Assembly (NCBI GenBank): GCA_947474565.1
Contig: CANJIS010000003.1
Span: 62,001 to 126,000 of the forward strand
Origin: Alphaproteobacteria bacterium
GTDB taxonomy: Bacteria; Pseudomonadota; Alphaproteobacteria; Micropepsales; Micropepsaceae
DNA length: 64,000 nt
Direction: 5' to 3'
The notes under the pieces are model-generated. The model was not told where the DNA came from. It did no database searches and saw only the letters and a list, made by a program, of their open reading frames with translations. A program made the position numbers and the translations under genes. Every line of letters begins with the position of its first letter. Positions within the stretch are counted from its first letter, which is position 1. Shown here in pieces: positions 1 through 64,000 of the stretch.

Positions 1-1151
1 TCCGCGACCATGGTGGCGATTGCTTCGCCGCTATCCGCGAAAAGGACCTGATCGTCCATCATCCCTTCGAGAGCTTCGACACTGTGGTGCAGTTCCTGCG
101 TCAGGCGGCGGCCGATCCCGATGTGGTGGCGATCAAACAGACGCTTTACCGCACCAGTTCCGATAGCCCGATTGTTCAGGCGCTGATTGAGGCTGCGGAA
201 GCGGGCAAGTCCGTCACCGCCCTGGTGGAGTTGAAGGCCCGTTTCGATGAAGCCGCCAACATCAAATGGGCCCGCGATCTTGAGCGTGCCGGCGTGCAGG
301 TGGTCTATGGCTTTATCGCCCTCAAGACCCACGCCAAGATCAGCCTGGTGGTGCGGCGCGAGCAGGGGCATCTCAACACCTATGTCCATTTCGGCACCGG
401 CAACTACCATCCCAATACCGCCAAAATTTACACCGACCTGTCGCTGTTCAGCTGCGATCCGGCGTTGGGGCGTGATGCGGCCCAGGTGTTCAACTTCGTC
501 ACCGGCTATGCCGAGCCGAATGCGCTGGAACGGCTGGCCATGTCGCCCGTCACCATGCGCGGCAGGCTGGTGGAAGCGATCCAGCAGGAAATCATGCACG
601 CAAGAGCGGGCAAGCCCGCCGCGATCTGGATAAAGCTCAACTCGCTTGTGGACCCGGCGATGATCGACGGGCTTTACCGCGCCAGCCAGGCCGGTGTGCA
701 GATCGAGCTGGTGGTGCGCGGCATCTGTTGTCTGCGCCCCGGCGTTCCCGGCCTATCGGAGAACATCAAGGTCAAATCCATTGTTGGCCGCTTCCTGGAG
801 CATGGCCGCATCATCTGCTTCGGCGCCGGGCACGGCCTGCCGCATAAAGACGCCAAGATTTATATCTCCTCGGCCGACTGGATGCCGCGCAATCTCGACC
901 GCCGCGTCGAGGTGCTGGTCCCGATCGAAAATCCCACGGTCCATCAACAGGTCCTGGACCAGATCATGGTGGCGCTGCTGAAGGACAGGGCGCAAAGCTG
1001 GTATATGCGGGCGGATGGAACTTACGAACGCGATTCGACCGCTGGGGATGCTGATGCTTTTTCCGCCCACACCTATTTCATGACCAATCCCTCCTTGTCT
1101 GGGCGCGGCCGGGCGCTCAAAATGAACACGCCACCCAAAAGCCGGACCTGA
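1..1151 (+). CDS. ppk: Polyphosphate kinase 1, C-terminal part (cut by window start)
   Basis: Makes inorganic polyphosphate from ATP through a phospho-histidine intermediate. The reading frame is open from base 3, so the 5' end lies outside the window; about 380 residues remain of the usual 700 or so. The fragment opens with an [13 protein letters not shown] stretch typical of the PPK1 catalytic core. The KTHAKI motif near base 330 carries the expected phosphorylated His, and a second conserved His lies in FLEH near base 800. [19 protein letters not shown] near base 850 is the C-terminal catalytic-domain signature. The ppx gene starts 3 bases after the stop, so the polyphosphate-making and -degrading enzymes probably share a transcript. 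Family assignment is firm. Confidence 0.97.
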
Positions 1152-1154
1152 ATT

Positions 1155-2666
1155 TTGGCGGTCGCCACCGAACTGAAAACAGCCGCTTCCCCGCGTGCCG
1201 CTGCAAAGGCGCGCACGCCTGTGGCCATTGTCGATATCGGCTCCAATTCCGTGCGCCTGGTGGTCTATGAAAGCCAGCTGCGCAACGCCGCCACCCTGCA
1301 GAATGAAAAAGCGATCTGCGGCATTGGCCGTGACATGGTTTCCACCGGCCGTCTGCATGCCGAAGGCTGCACCGAGGCGCTGGAAGCGCTGGCGCGCTTT
1401 CGCATCATCGCGGACGGGCTGGGTGTGGAAGCCCGCGAAGCTGTTGCCACCGCCGCAGCGCGCGATGCGGTCAATGGCGCGGAATTCGTCGCCAAGGCGG
1501 AAAAGGCCTGGGGCTCGCCTATAAGAGTGCTGGCGGGGGAAGACGAAGCCCGCATCGCCGCCGAGGGCGTGGTGGCGGGCATTCCCAACGCTGACGGCCT
1601 TGTGGCCGATCTAGGCGGCGGCAGCCTGGACATGGTGACGGTGAAGAATGGCGTCACCGGCCGCGCCTTCACCTTGCCGTTCGGCCCCTTGCGCCTGATG
1701 GATCAGAGCAAAGGCGATCCCGACAAGGCGCGCGATCTGGTGGATAAGGGCTTGAAGGATCTGCCCGGCCTGTCGTCACCGGCCTTGTATGCGGTGGGCG
1801 GCATCTGGCGCAGTTTCGCGCGCGTGGACATGGAAGAGCAGAATTATCCGCTCCATGTGCTGCAGCAATACGTCATTCCGCGCGGCCGGGCTTTGCGCCT
1901 GTGCAAGGTGCTGGCGGGCCTGTCACGCGAGTCTCTGCGCAAGATCAAGGTGGTTTCCAAGCGCCGTGCCGAAGCCTTGCCGTATGGTGCGGTGGTGCTG
2001 GAGCGGTTGCTCAATGCCGGCGACATCAAGGATGTGGTGATCTCGGCCTATGGTCTGCGCGAAGGGCTGTTCTATGCCCGGCTGCCGGCGGAAGACCGCG
2101 CCAAGGATCCGCTGCTGGAATTCGCCATCGGCGCGAATGACCGTCTGGCGCGCGTGGCGGCCCATGCCGATGAGATGATCAACTGGACTCAGCCTTTGTT
2201 CGAAGGCGAGGGGACGGAACTGCGCCGCATCCGGGAAGCGTCCGCCTATTTCTCCGATATCGGCTGGCGGCGTCATCCTGATGACCGGGCCATCGGCGCC
2301 ATGGGTCAGGTGCTGACCGCGCCCTTCGCCGGCGCCGATCATCGCGCCCGCGCCCTGATCGCGACTTCGATCTTCCATCGCTATTCCGGCGACGAGGATT
2401 TCCCCCGCGACCTGATCCTGGCGGGGCTTCTGGACAAGGATGATGAACGTCGCGCGCTGCGCCTGGGGCTGACCTGGCGCTTTGCTTTTTCGCTGTCGGC
2501 GTCGGCGGTGGGCGAGCTCAGCCATTACAAATTGCGCATGACCCCGGCCAAGATCGTGCTGGAAGTTCCCGCCCGCCGCGAGGCGATTGCCTCTGATCCG
2601 GTACAAAAACGCCTGGGGGCTTTGGCCGAAGTCTTTGATCGGCGTGGGGAAATCCTAGTTGGGTGA
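1155..2666 (+). CDS. ppx: Exopolyphosphatase, Ppx/GppA family
   Basis: Degrades polyphosphate (or pppGpp in GppA-type members). It is 503 residues long. The actin-like ATPase phosphate-binding signature AIVDIGSNSVRLVVYE is at about residues 24-39, and a second glycine-rich motif, VADLGGGSLDMV, is at about 150-161. The C-terminal 200 residues match the HD-like helical part of long Ppx proteins. The start is a TTG three bases after ppk; no ATG lies between it and the first conserved motif, so TTG is the best choice, though a GTG at codon 22 cannot be excluded. Tight ppk-ppx spacing implies coupled expression. Confidence 0.93.
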   Translation: MAVATELKTAASPRAAAKARTPVAIVDIGSNSVRLVVYESQLRNAATLQNEKAICGIGRDMVSTGRLHAEGCTEALEALARFRIIADGLGVEAREAVATAAARDAVNGAEFVAKAEKAWGSPIRVLAGEDEARIAAEGVVAGIPNADGLVADLGGGSLDMVTVKNGVTGRAFTLPFGPLRLMDQSKGDPDKARDLVDKGLKDLPGLSSPALYAVGGIWRSFARVDMEEQNYPLHVLQQYVIPRGRALRLCKVLAGLSRESLRKIKVVSKRRAEALPYGAVVLERLLNAGDIKDVVISAYGLREGLFYARLPAEDRAKDPLLEFAIGANDRLARVAAHADEMINWTQPLFEGEGTELRRIREASAYFSDIGWRRHPDDRAIGAMGQVLTAPFAGADHRARALIATSIFHRYSGDEDFPRDLILAGLLDKDDERRALRLGLTWRFAFSLSASAVGELSHYKLRMTPAKIVLEVPARREAIASDPVQKRLGALAEVFDRRGEILVG

Positions 2667-2672
2667 GAAGCG

Positions 2673-2713
2673 GTTCGCCGGAGGCGAACGAAATGGTCCG
2701 GGGGACCATTTCG
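2673..2713. repeat. Two back-to-back palindromes after ppx
   Basis: The first hairpin has arms GTTCGCC (2673-2679) and GGCGAAC (2683-2689) around a 3-base loop. The second has arms CGAAATGGTCC (2689-2699) and GGACCATTTCG (2703-2713) around GGG, a perfect 11-bp stem. The two share base 2689. There is no T-tract, so this looks more like a REP/BIME-type extragenic palindromic element than a Rho-independent terminator, although it could still protect the ppx mRNA end. The rest of the 250-base gap before tatA holds no gene that I can see. Confidence 0.7.
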
Positions 2714-2916
2714 AGTGACGAACGCCGCGAGCCGCAGCGAGCGGCCGGGCGAATACTCCGGCTTGTTGGCGCAGTGCTAAAAATTTGCGATTGGTATCCC
2801 TAGGAAAAATAACGCCTTTTTTATCCCGCCCTTGCGCCCGGGGCCCGGGAGGGCTTTAAGAGGGGGTAAGAGCTGGAACCCAGCCGCATGGTCGTGGGGG
2901 TTGAAGGAGAGACGTT

Positions 2917-3123
2917 ATGGGTGCGCTTAGCATCTGGCATATTCTTATTCTGGCGCTGATCGCGCTGGTTCTGTTCGGCGGCCGCGGCAAGGTTTCCGAT
3001 CTGATGGGCGACTTCGGCCGGGGCATCAACAGCTTCAAAAAAGGCCTGGGCGAAAAAGATGACCCCAAGGTCATCAACGCCGAAACCGCCGAGAACAAGA
3101 CCAAGGACACCGTCCAGCGGTAA
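2917..3123 (+). CDS. tatA: Sec-independent translocase subunit TatA
   Basis: Pore-forming subunit of the twin-arginine translocase, which exports folded proteins across the inner membrane. It has 68 residues: one N-terminal transmembrane helix (about 4-21), the hinge [15 protein letters not shown], and an amphipathic helix with GINSFKKGL, followed by a charged tail. AAGGAG lies 7 bases before the ATG. It is first in a tatA-tatB-tatC operon with 9-base and 2-base gaps. Confidence 0.96.
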
Positions 3124-3132
3124 CGCCGGTTC

Positions 3133-3489
3133 ATGTTTGACATTTTCGCCTGGCAACACATCCTTCTTCTGCTTGTCGTGGCTCTTGTCGTGGTGGGCCC
3201 CAAAGACTTGCCCAAACTGATGCATATGGCGGGCAAGTGGGTTGGCAAGGCCCGCGGCATGGCCAATGAATTCAAAAAGAGTTTTGACGAGATGGCGCGC
3301 CAGTCCGAGCTGGATGAGCTGCGCAAGGAAATCGAAGATCTGAAGAAGCATACCGTGGTGGAGTCCCACATCGATCTGGGGCCGCTGACCGATTCACCCG
3401 CCACGGATTTGCCGGAACCGGGGCCGGAACCGCGCGCCGGTGAGTTCAAAGTCACCGAGACGCCGCACACCATTGCTGGGCAGTCCTAG
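3133..3489 (+). CDS. tatB: Sec-independent translocase subunit TatB
   Basis: Partner of TatC in the twin-arginine signal-peptide receptor complex. The 118-residue protein has the TatB N-terminus MFDIFAWQHILLLLVVALVVVGP (helix at about 7-21), then the hinge GPKDLPKLMHMAGKW and an amphipathic helix. An acidic, proline-rich C-terminal tail (about 75-118) is of the variable type. GPKDLP separates it from TatA, which has FGGRG at this place. Confidence 0.95.
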   Translation: MFDIFAWQHILLLLVVALVVVGPKDLPKLMHMAGKWVGKARGMANEFKKSFDEMARQSELDELRKEIEDLKKHTVVESHIDLGPLTDSPATDLPEPGPEPRAGEFKVTETPHTIAGQS

Positions 3490-3491
3490 TC

Positions 3492-4307
3492 ATGGTTGCG
3501 CCCACCCCCGATGACGAAGCGGCTCTGAACGCCACGCGCGCGCCGCTGATGGATCACCTGCTGGAACTGCGCAAGCGTCTGATCTGGGCGATGGTGAGTT
3601 TCGGCGTCTGCTTTGTGATCAGCTTTGCTTTCGCGGCGCCGATCTTCAATTTTCTCACCCGGCCGCTGCACATGGCCACCAACCACCTGATCTATACCGC
3701 GTTGACGGAAGTCTTCTTCACCCAGGTGAAGATCGGCATGTTCGGGGGCATCTGCCTCGGCTTTCCCCTGATCGCGGCACAGGTCTGGATGTTCGTGGCG
3801 CCGGGCCTTTACAAGCACGAGAAGCACGCCTTCCTGCCGTTCCTGCTCTGGACACCGGTGATGTTCATCATGGGCGCCGGCTTCGTCTATTATGTGATGC
3901 TGCCTTTCGCCATCGAGTTTTTCGGCGCCTATCAGGTGCCGGAAACCGCGGGCGCCATGGGCATCGAGCTGCAAGCCAAGGTGAGCGATTATCTCGATTT
4001 CGTCATGACCCTGATGTTCGCCTTCGGTCTTACCTTCCAGCTGCCGGTGCTGCTGTCGCTGCTGGGCAAGGTTGGCATCGTTACGGTCAAGGCGCTGAAG
4101 GAAATGCGCCGTTACGCCTATGTCGGGCTGTTTGCGGTGGCGGCGGTGTTCACCCCTCCCGACGCCATTTCCATGCTCAGCCTGGCCGTTCCGCTGGTGG
4201 TGCTGTACGAAGTCTCGGTGATCTGTGTGATGCTGATTGAAAAGCAGCGCATCAAGGATGCCGCCGCGCGCGCGGCCTCGGCGACAGACGTTGCCGCCTC
4301 GACTTAA
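3492..4307 (+). CDS. tatC: Sec-independent translocase subunit TatC
   Basis: Multi-spanning inner-membrane receptor for twin-arginine signal peptides. The 271 residues start with the typical APLMDHLLELRKRL segment before the first helix, and six hydrophobic helices follow. The loop segment PGLYKHEKHAFLPF and the late FTPPDAISML are TatC signatures. The stop overlaps by four bases the stop region of the oppositely directed sensor kinase gene, so there is no room for a terminator between them. Confidence 0.97.
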   Translation: MVAPTPDDEAALNATRAPLMDHLLELRKRLIWAMVSFGVCFVISFAFAAPIFNFLTRPLHMATNHLIYTALTEVFFTQVKIGMFGGICLGFPLIAAQVWMFVAPGLYKHEKHAFLPFLLWTPVMFIMGAGFVYYVMLPFAIEFFGAYQVPETAGAMGIELQAKVSDYLDFVMTLMFAFGLTFQLPVLLSLLGKVGIVTVKALKEMRRYAYVGLFAVAAVFTPPDAISMLSLAVPLVVLYEVSVICVMLIEKQRIKDAAARAASATDVAAST

Positions 4308-5338
4308 GCCGCTTTCTTATCTTTGTCCGTCACCACCCGGTCCGCCGGGAAGGTGAGGGTGACGAGCGTGCCGCGATTGGGTTCGCTTTGCATCGCCAGC
4401 GTTCCGCCATGCAGTTCCATCATCGCCTTGGCCAGGGGCAAGCCCAAGCCGGTGCCTTCACGGCGCCCGGCCATCTTGTTGTGGTTCTGGCCGAAGGGGA
4501 GCAGCGCCACCGTGATTTCGTTCTGGCTCATGCCAATGCCGGTATCGCGCACACTGACTTGATAGCTGCCATCCAGGGCGGATGCGCCGGACAAGGTCAC
4601 GCGTCCGCCCGCCGGCGTAAATTTGATCGCGTTGCCCACCAGATTGAGCACGATCTGGCGCACCATGCGGGGCGCCGCGATCAGGCGCTGGTCCGCATCG
4701 TCCCATTTTTCTTCCAGCACCACGCCATGGCGTTCGCCCAGCGAGCTCAGCATCACCATGGCGGCGGTGAGAGATGGGGCGAGGGTGAATTCCTCCGCCT
4801 CATCCAAAGTCATTTTCCCGGACTCGATCTTGGCGAGATCGAGCACGTCATTGATGATGCCCAGCAGATGCCGGCCCGAGGCGTGAATGTCGGCGGCATA
4901 GCCGAGATAGCGGGCATTGGAGACGGGCCCCAGATGCTGGTCCTTCATGATCTCGGAAAAACCCAAAATGGCGTTGAGCGGCGTGCGCAGCTCATGGCTC
5001 ATATTGGCGATGAAGGCGGACTTGGCGCGGCTGGCGTCCTGCGCCTGGCTCGACATGGCTTTCAATTCGGCACGGCTCTTGGCCAGTTCGCGGATGACCC
5101 GGCGTGAATACAGGATCATCGGCGCGGCCACGATCAGGCCCTCCAGCAGCACATTGCGGATCGAGACTGGGTTGGGCAACTGGCCGTCCGCCAGGCGCAG
5201 GATCAAATGAATCAGCAGCGTGGTCAGCACCGCGGCGGCGGACAGCGCCAAGGTGGCTCCGGCGGGCCCCAGCTTCTGCAGCTGCTGCTCGATGCGGATG
5301 CCGATAGTTCTGCCGCGTTTCACGTCATGCCCCGACAA
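4304..5338 (-). CDS. Membrane sensor histidine kinase
   Basis: Two-component signal transduction kinase of 344 residues. Two hydrophobic helices at about 27-49 and 60-78 give a minimal sensor with almost no periplasmic domain. The HisKA H-box MSHELRTPLNAILGF puts the phosphorylated His at about residue 115. N-box VLNLVGNAIKF, G1 DTGIGM and G2 GTGLGLPLAK complete the HATPase domain, so it should be active. No receiver domain is fused and no response regulator is adjacent, so the partner is unknown. The H-box context resembles the PleC/DivJ/PdhS-type kinases of alphaproteobacteria, but that comparison is only suggestive. It is convergent with tatC. Confidence 0.9.
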   Translation of the reverse strand: MSGHDVKRGRTIGIRIEQQLQKLGPAGATLALSAAAVLTTLLIHLILRLADGQLPNPVSIRNVLLEGLIVAAPMILYSRRVIRELAKSRAELKAMSSQAQDASRAKSAFIANMSHELRTPLNAILGFSEIMKDQHLGPVSNARYLGYAADIHASGRHLLGIINDVLDLAKIESGKMTLDEAEEFTLAPSLTAAMVMLSSLGERHGVVLEEKWDDADQRLIAAPRMVRQIVLNLVGNAIKFTPAGGRVTLSGASALDGSYQVSVRDTGIGMSQNEITVALLPFGQNHNKMAGRREGTGLGLPLAKAMMELHGGTLAMQSEPNRGTLVTLTFPADRVVTDKDKKAA

Positions 5339-5556
5339 TGGGTATGCCCTCTTGATCCGCTGAGCTTAACCCCGCGCCTATTGCGTCGTGGTTGCTCCGG
5401 TCGCTTGAATGCAACCTGGTAAATTAGGCCGCCGTTAAGGAATGGATTTTTCTCAATTATTCCGGGGTCTTTGACCGGGCGAGCCGCGCGTGGCATCACC
5501 TTTTTTCGGGAGGGATTCTTTGAAAGCCCTACCGCTTCGCTACTTGAGGGCAGGCC

Positions 5557-6855
5557 ATGCACGACATCAAAGCCATCCGCGAAGATCGCGACGCATTCGT
5601 GCGGGGATTGAAGCGTCGAGGCCTGTCTGAGGCCGAAACGTTGGCCGACGGCCTGCTGGCCCAGGACAAGGCCCTGCGGGAACTGCTCACCCGGCTGCAG
5701 TCGGGCCAAGCCCGCCGCAACGATGCCTCCAAGCTGATCGGCCAGGCCAAGCAAAAAAAAGACGAAGCCCAGGCCAAGGCGCTGATGGATGAAGTGGCGG
5801 GACTGAAGGACGCCATCCAGCAAGGTGAAGCCGAGCAGCGCGATCTGGAGCAGAAGTTGCGTGACGCGCTGGCGGTAATCCCCAATATTCCCGGCGCCGA
5901 TGTGCCGGATGGTGCAAATGAAGCCGCCAATGTGGCCGTGGTTAGCCGCGCCTTCGGCAAGCCACCCGGCCTCAACAATCCCAAGCAGCATTTCGAGATC
6001 GGCGAAGCTCTCGGCCAGATGGATTTCGAACGCGCCGCCAAAGTCTCGGGCGCGCGCTTTGTCTATCTCAAGGGTGATCTGGCGAAACTGGAACGCGCCA
6101 TCGCGTCCTTCATGCTGGATACCCACACCCAGCAGTTCGGGTATACGGAAGTCTCGCCGCCGGTGCTGGTGAAAAGCACCGCCATGTTCGGCACCGGGCA
6201 GCTGCCAAAATTCCAGGACGATCTTTTCCGCATTGGTGACGACGATCCCTTCTGGCTGGTTCCCACCGCCGAAGTGCCGCTGACCAATTATGTCGCCGAT
6301 GAAATTCTGGGCGAAGCCGAATTGCCGTTGCGCATGACCGCGTTTACCCCCTGCTTCCGGGCCGAAGCCGGCGCCGCGGGCAAGGACACGCGCGGCATGA
6401 TCCGCATGCATCAGTTTTCCAAGGTGGAATTGGTCTCCATCACCACCCCCGAACAATCGCAAGCCGAGCATGAGCGCATTACCGATGCGGCGCAGGAAAT
6501 TCTCAAAAAGCTCGATCTTGCTCATCGCGTGGTGACGCTGTGCACCGGCGATATGGGGTTTTCGGCCGAGAAGACCTATGACATCGAAGTCTGGCTGCCG
6601 GGCCAGAATGCCTATCGCGAAATCTCTTCCTGTTCGAACTGCGGCGCCTTCCAGGCCCGCCGCATGAACACCCGCTATCGCAATGCCGAGGGCAAGGTGC
6701 AGGGCCCCGTCCATACCTTGAACGGCTCGGGTCTTGCCGTGGGCCGCACCCTGGTCGCGATTTTGGAAAATTATCAGGAAGCGGATGGCAGTGTCGCCGT
6801 TCCGTCCGTGTTGCAATCCTATATGGGCGGCAAGACCAAGATCGCCAAAGTCTGA
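5557..6855 (+). CDS. serS: Seryl-tRNA synthetase
   Basis: Charges tRNA-Ser (and tRNA-Sec if present) with serine in the cytoplasm. The 432 residues have the usual N-terminal two-helix coiled-coil arm (about 30-100, with [11 protein letters not shown]), then the class II catalytic domain with TAEVPLTNY (motif for serine/ATP binding), [15 protein letters not shown] (motif 2) and the final motif 3 segment [20 protein letters not shown]. Base run A8 at 5753-5760 lies in the coiled-coil codons but the frame is intact. The stop TGA shares its last base with the ATG of surE. The 218 bases upstream hold the promoter region and no visible gene. Confidence 0.98.
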
Positions 6856-7619
6856 TGCGCATTGTTGTCACCAATGACGATGGCATTCATTCGCCCGGCC
6901 TCGCCGTGGCGGAAAAGATTGCGCACAGCCTGTCGGACGATGTCTGGGTGGTGGCGCCGGAAACCGAACAGTCCGGCGCGTCGCATTCCTTGACCCTCGC
7001 CTTTCCGTTGCGCCTGCGCAAAATCGCCGAGCGCCGTTTCGCCGTCAGCGGCACGCCGACCGATTGTGTGATGATGGCGGCGCTGCATATTTTGAAAGAC
7101 CAGCCGCCGGATCTGGTTCTGTCCGGCGTGAACTGGGGTTCCAATCTGGCGGATGACGTCACTTATTCCGGCACCATCGCCGGGGCCATGGAAGGCTGTG
7201 CCCTGGGCATCAGGTCCATCGCCTTGTCCCAGGCGTATGACGATGAATCGCGCCAGATCGACTGGTCACCGGGCGAAGTGCATGGCCCGGCTCTGGTTCG
7301 CCGCCTGATAGACGCGGGCTGGCCCGAAGGCACGCTGATCAACATCAATTTTCCCGGATGCACAGCCGCCAAGGTCACCGGCACCGAACTGGTGCCGCAA
7401 GGCCGCTACGACCTGCAATCCACCGAGATCGAAGAGCGGCATGACGCGCGCCTGCGGCCCTATTACTGGATCGGCCTGCGCCGCCGCAATGCCACGCCCC
7501 CCAAGCAAAGCGATGTGGGCGCGGTTTATGACAACAAAATCGCGGTGACGCCTCTGCACATGAATCTGACCGATACGGCCGCTTTGGAAAAAATGCGGCA
7601 AAGCCTGGGTCAGAAATAA
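6855..7619 (+). CDS. surE: 5'/3'-nucleotidase SurE
   Basis: Metal-dependent survival protein that dephosphorylates nucleoside monophosphates. The 254-residue protein begins [15 protein letters not shown], in which D8 and D9 are metal ligands. QSGASHS near residue 40 supplies the Ser ligand and SGVNWGSN near 95 supplies the Asn, so the active site is complete. It is translationally coupled to serS through a one-base overlap and is followed by a strong terminator. A NlpD-like gene lies next, matching the surE/nlpD association seen in many proteobacteria; no pcm gene lies between them here. Confidence 0.96.
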   Translation: MRIVVTNDDGIHSPGLAVAEKIAHSLSDDVWVVAPETEQSGASHSLTLAFPLRLRKIAERRFAVSGTPTDCVMMAALHILKDQPPDLVLSGVNWGSNLADDVTYSGTIAGAMEGCALGIRSIALSQAYDDESRQIDWSPGEVHGPALVRRLIDAGWPEGTLININFPGCTAAKVTGTELVPQGRYDLQSTEIEERHDARLRPYYWIGLRRRNATPPKQSDVGAVYDNKIAVTPLHMNLTDTAALEKMRQSLGQK

Positions 7620-7636
7620 ACGAGAGGTTAAAAAGG

Positions 7637-7662
7637 AGCCGCTTATGCTTAAGCGGCTTTTT
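7637..7662 (+). terminator. Rho-independent terminator after serS-surE
   Basis: Arms AGCCGCTTA (7637-7645) and TAAGCGGCT (7650-7658) form a perfect 9-bp stem around TGCT, followed by five T (7658-7662). An A-tract precedes the stem, so it may also work weakly in the other direction. It separates serS-surE from the lipoprotein gene downstream. Confidence 0.85.
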
Positions 7663-7713
7663 ACTTTTCCCGAACATGATACATTTCGAGACGTCATGCA
7701 GAAGGTATGAATT

Positions 7714-8379
7714 ATGGATCGCCGCTTCAAATTCGCTGTTGTTCTGGTGCTGGGCTTTGGGCCTTTGGCCGCCTGCACACCCGACACACCCGAAACCCAA
7801 TTCGGCTGGGGCGTGAATGATCGCGTCAGCAGCACACGCACCACGCGTTCCGCGCCGGCCCCGCAGCCGCAGCGCCAGGCCACCGCCAAGACTTACATCT
7901 TTGACGAAGGCGGCAACTATGCCGTGCCTGCGCCCAAGCCGCGCCCGGCCTATACGCCGGCGGCCAAGCCCGTTTCCTATGGCACGGATTATTCCGGCCG
8001 CTTTGCCTGGCCCGCCAATGGCCGGGTGATTGCGACATTCGGCTCCGCCAGCGATGGCCAGCGCAATGACGGCATCAACATCGCCTTGCCGGCGGGCGCC
8101 CCGATCAGGGCCGCTGCCGGCGGCACCGTGACGTATTCCGGCGATGAGCTGAAGAATTACGGCAATCTGCTCTTGATCAAGCACAGCGATGGCTATGTCA
8201 CCGCTTATGCCCATGCCGAGCAGCTGCTGGTTCCGCGCGGTGCGGTGGTGAGCAAAGGGCAGGTGATCGGCTATGCCGGTCATACCGGCGACGTTTCGAC
8301 GTCGCAGCTGCATTTTGAAATTCGCCGCGGCACGACGCCCGTCAACCCGGGCAGCTATCTCACCCAGCGCAATTCCTAA
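7714..8379 (+). CDS. NlpD-like LytM-domain lipoprotein (probably catalytically inactive)
   Basis: The 221-residue product has a lipoprotein signal ending LAAC, with the lipidated Cys at 21. A Pro/Ala-rich linker (about 45-90) and a LytM/M23 domain (about 95-218) follow. I see no LysM repeat. Two zinc ligands of active M23 enzymes look replaced: the HxGID motif reads NDGIN (N118, N122), and the HLH motif reads QLH near residue 204. Such degenerate LytM proteins (NlpD, EnvC, DipM type) activate cell-wall amidases at division rather than cut peptidoglycan themselves. Its place after surE fits NlpD. The role as amidase activator is inferred. Confidence 0.85.
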   Translation: MDRRFKFAVVLVLGFGPLAACTPDTPETQFGWGVNDRVSSTRTTRSAPAPQPQRQATAKTYIFDEGGNYAVPAPKPRPAYTPAAKPVSYGTDYSGRFAWPANGRVIATFGSASDGQRNDGINIALPAGAPIRAAAGGTVTYSGDELKNYGNLLLIKHSDGYVTAYAHAEQLLVPRGAVVSKGQVIGYAGHTGDVSTSQLHFEIRRGTTPVNPGSYLTQRNS

Positions 8380-8441
8380 AGCTTCTGGCCTAGCTCGCCC
8401 GCCAGCTCCTGGATGAACTGCCAGGCGACGCGGCCAGGAGC
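8376..8441 (-). pseudogene. Remnant 3' end of a second copy of the DUF815-type ATPase
   Basis: Read on the minus strand this stretch encodes APGRVAWQFIQELAGELGQKL followed by TAG. The intact gene ends RSGRVAWQFIQDLAGDLGQII then TAA. The nucleotide differences are mostly at third codon positions, so the two copies diverged under selection rather than by recent tandem duplication. The remnant overlaps the stop codon of the NlpD-like gene and is followed by a palindromic element that separates it from the intact gene. Confidence 0.75.
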
Positions 8442-8442
8442 A

Positions 8443-8497
8443 TCGGCCAGGAAAAGTGGGAGCCTGCGAAGCAGGCGAACCGGTTTTCCGTCGGCCG
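8443..8497. repeat. Nested palindromic intergenic element
   Basis: The inner hairpin GCCTGC (8462-8467) / GCAGGC (8471-8476) has loop GAA. The outer arms are GGAAAA (8450-8455) and TTTTCC (8484-8489), and further out GGCC flanks both sides. The GAAAAGTGGG...CCGGTTTTCC frame is, from memory, a recurrent small extragenic element in alphaproteobacteria. Here it sits exactly between the dead and the live 3' end of the ATPase gene. Confidence 0.7.
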
Positions 8498-8507
8498 TGC
8501 GACCAAA

Positions 8508-9389
8508 TTAAATGATCTGGCCGAGATCGCCTGCTAGATCCTGAATAAATTGCCATGCGACGCGGCCAGATCGGTTGCCGCGGCCCATCGCCCAGGCCAG
8601 CGCCCGGCGATGCATTTCATCCTTCGCCAGCTTGAGCTTGAAATAGGCAGCATAGCCTTCGACCATCGCTAGATACTCATCCTGGCCGCAATTGTGGAAG
8701 CCCAGCCACAAGCCAAAACGGTCTGAGAGCGAAACTTTTTCTTCCACCGCTTCGCCGGGATTGATTGCGGTGCCGCGTTCATTGTCCACCAGATCGCGCG
8801 GCATCAGATGGCGGCGGTTGGAGGTGGCGTAGAACAGCACATTCTCCGGCCGGCCTTCGATGCCGCCTTCCAGCGCCGCCTTGAGCGATTTGTAGCTGGT
8901 GTCGTCCTTGTCGAAGGAAAGATCGTCGCAATAAAGCAGGAAGCGTCTTGTGCTGGCGCGCAGCAGCCGCAGAAGTTGCGGCAGGCTGGAAATGTCTTCG
9001 CGATGGACTTCGATCAGCACCAGCCGCTTTTCGCCTTTGCGGCTGCGGTTGATCTCCGCCTGCACCGCCTTGACCAACGAGCTTTTGCCCATGCCGCGCG
9101 CGCCCCAGAGCAGGGCATTGTTGGCGGGCAGTCCTTTGGCGAAGCGTTCGGTGTTGCCGAGCAGCGTATCGCGCTGGCTTTCGATCCCTTTCAGCAGGAT
9201 CAGATCGATGCTGGCGATGTGGGGCACCGGGATCAGGCCGCCTTGTGCCGGCTCCCAGACAAAGGCATCGCCGGTTTTGGGAAGGCTGGCCTGGATCGCC
9301 GCCGGAGCGAGCCTTTCCAGGGCTTCGGCCACGCGCTTGATCAGCGTGACATCGGCTTGCGAACCGCTCTTTTTCCCGCCCGTCTTCAT
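8508..9389 (-). CDS. AAA-type ATPase, DUF815 family
   Basis: The 293-residue P-loop protein has Walker A GARGMGKSS near residue 100 and a Walker B-like LLYCDDLSFD near 155. NERGTAINPGE and the region after it resemble sensor segments of the DUF815 (ATPase of the AAA+ class) family. Its cellular role is unknown. I chose the ATG at 9389 rather than one seven codons upstream, because AAGGAG lies five bases before the former. It is divergent from yajC, an arrangement common in alphaproteobacteria. The 3' end is preceded downstream by a degenerate second copy of its last codons. Confidence 0.88.
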   Translation of the reverse strand: MKTGGKKSGSQADVTLIKRVAEALERLAPAAIQASLPKTGDAFVWEPAQGGLIPVPHIASIDLILLKGIESQRDTLLGNTERFAKGLPANNALLWGARGMGKSSLVKAVQAEINRSRKGEKRLVLIEVHREDISSLPQLLRLLRASTRRFLLYCDDLSFDKDDTSYKSLKAALEGGIEGRPENVLFYATSNRRHLMPRDLVDNERGTAINPGEAVEEKVSLSDRFGLWLGFHNCGQDEYLAMVEGYAAYFKLKLAKDEMHRRALAWAMGRGNRSGRVAWQFIQDLAGDLGQII

Positions 9390-9412
9390 TCTAACTCCTT
9401 GTTTTTCCACGG

Positions 9413-9440
9413 TTGCAAACCGGGTCGCCCCGGCTATAGT
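9413..9440 (+). promoter_or_regulatory. Likely sigma-70 promoter for yajC-secD
   Basis: TTGCAA (9413-9418) and TATAGT (9435-9440) are spaced by 16 bases, 27 bases before the yajC ATG. The match to the -35/-10 consensus is good and the position fits the divergent gap between the ATPase gene and yajC. It is predicted only from sequence. Confidence 0.55.
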
Positions 9441-9467
9441 CCCCGGGCTTTTTGACCCCGGGCCCCC

Positions 9468-9770
9468 ATGGATACCTCCACCTTTAGCACGATCCTGCCG
9501 CTCATTTTGATCATGGGGATCATGTATTTTCTGCTGATCCGGCCGCAGCAGCAGCAGCAGAAAAAACTGCGTGAAAAGATCGACGGCGCCCGTCGGGGCG
9601 ACACGGTGGTGACGGCCGGCGGCATCCTGGGCAAGGTGGTCAAATCCGGCGACGCCAATGACCCGGAACTCCTGGTCGAAATCGCCGACAATGTGCAGGT
9701 GCGCGTATTGCGGGGCACCCTCACGGACGTGCGGCCCAAGAACGAACCGGTGGAAGCGGACAAGAACTGA
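9468..9770 (+). CDS. yajC: Sec translocon accessory protein YajC
   Basis: Small inner-membrane partner of SecDF. Of its 100 residues, one helix (about 8-24) ends in the hallmark LLIRPQQQQQKK. The cytoplasmic domain with GDTVVTAGGILGKV follows. The TGA stop shares a base with the secD ATG, giving translational coupling. Confidence 0.96.
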   Translation: MDTSTFSTILPLILIMGIMYFLLIRPQQQQQKKLREKIDGARRGDTVVTAGGILGKVVKSGDANDPELLVEIADNVQVRVLRGTLTDVRPKNEPVEADKN

Positions 9771-11377
9771 TGCTGCAGGTTTCTATTTTCACCCGCATCA
9801 TGGTCGCGCTGGTGGTTCTGGGGGGGCTGCTGGTGGCGCTTCCCAATGCACTTCCCAACAGCATCACCGCCAAAATTCCGTCCTGGCTGCCGCATAATTC
9901 CGTGAGCCTGGGGCTGGATCTTCAGGGCGGCTCCTATCTTCTTCTCGAAGTGGATTTTGCCCAGGTCCAGCGCGACAAGGCGCAGGCGACTGTCGGCGAT
10001 ATCCGCGCCGGGCTGCGCAAGGCCCGTATTCAGTATCTGGATCTCAGCACCCGCAACGACACCGTCCGGGTGCGTGTGCCGGACGCAGCCTCCCGCGCCC
10101 AGGCGCGCACGATCCTGGATGGTCTCAATCCGCAGCTGGGCGGCACGGTGCTGACGGTCGGCGGCGGCAAGCAATATGATCTCACCGAGCAGGACGGCCT
10201 TTTCACCCTGACCATGACGCAGGGTTACAAAACCCAGACGCATGAGCAGGTGCTGGAACAATCCTTGGAAGTGGTGCGCCGCCGTATCGACGAAATGGGC
10301 ACCCGCGAACCCAATATTACCCGCCAGGGCGAAGACCGCATCGTGGTGGAAGTGCCGGGTCTGGCGGACCCGGGCGAACTCAAGGCCATCCTGGGCAAGA
10401 CTGCCAAGATGACCTTCCAGCTGGTGGATGAGACCGCCAATGTGGCGTCGCCCACCGTGCCGGCGGAAGATGAAAAACTGCCGATGACCAGCCAGACCCC
10501 GGGGGTCCCGGGCGGCGAGGTCATCGTACAGCGCCGGATCATGGTGTCCGGTGACCGGCTCACCGATGCCGGTTCCGGTTTCGACCAGCAGACCGGCCAA
10601 CCCGTTGTCACCTTCCGTTTTGACTCGGTTGGCGCGCGGCAGTTCGGTGATGTCACCAAGGATAATGTCGGTCATCGCTTCGCCATCGTGCTGGACAAGC
10701 AGGTGATCTCCGCTCCCGTCATTCAATCCGCGATCCTGGGCGGCAATGGCCAGATCACCGGTAACGGCACCGTCAAGGAAACCAACGATCTGGCGCTGCT
10801 GTTGCGCGCCGGCGCGCTGCCCGCGCCGCTGACCGTCATCGAGGAACGCACCGTGGGCGCCGAGCTGGGCGCCGACTCGGTCAAGGCTGGCCGCTATGCC
10901 GCCTTGGGCGGGTTGTTCATGGTGACGCTGTTCATGATCCTGCGTTACGGCCTGTTCGGCCTGTTCGCCGATGTGGCGCTGACGCTGAACGTCGTGCTGC
11001 TGCTGGCGGCGCTGACCTTGTTCGGCGCGACGCTCACATTGCCCGGCATCGCGGGCATCGTGCTGACCATGGGCATGGCGGTGGACGCCAACGTGCTGAT
11101 CTATGAGCGTATCCGCGAAGAACAGCGCAATGGCCGCTCCATTCTGGCCTCGATCGACCAGGGATTCCGCCGCGCCATGGCCACGATTATCGACGCCAAC
11201 ATGACCCACTTGATCGCTTCGCTGATTCTGTTCGAACTGGGCTCCGGCCCGGTCAAGGGGTTCGCCGTGGCGCTGGGCGTGGGCATCATCACGTCATTCT
11301 TCACCTCGGTGATGGTGACGCGGCTGATCGTGATCGCCTGGCTGAACATCACCAAGCCCCGCACGCTGGCGATCTAG
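9770..11377 (+). CDS. secD: Protein translocase subunit SecD
   Basis: SecD and SecF use the proton motive force to pull exported proteins to the periplasm. It is 535 residues, normal for SecD alone. One N-terminal helix (about 8-30) is followed by LGLDLQGGSYLLLEVD (the D1 motif) and a large periplasmic domain. Five C-terminal helices contain LPGIAGIVLTMGMAVDANVLIYERIREE. The ORF ends after the sixth helix and no SecF sequence is fused. No secF follows in this window, although secF is the usual next gene. A G7 run at 9830-9836 lies in frame in this intact gene. Confidence 0.97.
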   Translation: MLQVSIFTRIMVALVVLGGLLVALPNALPNSITAKIPSWLPHNSVSLGLDLQGGSYLLLEVDFAQVQRDKAQATVGDIRAGLRKARIQYLDLSTRNDTVRVRVPDAASRAQARTILDGLNPQLGGTVLTVGGGKQYDLTEQDGLFTLTMTQGYKTQTHEQVLEQSLEVVRRRIDEMGTREPNITRQGEDRIVVEVPGLADPGELKAILGKTAKMTFQLVDETANVASPTVPAEDEKLPMTSQTPGVPGGEVIVQRRIMVSGDRLTDAGSGFDQQTGQPVVTFRFDSVGARQFGDVTKDNVGHRFAIVLDKQVISAPVIQSAILGGNGQITGNGTVKETNDLALLLRAGALPAPLTVIEERTVGAELGADSVKAGRYAALGGLFMVTLFMILRYGLFGLFADVALTLNVVLLLAALTLFGATLTLPGIAGIVLTMGMAVDANVLIYERIREEQRNGRSILASIDQGFRRAMATIIDANMTHLIASLILFELGSGPVKGFAVALGVGIITSFFTSVMVTRLIVIAWLNITKPRTLAI

Positions 11378-11398
11378 AGCCGATTGGCGCTGTGCCCG

Positions 11399-11419
11399 GA
11401 AAGGCCTATAAAGCCTTTC
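11399..11419 (+). other. Hairpin between secD and the PuuD-like gene
   Basis: Arms GAAAGGC (11399-11405) and GCCTTTC (11413-11419) enclose a 7-base loop. There is no T-tract. It may stabilise the secD message or attenuate read-through; it is weak evidence for either. Confidence 0.4.
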
Positions 11420-11444
11420 AGACTCAAGGCGGGAGGGGCAGTCC

Positions 11445-12068
11445 ATGGCGTTTCTAGGAAATCTTCGCAATGTGGTGATCGTCAGCTTCGTGCTGTCGAT
11501 CCTGCTGATCGGGCTTTACTGCACGGTGCAGGGCTTCGACGCGGTCACCTTCGAAATGTTCACCTTGCGCTGGCTGCATGTGGTCTGCGGCGTCATGTGG
11601 ATCGGGCTGCTCTGGTATTTCAATTTCGTCCAGATCCCCACCATGCCCAAAGTGCCGGACGAACTGAAAAAGGGCGTGACCGGCTATATCGCGCCGGAGG
11701 CTCTGTTCTGGTTCCGCTGGGGCGCCATGGGCACTCTGTTTTTCGGCATCGTGCTGGCCTTCCGCAGCAATTACCTGATTGACGCCTACACCCTGGACTT
11801 CAGCCAGGGCCTGCAGGGCTGGCCGGTTGTGCCCAGGTCGCTGGCCATCGGCATCGGCATGTGGCTGGGCACCATAATGTGGTTCAATGTCTGGTTTCTG
11901 ATCTGGCCCAACCAGCAGAAAGTGCTGAACATCGGCGGCAAATTCTCCGACATCGCGCCGGCCGACAAGGCCGCCGCCGCCAAGACCGCCACGATGTTCA
12001 GCCGCATCAACACGCTGCTGTCCATTCCCATGCTGTTCAGCATGGTTGCGGCTGGGCATCTGTACTAG
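11445..12068 (+). CDS. PuuD-like (DUF989) membrane protein
   Basis: The 207-residue integral membrane protein has about four to five hydrophobic helices. It resembles the membrane part of the urate-hydroxylase PuuD family: RWLHVVCGVMWIGLLWYFNFVQ near residues 40-60, with a His and Trp-rich helix that in relatives is thought to bind haem, and FNVWFLIWPNQQKV near 150. The cytochrome c domain found in full PuuD is absent. Short homologues are widespread in proteobacteria without purine genes nearby, and none are seen here, so urate oxidation is not supported. GGGAGGGG lies nine bases before the ATG. It occupies the usual secF position. Confidence 0.75.
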   Translation: MAFLGNLRNVVIVSFVLSILLIGLYCTVQGFDAVTFEMFTLRWLHVVCGVMWIGLLWYFNFVQIPTMPKVPDELKKGVTGYIAPEALFWFRWGAMGTLFFGIVLAFRSNYLIDAYTLDFSQGLQGWPVVPRSLAIGIGMWLGTIMWFNVWFLIWPNQQKVLNIGGKFSDIAPADKAAAAKTATMFSRINTLLSIPMLFSMVAAGHLY

Positions 12069-12108
12069 GTTTCCGTTCGCGGGCATGGGGCCCGCATAAC
12101 GGGTTCCT

Positions 12109-14160
12109 ATGCTTCTGCGCCTTTCGCGCTTTGTCCATCTTCTGCCCGTCGCCCCTGACAGGGTGCTGATCGTCGACGCCATCAGCCACGTCCGGCTGGT
12201 GGTGAACGGGCAAGTCGCACAGCGGGTTGCGGGTTTCGCACAAGCCGCCGAAGCGGCGGCGGGCGACCCTTTCCTCTCCGATCTTCTGGCACGGGGCATT
12301 CTCACCGCTAAGACGCCGGAAGAGGAAACGGCCCACGTCGCGGGTCTGCTGGCGCCGTATCACGGCCGCGATCCGGACGAGATGCTGGATCGCTATCGCC
12401 GCAAGGCGCGTGAAGGCGTGGAATCCTATTTCGCCGCGACCCAGGCGCTGACGGCGGAAGATTTCACCGCCGGAAAATATCAGGCCGAGCTTCTGCTGTT
12501 CGGTGATTGCGATGTGCAGGTCGAAGCCGATTTCCTGCGCCGCGAAGCCGCCGGACGCGACATCTCTCTCAAGATCGCCGCCAGCTTTCCCAACGATCTG
12601 CGTCTGGCGGAAGAGCACGCCCATGACGCCATCCTGATCGGTGCGCTTCGGCGGCGCTTCGCGATTCCGGGGGAGGGCCACGAGGCGTTTATTGCCGAAG
12701 CGCGCGTCCTTCTTGATGGGTTGCGCCGTCACAGCGCCAAGCCGATCCTGATCGACAATCTGCCCGAACCGGTGGTGGAGCCTTTGGGACTGGCCGATCA
12801 TGGGCCGGCCGGGCATCGCAATCGCTTCCGCGCCGCCAACCTGGCGCTGGCTGCGCTCGTTTCTGAATATGCCGATGTCCATGTCGTGGATATTGCCGCC
12901 GTGCTGAACGCGGCGGGCGCCGAACGCCTGCTGGATGACGGTTTGATGCATTTTTCCCATTTCGGCTCGCCCGGCTGGTTGTTGCAGCGGCCCGAGCAGG
13001 AAAAGGCGGCCGTCTTCGGCATCTTCCCCGATGTAAGCGATTTCGCTGCTGGTCTGGGCGGCGATCCCTATTTGCGGGAAAAGATTACCGCCCGCGCACA
13101 CATTGATGCGGTGATGACGGCGTTGGCCATCGATCGCAAAAAATGCGTGATCGTGGATCTGGATGGATTGCTATGGCCCGGCGTGTTGGCGGAGACCGGC
13201 GCGCCCTTTGACTGGCGGCCAGAAGTATCCAGTCCTTATTCCTATGTCGGGCTTTATTTCGGACTGCATGACGCCCTGCTCAGCCTCAGGCAGCGCGGCA
13301 TCCTTTTGGCCTGCGTCAGCAAGAATGATGAAGCCACGGTGCGCGAATTGTGGAAATACGCGCCGCACTATGCCGGTCTTAATTTGTTGACCCCGGGCGA
13401 TTTCGTCACCTGGCGGGTCAACTGGAACGACAAGGTCGATAATATCCGTTCCATCGCCGACGAACTGGGTCTGGCGCTGGAGACGTTCCTGTTCCTGGAC
13501 GACAATCCGGTGGAGCGGGATCGGGTGCGCCAGCGCCTGGCCGATGTCGAAGTCTGGGGTGAAGACCCATTTTCTTTGCGCCGCCGGCTCTTGACCGATC
13601 CGCGGCTGCAGATGCCAAACGTCACCGCAGAATCCGCGCGCCGCACGGAAACCACCAAGGCGCAACTGGGCCGCCAGGCGGCGAAGACGCAAAGCGTCAG
13701 CGAGAAGGATTTTCTGACCTCGCTGAATTTGGACATCAAAATCGCGCCTTTGGCGGCGGGAGAAGGGCTGCGCGTATCAGAATTGTTCCAGCGCACCACG
13801 CAATTCAACACCAATGGCGCACGTTTTTCGGCGGGCGAGCTGGAAACGCTGGCGCGCGATCCCGGCGCGCGTGTTTTGACCGCGCACGTCAAGGACCGCT
13901 TCGGCGATCATGGGCTGGTGGGCGCCGCCGTGATCCAGGGCGATGAAATAAAAGGCTTGGTCTTAAGCTGCCGGGTGCTGGGCATGGGGGTGGAGCATGA
14001 ATTTCTCCGCCATATTCTGCGCGCCGCGCCCGGCAAGGAATTAAGAGCCCGCATCGTCGAGACTGCGCGCAATATTCCGGTCCGCAATATCTTCAAGGAT
14101 CATGATTTTGCCCTGGAAGCGGGTGTGTGGCGCCGCGCGCTGGAGCCAGCCCTGCCGTGA
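12109..14160 (+). CDS. FkbH-like HAD-IIIC protein with extra N-terminal domain
   Basis: The 683-residue multidomain protein has, at about 325-480, a HAD-IIIC phosphatase-like domain with DLDGLLWPGVL, LACVSKND and FLFLDDNPVERD, the FkbH-family motifs. A GNAT-like C-terminal third follows (RFGDHGLVGAAVI near 590). Residues about 120-310 look like the SGNH-type domain often found before FkbH (LLFGDCDVQ). The first 80 or so residues (SRFVHLLPV...FLSDLLARGILT) look like the PqqD/RRE-type winged helix found in front of radical-SAM peptide enzymes; this is my pattern match, untested. FkbH proteins normally load a glyceryl or similar unit on a carrier protein, and no carrier or polyketide gene is nearby. 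Substrate unknown. Confidence 0.8.
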   Translation: MLLRLSRFVHLLPVAPDRVLIVDAISHVRLVVNGQVAQRVAGFAQAAEAAAGDPFLSDLLARGILTAKTPEEETAHVAGLLAPYHGRDPDEMLDRYRRKAREGVESYFAATQALTAEDFTAGKYQAELLLFGDCDVQVEADFLRREAAGRDISLKIAASFPNDLRLAEEHAHDAILIGALRRRFAIPGEGHEAFIAEARVLLDGLRRHSAKPILIDNLPEPVVEPLGLADHGPAGHRNRFRAANLALAALVSEYADVHVVDIAAVLNAAGAERLLDDGLMHFSHFGSPGWLLQRPEQEKAAVFGIFPDVSDFAAGLGGDPYLREKITARAHIDAVMTALAIDRKKCVIVDLDGLLWPGVLAETGAPFDWRPEVSSPYSYVGLYFGLHDALLSLRQRGILLACVSKNDEATVRELWKYAPHYAGLNLLTPGDFVTWRVNWNDKVDNIRSIADELGLALETFLFLDDNPVERDRVRQRLADVEVWGEDPFSLRRRLLTDPRLQMPNVTAESARRTETTKAQLGRQAAKTQSVSEKDFLTSLNLDIKIAPLAAGEGLRVSELFQRTTQFNTNGARFSAGELETLARDPGARVLTAHVKDRFGDHGLVGAAVIQGDEIKGLVLSCRVLGMGVEHEFLRHILRAAPGKELRARIVETARNIPVRNIFKDHDFALEAGVWRRALEPALP

Positions 14161-14957
14161 TGGATCCCATTTTGGTCAACCGGCTGGCGGATACGGTGCG
14201 CCGCAACGATCCCGACCGCTATTTCTCGCATCTGTTCGCGCCGCCCGCCGCCCGGCCTTTGCTGCTTGTGCTGTATGCCTTCAACCATGAAGTGGCGCGG
14301 GTAGCCGAAACGGTGCGCGAGCCGATGCTGGGCGCCATCAAGCTGGAATGGTGGCGCGAGACGTTAGAGGGCGCCTTTTCCGGCAATCCCCGCAATCACG
14401 ATGTCGCCAAAGGGCTTGCCGCCTTGTTCCAGGAAAAGACCCTGAAGCTGGCGGATTTCGAGGCGATCATCGCGGCGCGGGCCTTCGACAGCGATGCCGG
14501 ACATTTCGCCGATCTGGCGGCGCTGGAGAACTATCTGGACGCCACCGGTGGCGGATTGATGCGGCTGGCGATAGCCATTCTGGGCGGCGATCCGGCCCTG
14601 GCGCGTCCGGCGGCGCTGGCGTATGGCCTGGCGGGTTTGTTGCGTTCGCTGAGCTTCCACAACAACCGCCACAAACTTTATATGCCGCTGGATTTGCTGC
14701 AGGCCGTTGGCGTCACGCCGGAAGTCTTTTTCACCCTGGAACATGACACCCGCAGGGCCGCCGTGGTCCGGCAATTGGCTTTGCGCGCCCGCGATCATTT
14801 TCTGGCATCGCGCAATGGGCCCAGGCCCCGCGCTGCGCTGCCGGCGCTGCTGCCGGCCGCTTTGGTGCCGGTCTATATCAAGCGGCTGGGGCGCGATGTG
14901 CCGATCCATCGGCGGCAGATGGCGCTGCTGGCGGCGGCGATGAAGAAACGACTATAA
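14160..14957 (+). CDS. Squalene/phytoene synthase family protein, NDUFAF6-like
   Basis: The 265-residue product has the trans-isoprenyl synthase fold signature: YFSHLFAPPAARPLLLVLYAFNHEVARV at about 20-47, and the EWWRETLEG and YLDATGGGLMRLA segments. The Asp-rich DxxxD motifs needed to bind diphosphates are not present (EVARVAET, and LLRSLSFHNNRHKLYMP in the second position). This places it with NDUFAF6, a complex I assembly factor, rather than with true synthases. The ATG at 14160 overlaps the FkbH-like stop (ATGA) and is preferred over an in-frame start 33 bases upstream. Confidence 0.82.
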   Translation: MDPILVNRLADTVRRNDPDRYFSHLFAPPAARPLLLVLYAFNHEVARVAETVREPMLGAIKLEWWRETLEGAFSGNPRNHDVAKGLAALFQEKTLKLADFEAIIAARAFDSDAGHFADLAALENYLDATGGGLMRLAIAILGGDPALARPAALAYGLAGLLRSLSFHNNRHKLYMPLDLLQAVGVTPEVFFTLEHDTRRAAVVRQLALRARDHFLASRNGPRPRAALPALLPAALVPVYIKRLGRDVPIHRRQMALLAAAMKKRL

Positions 14958-14958
14958 A

Positions 14959-15008
14959 AACTGTCATCCCCGGCGAGGCGCGAATGCGCCGAGGGAATGG
15001 GGCCCGGG
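14959..15008. repeat. GC-rich palindromic intergenic sequence
   Basis: GGCGC (14977-14981) and GCGCC (14986-14990) pair around GAAT inside a TGTCATCCCCGGCG...GAGGGAATGG context. I recognise this layout as a common intergenic repeat frame in alphaproteobacteria. It lies between the convergent NDUFAF6-like and trmFO genes and may serve as a bidirectional transcript end. Confidence 0.45.
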
Positions 15009-15035
15009 TGTTTGTTCTGGCGACGGTGCGTGAAT

Positions 15036-16388
15036 CTATTCCGTCGCCTGTTTCGTGCCAAGCCATGTGGCCAAGTCTTCCAAAGCCCGGTCGCTCATCG
15101 CCTGCTTGCGATCTTTGCCCTTGATCTTCTTTTTGGAATCCAAAGGCGGAAACAGGCCGAAATTCACGTTCATCGGCTGGAAGGTCTTGGCGTCGGCGCC
15201 GCCGGTGATGTGAACCAGCAAAGCGCCGAAGGCAGTGGTGGGCGGCGGCGGTGACGTTTCCTGCCCCAATATCTCGGCGGCGGCGAAGCGACCCGCCAGA
15301 AGTCCGATGGCGGCGCTTTCAACATAGCCTTCCACGCCGGTCACCTGCCCAGCGAAGCGGATATGGGGCTGGCTTTTCAGCCGGAGCGATTTGTCCAGCA
15401 AGGTGGGTGAATTGATGAAGGTGTTGCGGTGCAAGCCGCCAAGCCGCGCAAACTCGGCTTTCTCAAGTCCGGGGATGGTGCGGAAGACGCGCACCTGTTC
15501 GCCATGCTTCAGTTTGGTCTGGAAGCCCACCATGTTCCACAGTGTGCCCAGGGCATTGTCTTGGCGCAGCTGCACCACGCCATAGGGGCGAAAGCCGGTG
15601 CGCGGATCAGACAGGCCAACGGGTTTCATCGGTCCGAAGCGCAACGTGTCTTCGCCCCGCGACGCCATCACTTCGATGGGCAGGCAGGCTTCGAAATAGG
15701 GCGTGGATTTTTCCCATTCCTTGAAATCGGTCTTGTCGCCTTCCAGAAGGGCGGCGATGAAACCTTTGTACTGGGCTTCATCCATCGGAAGGTTGATGTA
15801 ATCGGCTACCCCGCCGCCCGGGCCTGCCTTGTCGTAGCGCGACTGGAACCAGGCGATGGAAAAATCGATGCTCTCGCGATGGATGATGGGCGCGATGGCA
15901 TCGAAGAAAGCCAGATGCTCCTGTCCTGCCGCCTGCGCGATGGAGGCGCTGAGCGCATCCGAGGTGAGGGGGCCGCTGGCGATGATCACCGGCCCCAAAT
16001 CGGCGGACGGAATTGCCGTCACTTCCTCCCGGGAAATCTGGACATTGGGGTGCGCTTCCAGCGCCTGCGTCACGGCGGCGGAAAAGCCTTCCCGGTCCAC
16101 GGCCAGGGCCCCGCCGGCCGGCAGCTTGTGGGCATCGGCGGACTTGAGAATCAGCGAACCGGCCCAGCGCATTTCTTCATGCAGCAGTCCCACTGCATTG
16201 TTGCGCCAGTCATCCGAGCGGAAGGAATTGGAGCAGACCAGTTCAGCCAAGCCGCCGGTCTGATGGGCGAAGGTGCCTTTTTGTGGCCGCATTTCATGCA
16301 GCACCACGGCCAAGCCCGCCTCGGCCGCCTGCCATGCGGCTTCCGAACCGGCCAAACCGCCGCCCACGATGTGAAGTTTTGTCGCCAT
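15036..16388 (-). CDS. trmFO: tRNA (uracil-5-)-methyltransferase TrmFO
   Basis: Folate- and FAD-dependent enzyme making 5-methyluridine at position 54 of tRNA. The 450-residue protein begins with the FAD dinucleotide motif [27 protein letters not shown] near 50 is the conserved segment with the essential Cys, and [20 protein letters not shown] near 345 is diagnostic. I start at 16388 because the FAD fold begins at once there, and 23 upstream in-frame codons are not conserved in type. It is convergent with the NDUFAF6-like gene, as often in this class. Confidence 0.95.
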
Positions 16389-16538
16389 GCGGTCTTCTAG
16401 TACGTGGCCGGACCCCGTCCAACCTTTAAAACCGCGATAATTCTGCATCAGCGGCAAAAACGTTTTGGAAAGGCGGGCCGTGCTAATGACAGGAAAGGGA
16501 GACGCCGCTTATATTGCGGCCAACAAAAAAAGAAGACC

Positions 16539-16790
16539 ATGGCCGACGACAGCAGGAACTCAAATCTGGTTCGTATCGCGGTTGGCGCGGGCATTATTGC
16601 CGCCGGCGCCGTCGCCTTGGCTGTGTTTGTGCCCAAGCGCCGCTGGCAACAGGCCGCGGTCCCGTTCCGCGCCGCACTGCAGCTTCCGATCGCCGCCGCC
16701 GTCGCCGCCTGGGCCACCGGATTGTGGGACGACATGACCGCGCCGACGCCGCCTGCGTTCGACGATATGCGGCCGTTTGACGAATTCTGA
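16539..16790 (+). CDS. Small membrane protein, unknown function
   Basis: This 83-residue ORF starts MADDSRNSNLV and has one clear hydrophobic helix (about 12-32), a basic KRRW patch, and a second weakly hydrophobic stretch (about 45-65). A short acidic tail with DDMRPFDEF closes it. AGAAGA precedes the ATG. Codon use matches its neighbours, and it lies 24 bases before the next membrane-protein gene, with which it may be co-transcribed. I do not recognise a family. Confidence 0.6.
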   Translation: MADDSRNSNLVRIAVGAGIIAAGAVALAVFVPKRRWQQAAVPFRAALQLPIAAAVAAWATGLWDDMTAPTPPAFDDMRPFDEF

Positions 16791-16814
16791 GTTTTCTCGC
16801 GAAGATTGCGAGTG

Positions 16815-17694
16815 ATGAAAAAAATCCCCGTCGTTGATACCATCAAGGCCGCATACGGCTTTGTCTTCGCGCATCTGGGCGCCATCATCGGGCTGATCTG
16901 GATTCCCATGGTGGCCGTGACGGTGCTGGGTTTCTTTGTCGAGCAGCGTTATTACGCCGCCGCCGCCGATGCGCTGGCCTCCAACAATTTCACCCGTTTT
17001 GGTCCTTCGGCGGTCAGCCTGCTCTGCTTTTTTGTGGGTGCGATCCTGCTGTATGCCGTGATGTATGTGCCGGTGACGCAACTGGCGCTGGGCCAGCGCA
17101 AGGACGGCGCGCTGGCGCATTTCGCGCTCGGGCCGGCGGAATGGCGGATGTTCCGGGCGCTGGCGGGCCTGGTGGCCTTTCTATTTCTGCCGGCGCTGGT
17201 CGCGGCCTATCTGTCCAATCTTGTCCGCACGATGATGGCCCCTGGGTTGGCATCAGGGCAGACGCCTTCGCTTCTGGCCACCGGCGGAACGCAAGTGTTG
17301 CTGCTGCTGTCCTACTTCGCGGTAGTCTATATCGGGCTGCGCTTTGTCTTTCTGCTCCCGGCGGTGGCCGCGCAGGAACAGGGGCCGGTGCTGCCACGCG
17401 CCTGGATTCTGTCAGGTGGAAATTTCTGGCGCATTCTTGTGATTGTGCTGGCGACGCTGGGGCCGGTGGCGCTGTTCGCGCTTGGCATTCAGGTCGCGTT
17501 GCATGGCTGGGGCGCGCTCTTGCCGCCTGTGCCCACATCCTCCGCCATGGCGGCGGCGCAGCTGCACCAGGCCGCCCTGCGCATGCCGATAGCCAAGGGC
17601 ATCGACTTTCTGGTGGCGCCGCTGGTGCTGGGCCTGAGTGCCGGCTCCAGCGCTTTCGCAATATGCGCGATCCAGGAGGATGGCGCGAAGCGGT

Positions 17695-17711
<17 letters not shown>
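16815..17711 (+). CDS. Multi-spanning membrane protein, unknown function
   Basis: The 298-residue product has about six hydrophobic helices and starts [16 protein letters not shown]. Long helices alternate with short loops, and it has a late [15 protein letters not shown] segment. The layout resembles the membrane domain associated with glycerophosphoryl-diester phosphodiesterases, a loosely defined family; I give no function. The ATG at 16815 is chosen over a TTG nine bases upstream. Its last 17 bases overlap the end of uvrA on the other strand. Confidence 0.72.
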
Positions 17712-20568
<2,857 letters not shown>

Positions 20569-20659
20569 GGACGAGTTCGCATGTGGGGACGGAACCGGGA
20601 ATTGGCAAGCGGCATGACGTCCGTCTCACATAGTTGGGGATTGACTCGGAAACTCACTA

Positions 20660-20674
20660 GAACATAATAAGAAC
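20660..20674. promoter_or_regulatory. SOS box (LexA operator), alphaproteobacterial type
   Basis: GAAC-ATAATAA-GAAC fits the direct-repeat GAAC-N7-GAAC operator of alphaproteobacterial LexA exactly. It lies 92 bases from the uvrA start and 74 bases from the ssb start. It could control both divergent genes; uvrA is a standard SOS gene. Confidence 0.85.
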
Positions 20675-20747
20675 AAAATGGCTATGCGGTAGGCATGGCC
20701 GGGCCGGACAGCCTAAGTTCGGCCTTCAAACACGGTGAGGCAAGGTC

Positions 20748-21206
20748 ATGGCGGGAAGCGTCAACAAGGTGATTCTGGTAGGCAATCTGGGCAAGGATCC
20801 GGAGGTCCGGCGCATGACCAGCGGCGATCCCGTTGTGAACCTGTCGATCGCCACCTCGGAAAACTGGCGCGACAAGGCCAGCGGCGAGAAGAAGGAAAAG
20901 ACCGAGTGGCACCGGGTGGTGATTTTCAACAAGAACCTGGCCGACGTTGCTGAGAAGTATCTGCGCAAAGGCGCCAAGGTTTATCTCGAGGGCCAGCTTC
21001 AGACCCGCAAATGGACCGACAAGGACGGCGCCGAGAAATACTCGACCGAAGTGGTGCTGCAGAATTTCAACGGCACCCTGGTGATGCTGGATGGCCGCAG
21101 CGGCGGCGGCGAGGGTGGTTCGGCCGGCGGTGGCGGCGCGCGCGGCACCAGCGAAGCTCCTGCCAGCTTCCAGCGCGGCGAATTGGATGACGAAATTCCT
21201 TTTTAA
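20748..21206 (+). CDS. ssb: Single-stranded DNA-binding protein
   Basis: Binds ssDNA in replication and repair. The 152-residue protein has the OB-fold opening [29 protein letters not shown] and [20 protein letters not shown] Gly-rich linker (about 118-130) leads to the acidic tip DDEIPF that binds partner proteins. It faces uvrA with the SOS box between them, the uvrA-ssb layout seen in many proteobacteria. Confidence 0.98.
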
Positions 21207-21251
21207 ATGGGTCGCGCGGCCGGACGCAAAACCGCGGACGTCACTGTGTTG

Positions 21252-21881
21252 ATGAGCCGCCGCCGCACTTTTGCTGGCCCACGCTCCCTGGTTCTCGTGG
21301 CTCTTCTCGGATTGGCCGGCTGCGCCTCCGGTTACGGCACCCTTACGCCTTCTATTTCCCAGCCCGGTATTGCCGCGGCTTATCTGCCGCTTCGCGCCAA
21401 GGTTCATCTGGGCATAGACACGGCGGTAGGCGCGGCGATGGTGGTCCGGCCCGGCATCGCCGTGACCAATGCGCATAACGCCAATCTGCTGGATTCCAAG
21501 CTGGTGATCGGCAAGGCGGGCCAATCCGACCTGCTGTTCTTCCGCGCCAAGGACGCACCGGCGCCGGCCACGGCCGCACCGGTGGTGGGGCAAGTCGTTA
21601 CCGCTTATGGCCAGGGCACAGATGGCAAGTTGCGATTTGCCCATGGCGTGGTGCGTCAGATCGTGAAAGTGCAGGGCTATGACGCTTCGCCCTATTTCAT
21701 TTTCGCCGCCGACGCCGGGCCCGGCTATTCGGGCGGGCCGGTGATTGATGCGTCCGGCAAGCTGATCGGCATCACATTCGGCTATAAGGATCAGGGCTCG
21801 GAACGGCTGATGTATGCCTATGATATGACCCGGGTGATGGCTGAACTTTCGCTGCTGGAAAAGCGCCGCCCGCAGAGCTAA
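21252..21881 (+). CDS. Trypsin-like (HtrA-type) serine protease lipoprotein
   Basis: The N-terminus carries a lipobox-type signal LLGLAGC. A chymotrypsin-fold half resembles HtrA-class proteases: VTNAHN supplies the His, SDLLFF a candidate Asp, and GPGYSGGPVID the nucleophilic Ser with its oxyanion loop. No PDZ domain is present and the total is only about 210 residues, so it is a compact single-domain member. I prefer the ATG at 21252, which gives a normal signal length; an ATG at 21207, just after the ssb stop, would add 15 residues. Substrate unknown. Confidence 0.72.
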   Translation: MSRRRTFAGPRSLVLVALLGLAGCASGYGTLTPSISQPGIAAAYLPLRAKVHLGIDTAVGAAMVVRPGIAVTNAHNANLLDSKLVIGKAGQSDLLFFRAKDAPAPATAAPVVGQVVTAYGQGTDGKLRFAHGVVRQIVKVQGYDASPYFIFAADAGPGYSGGPVIDASGKLIGITFGYKDQGSERLMYAYDMTRVMAELSLLEKRRPQS

Positions 21882-21997
21882 ATTCAAAATATAAATCAAT
21901 GTCTTACGTCAGCCCATTTCGCTGGCCCCGGTAGACGGGAAATGCTAGAAAAACCCCGCAATTTCGCGCCCGATTCTAAGGGCGCCAGGATCCTGTT

Positions 21998-24730
21998 TTG
22001 GCTGACCATTCCGACACTGAAACGCCGCCCGGCGCGCCTGAAGGTGCGCCGCCGATCGCGCTTATTGCGATCGAAGATGAGCTGAAAAAATCTTATCTCG
22101 ATTACGCCATGAGCGTGATCGTCAGCCGCGCGCTGCCGGATGCGCGCGACGGTCTGAAGCCGGTGCATCGCCGCATTCTCTTCTCGATGCATGAGAATGG
22201 CCGCGACTGGAACAAGCCTTATCGCAAGTCGGCCCTGATCGTGGGCGATGTGATGGGCAAGTATCACCCGCATGGCGACCAGTCGATTTACGACGCCTTG
22301 GTGCGCATGGCGCAGGATTTTTCCATGCGCGTGCCCCTGATCGACGGTCAGGGCAATTTCGGTTCGGTGGACGGCGATCCGCCGGCCGCCATGCGTTACA
22401 CCGAGGCGCGGCGCGCCAAGATCGCGCACAGCCTTACGGAAGATCTCGACAAGGACACTGTCGAATACCAGGACAATTACGACGGCAGCGAGCGGGAGCC
22501 CGTGGTTCTGCCGGCGCGCTTCCCCAATGTGCTGGTCAATGGTTCGTCGGGCATCGCCGTGGGCATGGCCACCAATATTCCGCCCCACAATCTGGGCGAA
22601 GTGGTGAATGCCTGTATCGCGTATATCGATGATCCCTCCATCACCATGGATGCCCTGACCGAGATCGTGCCGGGCCCTGATTTTCCCACCGGCGGGCTGC
22701 TGATCGGAAAGCTGGCGGCGCGCGCCGCCCTGGCGCGGGGCCGCGGCAGTATCCTGATGCGGGCGCGTTGCGAGGTGGAGGAAATACGAAAAGACCGTTT
22801 CGCCATCATCGTCACCGAAATTCCCTACATGGTGAACAAGGCCATCCTGCAGGAACGCATCGCGGAACTGGTGCGCGACAAGCGGGTCGAAGGCATTTCC
22901 GATATCCGTGACGAAAGCGACCGTCACGGCATGCGGGTGGTGATCGAGTTGAAGCGTGATGCTTCTTCCGATGTGGTGCTGAACCAGCTTTATCGTTTCT
23001 CGCAATTGCAGACCAGCTTCGGCGTCAACATGCTGGCGCTGAACAATGGCCGCCCGGCCCAGATGAACCTGAAGGAGATGATCGAAATCTTCGTCGCGTT
23101 CCGCGAAGAAGTGATCACCCGCCGCACCAAGTTCGAACTCTCCAAGGCGCGGGACCGGGGTCATGTCTTGGTCGGTCTGGCCGTCGCCGTCGCCAATATT
23201 GATGAAATCATCAGGCTGATCCGGGCTGCCCCTGACGCCGCCACCGCGCGCGCGCAGCTGACGGCGCGCGCCTGGCCGGCAAAGGATGTGGCGCCGCTGG
23301 TCGCACTGATCGCCGACCCGCGTCACAAGATGGAAGCCGGGGAGACCATGCGTCTTTCCGAAGAGCAGGCCAAGGCAATCCTGGACTTGCGCCTGCAACG
23401 TTTGACCGCGCTGGGCGTGGACGAAATCAACGAGGAAGCCGCCAAGCTGGGCGAGGCGATCAAGGATTACCTCGACATTCTGTCTTCCCGCGCCCGCGTG
23501 GTGCAGATCGCCCGCGAAGAAATGATCGCGGTGCGCGACGAATTCGGCACCCCCCGCAAAACGGAATTGATCGACGCCGAAATCGAGATGGAAGACGAAG
23601 CGCTGATCGAGCGCGAGGATGTCGCCGTCACTGTCACCCATGCCGGCTATATCAAGCGCACGCCGCTGGCCGAATATCGGGTCCAGGGCCGCGGCGGCAA
23701 AGGCCGTTCGGGCATGGCGACGCGGGACGAGGATTTCGTCACCAGTCTCTATGTGGCGTCCACCCACGCCAATCTGTTGTTCTTCTCCTCCACCGGCATG
23801 GCCTACAAAATGAAGGTCTGGCGGGTGCCCGAGGCCCGGATTTCCGGCAAGGGCAAGGCGATGGTCAATCTGTTGCCGCTCAGCGAAGGCGAGCGCATCA
23901 CCGCCATTCTGGCGCTGCCGGAAGATGAAGCCGAGTGGGAAAAGCTGAACGTCGTGTTCGCCACTCGCTCGGGCGATGTGCGCCGCAACGCGCTGTCTGA
24001 CTTTGTTCAGGTGAACAAGAGCGGCAAGATCGCCATGAAGCTGGAAGCGGGAGACGGCATTATCGGCGTCGCCACCTGCACCGAACAGGATGATTTCCTG
24101 CTCACCACGCGGGGCGGCAAGGCCATCCGTTTCTGGGTCGGTGATGTGCGCGTGTTCAAGGGCCGCGATTCAACCGGCGTACGGGGCATAAAGTTGGCCG
24201 CCGGCGATGAAGTGGTGAGCCTGTCGCTGCTCTATCATTCCGATGCCAGCAGCGCCGAGGCGCGGGCCTATCTCAAACAGGCCAGTGCCGCCCGCAGAGC
24301 CGAAAGCGGCGAAGCCGAAGTCCCGGTCGAAGCGGAGGACGAGGAAGAAAGCGTCGAAGAAGCGACGCTGACCACGGAACGCTACGCACAATTGGGCGCA
24401 CGGGAGCAGTTTGTGCTCACTATGTCTCAGACCGGCTTCGGCAAGCGGACGTCCTCCTACGAATATCGCGTTACCGGCCGCGGCGGCTCCGGCATTGTCG
24501 CCATTGGCATGGGCAAGAAAAACAGCGCCGTGATCGCGTCTTTCCCAGTGGAAGACAGCGATGGGTTGATGCTCATTTCTGATGCCGGCCAGACCATTCG
24601 CATTGCGGTGTCCAGCATCTCCATCCAGGGCCGTTCCGCCCAGGGCGTGACGGTCTTCCGGGTGGATGAGGGCGAACGTGTGGTGTCGGTGGAGCGGATC
24701 GCGGACGTTTCCGACGAAAGCCAAGGGTAA
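21998..24730 (+). CDS. gyrA: DNA gyrase subunit A
   Basis: Type II topoisomerase subunit that cuts and rejoins DNA. It is 910 residues. The catalytic Tyr is at about 134 in AAMRYTEAR, and the GyrA-box-like [10 protein letters not shown] is near 565, marking it as GyrA rather than ParC. Six-bladed C-terminal repeats follow, interrupted by an acidic insertion (about 770-785). The start is TTG with AGGA upstream. In the quinolone pocket [11 protein letters not shown], the residue equivalent to E. coli Ser83 is Gln (residue 95), while Asp87 is conserved. Confidence 0.97.
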
Positions 24731-24734
24731 GACC

Positions 24735-25247
24735 ATGACGGGGAAAAAGCGCATCGGGCTTTACCCCGGCACGTTTGATCCGGTTACCCTGGGTCATCTC
24801 GACATTATCAAGCGGGCGGTGAAGCTGGTCGATCATCTGGTGATCGGCGTGGCGACCAATGATTCCAAGGCGCCGCTGTTCACGCTGGAAGAGCGCACCC
24901 ATATGCTGACCAGCGAGGCCGGCAAGTTGGCTGATGGACGCGCCACCATCGAAGTCCAGTCCTTCGACAATCTGCTGGTCAAGTTCGCCGCCCAAGTCGG
25001 CGCCGGTGTCATCATTCGCGGCCTGCGCGCGGTTTCCGACTTTGAATATGAATTTCAGATGGTGGCGATGAACCAGCGCCTCAACACCGAGATCGAAACC
25101 GTGTTCCTGATGGCCGATCCGCGCCACCAGGCCATCTCTTCGCGGTTGGTGAAGGAGATCGCGTTTCTGGATGGCGATGTCGCGCCCTTCACCACGCCCG
25201 CCGTCTCGGAAGCCCTGATTCAACGCTGCAAGCAACTGAGGAAATAA
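24735..25247 (+). CDS. coaD: Phosphopantetheine adenylyltransferase
   Basis: Penultimate step of coenzyme A synthesis. The 170-residue protein has the nucleotidyltransferase signature YPGTFDPVTLGHLDII near its N-terminus, with the TxGH motif, and the late segment ISSRLVKEIA. The ATG at 24735, four bases after the gyrA stop, is used; the upstream in-frame ATG lies inside gyrA. The stop shares a base with the next ATG. Confidence 0.97.
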   Translation: MTGKKRIGLYPGTFDPVTLGHLDIIKRAVKLVDHLVIGVATNDSKAPLFTLEERTHMLTSEAGKLADGRATIEVQSFDNLLVKFAAQVGAGVIIRGLRAVSDFEYEFQMVAMNQRLNTEIETVFLMADPRHQAISSRLVKEIAFLDGDVAPFTTPAVSEALIQRCKQLRK

Positions 25248-25732
25248 TGGCCGCCGATCCCGAAAATACCCTGATCCTTGATCTCAAGACCGGTCCCGTG
25301 ACCATCGCGCTGAAGCCGGACGTTGCGCCGGAACACGTCAATCGCATCAAGGAACTCACCCGCAAGGGTTTCTATGACGGCGTGGTGTTCCATCGCGTCA
25401 TTCCGGGTTTCATGGCTCAAACCGGTGATCCCACCAGTACCGGCGCCGGCGGCTCGGACCTGCCCAACCTCAAGGCGGAGTTTTCCGATACCCCGCATGT
25501 GCGCGGCACGGTTTCTGCGGCGCGCACCGCCAACCCCAACAGCGCCAACAGCCAGTTTTTCATCTGCTTCGATGAAGCGCCCTGGCTGGACCGCCAATAT
25601 TCGGTGTGGGGCGAAGTGGTGAGCGGCATGGACCATGTCGACGCCATCAAGAAGGGCGGGGAACACAATAACGGCGATATTTCCGGCGAGCCGGACAAGA
25701 TCCTCAAAGCCCGCATTGCTGCCGACAAATAA
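25247..25732 (+). CDS. Peptidyl-prolyl cis-trans isomerase, cyclophilin type
   Basis: The 161-residue cytoplasmic cyclophilin lacks any signal peptide. Conserved segments are FYDGVVFHRVIPGFMAQTGD, RGTVSAARTANPNSANSQFFI and LDRQYSVWGEVVSGMDHVD. The active-site Arg (FHRV) and the QFFI segment are present, so it should be active. It is coupled to coaD by a one-base overlap. Confidence 0.95.
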   Translation: MAADPENTLILDLKTGPVTIALKPDVAPEHVNRIKELTRKGFYDGVVFHRVIPGFMAQTGDPTSTGAGGSDLPNLKAEFSDTPHVRGTVSAARTANPNSANSQFFICFDEAPWLDRQYSVWGEVVSGMDHVDAIKKGGEHNNGDISGEPDKILKARIAADK

Positions 25733-25809
25733 CGGTAAGTCTTGATTCGTCAGGCTTTTTCCGGCATTTGAAAGAACCCTTGGCGCTGGGCCAGGGGCAG
25801 GAGCTGGCC

Positions 25810-27261
25810 ATGGCGCAAAAGGGCGGACTGATAGTCCCCGTCATCCTTTCCGGTGGTTCGGGATCGCGCTTGTGGCCCTTGTCGCGCAAGGCGCTGCCCA
25901 AGCAATTGCTCCCGCTCGCCGGCTCGGACACCATGATTCAGGCGACGGCCAGCCGCGCCCGTGACAAAAGCTTCGCCGCGCCCATCATCATTGCCGGCCA
26001 GGATCATCGTTTCCTCATCGCCGAGCAGCTTCGCGCCGCCGGCATCGCCGGTGCCCGCATCATTCTGGAGCCGGCCGGCCGCAACACCGCACCCGCCGCC
26101 GCCGTCGCGGCGCTGAAGGTGATGGAGGATGATCCGGAGGGACTGATCCTGCTCATGCCTTCCGATCATGTTGTTGCCGACCCAAAAGCCTTCCAGGAGG
26201 CCGTGGTGGCCGCCGCGGTCGCCGCGCGTACGGGCGCGCTGGTGACCTTCGGCATCAAGCCCGCCGCACCGGAAACCGGCTATGGCTATATCAAGGCCGG
26301 AAAGCCGCTCGAGGGAGCGCCCGGCACCCTCGAGGTCGAGCGCTTTGTCGAAAAGCCCGACCGCGCCACAGCGGAAGCGTATCTGAAATCCGGCCAATAT
26401 TATTGGAACAGCGGCATGTTCCTGTTCAGTGCCCGCGCCTTCCTGGCCGAAATGGAAAGGTTGGAGCCGGGCATGCTGACGTCCTGCCGGGACGCCATCC
26501 AGCACGCCCATCGCGACCTGGATTTCATTCGTCTGGGCGAAGCGGCCTTCCTGGCGTGTCCGTCCCAGTCGATCGACTATGCCATCATGGAGCGTACCGC
26601 CCGCGCTGCGGTGGTGCCAGCGGACATGGGCTGGAGCGATGTCGGCTCCTGGCAATCGCTGTGGGAGATTTCACCGCGCGACGGCGACGGCAACACGCTC
26701 CTGGGCGATGTCGTGATCCAGCAAGCAGTCAATTCCTATATCCGCAGCGAAGGCCCGCTTGTGGCTGCGGTGGGCGTGGACAATCTGGTGGTGGTCGCCA
26801 CCAAGGATGCCGTGCTGGTTAGCCATCGCAGCGCCAGTCAGGATGTGAAGAAGATCGTCGAGCAGCTGGAAGCCAAGAGCCGCGACCATCACATACACCA
26901 CACCGTGGTGCACCGGCCCTGGGGTTCTTACGAGGGCGTGGATGCCGGCGAGCGTTTCCAGGTCAAGCGTATCGTGGTCAAGCCGGGCGCCAAGCTGTCG
27001 CTGCAAATGCATCATCACCGGGCCGAGCACTGGATCGTGGTTTCGGGCACGGCCATGGTGACCTGCGACGACAAGGAGTTTCTGTTGCAGGCCAATGAAT
27101 CCACTTTCATTCCCCAAGGGTCACGCCACCGCCTTGAGAATCCCGGCAAGGTGCCGCTTCAGTTGATTGAAGTGCAGTCGGGCAGCTATCTGGGTGAGGA
27201 CGACATTGTTCGTTTCGAAGATTCCTATGGCCGCGCGCCGGCGGCCAAGAAGCCCGCCTAG
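25810..27261 (+). CDS. manC: Mannose-1-phosphate guanylyltransferase / mannose-6-phosphate isomerase
   Basis: Bifunctional type II PMI enzyme making GDP-mannose. The 483 residues open with VILSGGSGSRLWPLSRKALPKQ, the nucleotidyltransferase signature, and include FVEKP near 175. The C-terminal cupin domain (about 370-465) has PWGSYE and KPGAKLSLQMHHHRAEHW, the isomerase metal-binding signature. AGGAG lies six bases before the chosen ATG; a TTG 42 bases upstream is less likely. GDP-mannose made here would feed gmd-fcl at 39-41 kb. Confidence 0.95.
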   Translation: MAQKGGLIVPVILSGGSGSRLWPLSRKALPKQLLPLAGSDTMIQATASRARDKSFAAPIIIAGQDHRFLIAEQLRAAGIAGARIILEPAGRNTAPAAAVAALKVMEDDPEGLILLMPSDHVVADPKAFQEAVVAAAVAARTGALVTFGIKPAAPETGYGYIKAGKPLEGAPGTLEVERFVEKPDRATAEAYLKSGQYYWNSGMFLFSARAFLAEMERLEPGMLTSCRDAIQHAHRDLDFIRLGEAAFLACPSQSIDYAIMERTARAAVVPADMGWSDVGSWQSLWEISPRDGDGNTLLGDVVIQQAVNSYIRSEGPLVAAVGVDNLVVVATKDAVLVSHRSASQDVKKIVEQLEAKSRDHHIHHTVVHRPWGSYEGVDAGERFQVKRIVVKPGAKLSLQMHHHRAEHWIVVSGTAMVTCDDKEFLLQANESTFIPQGSRHRLENPGKVPLQLIEVQSGSYLGEDDIVRFEDSYGRAPAAKKPA

Positions 27262-27346
27262 GTCCGACGCAATCGGCAACATTTGGTGAGTGGCACGCGC
27301 CCGCTTGTGCCTTCTAAAAACAGTACGATTCTGAACGGAGTGACGC

Positions 27347-28474
27347 GTGGCTGATCCCATCGCCTTTATCGATCTTCAGGCCCAGCGCCGCCGCCTGGGC
27401 GAGCCGCTCAACAAGGCCATCCAGGCCGCCGTGGAAGGCGGGCAATGGATGCTGGGGCCCCAGGTCACCCAATTCGAAAAAGACCTGGCGCAATGGACCG
27501 GGGTCAAACATGCGGTGTCCTGCGCCAACGGCACCGATGCCCTGATGATTGTGCTGAGGGCCTGGGGTGTGGGGCCTGGTGACGCGGTCTTTGTGCCGTC
27601 CTTTACGTTCGCAGCCACCGCCGAAGTCGCGGCCCTGGTGGGTGCGGACCCGGTGTTTGTTGATGTCCTGCCCGACACATTCAATATGGATCCGGCCAGC
27701 CTGGAAGCCGCCATTGCCATGGTGAAGCGAGACGGCAAGCTCAAGCCCAAAGTGGTGATGCCGGTGGACCTGTTCGGCCAGCCGGCGGATTACCGGGCGA
27801 TTGCACCCATCGCATCGCGCGAAGGGTTGAAGCTGTTCTGCGACACCGCTCAGGGCTTTGGTGGATTGCTGGATGGCAAGCGCGCCGGCGCCATCGGCGA
27901 TGCCGCGGCGACCAGTTTCTTTCCGGCCAAGCCGCTCGGTTGTTATGGCGATGGCGGCGCGGTGCTGACCAATGATGACACGCTGAAGGATTTGCTGATC
28001 TCGATCCGCATGCATGGCCAAGGCTCCGACCGCTACGAACATGTGCGGATCGGTACCAATTCCCGGCTGGATACCATTCAGGCCGCCATCCTGATCGAGA
28101 AGCTGAAAATCTTTTCCGACGAGATCGATCTGCGCAACAAGGTGGCCGGGCGCTACAACGCCGCCTTCGCCAAATCGGACCGCATCAAGGTGCAGCGCGT
28201 GATTGAGGGCGCCACCTCGACCTGGGCGCAATACACGCTGCAGGTGGAAGACCGCGCCAAGTTTCAGGCCGACCTCAAGGCCGCGGGCGTACCGACGGCG
28301 GTCTATTATCCGATCCCGCTGAACCGCCAGAAGGCTTACGGCCATTATCCGAGCGTTTCCACGCCGGTGAGTGACGCCTTAAGTCCGAAGGTCGTCAGCC
28401 TGCCCATGCATCCCTATCTGGATGAAGCTGCCCAAGACCGCGTTATCAGCGCGGTTCTGGCGAGTGTGGGCTGA
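27347..28474 (+). CDS. DegT/DnrJ/EryC1 aminotransferase, WbpE-like
   Basis: PLP-dependent sugar aminotransferase of 375 residues. The sequence FFPAKPLGCYGDGGA carries the PLP Lys, and SRLDTIQAAIL is the partner segment. The N-terminus FIDLQAQ, the GPQVTQFE and CANGTDAL motifs and the whole layout closely follow WbpE, which converts UDP-3-keto-GlcNAc-uronate to its 3-amino form. The start is GTG with GGAG upstream. It lies next to manC, about 33 kb from the WbpA-like dehydrogenase, so a shared pathway is possible but unproven. Confidence 0.88.
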   Translation: MADPIAFIDLQAQRRRLGEPLNKAIQAAVEGGQWMLGPQVTQFEKDLAQWTGVKHAVSCANGTDALMIVLRAWGVGPGDAVFVPSFTFAATAEVAALVGADPVFVDVLPDTFNMDPASLEAAIAMVKRDGKLKPKVVMPVDLFGQPADYRAIAPIASREGLKLFCDTAQGFGGLLDGKRAGAIGDAAATSFFPAKPLGCYGDGGAVLTNDDTLKDLLISIRMHGQGSDRYEHVRIGTNSRLDTIQAAILIEKLKIFSDEIDLRNKVAGRYNAAFAKSDRIKVQRVIEGATSTWAQYTLQVEDRAKFQADLKAAGVPTAVYYPIPLNRQKAYGHYPSVSTPVSDALSPKVVSLPMHPYLDEAAQDRVISAVLASVG

Positions 28475-28505
28475 TCGGTGGGCGCGGACCTGATATAGGG
28501 CGCGC

Positions 28506-29552
28506 ATGGACGTCTCGCTGTTCGATTTCGACCTGCCGGAGGAGCGTATTGCGCTTCGCCCCGCCGATCCCCGCGACGCGGCGCGATTGCTGGTGGTGCA
28601 TGGCGATGGCCGGCTGGAACACCGCCATGTGCGCGATCTGCCCGAGTATCTCACGGCCGGCGACGCCCTGGTGGTCAACGACACGCGGGTTATCGCGGCC
28701 CGGCTCAAGGGCCAGCGGCTGCGGACTGCTGGTCCTGCCGGCATTGAACTGCTCCTGCATCGCAGGCTGGGTCCGGACCATTATTCCGCCCTGGCGCGGC
28801 CGGCCCGCAAGCTATTGCCCGGCGATGCGCTGGTATTTGGCGCCCTGAAAGCGCAGGTTCTGGCCCGAGGTGAGGCAGGCGAAGTGGAAGTCCAGTTCGC
28901 CAGTTCGGGCGCCGTCCTGGACGCCGCCATCGCCGCTGAGGGGGAAATTCCGCTGCCACCCTACATTGCCGGCAAGCGCCCTGCCGATGCCCGCGACGCC
29001 GGGGATTATCAGACGATCTTCGCCGACCAGGCTGGTTCCGTGGCGGCGCCTACCGCCGGACTGCATTTCACCCCGGACCTGCTGGCCCGGCTGGCCGAAA
29101 AGGGAGTGACCCAGGAAAGCGTCACCCTGCATGTCGGCCTGGGCACGTTCCTGCCTGTCAGCGCCGAGGACACCGCCGCGCACCGCATGCATGCCGAACA
29201 GGCGCAACTCACCGAAGCTATGGCGGCTCGCTTGAACGAGACGCATGCCAAAGGTAGACGGGTCTGTGCCGTGGGTACGACCAGCCTTCGCACTCTGGAA
29301 AGCGCCGCCACCCCAGATGGCGTTTTGAAGCCCTTTGCGGGTGAGACCGATATTTTCATCACGCCTGGTTACCAGTTCCGGGCGGTGGACATGCTGCTGA
29401 CCAATTTTCATTTGCCACGCTCCACCTTGTTCATGCTGGTGGCGGCCTTTGCGGGACTGGAAACCATGCGCGCCGCATATGCGGAAGCGATAGCGCAGGG
29501 CTATCGTTTCTATTCCTATGGTGATGCCTGTCTGCTAATCAGGCCGCAATGA
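28506..29552 (+). CDS. queA: S-adenosylmethionine:tRNA ribosyltransferase-isomerase
   Basis: Adds the cyclopentenediol precursor from SAM to preQ1-tRNA in queuosine synthesis. The 348-residue protein shows [11 protein letters not shown] at the start, [11 protein letters not shown] near 60, [10 protein letters not shown] near 180 and [17 protein letters not shown] near 215. It is coupled to tgt by an ATGA overlap, the usual queA-tgt pair. Confidence 0.97.
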
Positions 29553-30697
29553 GCGAATTTCTTTTCACCATCACGGCCCGGGATGAAGCGGCGCGCCAAG
29601 GCGTGATCACGACCCCGCGCGGCGAAATTCGTACGCCCGCCTTCATGCCCGTTGGCACCGCCGGCACCGTCAAGGCGATGTTGCCCGAGAGCGTTCGTGA
29701 AACCGGCGCGGACATCCTTCTGGGCAACACCTATCATCTCATGCTGCGGCCCGGCGCCGAACGCGTGGCCCGGCTCGGCGGGTTGCACAAGTTCATGAAC
29801 TGGCAGCGGCCAATCCTGACCGATAGCGGCGGCTTTCAGGTCATGTCGCTGGCGGATCTGAGAAAGATCACCGAGGAAGGCGTGCGGTTTCAATCGCACA
29901 TTGACGGCCATGAGGAATTTCTTTCGCCCGAACGGGCCATGGAAATTCAGCGCCTGCTGGGATCGGATATCCAAATGGTGCTCGATGAGTGTCCGGCGCT
30001 GCCCGCTTCTCGCGAGGCCATAGAAAAATCGCTGGCGCTGTCCATGCGCTGGGCGAAGCGTTCCCGCGATGCATTTAATCTGCAAAGCGAAGCCGAGCGG
30101 GCCGGGCGTGCCTGTTTCGGAATCGTCCAAGGCGGCACACTCCCGGATTTGCGCCAACGCTCGGCTGAGGCGCTGCGCGAAATCGGTTTCGAAGGCTATG
30201 CTTTGGGTGGCCTGGCGGTGGGCGAAGGCCAGGTGGCGATGTTCGAAACGCTGGAAGCCGCCGTGCCGCATCTGCCCGATGACAGGCCGCATTACCTGAT
30301 GGGTGTCGGAAAGCCCGACGATATCGTCGGCGCGGTGCAGCGCGGTATCGATATGTTCGACTGTGTTCTTCCCACGCGGTCGGGACGCAATGGGCAGGCC
30401 TTTACCTGGGACGGCCCGCTTAACCTCAAGAACGCGCGCCATGCTGAAGACGACAGCCCGATCGATCCTAGGTGCGCCTGTCCCGCATGCCGCCACTACA
30501 GCCGTGCCTATCTTCACCACACGGTCAAAGCGGGAGAGATCATCTCGGCCATGCTGCTGACCTGGCACAATCTGCAATTTTACCAGGATCTGCTGGCGGA
30601 GCTGCGCGCGGCCATCGGCAAGAAGCAGCTGGCGGCCTATGCCGCCGCTTTCCGCGCCCGCTATCGAGCGGAAAAGTCCACAGAATCCGTGGCATAG
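29549..30697 (+). CDS. tgt: Queuine tRNA-ribosyltransferase
   Basis: Exchanges guanine-34 for preQ1 in tRNAs with GUN anticodons. It is 382 residues. [12 protein letters not shown] holds the general-base Asp, and the nucleophilic Asp lies in [15 protein letters not shown]. Zinc ligands are in [24 protein letters not shown] is also diagnostic. All key residues are present. Confidence 0.97.
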
Positions 30698-30703
30698 GGC
30701 CGG

Positions 30704-30732
30704 TTGACCCTTGAGGAAGCTCCCCATATGGT
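30704..30732 (+). promoter_or_regulatory. Likely sigma-70 promoter for tRNA-Lys
   Basis: TTGACC (30704-30709) and TATGGT (30727-30732) have a 17-base spacer. The -10 ends 16 bases before the mature tRNA 5' end, a sensible spacing for a short leader. Confidence 0.6.
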
Positions 30733-30748
30733 CCCCCTTGTTCGGTGA

Positions 30749-30823
30749 GAGCCTATAGCTCAGCGGTAGAGCATCTGACTTTTAATCAGAGGGCCGATGG
30801 TTCGACCCCATCTGGGCTCACCA
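30749..30823 (+). tRNA. tRNA-Lys (anticodon TTT)
   Basis: The 75-base gene, with encoded CCA, folds fully. The acceptor stem is GAGCCTA/TGGGCTC. The D arm lies within TAGCTCAGCGGTAGAGCA. The anticodon stem is TCTGA/TCAGA around CTTTTAA (anticodon TTT at 30781-30783), and the T arm is GATGG-TTCGACC-CCATC. The discriminator is A. The polysaccharide locus begins less than 100 bases downstream. Confidence 0.97.
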
Positions 30824-30916
30824 CCTGCCCCTTTCAGCCCTTCGGATCGCGATCGGATCGCGCGAATTGGGACCATGTATGCCGCTGAATAAATCGCGGA
30901 AATCAAGTTCGCCCTC

Positions 30917-31729
30917 ATGACGGACGCCTCACCTCTACTGTCGATAGTCACGGTCAACCGCAATATGGCTGACGGATTGGCGCGCACGATCGCCAGCGTG
31001 GCGAGCCAGGACTTCGCCTTACATGAATATGTCGTGGTGGACGGCGCTTCGACCGACGCTTCGGTGGATGTCATTGGCCGTCATTCCGGCAGTATTGACC
31101 GCTGGGTGAGCGAGCGTGACGCCGGTATTTACGATGCGATGAACAAGGGCGTGTCGCTGGCGCGCGGAGAATGGGTCCTGTTTCTCAATAGCGGTGACAC
31201 ATTCGCGGGCAACAACGTGCTGAGCGCCGTCATGGCTGCGGTCAAGCCAGGCGATGACATACTGTATGGCAATGCCCTGGTGCGATATCCGGCAGGCGCG
31301 ACCCGCATCGCCACCGCATTCGGACTGGAAAATTTGGCCTATGGCATGATCTGTTCGCATCAAGCGCTGTTCGCCCGGCGCGAACTCCTTGCGGCCGACC
31401 CATTTACCGTCGGAAAAATTCGCAGCGATTACGAGTTTCTGGTGCGGTGCCGAGCCAAAAATCGAACATTTCACCGCGTACCAATCCTCATCGCTGAGGT
31501 CGAGGCGGGCGGGTTGAGCGACCGGAGACGAATGGTGGCGTTGCGTGAAACGGCGGCGCTGCTGTATCGCGGCGGCCTATTTGGCCCCCGGGCGATGCTG
31601 CGCCTTGGCTTTCTGTTCGTCTGGACCGCAGTGGGCATGGCGGTGAAGCCGTTGTTGCCCGGCCCTGTCCTGAATGCCGTGCGCCGTTGCAAAGTCGCAA
31701 TCTTTGGCGCGCGAAGCAACCTCAGTTGA
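30917..31729 (+). CDS. Family 2 glycosyltransferase
   Basis: The 270-residue GT-A fold protein starts at LLSIVTVNRN. VVDGASTDAS and YDAMNKGVSLARGEWVLFLNSGDT are the WcaA-type GT2 motifs, with the metal/nucleotide DxD equivalent in NSGD. No transmembrane helix is clear apart from a C-terminal hydrophobic patch (about 220-245). It begins the surface-polysaccharide region. Donor and acceptor cannot be read from sequence. Confidence 0.88.
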   Translation: MTDASPLLSIVTVNRNMADGLARTIASVASQDFALHEYVVVDGASTDASVDVIGRHSGSIDRWVSERDAGIYDAMNKGVSLARGEWVLFLNSGDTFAGNNVLSAVMAAVKPGDDILYGNALVRYPAGATRIATAFGLENLAYGMICSHQALFARRELLAADPFTVGKIRSDYEFLVRCRAKNRTFHRVPILIAEVEAGGLSDRRRMVALRETAALLYRGGLFGPRAMLRLGFLFVWTAVGMAVKPLLPGPVLNAVRRCKVAIFGARSNLS

Positions 31730-31743
31730 ATGGCAGACAGTGG

Positions 31744-32487
31744 CTATACGAGCCGGAACTGGGTGAGCTTGCGGGCCCATTTCAGGAAGAAGGCCATATC
31801 GATCATCGGGGCGCCCATATATCGCTGCCGTGCCCGCAGGCATTCCAAATTCTGGTGAAGGGCGCCGGCCAGGCCATTCGAGCTTGTGCCGCCAAGCTGA
31901 AAGTCGATCAGGATTTCCGGAATATACCGCACCCGATAGGGCTTCAGCATTGCCCGAAGAACGTAATCATAGTCCGACCCGATATCGTAGCTGAGATCGA
32001 ATTCACCGGTGGCTTCGGCGACAGCGCGTCGAATATAGAAAGTGGCATGTGCCGGCATCCAGCCGCGGCGGAAAGAGCGGCTGTGAAAGGCGCCGGATTC
32101 CCATACCCGAACGATCTTTTTTTCAATGTGATCGCGGACCATGTGCAGGTCGCCATAGACGATATCGGCATTCTCGAGCCCGGCACTGAGCAGGCTGATG
32201 GAATCGGGACTGTGAAAGGTGTCGTCGGAGCCAATGAAGCCAACCGCGTCCCCTTGAAAAAGCCGGAGCCCCTTGTTCATGGCGTCGTAAATGCCAAGGT
32301 CCGGTTCTGAAATAATGCGGATTGCATCGCTCTGGAAAGAACGCGCGATTTCAACGGTGCGATCCTTTGAAGCGCCGTCAATGATGAGCAGTTCTTTGTC
32401 GGGATGGTTCTGCGCCAGGAAGGATTCGATGGCGAATCCGATCGTCTTCTCCGAATTGAAGGAAACCATCACAACGGAGATTTTCAT
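31744..32487 (-). CDS. Family 2 glycosyltransferase
   Basis: The 247-residue GT2 starts MKISVVMVSFNSEKT. IIDGASKDRTVEIA and YDAMNKGLRLFQGDAVGFIGSDDTF are the same WcaA-like layout as the preceding convergent gene, with GSDD as the metal site. The two may be paralogues. I use the internal ATG at 32487 because an 18-codon N-terminal extension is basic and unlike the family. The gene faces away from the SDR gene to its right. Confidence 0.87.
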   Translation of the reverse strand: MKISVVMVSFNSEKTIGFAIESFLAQNHPDKELLIIDGASKDRTVEIARSFQSDAIRIISEPDLGIYDAMNKGLRLFQGDAVGFIGSDDTFHSPDSISLLSAGLENADIVYGDLHMVRDHIEKKIVRVWESGAFHSRSFRRGWMPAHATFYIRRAVAEATGEFDLSYDIGSDYDYVLRAMLKPYRVRYIPEILIDFQLGGTSSNGLAGALHQNLECLRARQRYMGAPMIDMAFFLKWARKLTQFRLV

Positions 32488-32560
32488 ACCGGAGCCTCTG
32501 GGAATGCCTGTCCGGATAAAGCGGAACCTATGGTGCGTCAAGGCGCCGGACGTTTCTGTT

Positions 32561-32588
32561 TTGTCCGGGTTGGATAGCCATTTATACT
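32561..32588 (+). promoter_or_regulatory. Possible promoter for the QuiNAc-type initiation operon
   Basis: TTGTCC (32561-32566) and TATACT (32583-32588) are spaced by 16 bases in the divergent gap, about 40 bases before the start of the SDR gene. The -10 match is good and the -35 match partial. Confidence 0.45.
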
Positions 32589-32628
32589 CACGGATGGGCG
32601 GCTTAGCTTCGCCAGCAAGGGGGAGTGG

Positions 32629-33543
32629 TTGGAGACCGGAGACAAGGGGTCGGTGAGCATCGGCAAGGTTGTTGTGGTTGGCGGGCAGAGCCGGGCTGCA
32701 ATCGCATTCCGCCGCCTTGTAGCCAAGGCGCAGCCGTTTCCACTGACAGTTTTGGTGCGGCGGCCAGATCAGGCCTTGCCGGGAGAACAGGTGGTAGTCG
32801 TCAAAGACTATTTCTCACCGCCCGATGACGTGCTTGCCGGCGCAAGCGCCATTGTAAATTTTGCCGGCATTCCCGACGACAGGCCTGAGGCTGAGCTTTT
32901 TGCTGTCAATGTGCGGGGACCGGAACGGCTTGCGCAAAAGGCGCGTGCGTGCGGCATCAAGCATATGGTTCAGATTAGTTCCTTGCATATTTATGGTGCG
33001 CCAACACGCGTTGACCGCTCTACAAAAGAAGCGCCGCTGTCGACCTATGCGCGCTCGAAGCTGGCGGGTGATGTGGCCTTGTCGGCATTGCAGACCGCAG
33101 ATTTCCGCATCACCTTGTTGCGAATGCCGATGCATTACGGCCCTGATGCCGGAAAAAAACTTCGTATGCTCGTGGGCCTTGCGGCCAGGCTCGGATGGTT
33201 TCCGGTACCGAAAACACCGGTGCGCCGGTCTATGGTCCATCTGGACAATCTTGCGACGGCAATTCTCACAGTACTGCGCCGCGGCCTGGACGGGGTTCAG
33301 TTCGTGGCGGATCCGGAACTCTTTGGTTATGAGGTGCTGCGTGACGCGCTGCGGCTTCATACGGGCAGAACCATACGGCTCATCCGATTGCCGGATGTCT
33401 TTTTTCTGTTGATTCGTGTCTTCGCAAACGGCGCCTATCGCCGGCTCTATCAGGACAACGTCATCGCCCCCGAACTTGTACTCCAACCGGAAAGCGGCTA
33501 TCCCGTAACCCTCGTTGCCGGGCTGAAAGACGTAATGCCGTAA
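32629..33543 (+). CDS. NAD-dependent epimerase/dehydratase (SDR), WreQ-like reductase candidate
   Basis: This extended SDR of about 304 residues has a loosened dinucleotide motif (VVGGQSRAAIAF instead of GxxGxxG). NFAGIPDD near 85 and the YxxxK pair YARSK near 141 are present. The start may be TTG 32629 or GTG 32653; both have purine-rich upstream bases. It is followed at once by a 4,6-dehydratase and a phosphoglycosyl transferase. In Rhizobium O-antigen loci the same three activities (4-reductase, dehydratase, QuiNAc-P transferase) make QuiNAc-P-P-undecaprenol. The reductase role is inferred from that context. Confidence 0.75.
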   Translation: METGDKGSVSIGKVVVVGGQSRAAIAFRRLVAKAQPFPLTVLVRRPDQALPGEQVVVVKDYFSPPDDVLAGASAIVNFAGIPDDRPEAELFAVNVRGPERLAQKARACGIKHMVQISSLHIYGAPTRVDRSTKEAPLSTYARSKLAGDVALSALQTADFRITLLRMPMHYGPDAGKKLRMLVGLAARLGWFPVPKTPVRRSMVHLDNLATAILTVLRRGLDGVQFVADPELFGYEVLRDALRLHTGRTIRLIRLPDVFFLLIRVFANGAYRRLYQDNVIAPELVLQPESGYPVTLVAGLKDVMP

Positions 33544-33554
33544 GGGAATTTTCC

Positions 33555-34748
33555 ATGAATATCCAACAGGTTATCGGACGCGACCGAGCCCTGTTTGTAG
33601 ACGATGTTGCCCGCCACGAGCGCGACATTTCCAACGCCATTTCGGGCGCCCGCGTGTTGGTGTTCGGCGGTGCCGGCTCGATCGGCAAAGAAGTTACGGC
33701 CCAGATATTCCGGCGCAATCCTGCCGCGCTCCATGTCGTTGATATCAGCGAGAACAATCTCGTCGAGCTGGTTCGCGATTTGCGTAGCTCTCAGGGTTAT
33801 AGCGCGGGCGAGACGCGCTTTATGCCGATCGACATGGGCGCTGTGGAAACCGAAGCGTTTCTGGCCGCGCAGAAGCCTTACGACTATGTGCTAAATTTGG
33901 CGGCGATGAAGCATGTGCGTTCTGAAAAGGATGCGTTCTCCCTGATGCGCATGATCAAGGTGAACATTCTTGATACGCTTCAGACGCTGGCTTATGCGCA
34001 GCGCACCGGCGCTAGAAAATATTTTGCGGTATCGACCGACAAGGCTAAGAATCCCGCAAATCTCATGGGCGCGACCAAGCGCATTATGGAAGACGTGTTG
34101 TTTCGTGATAGCGACAGCACACCGGTCTCCACAGCGCGGTTCGCCAATGTGGCGTTTTCAGATGGAAGCCTGCTGCACGGCTTTCGCCAGCGCCTGATGC
34201 ATGGCCAACCAATCGCCGCGCCGCGTGACGTGCGCCGCTATTTTGTGACCGGCGTTGAATCCGGTCTGCTTTGCCTGGTGGCTGCGACATTGGGAAAGTC
34301 GCGAGAGATATTTTTTCCCAATCTCGATGCCAATACGCAATTGCGGACGTTTTCCGATATCGCGATCAGTTTTCTGCAGAGTCAGGGCTATGAACCGGTG
34401 GAAATGGGATCCGAAGATGAGGCGCGCAGCCAGGCCGCGGAGCTGATTCAGCAGCGCAAATGGCCGTGCTACTTCTTTAACTCGGACACCAGCGGTGAAA
34501 AGCCCTTTGAAGAATTCTATTCGCAGGATGACGCAGTCGATTGGCAGCGCTTTTCCGATATTGGCGTGATCTCGGCTCCGGTCCCCGACGCTGCCCAGCA
34601 GGCGCGTTTGATGGTTTTTCTGCAGGCTGTGGATGTTCTGCGCAAAAGCGGCCGCTGGTCCAAATCTGACCTTGTCGGACCTATCAAGGATTGCTGTTCC
34701 GACCTTGCACACATCGATGTAGACCGTTTTCTCGACGACAAGATGTGA
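33555..34748 (+). CDS. CapD-like nucleotide-sugar 4,6-dehydratase
   Basis: The 397-residue polysaccharide-biosynthesis SDR has the NAD motif VFGGAGSIGKEV at about 36-47, then DISENNLVELVRDLR, NLAAMKHVRSEKD and VSTDKAKNPANLMGATKR. In that last motif Met replaces the Tyr of YxxxK, as in WbpM-type UDP-GlcNAc 4,6-dehydratases. No membrane helices precede the domain, so it is the short soluble form. Reaction inferred: UDP-GlcNAc to the 4-keto-6-deoxy sugar. ATGA overlap with the next gene. Confidence 0.88.
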   Translation: MNIQQVIGRDRALFVDDVARHERDISNAISGARVLVFGGAGSIGKEVTAQIFRRNPAALHVVDISENNLVELVRDLRSSQGYSAGETRFMPIDMGAVETEAFLAAQKPYDYVLNLAAMKHVRSEKDAFSLMRMIKVNILDTLQTLAYAQRTGARKYFAVSTDKAKNPANLMGATKRIMEDVLFRDSDSTPVSTARFANVAFSDGSLLHGFRQRLMHGQPIAAPRDVRRYFVTGVESGLLCLVAATLGKSREIFFPNLDANTQLRTFSDIAISFLQSQGYEPVEMGSEDEARSQAAELIQQRKWPCYFFNSDTSGEKPFEEFYSQDDAVDWQRFSDIGVISAPVPDAAQQARLMVFLQAVDVLRKSGRWSKSDLVGPIKDCCSDLAHIDVDRFLDDKM

Positions 34749-35431
34749 TGATGGCCAAGCGAGCATTCGATATAATGGCATCACTATTGGCGATCATCGT
34801 GCTATCGCCGCTGCTTCTGCCGGTTATCATCGGTCTTAAGTTGACGGGCGAAGGCCATGTCTTCTACGCACAGGAGCGGGTTGGGCGCGGCGGCCAACGG
34901 TTCAAAATCCTGAAATTCGCCACGATGCTGAAGAATAGCCCCAACATGGCAGGCGGAGATATTACGGTCGGCCGAGATCCTCGCGTGCTGCCCTTCGGTC
35001 ATTTTCTGCGTAAGACGAAAATAAATGAGTTGCCGCAGCTTTTTAACATTTTGGCCGGAGGGATGAGCGTGATCGGTCCGCGCCCGTTAACACCGCGGGT
35101 GGCAGCGTTATTCCCGCCGCAGCACTGGCAGAATATTCAAGACTTGCGCCCCGGACTATCAGGTCTTGGCTCGATTGCGTTTCGCGATGAAGAGAAATTG
35201 CTGAACGCCGCCGATGATCGGGAGCGCGTCTACAAGGAGCTGATCGTCCCCTATAAAATGGCGCTTGAGGATTGGTATGCGCGCAATCGATCGCTGTGGG
35301 TGGATTTGAAGCTGGTTGTGGGAACAATCGTTGCGGTGTTGAAGCCCGAGTTCGACATCGCGCAGTTTTTTTCAGGATTGCCGGAAAGATCACCGGCGTT
35401 GGTTTCGTTTATGGGAGCGGTCAAGCCTTAA
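34748..35431 (+). CDS. Undecaprenyl-phosphate sugar phosphotransferase (PglC/WcaJ C-terminal type)
   Basis: The 227-residue monotopic phosphoglycosyl transferase has an N-terminal hydrophobic re-entrant segment (about 8-30) after KRAFDIMAS. YAQERVGRGGQRFKILKFATM, DPRVLPFGHFLRKTKINELPQL and MSVIGPRPL are the family motifs. It should transfer sugar-1-phosphate to the lipid carrier to start a repeat unit. The preceding SDR pair suggests QuiNAc or a related 6-deoxy-HexNAc as the first sugar. The start overlaps the upstream stop. Confidence 0.93.
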   Translation: MMAKRAFDIMASLLAIIVLSPLLLPVIIGLKLTGEGHVFYAQERVGRGGQRFKILKFATMLKNSPNMAGGDITVGRDPRVLPFGHFLRKTKINELPQLFNILAGGMSVIGPRPLTPRVAALFPPQHWQNIQDLRPGLSGLGSIAFRDEEKLLNAADDRERVYKELIVPYKMALEDWYARNRSLWVDLKLVVGTIVAVLKPEFDIAQFFSGLPERSPALVSFMGAVKP

Positions 35432-35449
35432 CCGGCGCGATAAAAAGAG

Positions 35450-36604
35450 ATGCCAAACGTTTTACATGCACTGGATTTCTATAACCGGTCAAACACCGGC
35501 ATTACGTTCGTGGTCAGAAGTCTGATTGAGCAATGCCAGCGGCTCGACAATCGCAACGCCCAGTATGCATTGGCGAGTGTTGGCGATGTGGACGTGACGG
35601 TGCCGCCAGGAACGGTGACCGAGACAACGGAGGTTACGGCTAACCGCCTGTTGCGGCCTTGGCGTTATTCGCCCCAATACGCGGAGGCTGTTCAAGGGCT
35701 TATTTCGCGCTGTAATATATCTGTCGTTCACGTTCACGGAACGTGGATGTACCCGCAATTCGCGGCGGTTCAGAAAGCAAAAGCGCAGGACATACCTGTA
35801 ATTTTAACCAATCACGGGCATCTCGAGCAGTGGGCACTTCAGTATAAGCCGCCATTCGGCGCGCTAAAAAAACAAGCATATCTGAGTGTCATGGACCGGC
35901 CACTGTTTCGAAAAGTGGATATATTCCATGCAATCTCCATGCTTAACCGCGACATGCTGCACAAATTGTTTCCACGGGCCCGGGTCGAATATATTCCCAA
36001 TTCTATTGATCTTGATGCTCTGGATGCGATATCGGCGGGGCACGTACGCTCGAGTAATATAGATCGCTATATCTTGTTCGTGGGACGCATGGTCCCTCAG
36101 AAGGGTGTCGACCTTCTGATTCAGGCGTTTGGAGTTGCTGATGTGCCCCCGGGAACAAAACTACTTTTGGTGGGTCCGGTCGAGTCGGAAAATTATGCTG
36201 CCTATCTCCAAAGCTTGATTTCGGTATCTCCGAGAAAGCAACAGATTGAATGGCGTGGCCCCGTTTGGGATGAGGCCGAGAAAGTGCGGCTGATTACGGA
36301 TGCGTGGTTCGTAGCTGTTCCTTCACGGTCGGAGGGGTTGGCGCTGGTCAATCTCGAAGCGTCCGCATGTCGTACGCCGACGATCACCACTTTCGATACG
36401 GGCCTTTTCGACTGGTCAGATGGCGGGGGTGTTTTGGTCGAGCCAAATGTCGCCGCGCTAGAGCAGGCGCTCACAGATGCCATGGTCTGGGATGATACGG
36501 AGCGCGCACAGCGTGGGGAGGCCAGCCGCAAGCTCATCGCAGATCGTTATTCGACCTGGATTACGGGCCCAAGGTGGATGGAGCTTTATGCGTCGCTTAG
36601 CTGA
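35450..36604 (+). CDS. Family 4 glycosyltransferase
   Basis: The 384-residue GT-B protein has HVHGTWMYPQFAA near 95 and ILTNHGHLEQWAL near 120. The C-terminal nucleotide-binding half has ILFVGRMVPQKGVDLLI near 207 and SEGLALVNLEASACRTP near 290, with the two Glu of the EX7E motif. It is the last gene of the plus-strand group and converges on the polymerase gene. Confidence 0.92.
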   Translation: MPNVLHALDFYNRSNTGITFVVRSLIEQCQRLDNRNAQYALASVGDVDVTVPPGTVTETTEVTANRLLRPWRYSPQYAEAVQGLISRCNISVVHVHGTWMYPQFAAVQKAKAQDIPVILTNHGHLEQWALQYKPPFGALKKQAYLSVMDRPLFRKVDIFHAISMLNRDMLHKLFPRARVEYIPNSIDLDALDAISAGHVRSSNIDRYILFVGRMVPQKGVDLLIQAFGVADVPPGTKLLLVGPVESENYAAYLQSLISVSPRKQQIEWRGPVWDEAEKVRLITDAWFVAVPSRSEGLALVNLEASACRTPTITTFDTGLFDWSDGGGVLVEPNVAALEQALTDAMVWDDTERAQRGEASRKLIADRYSTWITGPRWMELYASLS

Positions 36605-36632
36605 CGCATGCTACTGACGGCATGCCGCGCGT

Positions 36633-37877
36633 TCAGGCCGCTCGCGCCGGCAAGCGGACCTGGCCCCTGGCCAGAGTGTCCGAGAAAAGTTCGCCAATCA
36701 GCAATCCGAGAAGCGGAAAAGAGAGGGGCACCGGTGTCAGTAGCAACAGATGCACGACGAGAAGAAGGCAAGCCGCGCGAAGGCGGTTTTCTCGCCATTT
36801 CGATTTAACGATCCCGACAGTGACAAGGATCGGAATGGCCAATCCCATCCAGCCCATTTCAAACAAGGCAGTGCCGTAACCGCTCATGATCCGGTCAATT
36901 CTGGAACCGCTGTTGAATACACCCCTATAGATCATGTCCTGCGTGTGGGCATACTCTTTCCAGGCGCCAAAGCCTCTCGGCACAAAAAAGTTTTCGAGAG
37001 TGCCTTTGATAGAATAAAATATGCTTGCCACGCGCTGGCTTACACTTTCATCCATCTGAACTATTCTGAATGGATCATCCTTGAGCATGTTCAGCAAGGC
37101 GCCTATCCTGCTGCCCGACAGCATATCCCCGCCATACATGACCAACGCAAACAAACTTGCGAAAAGGGCCGTAACGGCAATGATGGCCGTGGGTGCGCTG
37201 AGGCGCAGAAGCGCATACAGTCCTAGCATCATGATCACGAAAAGGACGCCCAGCGCGGACTGTGAAAGCAGGATGATTTCGACGATGCAGAAGAAAACGG
37301 GAAGAGATTGCTCTCGTCCCCGCATGAAGTAGAAGATGATGTAGAAAACAAGCGTCGTAGCATACAGTGATGGTTCGTTGGAAAGAGAGCTTACCCCTCG
37401 CGACTCCGGCATGCGGCTTGCGGTGACCAGAAACGTCATAAATGGATGGTACAAAAAGAGCTGAACCGCTCCGACAAATCCCCAGATATAAACCGTGTAA
37501 TCCAATAACTTGTCCGGAAGGCGAATGTTGTTTGCCGCCAGCATAATTGTTGCGGAGGCAACCATGAACACGGTTGCATAACCCATAAGGCTGCGGATGC
37601 CGTCCATCGTGGCGCCGCCCATCAGGAACATCCCAAAAGCGCCCGTTAAAAGGACTATGAGCGTCCACACCAAAAATGGTATCGGCACGCGGCGCCCGAC
37701 AAGAAAGATCAGGACTGCTAGGAGCAAGGCGTTGGGCTGAGTATCGGTCTGAACAGGAAGAGGGATTAGGGAAATGGCCGGAAAGAGCACGAACGTAAAG
37801 AACAGCCACCCAACAAATTTGAGCGCATTGTTCTCGCTTTTCAAATCTGGTTGCTGAATGCCAGCGCCCTCAGGCAC
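36633..37877 (-). CDS. Wzy-like O-antigen/exopolysaccharide polymerase
   Basis: The 414-residue protein has about ten or eleven hydrophobic helices. A large loop (about 255-330) contains SGSRIG and RGFGAWKEY, and SSLSNEPSLYATTLVF near 170 recalls the conserved segment of exopolysaccharide polymerases. It is typed as polymerase rather than ligase because a Wzz-like gene overlaps its start by eight bases. Sequence divergence in this family is high, so a WaaL-type ligase remains possible. Confidence 0.78.
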   Translation of the reverse strand: MPEGAGIQQPDLKSENNALKFVGWLFFTFVLFPAISLIPLPVQTDTQPNALLLAVLIFLVGRRVPIPFLVWTLIVLLTGAFGMFLMGGATMDGIRSLMGYATVFMVASATIMLAANNIRLPDKLLDYTVYIWGFVGAVQLFLYHPFMTFLVTASRMPESRGVSSLSNEPSLYATTLVFYIIFYFMRGREQSLPVFFCIVEIILLSQSALGVLFVIMMLGLYALLRLSAPTAIIAVTALFASLFALVMYGGDMLSGSRIGALLNMLKDDPFRIVQMDESVSQRVASIFYSIKGTLENFFVPRGFGAWKEYAHTQDMIYRGVFNSGSRIDRIMSGYGTALFEMGWMGLAIPILVTVGIVKSKWRENRLRAACLLLVVHLLLLTPVPLSFPLLGLLIGELFSDTLARGQVRLPARAA

Positions 37878-38883
37878 GCCTATAGGCGCTCCGGCCTATA
37901 ATTGCTAACAGGCCGGCCAGCAAACCAGAAAGCAATCCCATGGCGAGCGTCAACGCGGCGCCATTCTGCGGCATGTTCGGCACATGGATGTCATCGGTCA
38001 TTCTCGCGCCGACGGGATCGTTTCCAGTCAGAAGCAACATTTGCGTTTGTTCGCGCCCCCATAAGCCGATGAGCAAATTGCGTTGTTCAAGCGAGGACGT
38101 ATCAGCCAGGCGCTGTCCAAGATACTCAAGCCGCTGGCGGTGCGAGGTCAGCTTTTCCTGCCGCAGCAAATCGTCGGTTTCCTTATACACAAGTGCGAGA
38201 AACGAGCCTGCCTCCGCTGGCGTGGATCCGTAATGGACAAGGAGGGTCTTACCGTCCGTCTCGTCGAAGATTTGGATAGTGCCCCTCAGAAACTCCGCCA
38301 ACGAAACCATGTTGGGTGGCGCCCAGGGTTCAAGCCCGAGGGCCGAGCGAAGAAGTCGGGATAATCGCGGCGCAATCCCTTGCGGCGGGATAAATACTCC
38401 GGCTTTCTTGTCAAAAGGAAAAACTGTTTTCAAAAGATCGTATTTTTCATTCAGGCGCGTGGCGAGACGCACCGAATGGGTCATGTCGATAAACTGCGCA
38501 TACTCATCATACCGACCGGCGCTGGCCTTGCCGAGAAGGTTGAGCACGCTGGTGCTGGCACTGCTTGGCCCGCCGGAATCCGACATGTTGGATTCTGCCG
38601 GTGCGAGGCTAAGCGTGGCCTGGTAGGCGGGCTGTGCGGAGCTGATGAGCAGGATGCCTGCCAGAAGGCCCAAAACCGCCGCGGTCGCAAGAATTCGCCA
38701 ATCGGCCGTAAATTCCCGCAACAGATCATTGAAACTGATGGCTCTATAACCGGTATTCAGGTCCACGCCCGGGATCGGGCGGATACGATAAAAGTGCCGG
38801 ATTGCACGCCAACTGGTGACGATTCTTCCCGGCGCATCGCCGCGGGCTTTTGGCCCCTTTGGCTCTGTCACGACCTCAGACAT
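37870..38883 (-). CDS. Wzz-like polysaccharide co-polymerase
   Basis: Chain-length determinant of 337 residues. Two transmembrane helices (about 64-82 and 312-332) bracket a long periplasmic domain. The second helix is preceded by PNMPQNG, the Pro-rich motif typical of Wzz family proteins. No cytoplasmic tyrosine-kinase domain is fused. It is translationally coupled to the Wzy-like gene. Confidence 0.85.
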   Translation of the reverse strand: MSEVVTEPKGPKARGDAPGRIVTSWRAIRHFYRIRPIPGVDLNTGYRAISFNDLLREFTADWRILATAAVLGLLAGILLISSAQPAYQATLSLAPAESNMSDSGGPSSASTSVLNLLGKASAGRYDEYAQFIDMTHSVRLATRLNEKYDLLKTVFPFDKKAGVFIPPQGIAPRLSRLLRSALGLEPWAPPNMVSLAEFLRGTIQIFDETDGKTLLVHYGSTPAEAGSFLALVYKETDDLLRQEKLTSHRQRLEYLGQRLADTSSLEQRNLLIGLWGREQTQMLLLTGNDPVGARMTDDIHVPNMPQNGAALTLAMGLLSGLLAGLLAIIGRSAYRRA

Positions 38884-38940
38884 TGATCACCGTTTTTTCT
38901 CCTGCGGATTCGTCCTTCAAGATCAATTATGTCCACAGTT

Positions 38941-39918
38941 TCAAGTATTTAGTGCGATATCCCTGTGAGCGATATACCATTCATAGGTGCTTTGCAGCCC
39001 GTCTGCTAGACCTATCCGGGGCGCCCAGCCGAGACTGCGGAGCAAGCCGCTATCCAGCAATTTACGCGGTGTTCCATCCGGATTGGATCCGTCCAGCTCG
39101 ATCCCGCCGGGAAATCCGACGATCGTGCGGATTTGTTCTGCCAGATCACGGATCGTGAGGTCTTCGCCGCATCCCACATTGACGTGGTTTTCGTCGGAGT
39201 AATGCAGCATCAAATGGACAAGCGCATCGGCACAGTCGTCAACGTGCAGGAACTCGCGCCGCGGTTTTCCCGAGCCCCAGACCGTCACATGGCTTGCGCC
39301 CTCACGCTTGGCATCGTCCATCTTTCGGATCAATGCCGGCAAAACATGGGATTTGAGGAGGTCGAAATTGTCCCCTGGGCCATAGAGATTTGTCGGCATC
39401 GCGGAAATGAAATCAGCGCCATGCTGTTTTCGAAAGGCCTGGCAGAGTTTTATGCCGGCGATTTTTGCGATCGCATAAGCATCGTTGGTGGGTTCCAGCG
39501 GGCCCGTCAACAGTGCGTCTTCCGTAATCGGCTGGGGCGCCATCTTGGGATAGATGCATGAGGAGCCCAGAAACAGCAGCTTTTCAACGTCATTGTTTTG
39601 CGCCGCGCTTATGACGTTCGCTTCAATCATCAGATTGTCGTAGAGGAAGTCGGCAGGGTAGGTGTTGTTGGCGTGAATACCGCCAACTTTGGCCGCTGCA
39701 ACGAATACCGCCTGCGGCCTGGTGTCAGCCACCCAACGGCTGACGGCTTCGCCATTGCGCAGATCGAGGCTATCCCGCCCGGCCGTGATGACTTCGCAAT
39801 CTTCCTGAGCCAGCCGCCGTACAATGGCAGAGCCGACCATGCCGCGATGACCTGAGACCCAAACGCGCTTTCCTTTGAGCGCGTAAGGTACTCGTGAGGC
39901 AGCGGCTTGAATGGTCAT
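38941..39918 (-). CDS. fcl: GDP-L-fucose synthase
   Basis: Epimerase/reductase that makes GDP-L-fucose from the Gmd product. The 325-residue SDR has [17 protein letters not shown] at the N-terminus, GSSCIYPK near 105 with the catalytic Ser/Cys, and YAIAK as YxxxK near 135. LYGPGDNFD and the C-terminal half fit Fcl. It lies 21 bases after gmd. Confidence 0.96.
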
Positions 39919-39939
39919 GAAAAGTTTTCTCCAGCGGCC

Positions 39940-41025
39940 TTATGATTTTTCGCCTTGCCGCTTTAACTGATCAGGAACCGTCTTCAGATCCGATTCCACC
40001 ATCTCGGTGACAAGGTCCTGGAAGCTTGTTTTGTGGACCCAGCCCAGAACGGATTTTGCCTTGCTCGGGTCACCGAGAAGGAATTCTACTTCGGTGGGGC
40101 GGAAGTAACGCTCATCCACTGCAATCAGCGTTTTCCCAGACTTCACATCGATCCCGCGTTCTTCCGTACCAGTGCCTTCCCAGACGATTTTGCGTCCCGT
40201 ATGCGCGAAGGCCAGTTCTATGAACTCGCGAACCGAGTGGGCTTCGCCGGTCGCCAGCACGTAATCATCCGGAGTTTCCTGCTGCAGAATCCGCCACATG
40301 CCTTCAACATAGTCACGGGCATGACCCCAATCGCGCTTGGCATCCAGGTTGCCGACATACAGCCTTTCCTGAAGGCCATGATGAATGGCGGCCACGGCGC
40401 GTGTAATCTTCCGGGTCACGAAGGTCTCGCCGCGGGTCGGGCCCTCATGGTTGAAAAGGATGCCGTTGGACGCATGCATGCCATAGGCTTCCCGGTAGTT
40501 CACCGTGATCCAATAGGCATACAGCTTGGCGGCGGCATAAGGGCTGCGGGGATAAAACGGTGTCGTCTCGCGCTGCGGAATTTCCTGGACTTTGCCATAA
40601 AGTTCCGACGTCGAAGCTTGGTAGAAGCGCGTGGAGCCGTTCATTTTCAAAATGCGGATGGCTTCCAGAATACGCAGTGTGCCGATCCCGTCGGCATTGG
40701 CGGTATATTCCGGCGTCTCAAAGCTGACCTGCACATGGCTTTGCGCAGCCAGGTTATAGATTTCGTCCGGCTGGACTTCCTGAACCAGGCGAATCAGATT
40801 CGTGGAATCTGTGACATCGCCGTAGTGAAGATGAAAGCCATGCGCGCTATCGTGCTGGTCGCGATAGAGATGATCCACGCGAGCGGTGTTGAAGGACGAT
40901 GAGCGGCGCTTGACGCCGTGGACCTCATAACCTTTGCCCAGCAGAAATTCCGCAAGGTAGGCGCCATCTTGCCCGGTCACACCCGTGATCAAAGCTTTGC
41001 GCTGTGCCAACTGATTATCTCCCAA
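39940..41025 (-). CDS. gmd: GDP-mannose 4,6-dehydratase
   Basis: First step from GDP-mannose to GDP-fucose or GDP-rhamnose. It is 361 residues. [16 protein letters not shown] is the dinucleotide fold, [19 protein letters not shown] is a Gmd hallmark, and YAAAK near 168 supplies YxxxK. Its substrate would come from manC at 25.8 kb, which is in a separate locus. Confidence 0.97.
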
Positions 41026-41109
41026 AAATGCGCGGCGTGGTTGAATATTGCCGCCACTTCATAGCGACTAAGCCGTGGCGATAACAGGTAGGATTTGCCA
41101 GAATTTCGC

Positions 41110-42117
41110 CTAATCCGGGACGCGCAGGAGCGCACCCCGGGTGAACGCCCTGACAAGGCGGAGGTAGGCTTTCAGCCTCCTCAGGCTGCCCATTGACGAC
41201 TTTTGGGAAAGTTGGCGCAAAGGCGCGCTGGCAGCGGGCATCAGAGGGCTCAATTCATGGTCAATGGCCCTTATGGCCCTAAGATAGGGGCGATATATGT
41301 GCTCACGCTGAATGGCATCCGGTGGCCCGAGATAGACATCTTGCGGCGTCACATAGAGGTTTTTGGCCACCGCTCTGAGCCCGTGGACGTGGAAAAACAG
41401 CAAAGGCTCGATCCCATCGATGATGATGGCGCCGTCACGCAGCCCGAGCCGGCAGCTGCCGACATTCCAGGGCGCCAGGTTGGCGCCTTTTTGGCGCACC
41501 GGTTGAACCCCCGTAAAAGTCCTGGCCATCTGGTCCAGGTAGCGTTGATCGGCAAAGCGATCATTTGCCTCGTCCGCCCAGTCGAAGCACCATTCCAGGC
41601 ATCGCGTCCGCCACCATTGCACAGCCGCCAGCCCCTCTGCCGAGCGGCGGAATGAAATCCAGCCGGCATTGAACCGGCCGAATCGTTCGCCCTCGCGGGC
41701 TGTTTCCGGAAAGCGGTGCGGTGTCAGCAAAACCGACGCGCCGTTCGCCTCGGCGAACATGGGCGCCGGATCGGCAAAGAACCACAGGTCGGAATCCATG
41801 TAGGTTACGTATTCGGCCTCCGGGGCCGCGCGCATGACATGGGTTATCAGCGACGGCTTGGCGCTGAAATAATACTCGATCAGACTTCGTCCATCGGCCT
41901 TCGCCTTCATCAGCTCTGGATCGCCCGCTTCGAATTCCGCAAGTGCAATTGCATGCACACCGGGCTCGGCGATCTGGTGAAACATGTCGAGCGTGGCATC
42001 ATCGAGACAAAGCACCCAGACCTGTGCGTCGGGCACCACGCGACGCAGCGAGCGAATCATCGCAAGTCCGCGCGACATATAGCGGTGATCGAACAGGGTG
42101 CAACTGACGTGCTTCAT
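41110..42117 (-). CDS. GT8-like glycosyltransferase
   Basis: The 335-residue product has an apparent GT-A fold, with TLFDHRYMSRGLAMIRSL at the start and YMDSDLWFFADP near 105 holding a DxD metal site. WWRTRCLEWCF and LAPWNVG follow. A His-rich HVHGL near 255 resembles the late metal ligand of family 8. The ATG at 42117 is preferred because 28 upstream codons are not family-like. It is the last gene of the operon with rmlB and rmlA; donor unknown. Confidence 0.75.
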   Translation of the reverse strand: MKHVSCTLFDHRYMSRGLAMIRSLRRVVPDAQVWVLCLDDATLDMFHQIAEPGVHAIALAEFEAGDPELMKAKADGRSLIEYYFSAKPSLITHVMRAAPEAEYVTYMDSDLWFFADPAPMFAEANGASVLLTPHRFPETAREGERFGRFNAGWISFRRSAEGLAAVQWWRTRCLEWCFDWADEANDRFADQRYLDQMARTFTGVQPVRQKGANLAPWNVGSCRLGLRDGAIIIDGIEPLLFFHVHGLRAVAKNLYVTPQDVYLGPPDAIQREHIYRPYLRAIRAIDHELSPLMPAASAPLRQLSQKSSMGSLRRLKAYLRLVRAFTRGALLRVPD

Positions 42118-42127
42118 GACCGCTGGT

Positions 42128-43006
42128 TTATGGCTCTTCGGCTGCCACGCGCAGAAGGTAGCGGCCATATTCGGTTTTATGCATGCTTTCAGCCGACGCA
42201 ATCAACCGATCACGGTCAATGAACCCCTGGCGGTATGCAATCTCTTCCAGGCAGGCAATTTTCAGGCCTTGTCTCGCTTCGATGACATGAACGAATTCGG
42301 ACGCTTGCAAAAGGCTATCGTGCGTTCCAGTGTCCAGCCAGGCGTAGCCGCGGCCCAGTTTTTCCACCTTCAATTCGCCGCGTTCGAGATACTTCCGGTT
42401 TACATCGGTGATTTCCAATTCGCCGCGCGACGATGGCTTGATGCTGCGCGCGATCTCGACCACCTGGTTGTCGTAAAAATAAAGGCCCGTGATGGCATAA
42501 TTGGATTTCGGCTTTTCCGGCTTTTCCTCGACTGAAAGTGCCTTGCCGTTCGCATCGAACTCCACGACGCCGTAGCGTTCGGGATCCTGGACGGGGTAGC
42601 CAAATACCGTTGCGCCGCTTTGCAGGGCGGCGGCCCGCCGCAAGAAACGGGTCAAGCCATCGCCAAAAAAGAGGTTGTCGCCCAATACAAGGCAGCAAGT
42701 ATCAGTTCCGATGAAATCGGCGCCGATAAGAAACGCCTGGGCCAGACCTTCCGGCTTGGGCTGCTCGGCATAGGAAAAATGCACACCCCATTGTTCGCCC
42801 GTCCCAAGAAGGTCACGAAAGCGTGGCACGTCCGCAGGGGTGCATATGATCAGGATGTCGCGGATTCCCGCCAGCATCAATGTCGAAAGCGGGTAGTAAA
42901 TCATCGGCTTGTCGTAGATCGGCAGCAGCTGCTTGCAGACCACACGAGTCGCCGGATGGAGACGCGTTCCCGCGCCTCCTGCCAAAACAATGCCCTTCAT
43001 CTGCAT
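42128..43006 (-). CDS. rmlA: Glucose-1-phosphate thymidylyltransferase
   Basis: Makes dTDP-glucose. The 292-residue enzyme starts [56 protein letters not shown] and [13 protein letters not shown] are diagnostic. It is 12 bases after rmlB. Confidence 0.97.
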
Positions 43007-43018
43007 CGTCTCCGAATT

Positions 43019-44074
43019 CTATCCTGCCAACCCGAGGCGCTCGCCGCGGTAGGCGCCTGAAAGAACCCGGCGCCACCAGTTTTCATTGTCGAGATACCAG
43101 TTTACCGTTTTTCGAAGACCGGTTTCGAAGGTCTCGCGCGGCTGCCAGCCCAGCTCTTCCCGAATCTTTGTCGAGTCGATCGCGTAACGCAAATCGTGCC
43201 CCGGACGGTCCGCCACAAACGTGATGAGTTCCTTATAGGGCCGCCCGTCGGTCCGCGGGGATCTTTCGTCAAGCAGGCCGCAAAGCGACTGGACAATATC
43301 AATGTTGCGCCGTTCCGCGTTGCCGCCAATGACATAAGTCTCGCCCAATCGGCCGTTCTGCAGGACGCAAAGGAGCGCTTGCACATGATCGTCAACAAAA
43401 AGCCAATCGCGAATATTCAGGCCTTTTCCATAGACCGGAAGCGGTTTGCCATCGAGCGCACGCACGATCATCAAGGGAATGAGTTTTTCGGGGAATTGAT
43501 AGGGCCCAAAATTGTTCGAACAATTTGTCACGACCACCGGGAGACCGTAGGTGTGATGCCAGGCCCGAACCAGGTGGTCCGATGCCGCTTTCGACGCCGA
43601 ATAGGGGGAGTTAGGGCTATAAGGCGTATCTTCGCGGAACAGGCCTGTATCGCCGAGAGAGCCGAACACTTCATCAGTCGACACATGGTGAAACCGGAAG
43701 GCTGACTTTTTGGGCTCTTTCAGCTTGACCCAATACTCGAGCGCGCCCTGTAGAAGGCGATATGTGCCGGTTATGTTGGTATCAATGAACGCCGATGGTC
43801 CGTCTATCGAACGATCAACATGTGATTCCGCCGCCAGGTGCATGATTGCGTCTGGCTGCTCGCGTTCCAGAAGCGCGCGCACTGCGTTTTGATCAAGGAT
43901 GTCGATCTGCGCGAGGCTGTAGCGCGCGTCCCCGGCGGCTGCGGCGATTGAGTCCAGATTGCCCGCATAGGTCAGGTTATCCAAATTGATGACGCGCCAG
44001 TCGGTATGCGCAATAAGATGACGGATAACGGCGGAGCCGATGAACCCTGCGCCTCCCGTGACGATGATTTTCAT
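43019..44074 (-). CDS. rmlB: dTDP-glucose 4,6-dehydratase
   Basis: Makes dTDP-4-keto-6-deoxyglucose. The 351-residue SDR has [40 protein letters not shown] and [15 protein letters not shown] (YxxxK), all RmlB signatures. No rmlC or rmlD is present in the window, so the end product need not be L-rhamnose. Confidence 0.97.
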
Positions 44075-44946
44075 GGCGCGTTTCGCTGTCCGGCAGCGCG
44101 GGAAAAGGAGATTCCGATACCGGCGCCGGGATACCAGTGTGCCAGCGGCTCTTCCTTGAAAAAGAGATACTGGCGGCCATTTTGCTCGGAATACTGCGCC
44201 AGCTTGTCGTTGGTATGCGAATTGTCGCCCAGTATGACAGCCTTTTCTCCAAGGCGTGGCCCAATGATTTCATATTCGCGAAATTCGTAATCCGCTGAGT
44301 GATCGCTGTCGTTAATGAAAAGATCAATTTTCTCATTCAACGCCTTCAACGATTCGATCGAGTCGCCATATAGGATTTTTCCGACGCCAGCGTATTTTCC
44401 GCGCAGCAGCCAGCCGGCATCTGGATTTATATCGGTACCGTAATAGCGGCCGGGCTTTCCTTCCTCTGCGTTGCGCAGCAGAGCGGCGCACAAGATCAGC
44501 GAGCCATGCCCGCGATCAACGCCGGTTTCCACGATAACCGACGGCTTCAAGGCGCGAACAAACGCATACCATCCCACGCGCCGGCCAAACGGATTTGCGA
44601 TTACATCGCTATCATAGCCGCGCTGCTTCAAGCCGTCGTAAAGCGCGTTATGCAAATCGGAATCGTTGCGCGCCTCTTCGACATAAGTGCGGATCTCGCA
44701 CAGCGGCAATCCTGTTGCCACGGCAATCGCGTGAACCAGTTCCGTCAAATTGCGCGGAGTGAGATCGTAGGTAAAATTGCTAAGCTCATTCGGGCGCCGG
44801 AACGTTGTTGTGATGATGCTGGCAACGCTTTTGCGATAATACGTATTGAAGTACCTCGCGGACTGAAGTGCAGCGCGGGCGGGAGTGGCGAGCCGCGAGC
44901 GATACATAGGCTTCAGAATTTTCTTCAAAATATTTGTCATCGTCAC
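44071..44946 (-). CDS. Class I SAM-dependent methyltransferase
   Basis: The 291-residue protein has SAM motif I in [15 protein letters not shown] near residue 127, then [11 protein letters not shown] and [14 protein letters not shown], a pattern of the Methyltransf_24/cephalosporin-hydroxylase-like group. The start of rmlB overlaps its stop by four bases. It probably methylates a sugar in the same glycan, but the target is not readable. Confidence 0.8.
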
Positions 44947-45084
44947 GACTAGTTGGTTTCAGGGGTTGCCAGTGGAATTCTTGCCAAATCGGTATGCGTA
45001 AGTCATACATTGCCGGCGTTATGCAACACGAATGAATGCGCGAACCGGCGGCGTTCAGGCAAGTCTATCTCATACGAGCATTAA

Positions 45085-46302
45085 ATGCGCATCGCAATTA
45101 TTACCACGTCTTATCCAGCGTTCCTCAGAGAGTTGTATTTGAACGCGCCCGGACTTGAACGCAAGTCCTATTCGGAACAGCTTGCAGCCCGAAACAGCAG
45201 TCTTTTTGGGTTTGCCGATTTCTACTCACGCGGCTTTAAGGCCCATGGTCACGAAGCTGTGGAATTTCACCTTAACAACACTCATCTTCAGGCGGCCTGG
45301 GCGCGGGAGCATGGGTTTACCGTGCAGTTGCCTGAGGGTGATCCACATGCCGGGCAAAGATTGGGAGCGCTTCCCAAGCGCCTTCTTGCGCCGCTGAAGC
45401 CCATGATGCGGCCCATCATTCGCAGGCTTTGGCCTCTGAATCCGCCCGCGTGGCAGCTGGAAATTTTGCGCGCGCAGATCGACGCGTTCAAGCCGGACAT
45501 CCTTTACAACCAGGAGCCTGCGGTGATGCGCAGTCCCTTGCTGCGCACATTTCGCGCGCCGGGCCGGTGGATCGCCGGTCAGGTCGCGTCGGCGCTTCCG
45601 GCGGGAGAAGATTTCAGCGCCTATGATCTGATGGTGTCTTCGCTGCCAAATTTTGTTGCCCAATTCCGGGCGCGCAACGTCCCCGCCATTTGCAATCGTC
45701 TGGCATTCGATCCCGCAGTGCTGGGGCAGGTGCACCAACCCAAAGAGCGCGACATTCCCATTTCGTTCGTCGGTAATCTGTCGCTCGATCATCCCGGAAG
45801 GCTGGCGCTTCTTGAAAAGATCGCCGAGCGTTTGCCGCTGCAGATGTGGGGAAGCGGCATCGATCAGTTGTCGCCGTCTTCACCGCTGCGCAAATGCCAT
45901 CACGGTGAGGCATGGGGGCGCGCGATGTATGAAATAATGGGCCGTTCCAAGCTTACACTGAATTTTCATGCATCGTTTTCAGGCCATCACGCCAATAACC
46001 TGCGCCTTTATGAGTCTACCGGAATGGGCGCGTTGTTATTGAATGATCGCAAGCGCGATTTGCCGGAAATGTTTGCTCCCGGTGACGAGGTTGTTGCCTA
46101 CGACTCTCCGGAAGATTGCGCGGCCAAAGCTGAAAGTCTGCTAAGCAATGATGGCGAACGCGCCATGATTGCCAATGCAGGCCAGCAGCGCACGCTCTGT
46201 GCGCACAATTATGTGGTGCGTACTGGCGAGTTGCTTGAGGCGTTCAAACGGGTGCAGGCCGGCCAGGCCCGCGCCAACTGGCTCAGCAAGACGCCTGGCT
46301 AG
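45085..46302 (+). CDS. CgeB-like GT-B glycosyltransferase
   Basis: The 405-residue protein has DILYNQEP near 145, ISFVGNLSLDHPGRLALLEKIAE near 235 and a C-terminal half with LTLNFHASFSGHHANNLRLYESTGMGALLLND near 310. That matches the glycosyltransferase domain found in CgeB/spore-maturation-type proteins. It is the only plus-strand gene between 36.6 kb and the right edge. Its end overlaps the convergent epimerase by four bases. Confidence 0.8.
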   Translation: MRIAIITTSYPAFLRELYLNAPGLERKSYSEQLAARNSSLFGFADFYSRGFKAHGHEAVEFHLNNTHLQAAWAREHGFTVQLPEGDPHAGQRLGALPKRLLAPLKPMMRPIIRRLWPLNPPAWQLEILRAQIDAFKPDILYNQEPAVMRSPLLRTFRAPGRWIAGQVASALPAGEDFSAYDLMVSSLPNFVAQFRARNVPAICNRLAFDPAVLGQVHQPKERDIPISFVGNLSLDHPGRLALLEKIAERLPLQMWGSGIDQLSPSSPLRKCHHGEAWGRAMYEIMGRSKLTLNFHASFSGHHANNLRLYESTGMGALLLNDRKRDLPEMFAPGDEVVAYDSPEDCAAKAESLLSNDGERAMIANAGQQRTLCAHNYVVRTGELLEAFKRVQAGQARANWLSKTPG

Positions 46303-47276
46303 GACAGGCTGGAATAGAAGGGCGAGCCGCCGGTCACATCTGCATGCATCCGGGCCAGGCCCGCTTCCAGATTGAATCTGGGTTGCCATTTCAGGGCTGC
46401 CTTGGCCAGCGATACATCAAGCACGCTGACGGGTACATCGAACGACCGTCCCTCAAGATAGTCCACGCGTATCTCGCACTTTAGAAGACTGCGAACGACC
46501 TCAATGATGTCGTTGAGCGAATGGCCAACTCCGCTGCCAATGTTGAACACAGCCGGATTGCTGTTCTTTTCCAGGTGCCCTGCCATGGAGAGCCGCGCAA
46601 AGGCCTCAGCCACGTCGGCTATATGTATGTAATCCCGCACGACACTGCCGTCACCCCATATGGAGATCGGCTCTCCGTTCATGGCACGGAAAAGAAATGT
46701 GGCAGTGGCGCCCAGACTGCCCTTCGGGTTTTGGCCTGCGCCATAAGGGTTGGATAAGCGCGCGATGCGCGCGTCCAGGCCGAAATGGCGGCAATAGTAC
46801 CCAATATATGTTTCGGCGGCGGTTTTGGACGCTCCGTAAGCAGAGATCGGTTCCAGCGCATGATCTTCGCTGACAGGCACGGTCTTCAACCGGCCATAGA
46901 CGGTGCCGCCGGATGAGGCGAAAACCAAGCGCTTGCCGCCCTGGCGGCGCATGGCTTCCAGCAATGCAATGGTCGTCCCCACATTATCTGAAAGATCAGC
47001 CAGGGGTGCTGCAACTGCAGTTTGTGGCGTGGTGGTCCAGACATAGTGATGTACGACATCATGCTGGCTCAGCAATGCATCCCAATCGGTGGACTGCACA
47101 TTCGCCGGAACGAACGTTATGCCTTTCGCTGCGATATGCGGTGAGGGCGGCGGCCTTTCGCGATCTGCGACCGTTACGTTTTGCCCGAGTTGCGCGAGGC
47201 GAAGCGCGACATGGCGGCCGACAAAGCCACTGCCGCCCAGCACCAAGTGCCGCGCCGTCTGGGGGAAATCAGGCAT
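46299..47276 (-). CDS. NAD-dependent sugar epimerase/dehydratase
   Basis: The 325-residue extended SDR has the NAD motif LVLGGSGFVGRHVALRL near 12-28. VFASSGGTVYGRL gives the Ser, YGASK near 145 gives YxxxK, and RLSNPYGAGQNPKG follows, the layout of UDP-glucose 4-epimerase-like enzymes. It is coupled by eight bases to the double FkbM gene upstream. Substrate unknown. Confidence 0.87.
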   Translation of the reverse strand: MPDFPQTARHLVLGGSGFVGRHVALRLAQLGQNVTVADRERPPPSPHIAAKGITFVPANVQSTDWDALLSQHDVVHHYVWTTTPQTAVAAPLADLSDNVGTTIALLEAMRRQGGKRLVFASSGGTVYGRLKTVPVSEDHALEPISAYGASKTAAETYIGYYCRHFGLDARIARLSNPYGAGQNPKGSLGATATFLFRAMNGEPISIWGDGSVVRDYIHIADVAEAFARLSMAGHLEKNSNPAVFNIGSGVGHSLNDIIEVVRSLLKCEIRVDYLEGRSFDVPVSVLDVSLAKAALKWQPRFNLEAGLARMHADVTGGSPFYSSLS

Positions 47277-48675
47277 CCACTGCTTTCAGCAGATAGTCAT
47301 GAAAGGTCAATTGGTCGATTTGAACATAGTGTGGCGCCAGCAGATCGAGGACCGTTTGGAGCTGTTTTGTTTCGACCAGAATATAGCGTGGGCGATGCTT
47401 GCTGAGGTCCAGCCCCTTGAGAACCTCACACTCATAGCCTTCCACGTCCAACGAGAAAAGATCCACCCTCGGCAGACCGGCCTCTTCCAGGACGCGGCTG
47501 AGTGGCCGGGCAAGCACGTTTAGGGTCTGCACCAGCTGAAGTTTCTGAACGCGTTTTGCATCTTCCATCTGGCGCGCTTCGTCGTCTTTGCTGGGGAATG
47601 CGCCCGAAATAAACGCCATGAGGTCCGCAGCCTGGATTTCCACGGATCCAATGCTTTCGTCAGCGACGAGGGCGCAGTTTACGACTTTTGCGTCCGGCCG
47701 GTTTCGCCGTGCTTCGTTCGCCTTATCCGGCACCGCTTCGATCAGCAGGCCGCGCCAGCCACGGAAACGCTCGAACCAGTAAGTGTTGCTTTGCGCCAAG
47801 CCGTCATTGGCGCCGCACTCGACGAAAATGCCGTTGCGGAAATCAAGGTGCTTGGCGAGCTTTCTGTCCAGATCATTCAATGCGAGATGCGAATAGTGGT
47901 CGGACCCCAGTGCTTCAAAGAAACTACGCCGGGCGCTGCGCCCTGTGCGAACGGCGCCACGCAGCAAGCGGCGCCATCCCGTCGCCTTCGCGGCGGTACG
48001 GAAGAAGCCATATTCCTGCCCCGTGGCAGAAACATAGAACAATCGGTACCCAGCGCCGCGCAGGGCGTCTACGGCCTTGATCGTCTTTTCGCGGCCGATG
48101 CCATACATGCCGTGATGAAATTCAATAAGAACATGTTGTGGCCGCGTGTTGCCAGCCAGAATGTCGCTTATCACGTCATACTCGAAGCCTTCGATATCCA
48201 TCTTAAGGACGTCGATATGACTATGTCCGTTTTCGGCCATCAAGCTCGAAAGCCGGCGCACCGGCGCGACAATCGGCTTGCGCGTCTGATCCTGGCCCGG
48301 CGCAACCGAATAGGAAACATATTCTGTGTTGGCGGGCGGATAAAAGGTAACTTCACCATCGGCGGCGGAAATTCCCACCGGATTGAAATGAAACTCCTTT
48401 GGCAGGTTTTGCCCGGACACCCAAGTCTGCGATTTCGGTGTGGGATCGAACGCCCATACTTTGCAACCGGCTTTGGCGATCAAGGCGCGATCGAAAGACA
48501 CATCTTCGCCAACGCCAAATGAATAAACGATGCTGCTGCACGAGACCGTTCCGTTGACCACGGGCCAGCCGCCATACTCGGTACCCAGAACTTCGTAGGC
48601 ACAACGAAGATCTGGACGGTGCAGCGGCGGCCGGAACGCCATTCGTATTGCGGCCTTAAATTTTCGAACAATCAT
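47269..48675 (-). CDS. Tandem FkbM-type methyltransferase (two domains in one protein)
   Basis: Two FkbM-like modules lie in 468 residues. The first (about 1-225) has SFGVGEDVSFD as SAM motif I and DVLKMDIEGFEYDVI near 155. The second (about 260-465) has IFVECGANDGLAQSNTYWFE and VDLFSLDVEGYECEVLKGL near 405. FkbM enzymes O-methylate sugars and polyketides and usually have one such domain, so this is a fusion able, if both are active, to methylate two positions or two sugars. Its start touches the stop of the AT-rich transferase gene. Confidence 0.85.
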   Translation of the reverse strand: MIVRKFKAAIRMAFRPPLHRPDLRCAYEVLGTEYGGWPVVNGTVSCSSIVYSFGVGEDVSFDRALIAKAGCKVWAFDPTPKSQTWVSGQNLPKEFHFNPVGISAADGEVTFYPPANTEYVSYSVAPGQDQTRKPIVAPVRRLSSLMAENGHSHIDVLKMDIEGFEYDVISDILAGNTRPQHVLIEFHHGMYGIGREKTIKAVDALRGAGYRLFYVSATGQEYGFFRTAAKATGWRRLLRGAVRTGRSARRSFFEALGSDHYSHLALNDLDRKLAKHLDFRNGIFVECGANDGLAQSNTYWFERFRGWRGLLIEAVPDKANEARRNRPDAKVVNCALVADESIGSVEIQAADLMAFISGAFPSKDDEARQMEDAKRVQKLQLVQTLNVLARPLSRVLEEAGLPRVDLFSLDVEGYECEVLKGLDLSKHRPRYILVETKQLQTVLDLLAPHYVQIDQLTFHDYLLKAVDA

Positions 48676-50399
48676 TATACTCTAGCGTTTCTTTGTCGGT
48701 GCGTTATGTCGTTGCCGTCAATCACATCTAAATCATTGGTCAGCCCCGGTCTTCGGTCTTGTCCCACGATTAAACTTTCCAACAAGCGTTCAATGAATTG
48801 GGCGAATCCTGGAGCAACAGACAAATTATGGAATTCACCAAGAATGTCATCGGCATCCCAACGCTCTTGATGAGCTCCCTCCAGCATTTTCTTGTTTATG
48901 CGGACAAACCTGTCACGAAGTTCGCGTTCTTCGGGGAGGGAGTTTAAGTTATGCATATAAAAAAACGCACATGCATCTCGGCGCATAGCTGGAAGATCTC
49001 GAGATAAATTCGCGCAATTTTCCAGAAAACTCTGATATTCTTGCTTTGACTTTGCTGTAATCGGCAAATCAAAACTGACACTCGGATTGTCGGCGCAGCT
49101 AATCGCTGGAACGCCGAGATAGGCCATTTCAGAAGCAACGGTTCCATACATAGTGATCGCGCACAGCATTCCTTCTTCCGCTAGCTGGCGATTAGAAACA
49201 TTTTTGGGCAGAATTTCGATGGTTGGATATAAGCTGCGCAACTGATCGAAAACCATCGAGCTTTCTGCGACTTCGTTTGGATGCGGCTTGAGAAGAATGC
49301 GAATTCCCCGCCCTTTTAAAACGTTAATTGTGAACGTCACCCATTCCCAAAAATCGTGAAACAACATCCATTCGTAAGCGTGTGCGCTATCGAAAAAGTC
49401 ATGAAGAAAAATGACTGCTGCGCCCGCCACATTGGGAATTTCAATTTTGGCACGGCCGTAACTGGACGTCTTCATAAAGGCAATGCTCTCGTCGATATGT
49501 CCATTTAGGCGGGCGGAAAAGGCCAAGTCGGCTTTTGCAAGCTTTTCAAGCTGATCGGTCAGCCTAGAAAATTCAATGCAATAATTACCGAAGCGACGCT
49601 CATGACAGACGTCGTTACTTGTTATCCGTTTGGAAAAGTCTAGGTAGCTGCCGAACGATTGCACGTGTATGCCAAGGTTCGCGGCAACCCTGGCAGCTAT
49701 GCCGTGCTGAACGTAGCTCGTGTATGACGTTAGATAAAGAGCGGGTCGCCGACGTTTAAAATAGGTTGTTGCCTTGTATAAATCTCTCAGAGCCTGTCGG
49801 AATACCTTTCGGAGATAAGGGTCCTTGACGTTGAGCGCTGGTGACGGTCGAAAGCGTAAATAGCTGTCAATTACTAAGTCTCCAATGCGGACCCCCTGAA
49901 CAATAGTACTCGCTAGTTCTTCCGCAGTTTGTGACTTCTTCCACAGTCTATGTGCTTCAATCCAGATCCTTAGTTCGCGCCACGGGTTAGTGAGCGACGC
50001 AGATCGATACGCGATCCCGTTAGCATAAGCGCCATATAAACTCGTCCACTTCCTGTCAGAAAGAGCGTTCGCAGAAGCCCATCGTAAAATGGCGTGAAAA
50101 ATCTGTCGAAGACCAGAGCTATTTGCGGAGCTGCTCAGACTTCTCAGAACGATCATTTCCGCACGGACGGAGGTGCGGTTACGCAAGGCCCAGATTATTT
50201 CACCAAAGAGGCAGAGGTAAAATGGGTACTCTACGCATTGAAAAACAATCAAGGGTGCATTTGCACAAAAGCTCTTTTTTTTCCGCACGTAGGCCGCTCG
50301 GAAAATGGATTCAATTTTTGTGGGGCAATACCGCCGCTTCAACTCAAGATGCAGTTGCCATAGTCTAATTCGAAATTTAGATCTAAGAGGTTTTTTCAT
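48675..50399 (-). CDS. Capsule-type (KpsC/KpsS-like) glycosyltransferase, AT-rich paralogue
   Basis: The 574-residue product has, in its second half, LLKPHPNE near 385, VSNRQLAEEGMLCAITMYGTVASEMAYLGVPAIS near 410-440 and VIFLHDFFDSAHAYEWM near 345. That is the GT-B layout of capsule and Kdo-type transferases. A second, frameshifted paralogue lies at 61.9-63.6 kb. Base composition is unlike the neighbours: two 60-base lines inside it (49561, 50221) hold 25 and 23 G+C, against 44 in line 52021. This suggests a recent foreign origin. Donor unknown; an acidic keto-sugar from the adjacent cluster is a reasonable guess. Confidence 0.75.
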   Translation of the reverse strand: MKKPLRSKFRIRLWQLHLELKRRYCPTKIESIFRAAYVRKKKSFCANAPLIVFQCVEYPFYLCLFGEIIWALRNRTSVRAEMIVLRSLSSSANSSGLRQIFHAILRWASANALSDRKWTSLYGAYANGIAYRSASLTNPWRELRIWIEAHRLWKKSQTAEELASTIVQGVRIGDLVIDSYLRFRPSPALNVKDPYLRKVFRQALRDLYKATTYFKRRRPALYLTSYTSYVQHGIAARVAANLGIHVQSFGSYLDFSKRITSNDVCHERRFGNYCIEFSRLTDQLEKLAKADLAFSARLNGHIDESIAFMKTSSYGRAKIEIPNVAGAAVIFLHDFFDSAHAYEWMLFHDFWEWVTFTINVLKGRGIRILLKPHPNEVAESSMVFDQLRSLYPTIEILPKNVSNRQLAEEGMLCAITMYGTVASEMAYLGVPAISCADNPSVSFDLPITAKSKQEYQSFLENCANLSRDLPAMRRDACAFFYMHNLNSLPEERELRDRFVRINKKMLEGAHQERWDADDILGEFHNLSVAPGFAQFIERLLESLIVGQDRRPGLTNDLDVIDGNDITHRQRNARV

Positions 50400-50424
50400 T
50401 TAATTGAATCGAATGCGGCTCCCC

Positions 50425-51546
50425 TTAACAAGGAGGATAGCGCAGCTTCCACTGATTGCCTTCGAACTTCCAGATTTCCGGATTGCGATGCCTGTCAACG
50501 AATTCGGTGAATTCGCTTTCAGTTAGGCCCAGATAGTCGAGGTTTTCCTGAAAATAGCTTTTTGGGAATTCATCGTCGTATTTGCGCACCTCTTCCAGGC
50601 CCTGCTCACGGGTCATGTGACCGCTATAGATGTGGCGAGAGGCGTCGCGGATGGTGCGGCCGAAGCCGAATTTGATGAATTGCAGATAGTAGTAGAGATT
50701 GTCGATCTTGTCGTCGAGGCTATCGAAGTTGGTAAAGGTGCCGTCGCTGCGGCCCTTGGGATCGAGCCGGAAGTCGACCTTGTCCTGGACGTAATCGTAA
50801 TTTTCCCGGATCGACCATTTGAAGAAATAGGCGAAATAAAGCGCTTTCACGCCCACGCGCTCGACATCCGCGACGTCGGGATAAATATAGGGCGCCAGAT
50901 CACGTTCCTGCACCACGTCATCCACCCAGTTACGCGGATCGTCGCCGATCTGGTGTTCCAGCACTTCGGCAATGTCGCGAACTTTCTTGGACTCTTCCGA
51001 GAGCACGCGTCCGCCATATTCGCTTTCCCCATGCTCGGCATAGAAAACCAGCGGAATATTGTAGTTCACCGCCACCTGCAGGGGGACCGTGTTGACGCCG
51101 GCATCCCATGCGACCTTGGGATTGCCACGTTCCAGCATGAAGCGGCGCGACAGATGCCGCGCGATCTTCTGGTTGGGGCGGATCATCAGGTGGTCAAAGC
51201 CAGCCTTCAGCATTTCCTCGCGGTTGTGTACCGCCACATCGTTGGGCAGAAGCGGCGAGAAGGTAACCAGGAGAGGGTTGAGGCCGAACTCGAACTTCAG
51301 CTTCCAGGCGACGTAGGAGCTGTCCTTGCCGCCGCTCCACGGCACGATGCAGTCATAGGGCGAGTTCTTGGGGCGGTAACGCGCGACATATTCCTGGAAT
51401 TCCCTTTTGCGGGCTTCCCAATCAATCGACTTTTTTCCAGCAGCGTTGTGGCAGGCGTTGCATACGCCATTTTCGTCGAAAACGATGCGCGGACGCGAAT
51501 TCGGCATCAGGCAGGTCTTGCAGTAAAGAATTTCGGGGCTTTTCAT
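50425..51546 (-). CDS. N-acetyl sugar amidotransferase (WbpG/PseA-like)
   Basis: The 373-residue protein has CKTCLMPNSRPRIVFDENGVCNACHN at the start: four Cys that probably bind zinc. The PP-loop SGGKDSS near residue 77 activates by adenylation. Relatives use ammonia delivered by HisH/HisF partners to turn a sugar N-acetyl group into an acetamidino group, as in ManNAc3NAmA of Pseudomonas or 7-acetamidino nonulosonates. I start at the ATG 10 bases after the hisF-like stop; an ATG 18 bases upstream overlaps that gene. Confidence 0.9.
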   Translation of the reverse strand: MKSPEILYCKTCLMPNSRPRIVFDENGVCNACHNAAGKKSIDWEARKREFQEYVARYRPKNSPYDCIVPWSGGKDSSYVAWKLKFEFGLNPLLVTFSPLLPNDVAVHNREEMLKAGFDHLMIRPNQKIARHLSRRFMLERGNPKVAWDAGVNTVPLQVAVNYNIPLVFYAEHGESEYGGRVLSEESKKVRDIAEVLEHQIGDDPRNWVDDVVQERDLAPYIYPDVADVERVGVKALYFAYFFKWSIRENYDYVQDKVDFRLDPKGRSDGTFTNFDSLDDKIDNLYYYLQFIKFGFGRTIRDASRHIYSGHMTREQGLEEVRKYDDEFPKSYFQENLDYLGLTESEFTEFVDRHRNPEIWKFEGNQWKLRYPPC

Positions 51547-51556
51547 TGTTTCTCTC

Positions 51557-52309
51557 TCAGACACGAACTGGCAGGCCGGCCCGCGCCATGAATTGCTTGG
51601 CGCTTTTAAGGCTGGTTTCGGTGAAATGATAGATGTTGGAGGTACAAACCGCTGACGCGCCGCCCTTTTTTACGCCATCAACGAAATGCTGCCAGGAGCC
51701 GGCGCCCCCGGAAATCAGCACAGGAACGCTGACTTCGGCGGCAACCTCGGCGCACAGCTCCAAGTCATAGCCGTTGAGTGAGCCGTCCTGGTCGATCGAG
51801 GCCAGGAATATCTCGCCGGCACCCAAATCCATGCCACGCCGGGCCCATTGGGCCGGCTTCAAGCCGGTTGGATGGGTGCCGAACTTGGAGCGTACTTCGT
51901 GCCCCCCGGCGCTCCGTGCGGCATCTATGGACAGAACGGCGCACTGGGCGCCATGGGATTCTGCGATCTCGGAAATCAGCTCCGGGCGTTCAATAGCGCC
52001 GGTATTGACCACCACCTTGTCGGCGCCGGCATCCATCATCCGGCGCACATCTTCCATGGTGCGGATGCCGCCGCCCGCCGCTATGGGCACGAAGCAGCGG
52101 CTGGCCAGCCGCTTCAGCGCGTCGAAGAAAAGTTCGCGGTTGGGCTCGGCCCCGTCCTTGGGGCGGGTAACGTCCAGCACCACGATTTCATCCACGGACC
52201 AGGTATCGACGTAGTTGGAGGTATAGCGGTAATCCGGTTGGAACAGCTTGGTGCGGAACAACACACCTTCATTGAAGGTCAGGACGGTAATCAGGCGGGT
52301 GCGCAGCAT
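51557..52309 (-). CDS. HisF-like cyclase subunit, probably for sugar amidination
   Basis: The 250-residue TIM barrel carries the HisF phosphate-binding motifs (AAGGGIRTMEDV, VVVNTGAI, LISGGAGS), SIDAAR and SIDQDGSLNGYDLEL. In the family the first catalytic Asp is in LDV at position 11; here the aligned residue is Thr (VLTFNEG), while the second (SID, about 130) is kept. This loss argues against histidine synthesis and for the HisF2 role of channelling ammonia to the WbpG-like enzyme encoded next. It shares a base with the HisH-like gene. Confidence 0.88.
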   Translation of the reverse strand: MLRTRLITVLTFNEGVLFRTKLFQPDYRYTSNYVDTWSVDEIVVLDVTRPKDGAEPNRELFFDALKRLASRCFVPIAAGGGIRTMEDVRRMMDAGADKVVVNTGAIERPELISEIAESHGAQCAVLSIDAARSAGGHEVRSKFGTHPTGLKPAQWARRGMDLGAGEIFLASIDQDGSLNGYDLELCAEVAAEVSVPVLISGGAGSWQHFVDGVKKGGASAVCTSNIYHFTETSLKSAKQFMARAGLPVRV

Positions 52310-52920
52310 CAGGCGTATTTCAGGAAGTTGCCGAGCAGCGTCAGGCCGGCCTGTTGGCTTTTTTCCGGATGGAATTGGGTGCCGAAAACATTTTCCTGCT
52401 GCAGCGCTGCGGTAAAGTGCCGGCCATAGGTGCAGGTACCAATCGTGAAGGCGGGGTCTGCAGGCATGGCGAAGCTATGCACATAATAAAAGAGGCTATC
52501 GGCGGGCAGATCGCGATAGAGCAAATTATCGGCGGTTCGCTCCAGCTCGTTCCAGCCGACATGGGGCACCCGCAGGCCGGGATCGCTGGGCAACCGCGTC
52601 ACCCGCCCCTTCACCCAGCCCAGCCCCTGGTGCAGGCCGAATTCCTCGCTGGCTTCGGCCAGAAGCTGGAAGCCCAGGCAGATACCCAAGATTGGCTTCT
52701 TCCGGACCATGACAAGGTCGTTGAGGATTTCGACCAGTCCGCGCTTGTGCAGATTTACCATGCCGTCGCCGAACGCGCCCACGCCGGGCAGGATCAGCTT
52801 GTCGGCATAGGCCAGGGCGTCGGGACGATCCGTTACGACGCCTTCGAAGCCGAGCTTTTCCAACGCACCTAATACCGACGTTACGTTCCCCAGGCCGTAA
52901 TCGATGATGGCCACGCTCAT
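52309..52920 (-). CDS. HisH-like glutamine amidotransferase
   Basis: The 203-residue class I glutaminase has GICLGFQLL near residue 84 with the nucleophilic Cys, and FHPEKSQ near 186 with the catalytic His and Glu. IIDYGLGN is at the start. It should release ammonia from glutamine for the HisF-like/WbpG-like pair just downstream. Overlaps of one base with the HisF-like gene and four with the AsnB-like gene show an operon. Confidence 0.92.
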   Translation of the reverse strand: MSVAIIDYGLGNVTSVLGALEKLGFEGVVTDRPDALAYADKLILPGVGAFGDGMVNLHKRGLVEILNDLVMVRKKPILGICLGFQLLAEASEEFGLHQGLGWVKGRVTRLPSDPGLRVPHVGWNELERTADNLLYRDLPADSLFYYVHSFAMPADPAFTIGTCTYGRHFTAALQQENVFGTQFHPEKSQQAGLTLLGNFLKYA

Positions 52921-54737
52921 GCGCGCGCTTCCAGGAATAGTTTGGCGTTGAGGAAATAAAACAGGAATTTGCTGGCGCTGTTGGGAAGGGTGTCGTTTTT
53001 CAGCAGATCCTCGATGGGCTGCTTGCGCACCATCTCATAGATCGGGCTGTCATCCAGCAGCCAGGCTCGGGTTTGAGGGTCGTGAACGTCCACCAGTTCC
53101 AGGATGGGCGCGTTGAATCCCACCTTGCGCCGATTGTCCAAAATCGCATCGGGAACGATGCCGCGCATGGCGTCGCGCAATACCGCCTTGGCGCGGCCAT
53201 CCTGCACCAGGTGACGCTCGGGAATGCTGTAAGCGATGTCGAAAAGTTTGCTGTCCAGGAAGGGCGAGCGGTTCTCCATCGAGAAATACATGGCGTTGAG
53301 GTCATCTTCCTTCAGGATGACCGGAACCGCTTCTTCGAAAAGTTCGTTGAGCATGCGGTTGCGCAACAGGCCCGGATGGAAAGTTTTCTCGGAGAAATCC
53401 TCACTCCAAGGCTGGTGCAACCATCCCGCAAAGACATCTTTGTTCAGATAGATGTGACCGCGGAATTTTCGGTCTTTCACGAACAGGTCAGGGTCCTGCA
53501 GGTAGGGGTTGCGCACGATGGGCGCCTGGTGTTCGCGCCATGCGGCCAGGGCGTCAGTGTATCCGGGGCCGCCGGCCATCTCTGCCAGATAGAGATTGTG
53601 ATGGTCGTAATAGCCTGTGAAGAGTTCATCGGCGGCTGTGCCGCTGATTGTGACTTTATATCCGTGCGCGGCGACGGCCTGCATCAATTGCCAGTGGACA
53701 TAATAGCTGATGGTGGCCACAGGTGCGTCATGGGCTGCCACCAGTTGCTTCAGGTTGGCGAGAAAACCTTCATTGCTCACGGGAATGGCGGTATGGCGGA
53801 CGCCCAATTCCTTGACCGCCAGATCCACCAACCCCTGTTCCTCATAGCGCGCATCCGTATTGACAATGGTGAAGCCGTGAACGTCGCAGTTCAGAATCTT
53901 TTTCGCGGTAGCTATAAGGGCGTTGGAATCGATGCCGCCGCTCATGCAGAATGCCAGCGGCACATCAGCCCTCAGGCGTAACCGCACGGCTTCAATCAAC
54001 CCCTCGCGCGTGCGCGCGCAAGCTTCGGCGTAAGACATGTCCTGCTGAATCTGAAGCGCGGGCGTCCAGTAACGCACGGGCGCTTCGCCGCCGTTTTTTA
54101 GCAGCAGATAGCTTCCCGCCGGCAGTTCGTTGACGCCGTCATGGAAGGTCTCCGTTACCTTGTTCAGCGCCTTGTAGCCATTAATCAGGTAGCGCAGCAC
54201 GTGGTTGCGGTTGATCGCGGGTTGGAATCCCGCCAACGCTGCTAGTCCTTTGATCTCAGAAGCGAAGTAAAGGACGCCGTCCTTGCGCCAGAGGTAAAGA
54301 GGCTTTTCGCCAAAGCGATCACGCGACAGCAGCAGCGTGCCCGCTTTTTCGTCGTACCAGGCGAAGGACCACATGCCTTCACACCGTTTCAGCGCCTCCG
54401 GCCCCCAATGCAGCAGGGCGCGCGCCAGCACTTCGGTATCGCCGCTGGTTCGGAAGCTGTAGCCCAGCGCCTCAAGCTCGCGCCTCAGTTCGACATAATT
54501 GTAAAGCTCGCCATTGTAGCAAAGCAGGCCATGCTCCAGCCGGAAGGGCTGGTCGGACCGTACATTCAGATCAATGATTGCCAGCCGGCGATGCACCAGC
54601 GATGTGGCGGTGGCGCCTGCGCGATGTGTGTATATGCCTTCGCCATCGGGACCGCGATGCGCCAACGTCCCGCTGGCGGCGGACAACCGATCGGGCGCGG
54701 GCAGGGCGGGCCCGAAACTGCCTGCGATGCCGCACAT
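52917..54737 (-). CDS. AsnB-type glutamine-dependent amidotransferase
   Basis: The 606-residue product has an N-terminal Ntn glutaminase domain with Cys2 (MCGIAGSFG) and RGPDGEGIY, and a C-terminal synthetase with the PP-loop LAFCMSGGIDSNALI near 265. It is built like asparagine synthetase B. In a sugar locus, relatives (WbtH/WbpS type) amidate the carboxyl of uronic acids; with a WbpA-like dehydrogenase upstream this is as likely as asparagine synthesis. The function is inferred from context. Confidence 0.88.
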   Translation of the reverse strand: MCGIAGSFGPALPAPDRLSAASGTLAHRGPDGEGIYTHRAGATATSLVHRRLAIIDLNVRSDQPFRLEHGLLCYNGELYNYVELRRELEALGYSFRTSGDTEVLARALLHWGPEALKRCEGMWSFAWYDEKAGTLLLSRDRFGEKPLYLWRKDGVLYFASEIKGLAALAGFQPAINRNHVLRYLINGYKALNKVTETFHDGVNELPAGSYLLLKNGGEAPVRYWTPALQIQQDMSYAEACARTREGLIEAVRLRLRADVPLAFCMSGGIDSNALIATAKKILNCDVHGFTIVNTDARYEEQGLVDLAVKELGVRHTAIPVSNEGFLANLKQLVAAHDAPVATISYYVHWQLMQAVAAHGYKVTISGTAADELFTGYYDHHNLYLAEMAGGPGYTDALAAWREHQAPIVRNPYLQDPDLFVKDRKFRGHIYLNKDVFAGWLHQPWSEDFSEKTFHPGLLRNRMLNELFEEAVPVILKEDDLNAMYFSMENRSPFLDSKLFDIAYSIPERHLVQDGRAKAVLRDAMRGIVPDAILDNRRKVGFNAPILELVDVHDPQTRAWLLDDSPIYEMVRKQPIEDLLKNDTLPNSASKFLFYFLNAKLFLEARA

Positions 54738-54740
54738 GGT

Positions 54741-55754
54741 CTAGTCCACGTCTCCGGCCGCGATTAACTCACCCAGCGGGACCGCACGCGTTAACTTGCG
54801 GCCCAGGAGGCGTTGTTCTTGGCCCGGCGCAAGGCCGGAGCCGGGGCGCACCCACATCAGATCTTCGGCGGTGATTGTGGTGCCGGACGCTAGATCGCGT
54901 GCCGCCGCGATGGAGCGCCGAATTGCCAGGACCATGGAATCCTCGCAGGCCTGGGCCCGCTTATCGCCGCTACCCAGCATTGCATTCACCTCGGCGATGG
55001 CGTTCACCATGGCACGCATATCGGCGGGATCCGCCGAAAGCTGGTGATCGCGGAAATCGGAATAATTCTTATCCAGGGTGAAGTGCTTCTCGATCACGCG
55101 GGCTCCAGCCGCTACGGCCGCGATGACGGCGTTGATACCCATGACATGATCGCTGTAACCGATGGTGCAGCCGGGAAGCGCCGCCTTCATGGTGGAGATG
55201 GCGGACAAGTTGGCCTGTTCCGGCGGTGCGGGATAGCTGGCGACGCAGTGCAGCAAGGCCAGGCCTGGTTCAGTACCGTTTCTTTTCCACACAGCCATGA
55301 TGCGGTCATGGGTGGCGCGCACCTGTGCCATATCGGCCAAGCCCGTTGAAACGATCATCGGCTTGCCGAAGGCAGCGATTTGTTCCAGCAGGGGATAGAA
55401 GTTGTTGTCGCCCGAAGCGACCTTGAACACCGGCTGGATGGTATCCAGGAACCGCGCACTTTCTAGATCGAATGGCGTTGAGAAAAACACAATGCCGTGC
55501 TTCGCGGCCAATTGGGCGAGTTCGGTGAACTGCTCGTAGCGGAACTGAAACTGCTTCAGCCGTGCGATGCGGCCAGTGTCGCTGCGCGACACCAGCCGTT
55601 CCGGCACGATGGTCTGGAACTTTACCGCGCTGGCACCGCTCTCCGCTGCCTTGACGATCATCTCCTGTGCCAATGAGAAGTCGCCCTCGTGATTGTTGCC
55701 GATTTCGGCGATCACGAAGACCTTCTGGTCGGTGTCGATGTCGGCGAACTTCAT
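54741..55754 (-). CDS. NeuB-family nonulosonic acid synthase
   Basis: Condenses phosphoenolpyruvate with an N-acyl hexosamine to form a nine-carbon keto acid. The 337 residues start with FVIAEIGNNHEGD, then AVKFQTIVPERLVS, VFFSTPFD and GYSDHVMG in the TIM barrel. The C-terminal SAF (antifreeze-like) domain is at about 280-337 with RRSIAAARDLASGTTIT. It is a full-length NeuB/LegI/PseI/SpsE homologue. I cannot tell which sugar it uses; the nearby SpsF-like enzyme recalls the sps pair. Confidence 0.93.
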   Translation of the reverse strand: MKFADIDTDQKVFVIAEIGNNHEGDFSLAQEMIVKAAESGASAVKFQTIVPERLVSRSDTGRIARLKQFQFRYEQFTELAQLAAKHGIVFFSTPFDLESARFLDTIQPVFKVASGDNNFYPLLEQIAAFGKPMIVSTGLADMAQVRATHDRIMAVWKRNGTEPGLALLHCVASYPAPPEQANLSAISTMKAALPGCTIGYSDHVMGINAVIAAVAAGARVIEKHFTLDKNYSDFRDHQLSADPADMRAMVNAIAEVNAMLGSGDKRAQACEDSMVLAIRRSIAAARDLASGTTITAEDLMWVRPGSGLAPGQEQRLLGRKLTRAVPLGELIAAGDVD

Positions 55755-55763
55755 GTTGAACCT

Positions 55764-56444
55764 TCAGCGATGCAGATGCAGCACATAGGCTGCGGACACG
55801 ATGTTAAAACCCAGCCGGGCATACAACGACAGCGAGGGCAGGTTGGCGATCTGGGTGCCGACCCTGAGTGGCGCAGCACGGTCCATACAGGCTCGCGCGG
55901 CAAAACCGATCATGGCCCGGGCCAAGCCCTTGCCCTGATGCGCCGGCGCTACCGCCACAAGATCAATGACGATTGTTCCGTTATCGCCCTTCAGGAGTTG
56001 CAAGAAGCCCTCCGGCCTGCCCGGAATTCCGGCCGTTACCATCCAATCGCCACGCTTACCGGCAAAGAAATTGCCCGCCCAGTCTGCCTTGATCCGCGCC
56101 GCCGCGGCGCCCCCAATTATAGGGTCGCGGTGAAAACGATCATAGATGAAAGCTTCGCCCGCGATTGCGCGGATGCCGGCTTCATCTTCATTTTCGGCAA
56201 AGCGCGCCGGCCCGGCTTGGGCGACCCATGGCGCTGCGTCGCGTCGAAGCTGGACATTGGTGTCCACGACCCGGAAACCCAGCGCCTGCAGGCGCAACAG
56301 GCCTTCGGTGTCGCCCACATCCAGCTTAGCGCCGACAAAGGATGGCGGCGGCGGCAGCCCTGCCGCTGCAATATCACGGCCGACCTGGAAAGCAGGCTTG
56401 CCGAGCCGTTCGCTCAGCCAAGGATCGGGCCTGAGCGCACTCAC
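55764..56444 (-). CDS. RffC/PseH-like GNAT N-acetyltransferase
   Basis: The 226-residue protein has its GNAT core in the C-terminal half: LVAVAPAHQGKGLARAMIGFA is the acetyl-CoA motif A, and NLPSLSLYARLGF closes the fold. The N-terminal half is like that of dTDP-fucosamine acetyltransferase WecD/RffC. Placed after a DegT aminotransferase and an SDR, it probably acetylates the new amino group. Confidence 0.85.
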   Translation of the reverse strand: MSALRPDPWLSERLGKPAFQVGRDIAAAGLPPPPSFVGAKLDVGDTEGLLRLQALGFRVVDTNVQLRRDAAPWVAQAGPARFAENEDEAGIRAIAGEAFIYDRFHRDPIIGGAAAARIKADWAGNFFAGKRGDWMVTAGIPGRPEGFLQLLKGDNGTIVIDLVAVAPAHQGKGLARAMIGFAARACMDRAAPLRVGTQIANLPSLSLYARLGFNIVSAAYVLHLHR

Positions 56445-56446
56445 CG

Positions 56447-57496
56447 TCAGCCCTCAACCAGCGGCCGCGCCAGCGCCTGGCTGCGCTCGAAGAATTTTTT
56501 GTACCAGGCGATGTAACGCGGATAGCCCTTGTCCAGCGACCAGCTCGGCACATAACCGATCAGGCGGCCCGCCTTGGCGACGTCAAGCGTGCCGCGCTCC
56601 GGCATAAGATTGTCACGCACTTCGTCCTGCACCTCGATGCCGGGGAAATGCTCCTTGATGATCTCGGCCATATCGCCGACGGAGCGGGCGCTGCCATAGG
56701 TGAGATTGAAGATTTCATTGCGGGCATTGGTGTTCTCGATGCACTTGGTGATGCCGTCAACCAGATCGTTGATATAGGTGAAGTCCAGCGCTTCGGCCCC
56801 GCCATTGCTCATCTTGATCGGCTGCCCCATCAACGCGTTCTCGATGAAGATCTGGCCGACGCGGCGGCTGACGCAGCGCTCGCCATACAGCGCGGAGGGG
56901 CGAATGATGGTGTAGGGCAGCTTGAACACCTGATTGTAGGCGATGATGATCTTTTCAGCGCCGTATTTAAGCGCGCCATAGATGCCCAGAGGTTCGCAGA
57001 CCGTTTCCTCGTTCACCACCGGGGTCTTGAAGTTGCCATAGACCATGCTGGATGACAGGAAGATGAAATGTTCCGCGCCATCACGCGCCCAGTCCAGAGC
57101 GTTCTCCAGAGTGCGGAAGCTGTGATCGAAGGTCATGTAAGGGTTCTTGTTTGACCGGTTGGCATGGCTGACGGCCGCCAGATGCACGATCGTCTGCGGC
57201 TTGATCTGGGTGAGGATGTGCGACAAGGCGTGATAATCCCGCGCATCCTGCACATGCAGCGAGATTTTCGCGGCTTGCAGTAACCGCATGCGCTCGGTGA
57301 CGACCTGCAGCATCAGTTCGGGGTACGGCACACTGTCCTTGTTGCCGGTCAACGACAGAAGATTGTTGACCTCCAATCCGTCAATCACATGGACGTCGGC
57401 GCCCTGCGCCTTCAGATGGATGGCCAGGTTGTGGCCGATAAAGCCGGCGCCGCCGATGATGGCGATACGGCGGCCGGACAGGGGGATGATGCTCAT
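56447..57496 (-). CDS. NAD-dependent epimerase/dehydratase
   Basis: The 349-residue extended SDR has AIIGGAGFIGHNLAIHL at the N-terminus, HLAAVSHANRSNKNP, FLSSSMVYGNF, and YGALKYGAEK as YxxxK. The sequence does not show the PseB-type membrane or hexameric features, so I call it only an epimerase/dehydratase. It overlaps the DegT gene by four bases. Confidence 0.87.
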   Translation of the reverse strand: MSIIPLSGRRIAIIGGAGFIGHNLAIHLKAQGADVHVIDGLEVNNLLSLTGNKDSVPYPELMLQVVTERMRLLQAAKISLHVQDARDYHALSHILTQIKPQTIVHLAAVSHANRSNKNPYMTFDHSFRTLENALDWARDGAEHFIFLSSSMVYGNFKTPVVNEETVCEPLGIYGALKYGAEKIIIAYNQVFKLPYTIIRPSALYGERCVSRRVGQIFIENALMGQPIKMSNGGAEALDFTYINDLVDGITKCIENTNARNEIFNLTYGSARSVGDMAEIIKEHFPGIEVQDEVRDNLMPERGTLDVAKAGRLIGYVPSWSLDKGYPRYIAWYKKFFERSQALARPLVEG

Positions 57497-58647
57497 GGGA
57501 TCAGGTCCTTGATTACGGTTTTCACATTGTCGGCGATGGTTTTCATGTCGTCGGTATTCAGGTGCGGCCCCACCGGAAGGGCAATGCCGCCGTCGCTGAT
57601 GCGCGTGGCGTTGGGATACTTTGCTCCTTCATATCCATACTTCTCGCGATAATAGGTCATGCGTGGGACCGGCTGGGGGTAATACACGCTGGTGCCGATG
57701 CCACGCTCGCCCAGCGCCGCCATGATGTCGGGGCGGCGCGCAATCAGCGCGTCATCCAGCACGATCACGGCGCAATAGTGGCAGCTTTGCAGATGGCCGT
57801 CATCCGGCTGCGGCAGCAGGCGATAACCCTTGCCACCCGCCAGCGCCTGCTCCAGGGCCACGAAGTTGGCTTTGCGGGCATCCAGGAAGCCCTGCAGCTT
57901 CTTCATCTGCTCAATGCCGATGGCGGCGTGGATCTCGCTCATCCGGTAATTGAAGCCCAGAGCCACCGTGTCATAGACTCCGGGGACCTTGCGTTCGCCA
58001 TGGGTGCGATCAACGCCGAACGCCTTCACCAGCCGCAATTTCTTGGCCAGTTCACCGTCCTTGAGAATGATCATGCCGCCTTCCGCCGTGGTCAGGTGCT
58101 TGACCGGGTAAAAGGAGAAGACGCCGCAATCGCCGTGCAGACCGGCGTGAACACCGTCGATGCGCGCGCCCGGCGCCAGCGCACAGTCTTCCAGCAGGAA
58201 CAGATTGTGTTTTTTGGCAATGGCCGCGACCTTGGGCATGTCTACCGGCACGCCCAGATAATGCACCACGGCAATGCCGCGGGTGCGCGGCGTGATGGCG
58301 GCTTCGATGGCGCCGATGTCGATATTGCCGGTCTTGTCCTCGGCATCAACGAAGACAGGCTTGGCGCCGGTCAACTCCACCGTGTGGGCGGTCGCGACAT
58401 GGGTCATGGCGGGCACGATGACTTCGTCGCCCGGCTTCAAGCCCAGGGCAAACCATATCAAGTGCATGCCGGCTGTGCAGGACGAGACGGCGACCGCATG
58501 CGGCGCGCCCGTAAAGGCGGCAAACGCCGCTTCGAACTCGCCCGCCAGCGGGCCGTGCACAAGGATGGGGCCTTCCATCACTTTCATAACTGCGGCGCGC
58601 TCTTCATCGCCCACCAGCGGCCGGCCGAAATGTATCTGTGTCGTCAT
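57493..58647 (-). CDS. DegT/DnrJ/EryC1 sugar aminotransferase
   Basis: PLP enzyme of 384 residues. FYPVKHLTTAEGG holds the PLP Lys, as in the PseC/ArnB subgroup, and LGFNYRMSEIHAAIG is the partner segment. AMTHVATAHTVELTGAKP is the usual N-terminal motif. It should transfer an amino group to a keto nucleotide sugar made by the neighbouring SDR. It differs clearly from the WbpE-like enzyme at 27 kb. Confidence 0.92.
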   Translation of the reverse strand: MTTQIHFGRPLVGDEERAAVMKVMEGPILVHGPLAGEFEAAFAAFTGAPHAVAVSSCTAGMHLIWFALGLKPGDEVIVPAMTHVATAHTVELTGAKPVFVDAEDKTGNIDIGAIEAAITPRTRGIAVVHYLGVPVDMPKVAAIAKKHNLFLLEDCALAPGARIDGVHAGLHGDCGVFSFYPVKHLTTAEGGMIILKDGELAKKLRLVKAFGVDRTHGERKVPGVYDTVALGFNYRMSEIHAAIGIEQMKKLQGFLDARKANFVALEQALAGGKGYRLLPQPDDGHLQSCHYCAVIVLDDALIARRPDIMAALGERGIGTSVYYPQPVPRMTYYREKYGYEGAKYPNATRISDGGIALPVGPHLNTDDMKTIADNVKTVIKDLIP

Positions 58648-58681
58648 CTCTTTCCTGTCTTCTTGTTATACGATGGAGCCA

Positions 58682-59692
58682 TTACGTGATGGAGCGCACT
58701 CGTTCCGGCCGGCCGGAAGCGAGCGATTGTTCGATGGCCAGCGAGACCGCCATGGCGGCCAGCACATCTCGGGTACCGACATCGGACGGGGTTCCGTCCA
58801 GGATGTGCGCCAGGAACGATGGCAGCATGTCCCCTTTCGCGGCGCCGGGATAGGGATCAGTCACTGCTTCGGGCGCGGCTGCGGGATCCCGGGAGTGGAA
58901 ATAGGCTGTGGCGGCGTGGCCCTGTTCGAACGTGGCTTCGGTGCCGTAGACCGATAGGCGGTGATGATGTGGCGCGACGCTGCCGAAATTGGCGGTGACC
59001 TTGGCCACCATGCCGCCCTTGAACCGCAGCAGCGCCGCCGCCAGGTCGTTGTGGCGAAAGGCGGTGCCTTCGGTGGTGATGCGATTGCCATAGGCAAAGA
59101 CTTCTTCGACCTCACCCCCGCTCAACCACAACAGCAGGTCGATGATGTGAATGGCCCCGCCATGCACCACCGAATAGAAAGGAATCTCGGCGCGCCAGCC
59201 CGACAGGATCTTTTGGAGGCGGCCGTAGGCATAGTCGCCTTCAAGATAATAGAGGCGGCCCAGCTCGCCCGCCTGAATGCGTCGGCGCAGTTCGATAAAG
59301 CGCGGCGTACGCCGCAGGATCAAGTTGGAAGACAGCTTGGCGCCGGGATGGGCCTTCAGCGCCGCCAGGATGGCATCGAATTCCTCACCTGTCTGGCAGA
59401 GCGGCTTTTCAACGAAGACATGCTTGCCGTTTTCAATGGCCGCAATCACCTGGTCGCGGTGGTAATTGTCGAACGAGGCGATGGAGACGACATCAATATC
59501 GGGATCATTCAGGATATCCATTGCCTCCGCAGTCATGCGCCGGCCAGGATATTGCATGCCCACTTCCTGGCGTTTGGCAGGATCCAGGTCACACAGAGCC
59601 ACCACGCGAGCACGGCCGCCCGCCTCATAGCCGGGTACATGGCGGGCGCCCACGCCCAGTCCGATCACGCCGGCATTTAGAACCTTCGTCAT
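58682..59692 (-). CDS. Gfo/Idh/MocA family sugar oxidoreductase
   Basis: The 336-residue protein has AGVIGLGVGARHVPGYE as NAD(P) fold, FVEKPLCQTGEEF with the EKP motif, and GGAIHIIDLLLWLSGGE near 185 carrying the conserved His. The family includes WbpB (3-dehydrogenation of UDP-GlcNAc-uronate) and the PtmF-like enzymes of nonulosonate loci; sequence alone does not pick one. Four-base overlap with the SpsF-like gene upstream. Confidence 0.88.
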   Translation of the reverse strand: MTKVLNAGVIGLGVGARHVPGYEAGGRARVVALCDLDPAKRQEVGMQYPGRRMTAEAMDILNDPDIDVVSIASFDNYHRDQVIAAIENGKHVFVEKPLCQTGEEFDAILAALKAHPGAKLSSNLILRRTPRFIELRRRIQAGELGRLYYLEGDYAYGRLQKILSGWRAEIPFYSVVHGGAIHIIDLLLWLSGGEVEEVFAYGNRITTEGTAFRHNDLAAALLRFKGGMVAKVTANFGSVAPHHHRLSVYGTEATFEQGHAATAYFHSRDPAAAPEAVTDPYPGAAKGDMLPSFLAHILDGTPSDVGTRDVLAAMAVSLAIEQSLASGRPERVRSIT

Positions 59693-60363
59693 ACCAAATT
59701 CCGCTTTATCGCCGCCAACTCGCGCCAGCCCCCAGGAGTGCCGCCGCTGCGCTCAATGAGGACGGCGGCGGCGGCGAAGTCTTCCGGTGTGTCCACGGAA
59801 AGTTGCACCGCAGCGGCATCGTCTCCACCGGTAAAGCCCTGAATACGGAACTTGCCCGGGTTGGCATAGTAATATTGCGTCACATGCTCCCGATGCAGGG
59901 GATCGCTGATCTGGGCTTGCGCGGCTTCGAAGGCGGACAGCCGCAAGACTTCGACCGACTGGCCAATCGGAAAGCTGCGTTCCAGCACGTTGGATACCAG
60001 GTCCCAGTCGCCGCTGGCATACAGATGCACCGCATGGCCGATCAGAGCAGGATCGATAAAAGGGCTGTCTCCCGTGATGCGAACAAAGGCGTTGGCAGTT
60101 TCCGCCCGCGCCGCCCCGATGAAGCGAGCTGCGACATCGTCCAGCGGACCGCGATGGCAGGTAATTCCGGTTTGGGTACAATAGTCGGCGATGGCGTCAT
60201 CGCTTGAATCCTGAGATGTCGCCAGCACCACCTTGGTGACGCCGGCCGCCGAGCCCACCCGGTCGGCAACCCGCTTGAGCATGGGTATACCGGCCAGAGG
60301 TTTAAGCATCTTGCCCGGCAAACGCCGCGAACTCATGCGTGCTTGGATAATCGCCAGCATCAA
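59689..60363 (-). CDS. SpsF-family cytidylyltransferase-like protein
   Basis: The 224-residue protein has IIQARMSSRRLPGKMLKPLAG at the start, the activation motif of SpsF/NeuA-like nucleotidyltransferases, and ITGDSPFIDP near 100. It probably activates the NeuB product as a CMP-sugar, the step NeuA/LegF/PseF catalyse elsewhere. SpsF proteins are not firmly assigned biochemically, so this is inferred. Confidence 0.85.
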   Translation of the reverse strand: MMLAIIQARMSSRRLPGKMLKPLAGIPMLKRVADRVGSAAGVTKVVLATSQDSSDDAIADYCTQTGITCHRGPLDDVAARFIGAARAETANAFVRITGDSPFIDPALIGHAVHLYASGDWDLVSNVLERSFPIGQSVEVLRLSAFEAAQAQISDPLHREHVTQYYYANPGKFRIQGFTGGDDAAAVQLSVDTPEDFAAAAVLIERSGGTPGGWRELAAIKRNLV

Positions 60364-60443
60364 GGCATCGCCATCGTTTGGGTGCCCGGCCGGCCCCCCA
60401 GAACGGTCAAAGGAGATGAATTAGACAAAGCCATCCGGTCCGG

Positions 60444-61811
60444 TCAGGCCAGCACGATGCGATCGCGCTGTTCCACGACTTTGCGGGTGGCGTTGCGGGT
60501 ATCGACGACTACCTCATGGTGAGCGACCAGCGCTGCATGATCGACTTCGTCATGGTCGGTGGAAATAAGCACCGCGTCATATGCACCTTTGAGGGCCTGG
60601 TCCCAGCTCACGCTCTTGCGGCCGGTGAGGGCGGCATGCTCGCGGGTAGGCAAGATTTCCGGGATATAGGGGTCATAATATTCCACCGTGGCGCCACGCC
60701 CTTCCATCAGTTCCAACAGAGTGAGCGCCGGGCTTTCGCGCAAGTCGTCGACATTCTTCTTATAGGCCAATCCCACAAGCAGAATGCGAGCACCGTTGAG
60801 GCTCTTCTGGCGCTTACGGCTGAGCGCCTCGGTCAGCGCCGTAACGACATAGCGGGGCATGTCGCGGTTGATTTCCCCAGCCAGCTCGATGAAGCGGGTG
60901 GAGACGCCGAACTCGCGTGCCTTCCAGCTAAGATAGAAAGGGTCGATCGGGATGCAGTGTCCCCCCAGACCGGGACCTGGATAGAAGGGCATGAAGCCGA
61001 AGGGCTTGGTCTTTGCGGCATCTATGACGTCCCAGACGTTGATACCCATTTCGTTGAATACCACCTTCAGTTCGTTGACCAGCGCGATGTTGACTGATCG
61101 GAATATATTCTCGACCAGTTTCACGGATTCCGCCGTGGCGGCATCCACCACCGGCACAATGCTCTCCACCACGCTGCCATAGAAGGCAGCCGCCAGGGTT
61201 CGGCTGTCATCGTCATCGGCGCCCACGACCTTGGGGATATTGCTGGTGTGGAAATTGGGATTGCCGGGGTCCTCGCGCTCGGGCGAAAAGGCAAGAAAGA
61301 AGTCTTGCGCAGCCTTCAATCCGCTCGCTTCCAACAGCGGCTTGACCACATCGCGGGTCGTGCCGGGATAGGTGGTGGATTCCAGCACAATCAGCTGGCC
61401 GGGGCGGATATACTTCCCGATCGTCTTTGCGGTTTCCTCGACATAATACAAATCGGGCTCGCGGTGATGATCGAGCGGAGTGGGCACACAGATGATGGCA
61501 ACATCCATCTGACCAAGCTCTTCCATTTCGGCAGTGGCGCGGAAACGGCCAGTATCACGCAGGCTTCTAATCAGCGCGGATGGAATGGTTCGCAGGAAGG
61601 AGATGCCACCATTCAACTTCTCTACCTTCTCCGGGTCGATATCGAAGCCGATAACGTCGAAGCCCGCTTTGTTGGCGGCCATGGCCAATGGCTGACCAAC
61701 ATAGCCCATGCCGATAACGCCGATTTTCGCCTTGCGTGTGCCGAGAAGGGCCAAAAGCGCGTTAGCAGTGCTGTTGGCAGACTTTGCGCTATCAAGGGGG
61801 CTCATGGTCAA
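60444..61811 (-). CDS. Nucleotide-sugar 6-dehydrogenase, WbpA-like
   Basis: Oxidises the C6 alcohol of a UDP-sugar to a carboxylate in two NAD steps. It is 455 residues. IGVIGMGYVGQPLAMAANKAGF is the NAD fold and VLESTTYPGTT a family motif. PFYPGPGLGGHCIPIDPFYLSWK near 275 contains the catalytic Cys and is typical of WbpA, the UDP-GlcNAc 6-dehydrogenase, rather than Ugd. The likely product is UDP-GlcNAc-uronic acid. There are 80 bases between it and the SpsF-like gene. Confidence 0.93.
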   Translation of the reverse strand: MTMSPLDSAKSANSTANALLALLGTRKAKIGVIGMGYVGQPLAMAANKAGFDVIGFDIDPEKVEKLNGGISFLRTIPSALIRSLRDTGRFRATAEMEELGQMDVAIICVPTPLDHHREPDLYYVEETAKTIGKYIRPGQLIVLESTTYPGTTRDVVKPLLEASGLKAAQDFFLAFSPEREDPGNPNFHTSNIPKVVGADDDDSRTLAAAFYGSVVESIVPVVDAATAESVKLVENIFRSVNIALVNELKVVFNEMGINVWDVIDAAKTKPFGFMPFYPGPGLGGHCIPIDPFYLSWKAREFGVSTRFIELAGEINRDMPRYVVTALTEALSRKRQKSLNGARILLVGLAYKKNVDDLRESPALTLLELMEGRGATVEYYDPYIPEILPTREHAALTGRKSVSWDQALKGAYDAVLISTDHDEVDHAALVAHHEVVVDTRNATRKVVEQRDRIVLA

Positions 61812-61855
61812 TTCCGGGTTTTGAATGAGTGGAGTATTCGAAGGTAAAGGCGATG

Positions 61856-63551
61856 TTAGGTTAGCGGGGCAGATTTACTTCTTACGGTCACAGCGAGATC
61901 AGCCACGAATTTCAAAAACCCGGCGCTCGCCGCCATAGCCCGGAAGTCGCCAATTATCTCTTCGGCGTTCCATTGAGCATTGCTCTCCGCTTCAATCATC
62001 TTGAACACCTGCTGCACAAACTTATCGCGCAGCATACGGTCCGCATCCATAAGATTGAGATTCTGCATGAAATAAAATGCGCACGCGTCACGCCGCATTG
62101 CTTCGCTGTTTCGAGGCAGTTGCATGTGCCCTTCCAGAAGCGCCAAATACTCTTTCCGTGTCCTGGCCGAGCGGCCGAAAGCGAAGCCGATGTGAGGATT
62201 GTCCGCGCAGCTGATCGCTGGCACGCCCAAATAAGCCATTTCGGACACGACCGTTCCGTAAACCGTGACCGCGCAGGACATTCCGCCCTCCACGAGCTGT
62301 CGGTTGGAGACACGGGCGGGCAGAAAATTAAGGCCAGGGTACAAGACCCGCAGACGGTCACAGTCGGCTGCGCTTGCCGCGTCTTGATTGGGGTGCGGCT
62401 TGAGAAAAAATGGAATTTTCCGGTCACGGAGCGCTTCGATCGTGAACGAAACCCACTCCCAGAAATCATGAAACAACATCCACCGATAGGCATGCGCGCT
62501 ATCGTAGAAGTCGTGCAAGAAGATAACTATCGCACCGCTAATATTGGGGATATCAGTCGTGTGCGCACCGTAACTCGAAGATTTCATGAAGGAAATCTCG
62601 TCATCTATTGCGCCCCCCCAGGCGCGCAGCGAGGCGCTCACCCGCGGCCGCGATTTTTTCTTCCTTATTTTCCAGCCGCTCAAAGTCCTCCGGATATTCA
62701 TTGAACCGGCGCTGATGGCAACTATCCTCTACGGTTATGGTCTTGGAAAAATCCTGGAAGTTTCCGAATGATTGCACCCGAACGCCGAGTTTCGCCGCAA
62801 CGCGAGCGGCAATGCCGTGCTGTACATAACTTGTGTAGGACGTGAGAAAAACGGCGGGCCGCCTCCGTTCGAAATAATCCTGCGCGCGATGCAACTCTCG
62901 CAAGGCTTGGCGTATTACCTTCCGCAAATATGGATCGTTCAAGCGCAGAACGGGCGAGGGTCGCCAACGAATATAGCTGTCGGCCACCAAGTCCCCGATC
63001 AAAATGCCATCCTCCTCCAGTGCGACCAACTCATCCTTGGTGGTGACACTCCGCCAGATGCGGTCCGCACGAAACCAATTTTTGAATTCCGTCCATGGCG
63101 CCAAAAGCGGTGCCGAACGATAGGCAATTCCATCGGCATAGCTTTTATAGAGTGCGATCCATTTCCGGTCAGTCCAGCGGTTCGCATAGAGCCAGCGGGC
63201 AATTTGGCGCAAGAGCGAACGTGGTGACGTGTCGTTGGGCGGCGACCTTAGGCTTCTAAGAACAACCAGCTCCACGCGCACCGGCATCTGCGCGCGAAGG
63301 GCGCAGACAGTCTCGCCGAACAGAAAAAAGTAAAACGGATCCTCGGGGCATTGAACGGTAATAACCGGGCTTCGGTCAGACGTATTTCCGTTACGGCGTG
63401 CGGCGAAATAGTCAAAAAAGCGGCGCTCATGATCCGGAAGGCGATAGCGGCGCAGAATCCACTTGGCGGCGCTGAGTGCGCGGTTCAGCAGTGACGGTTT
63501 CGCGACAAGCGCGCCGTCTTCAAATTCGGATTTTGAGGAAATGTTGTTCAT
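61856..63551 (-). pseudogene. Capsule-type glycosyltransferase paralogue, split by a frameshift in a G7 tract
   Basis: Two overlapping frames, 62601-63551 (N-terminal, 316 residues) and 61856-62701 (C-terminal), together match the whole 574-residue AT-rich protein at 48.7-50.4 kb. The N-terminal frame ends RLGGRNR-stop; removing one G from the run at 62613-62619 gives RLGGAIDDEISFMK and joins the two frames. Everything else, including LKPHPNQ and the C-terminal end, is well preserved, so the break is recent, a reversible on/off tract, or a sequencing error. A 60-base line (61921) holds 36 G+C, unlike the AT-rich paralogue. Confidence 0.85.
62613..62619 (-). other. G7 homopolymer at the frameshift (candidate slippage site)
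   Basis: Seven C on the plus strand are seven G in the coding sense. Loss of one G (or gain of two) restores an uninterrupted frame of about 560 codons. Polymeric G tracts in surface-glycan genes are classic phase-variation sites, but seven bases is short for that. Confidence 0.7.
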
Positions 63552-63636
63552 CTCAAGTTCTAAGGATCATTTCGCCTATATTCATGAAACCAGGCGTGCA
63601 TCCGGCGCCATGTATTGCGTTGTGAACATGCCCGCG

Positions 63637-63655
63637 GACGACCCGCGCGGTCGTC
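63637..63655. other. Hairpin at the end of the dioxygenase gene
   Basis: Arms GACGACC (63637-63643) and GGTCGTC (63649-63655) enclose CGCGC, and the stop codon of the minus-strand gene lies within the right arm. No T-tract follows, so termination is possible but not well supported. The 102 bases between the two genes show nothing else. Confidence 0.35.
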
Positions 63656-64000
63656 AGCGGTACCGGCTGTAAACCGAAGCTGCCTTTTTCATCGCCGCTT
63701 GCAACGCTGGCGAAACATTTTTCAGCTTCGGAGGCCGGGGGGCGTGGTTGTTAAACAAAGCCGAACAATAGATCAATTGGCTGATAAGCCGATGTCCCGA
63801 CCGCGGGTGCTTGCCTTTATGAAACCCGCGCGTGTCCGCGATAAAAGTTGTTCCTCTCTCGCCGGTCAGTTCCAGGCATGATTCCGGTCCGAATGCATTC
63901 TCAATCTCTTTGTCTGGAATGCGGACATATCCCCGTGAAAGCAACTCTTTGTTGGCGGAAAGGCCGCGGCGATGCGATCCTTTCACATATGTATGCGGGC
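63654..64000 (-). CDS. Phytanoyl-CoA dioxygenase (PhyH) family protein, C-terminal part
   Basis: The frame is open to the window edge, so the gene continues beyond it; about 115 residues are seen. HTYVKGSHRRG is the PhyH segment after the iron ligands. GTTFIADTRGFHKGKHPRSGHRLISQLIY contains the distal iron-binding His and the 2-oxoglutarate-binding Arg region. PhyH-like Fe(II) dioxygenases hydroxylate diverse small molecules. Its place upstream of the sugar cluster suggests a glycan or lipid modification, which is inferred. Confidence 0.82.
   Translation of the reverse strand, partial: PHTYVKGSHRRGLSANKELLSRGYVRIPDKEIENAFGPESCLELTGERGTTFIADTRGFHKGKHPRSGHRLISQLIYCSALFNNHAPRPPKLKNVSPALQAAMKKAASVYSRYR

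Follow-up and report, generated by a model that had tools for sequence, protein, structure and literature searches.

An FkbH-type enzyme that has a peptide-recognition domain at its front and no carrier protein encoded nearby raises the question of what it acts upon. Such an enzyme is encoded in the window analyzed here (the whole stretch of 64,000 nucleotides from a member of the Micropepsaceae), by an open reading frame of 683 codons with an ATG start at 12109-14160 of the forward strand. Its translation, its match to the family model TIGR01686 (7e-64), and 13 full-length homologs all indicate a single protein of 683 aa with the layout RRE-SGNH-HAD(IIIC)-GNAT, referred to here as RRE-FkbH. 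The initial annotation had proposed, from the fusion itself, that the substrate would be a peptide or protein.

All of the domains lie on the forward strand. The RRE/PqqD-like domain (residues 1-85, 12109-12363) is a short form, lacking one helix, which was delimited by the alignment and by its own model, with the fold and profile evidence coming from the family. It is followed by a helical linker (residues 86-122, 12364-12474), placed by the alignment and the models, the helices of which have low confidence in the window model, while R87, D88, P89, R97, and R98 are invariant in 14 rows. The SGNH-like domain (residues 123-341, 12475-13131) is supported by structure matches and alignment columns, the HAD-IIIC phosphatase-like domain (residues 342-505, 13132-13623) by an NCBIfam match and alignment columns, and the GNAT-like domain (residues 540-683, 13726-14157) by a structure match to RimI (2cnm, Z 14.8). 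As all 14 homolog rows align from their first residues, the annotated start is probably right.

The assignment to the FkbH family is based on TIGR01686, which covers residues 344-670 with 216 bits, against an NCBIfam cut-off of 146.65, a cut-off that is exceeded at all 14 places where the RRE-FkbH architecture is found. The HAD-IIIC model TIGR01681 also matches residues 345-474 (2.2e-11), while Pfam gave no match on the window protein at E 0.1, and so marked neither the RRE nor the FkbH part. In an AlphaFold2 model of the full-length protein (mean pLDDT 74.8), the best structural match of the combined SGNH and HAD part is BF1531 of Bacteroides (3slr; Z 25.1, rmsd 4.2 over 332). In the same model, residues from approximately 123 to 341 match the SGNH hydrolases, and residues 542-683 match GNAT acetyltransferases, such as RimI. 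The FkbH module and the SGNH-like part named in the initial annotation are thus borne out by both the family score and the structures.

A search for the same architecture in other genomes, which had also been suggested at the outset, was productive. A pattern-based scan of 84,980 species genomes recovered nine relatives, eight of them full-length (55-59% identity in their best segments), and whole-genome searches added five extra copies in four genomes. This gives 13 full-length homologs with the same layout and 14 proteins, including that of the window, which align end to end, although one of them (L010) is partly masked in the alignment. At E 1e-60, the order yields 3 genomes with a copy out of 96, and a sample of the class 3 out of 385. 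In a sample of the phylum, an FkbH-like match was found in 48 of 398 genomes at E 1e-35, and nearly the whole query was matched only in the window's genome and in G447. RRE-FkbH is a rare bacterial enzyme. One copy (L005) lies on a contig labelled Bryobacterales (Acidobacteriota), a placement due either to a transfer or to an error in binning. When 47 FkbH cores are arranged in a tree, the RRE genes and a further relative, L025 (L025:1759-3624), form one group at 100/100, with the RRE genes alone at 64/95. This relative, which has a very long branch, carries neither an RRE nor an adjoining ACP gene, and the loss of the carrier may therefore predate the gain of the RRE, although the placement of L025 is unsure. 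It also has GSC instead of GDC, and no equivalent of Cys346.

The front domain was at first read as RRE/PqqD-like, a reading that stood to fail if the fold bore no similarity to an RRE or proved to be a simple helical linker. Residues 1-125 of the ortholog L006 were modelled with the 14-row alignment (mean pLDDT 85.2), and the model has four strands followed by three helices across residues 1-76, mostly with high confidence, which rules out a simple helical linker for residues 1-100. In a Foldseek search of the PDB with this domain, the top 21 rows, which represent several chains of a few proteins, are all RiPP enzymes, including TigE (8vpo), TbiB1, heterocyclases such as TruD, ThcOx, the dehydratases MibB/MadB, TbtB, and McbBCD; TigE is the sole row at E <= 0.001 (E 2.7e-4). 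A second structure comparison also recovered 8vpo, with a Z of 12.3 and 1.6 Å over 90 residues (TigE residues 5-94), followed by scores of 9.8 for MibB, 9.1 for MccB, and 8.7 for TbiB1. Most of the RiPP-enzyme chains fall at Z 5.9-12.3, with SuiB lower, at 4.6-4.8, and non-RiPP chains are interspersed among them (BmdC 7.6, MINA53 6.7, PKMT2 6.5). The matched parts of the listed RiPP enzymes are taken here to be their RREs.

The profile comparisons point in the same direction. In hhalign, the front-domain profile reached 86.4% against 16 PqqD-like rows (score 35.1, 71 columns), 81.4% against all 22 rows, and 12.8% against the six PQQ-type rows alone. The score of 35.1 compares with no more than 18.6 in 200 column shuffles, 10.8 for the reversed profile, and 11.8 for an ACP profile. 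Searched against the PDB, the sequence profile placed TigE (8vpo) first, but weakly (E 0.072), with interferon gamma next (0.11). In an hmmscan of the 14 front domains, there was no match to PqqD (PF05402), while HTH_27 and MarR_2 each matched two rows weakly (best 0.011 and 0.015, respectively), which favors a generic winged helix a little. A generic DNA-binding winged helix was nevertheless rejected as the best reading, given that the MarR/ArsR-type chains, among those listed, reach a Z of only 3.2-4.2. The RRE/PqqD fold is taken as established for the RRE-FkbH family, and the original reading of the front domain withstood both of the possible refutations. The mean pairwise identity of the RRE (13 rows) is 45%, compared with 51% in the GNAT part, 61% in the SGNH domain, and 76% in the HAD domain.

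The copy in the window departs from this pattern. Together with L020 and L023, it is without 12-16 mid-domain residues that are present in the other 11 of the 14 members, and its own model shows two helices, compared with three in L006. An RRE is defined, in a published account, by three strands and three helices (PMC12710340); these elements are found in the L006 model, while the window's own model is short by one helix. The window RRE is, for this reason, described as a short form, and the similarity of the fold rests on L006, rather than on the window copy.

The catalytic residues of the enzyme are kept throughout the family. In the HAD domain, D350, D352, S404, K442, D464, and D465 are invariant in all 14 proteins, as is Cys346, and, in the SGNH part, the same is true of Cys134, N217, D276, D277, and H284. 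The acyl group of the FkbH enzymes is presumably carried by a cysteine such as Cys346, an equivalent of which was found in 19 of 27 FkbH comparators with a readable motif, although several ACP-linked ones are without it. Cys134 sits in a G-D/E-C-D/E motif following the first SGNH strand, and would, judging by this position, occupy the place of the SGNH nucleophile. A cysteine of this type was absent from the ten ACP-linked comparators in which a plausible motif was located with a rough pattern and read by eye. The motif that follows the HAD nucleophile also differs, being LWPG (LWSG in L004) and AETG in the RRE genes, compared with LWGG in all of the readable comparators except L025 and L054. 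In DxDxT, the Thr is replaced by Leu in two proteins, those of the window and L020, and by Val in L023.

The absence of a carrier is the second peculiarity of the family. The FkbH domains take glycerate from 1,3-bisphosphoglycerate and attach it to carrier domains (PMC8949500, PMC7489565). Using a widened ACP profile, an adjoining ACP gene was found for none of the 14 RRE-FkbH genes, compared with 29 of 33 other FkbH genes, a count that includes ACP-containing open reading frames as well as separate ACP genes; of the 29 loci, seven were also the source of seeds for the profile. The contrast has a Fisher p of 9e-9, or 5e-7 with the ten RRE loci that have both flanks, values that ignore the fact that the RRE genes form a single clade; as this clade is one lineage, the contrast amounts to one or few evolutionary events. 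A narrower profile with two seeds, which misses a divergent type of ACP found beside FkbH proteins of 558-580 aa, gave 22 of 33 comparators and, again, none of the 14. The comparators without an ACP are L025, L054, L070, and L071, where the L054 locus is all one open frame and the flank at L070 is 274 bases long. In other Pseudomonadota (L076, L077, L079, and L080), a divergent ACP gene is followed by an FkbH-like gene of 563-572 aa, often with genes which, named by eye, are GNAT-like, MaoC-like, and polysaccharide-deacetylase-like.

The Pfam carrier family agrees with this pattern. No match to PF00550 lies within 35 kb of the gene on the gene-bearing contigs of the 13 host genomes, some of which are short, and divergent ACPs could escape this search. 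Such contigs carry a match in just two genomes, at a distance of 37.6 kb from the gene in that of the window and of more than 240 kb in G447. In the window's genome, there are two matches at E 0.001, of which one is this distant copy, upstream and outside the window, and the other adjoins the second FkbH gene, the only other one in the genome (the contig C4 paralog, one of the 29 comparators with an ACP), which has its ACP gene directly upstream. The absence of a nearby carrier, as initially claimed, is therefore confirmed.

The surroundings of the gene in the window are those of a probable insertion. It is bordered on the left by a gene for a Urate_ox_N membrane protein (11445-12068, forward strand) and on the right by a squalene/phytoene-synthase-like gene (14160-14957, forward strand), both identified by Pfam and both recognizable as borders by the empty site in relatives; the RRE-FkbH stop overlaps the likely ATG of the latter gene as TGATG. 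In seven of eight loci from relatives (L146-L150, L152, and L153), the two flanking genes, located after secD, directly follow each other with 63-167 bases between them, while no Urate_ox_N match was found in the eighth (L151). The order secD, Urate_ox_N, and squalene/phytoene-synthase-like gene (9770-14957 in the window) is thus kept in seven of the eight relatives examined. The closest RRE-FkbH copy, that of G008, is at another site, and the empty site is also present in that genome (L148). The empty site in seven relatives points to the probable gain of a single gene in the window, without an oxygenase, a carrier, or a precursor. At L006, for its part, a formyltransferase gene (PF00551/PF02911; L006:5150-8112) overlaps the start of RRE-FkbH by four bases.

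Conserved small open reading frames beside the gene in other genomes, which had been proposed as a further check on a peptide substrate, did not materialize. Among 819 open reading frames of 20-160 aa within 3 kb of the gene at the 14 loci, there were only three short, unrelated matches, in a comparison that could miss very divergent or uncalled peptides.

The new observation here is that a gene of a redoxin/2OG-oxygenase family (approximately 370 aa) neighbors 7 of the 14 RRE-FkbH genes (L004, L005, L007, L018, L021, L022, and L023), and that these oxygenases come from two deep lineages. Five of the seven partner proteins were scanned with Pfam; each contains a 2OG-Fe(II) oxygenase domain, and four have an AhpC/TSA-like part in front of it. 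The metal and 2OG ligands of such oxygenases, HxD...H...R, are invariant in all seven. Five of the partner genes share the strand of RRE-FkbH and are separated from it by no more than 47 bases, and the other two are divergent or convergent. Among the seven loci without this neighbor, L006, L008, and L009 have each lost one side at the end of a contig, while no neighbor of this kind is present at L020, L003, L010, or in the window, whose genome yielded no such gene at E 1e-10.

This oxygenase family is present in 56 of 289 genomes of the class, and, of 30 loci taken from them, only the known place at L018 adjoins an RRE-FkbH gene. A single standard partner for the family everywhere was considered and rejected, since the 30 loci show no common neighbor by eye. 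At L041:1515-5190, an unlinked oxygenase gene is divergent from a TPR and family-41 glycosyltransferase gene, and, at L043:994-5216, another is divergent from an anaerobic ribonucleotide reductase gene (NRDD), which is followed by a gene that looks, by eye, activase-like. In an oxygenase tree of 40 rows, the linked genes fall into two deep groups, forcing at least three changes, a number as low as which was reached in one of 500 shuffles. One of these groups also includes unlinked genes from G479 and G483, both of which have RRE-FkbH elsewhere in the genome. In G447, two RRE-FkbH copies lie 84 kb apart, and their partner oxygenases belong one to each of the two groups. This repeated pairing is the best evidence of joint action.

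The reading preferred here, with a probability of roughly 40%, is that an FkbH-type acyl transferase has been redirected from a carrier to a polypeptide that its RRE grips. The N-terminal RRE would do what the ACP does in most members of the FkbH family, gripping a peptide or a segment of a protein. The HAD part, with Cys346, would convert a phosphorylated glycerate to a C3 acyl-enzyme, with the removal of the phosphate, a reaction for which FkbH uses 1,3-bisphosphoglycerate. The SGNH part may then hold the acyl group on its Cys134. The GNAT part would transfer this group to an amine or a hydroxyl of the held polypeptide, the gene for which probably lies elsewhere in the genome. In hosts with the oxygenase, that enzyme probably hydroxylates the polypeptide as well. 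The proposal in its full detail, that is, the carrier-free attachment of a C3 acid to a polypeptide, in which the RRE picks the protein, the HAD and SGNH cysteines replace the ACP, the GNAT part transfers, and the 2OG-oxygenase co-modifies in many hosts, is tentative and rather unlikely to hold in every part.

This reading is supported by the fold and profile of the RRE, by the FkbH residues kept in all 14 proteins with no ACP neighbor in any of them, by the single clade, by the pairing with oxygenases of two deep lineages, twice in one genome, and by the retention of the RRE, at 45% identity versus 51% in the GNAT part. It is weakened by the absence of a precursor or conserved small open reading frame within 3 kb, by the shortened RRE in three of the 14 members, including the window, by the seven loci with no oxygenase neighbor and the window's genome with no such gene, and by a chemistry that is drawn from homology, where Cys346 is itself absent from some ACP-linked FkbH proteins. 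Of the initial interpretation, the fold and the missing carrier are, then, upheld, while the polypeptide substrate that it suggested from the fusion finds no support in the small open reading frames, the short window RRE, or the existence of RREs described as possibly vestigial.

The RRE-like domain may instead be a docking or dimerization module, in a glyceryl transferase that still depends on a carrier, namely an ACP supplied in trans, such as AcpP. This is somewhat less probable, although folds of this type do extend beyond the RiPP enzymes, to BmdC, an oxidase complexed with an NRPS module, at Z 7.6, and to ribosomal oxygenases at 6.7 or less. The protein also retains Cys346 and the HAD motifs, as do many FkbH proteins linked to an ACP, and PP-binding matches, one or more per genome, occur in 12 of the 13 host genomes. 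Against this reading stand the ACP gene that most of the comparators have beside them (29 of 33, against none of 14), the altered motif after the HAD nucleophile (LWPG, LWSG, and AETG, rather than LWGG), and the prominence of the RiPP enzymes among the best structural matches.

It is less probable still that the domain is vestigial, and that the enzyme modifies a sugar, a lipid, or a small molecule directly. Possibly vestigial RREs are on record (PMC7470986), and the loss of a helix in the window copy is in keeping with such a fate. The closest RRE-less relative, L025, also without an ACP, lies amid methyltransferase-, sulfotransferase-, and glycosyltransferase-like genes, as judged by eye from the sequences, and TPR-glycosyltransferase neighbors are found both at the RRE-FkbH locus L009 and at the unlinked oxygenase locus L041. 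A relic, however, would hardly keep nine invariant front-domain residues across 14 rows, nor its full length in 11 of them. A dedicated RiPP pathway, in which both enzymes act on a short precursor peptide encoded far away, would account for the fusion of an RRE to a possible tailoring enzyme and for the oxygenase gene beside half of the copies, but is improbable, given that no small open reading frame common to the loci was found and that the window gene is a lone insertion without the oxygenase.

If the re-aiming of the transferase to a polypeptide is correct, central metabolism, through phosphoglycerate, would be tied to a new modification of proteins or peptides, and a carrier-bound reaction would have been redirected to polypeptides by the exchange of its partner for a recognition domain. 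RRE-FkbH represents a compact, single-gene enzyme for testing, and an additional RRE fusion for genome mining. Among the open-licence PMC papers searched, nothing was found that combines "RiPP recognition element" with "FkbH", or "RRE-Finder" with "phosphoglycerate", and those that mention both FkbH and RiPPs concern, by their titles, other matters. The word FkbH is absent from the main text of a 2025 survey of RREs, although the fusion may figure in its supplementary tables.

Among the known systems, the FkbH family glyceryl transferase/phosphatases of the FK520, tetronate, and vioprolide pathways, as described in PMC7489565 and PMC8949500, share the HAD-IIIC and GNAT core and the conserved catalytic residues. 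RRE-FkbH differs from these in its N-terminal RRE, in the lack of an adjoining ACP gene, and in its altered post-nucleophile motif. The SGNH-HAD core is like that of BF1531 (3slr) and of the contig C4 paralog, whereas the RRE in front sets RRE-FkbH apart, as does Cys134 in the SGNH motif in comparison with the ten ACP-linked proteins read by eye, and the paralog, unlike RRE-FkbH, has its ACP gene directly upstream. The RREs of TigE (8vpo), a radical-SAM protein, and of further RiPP enzymes (TbiB1, TruD, and MccB) have the same fold, and that of TigE is also N-terminal, but here the domain is fused to an FkbH-type enzyme, with no precursor gene found adjoining. The GNAT maturases of the selidamides and nostolysamides acylate ribosomal peptides, as the GNAT part of RRE-FkbH would likewise do. 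These maturases use fatty acyl groups, whereas the acyl source of RRE-FkbH would come from its own fused HAD part.
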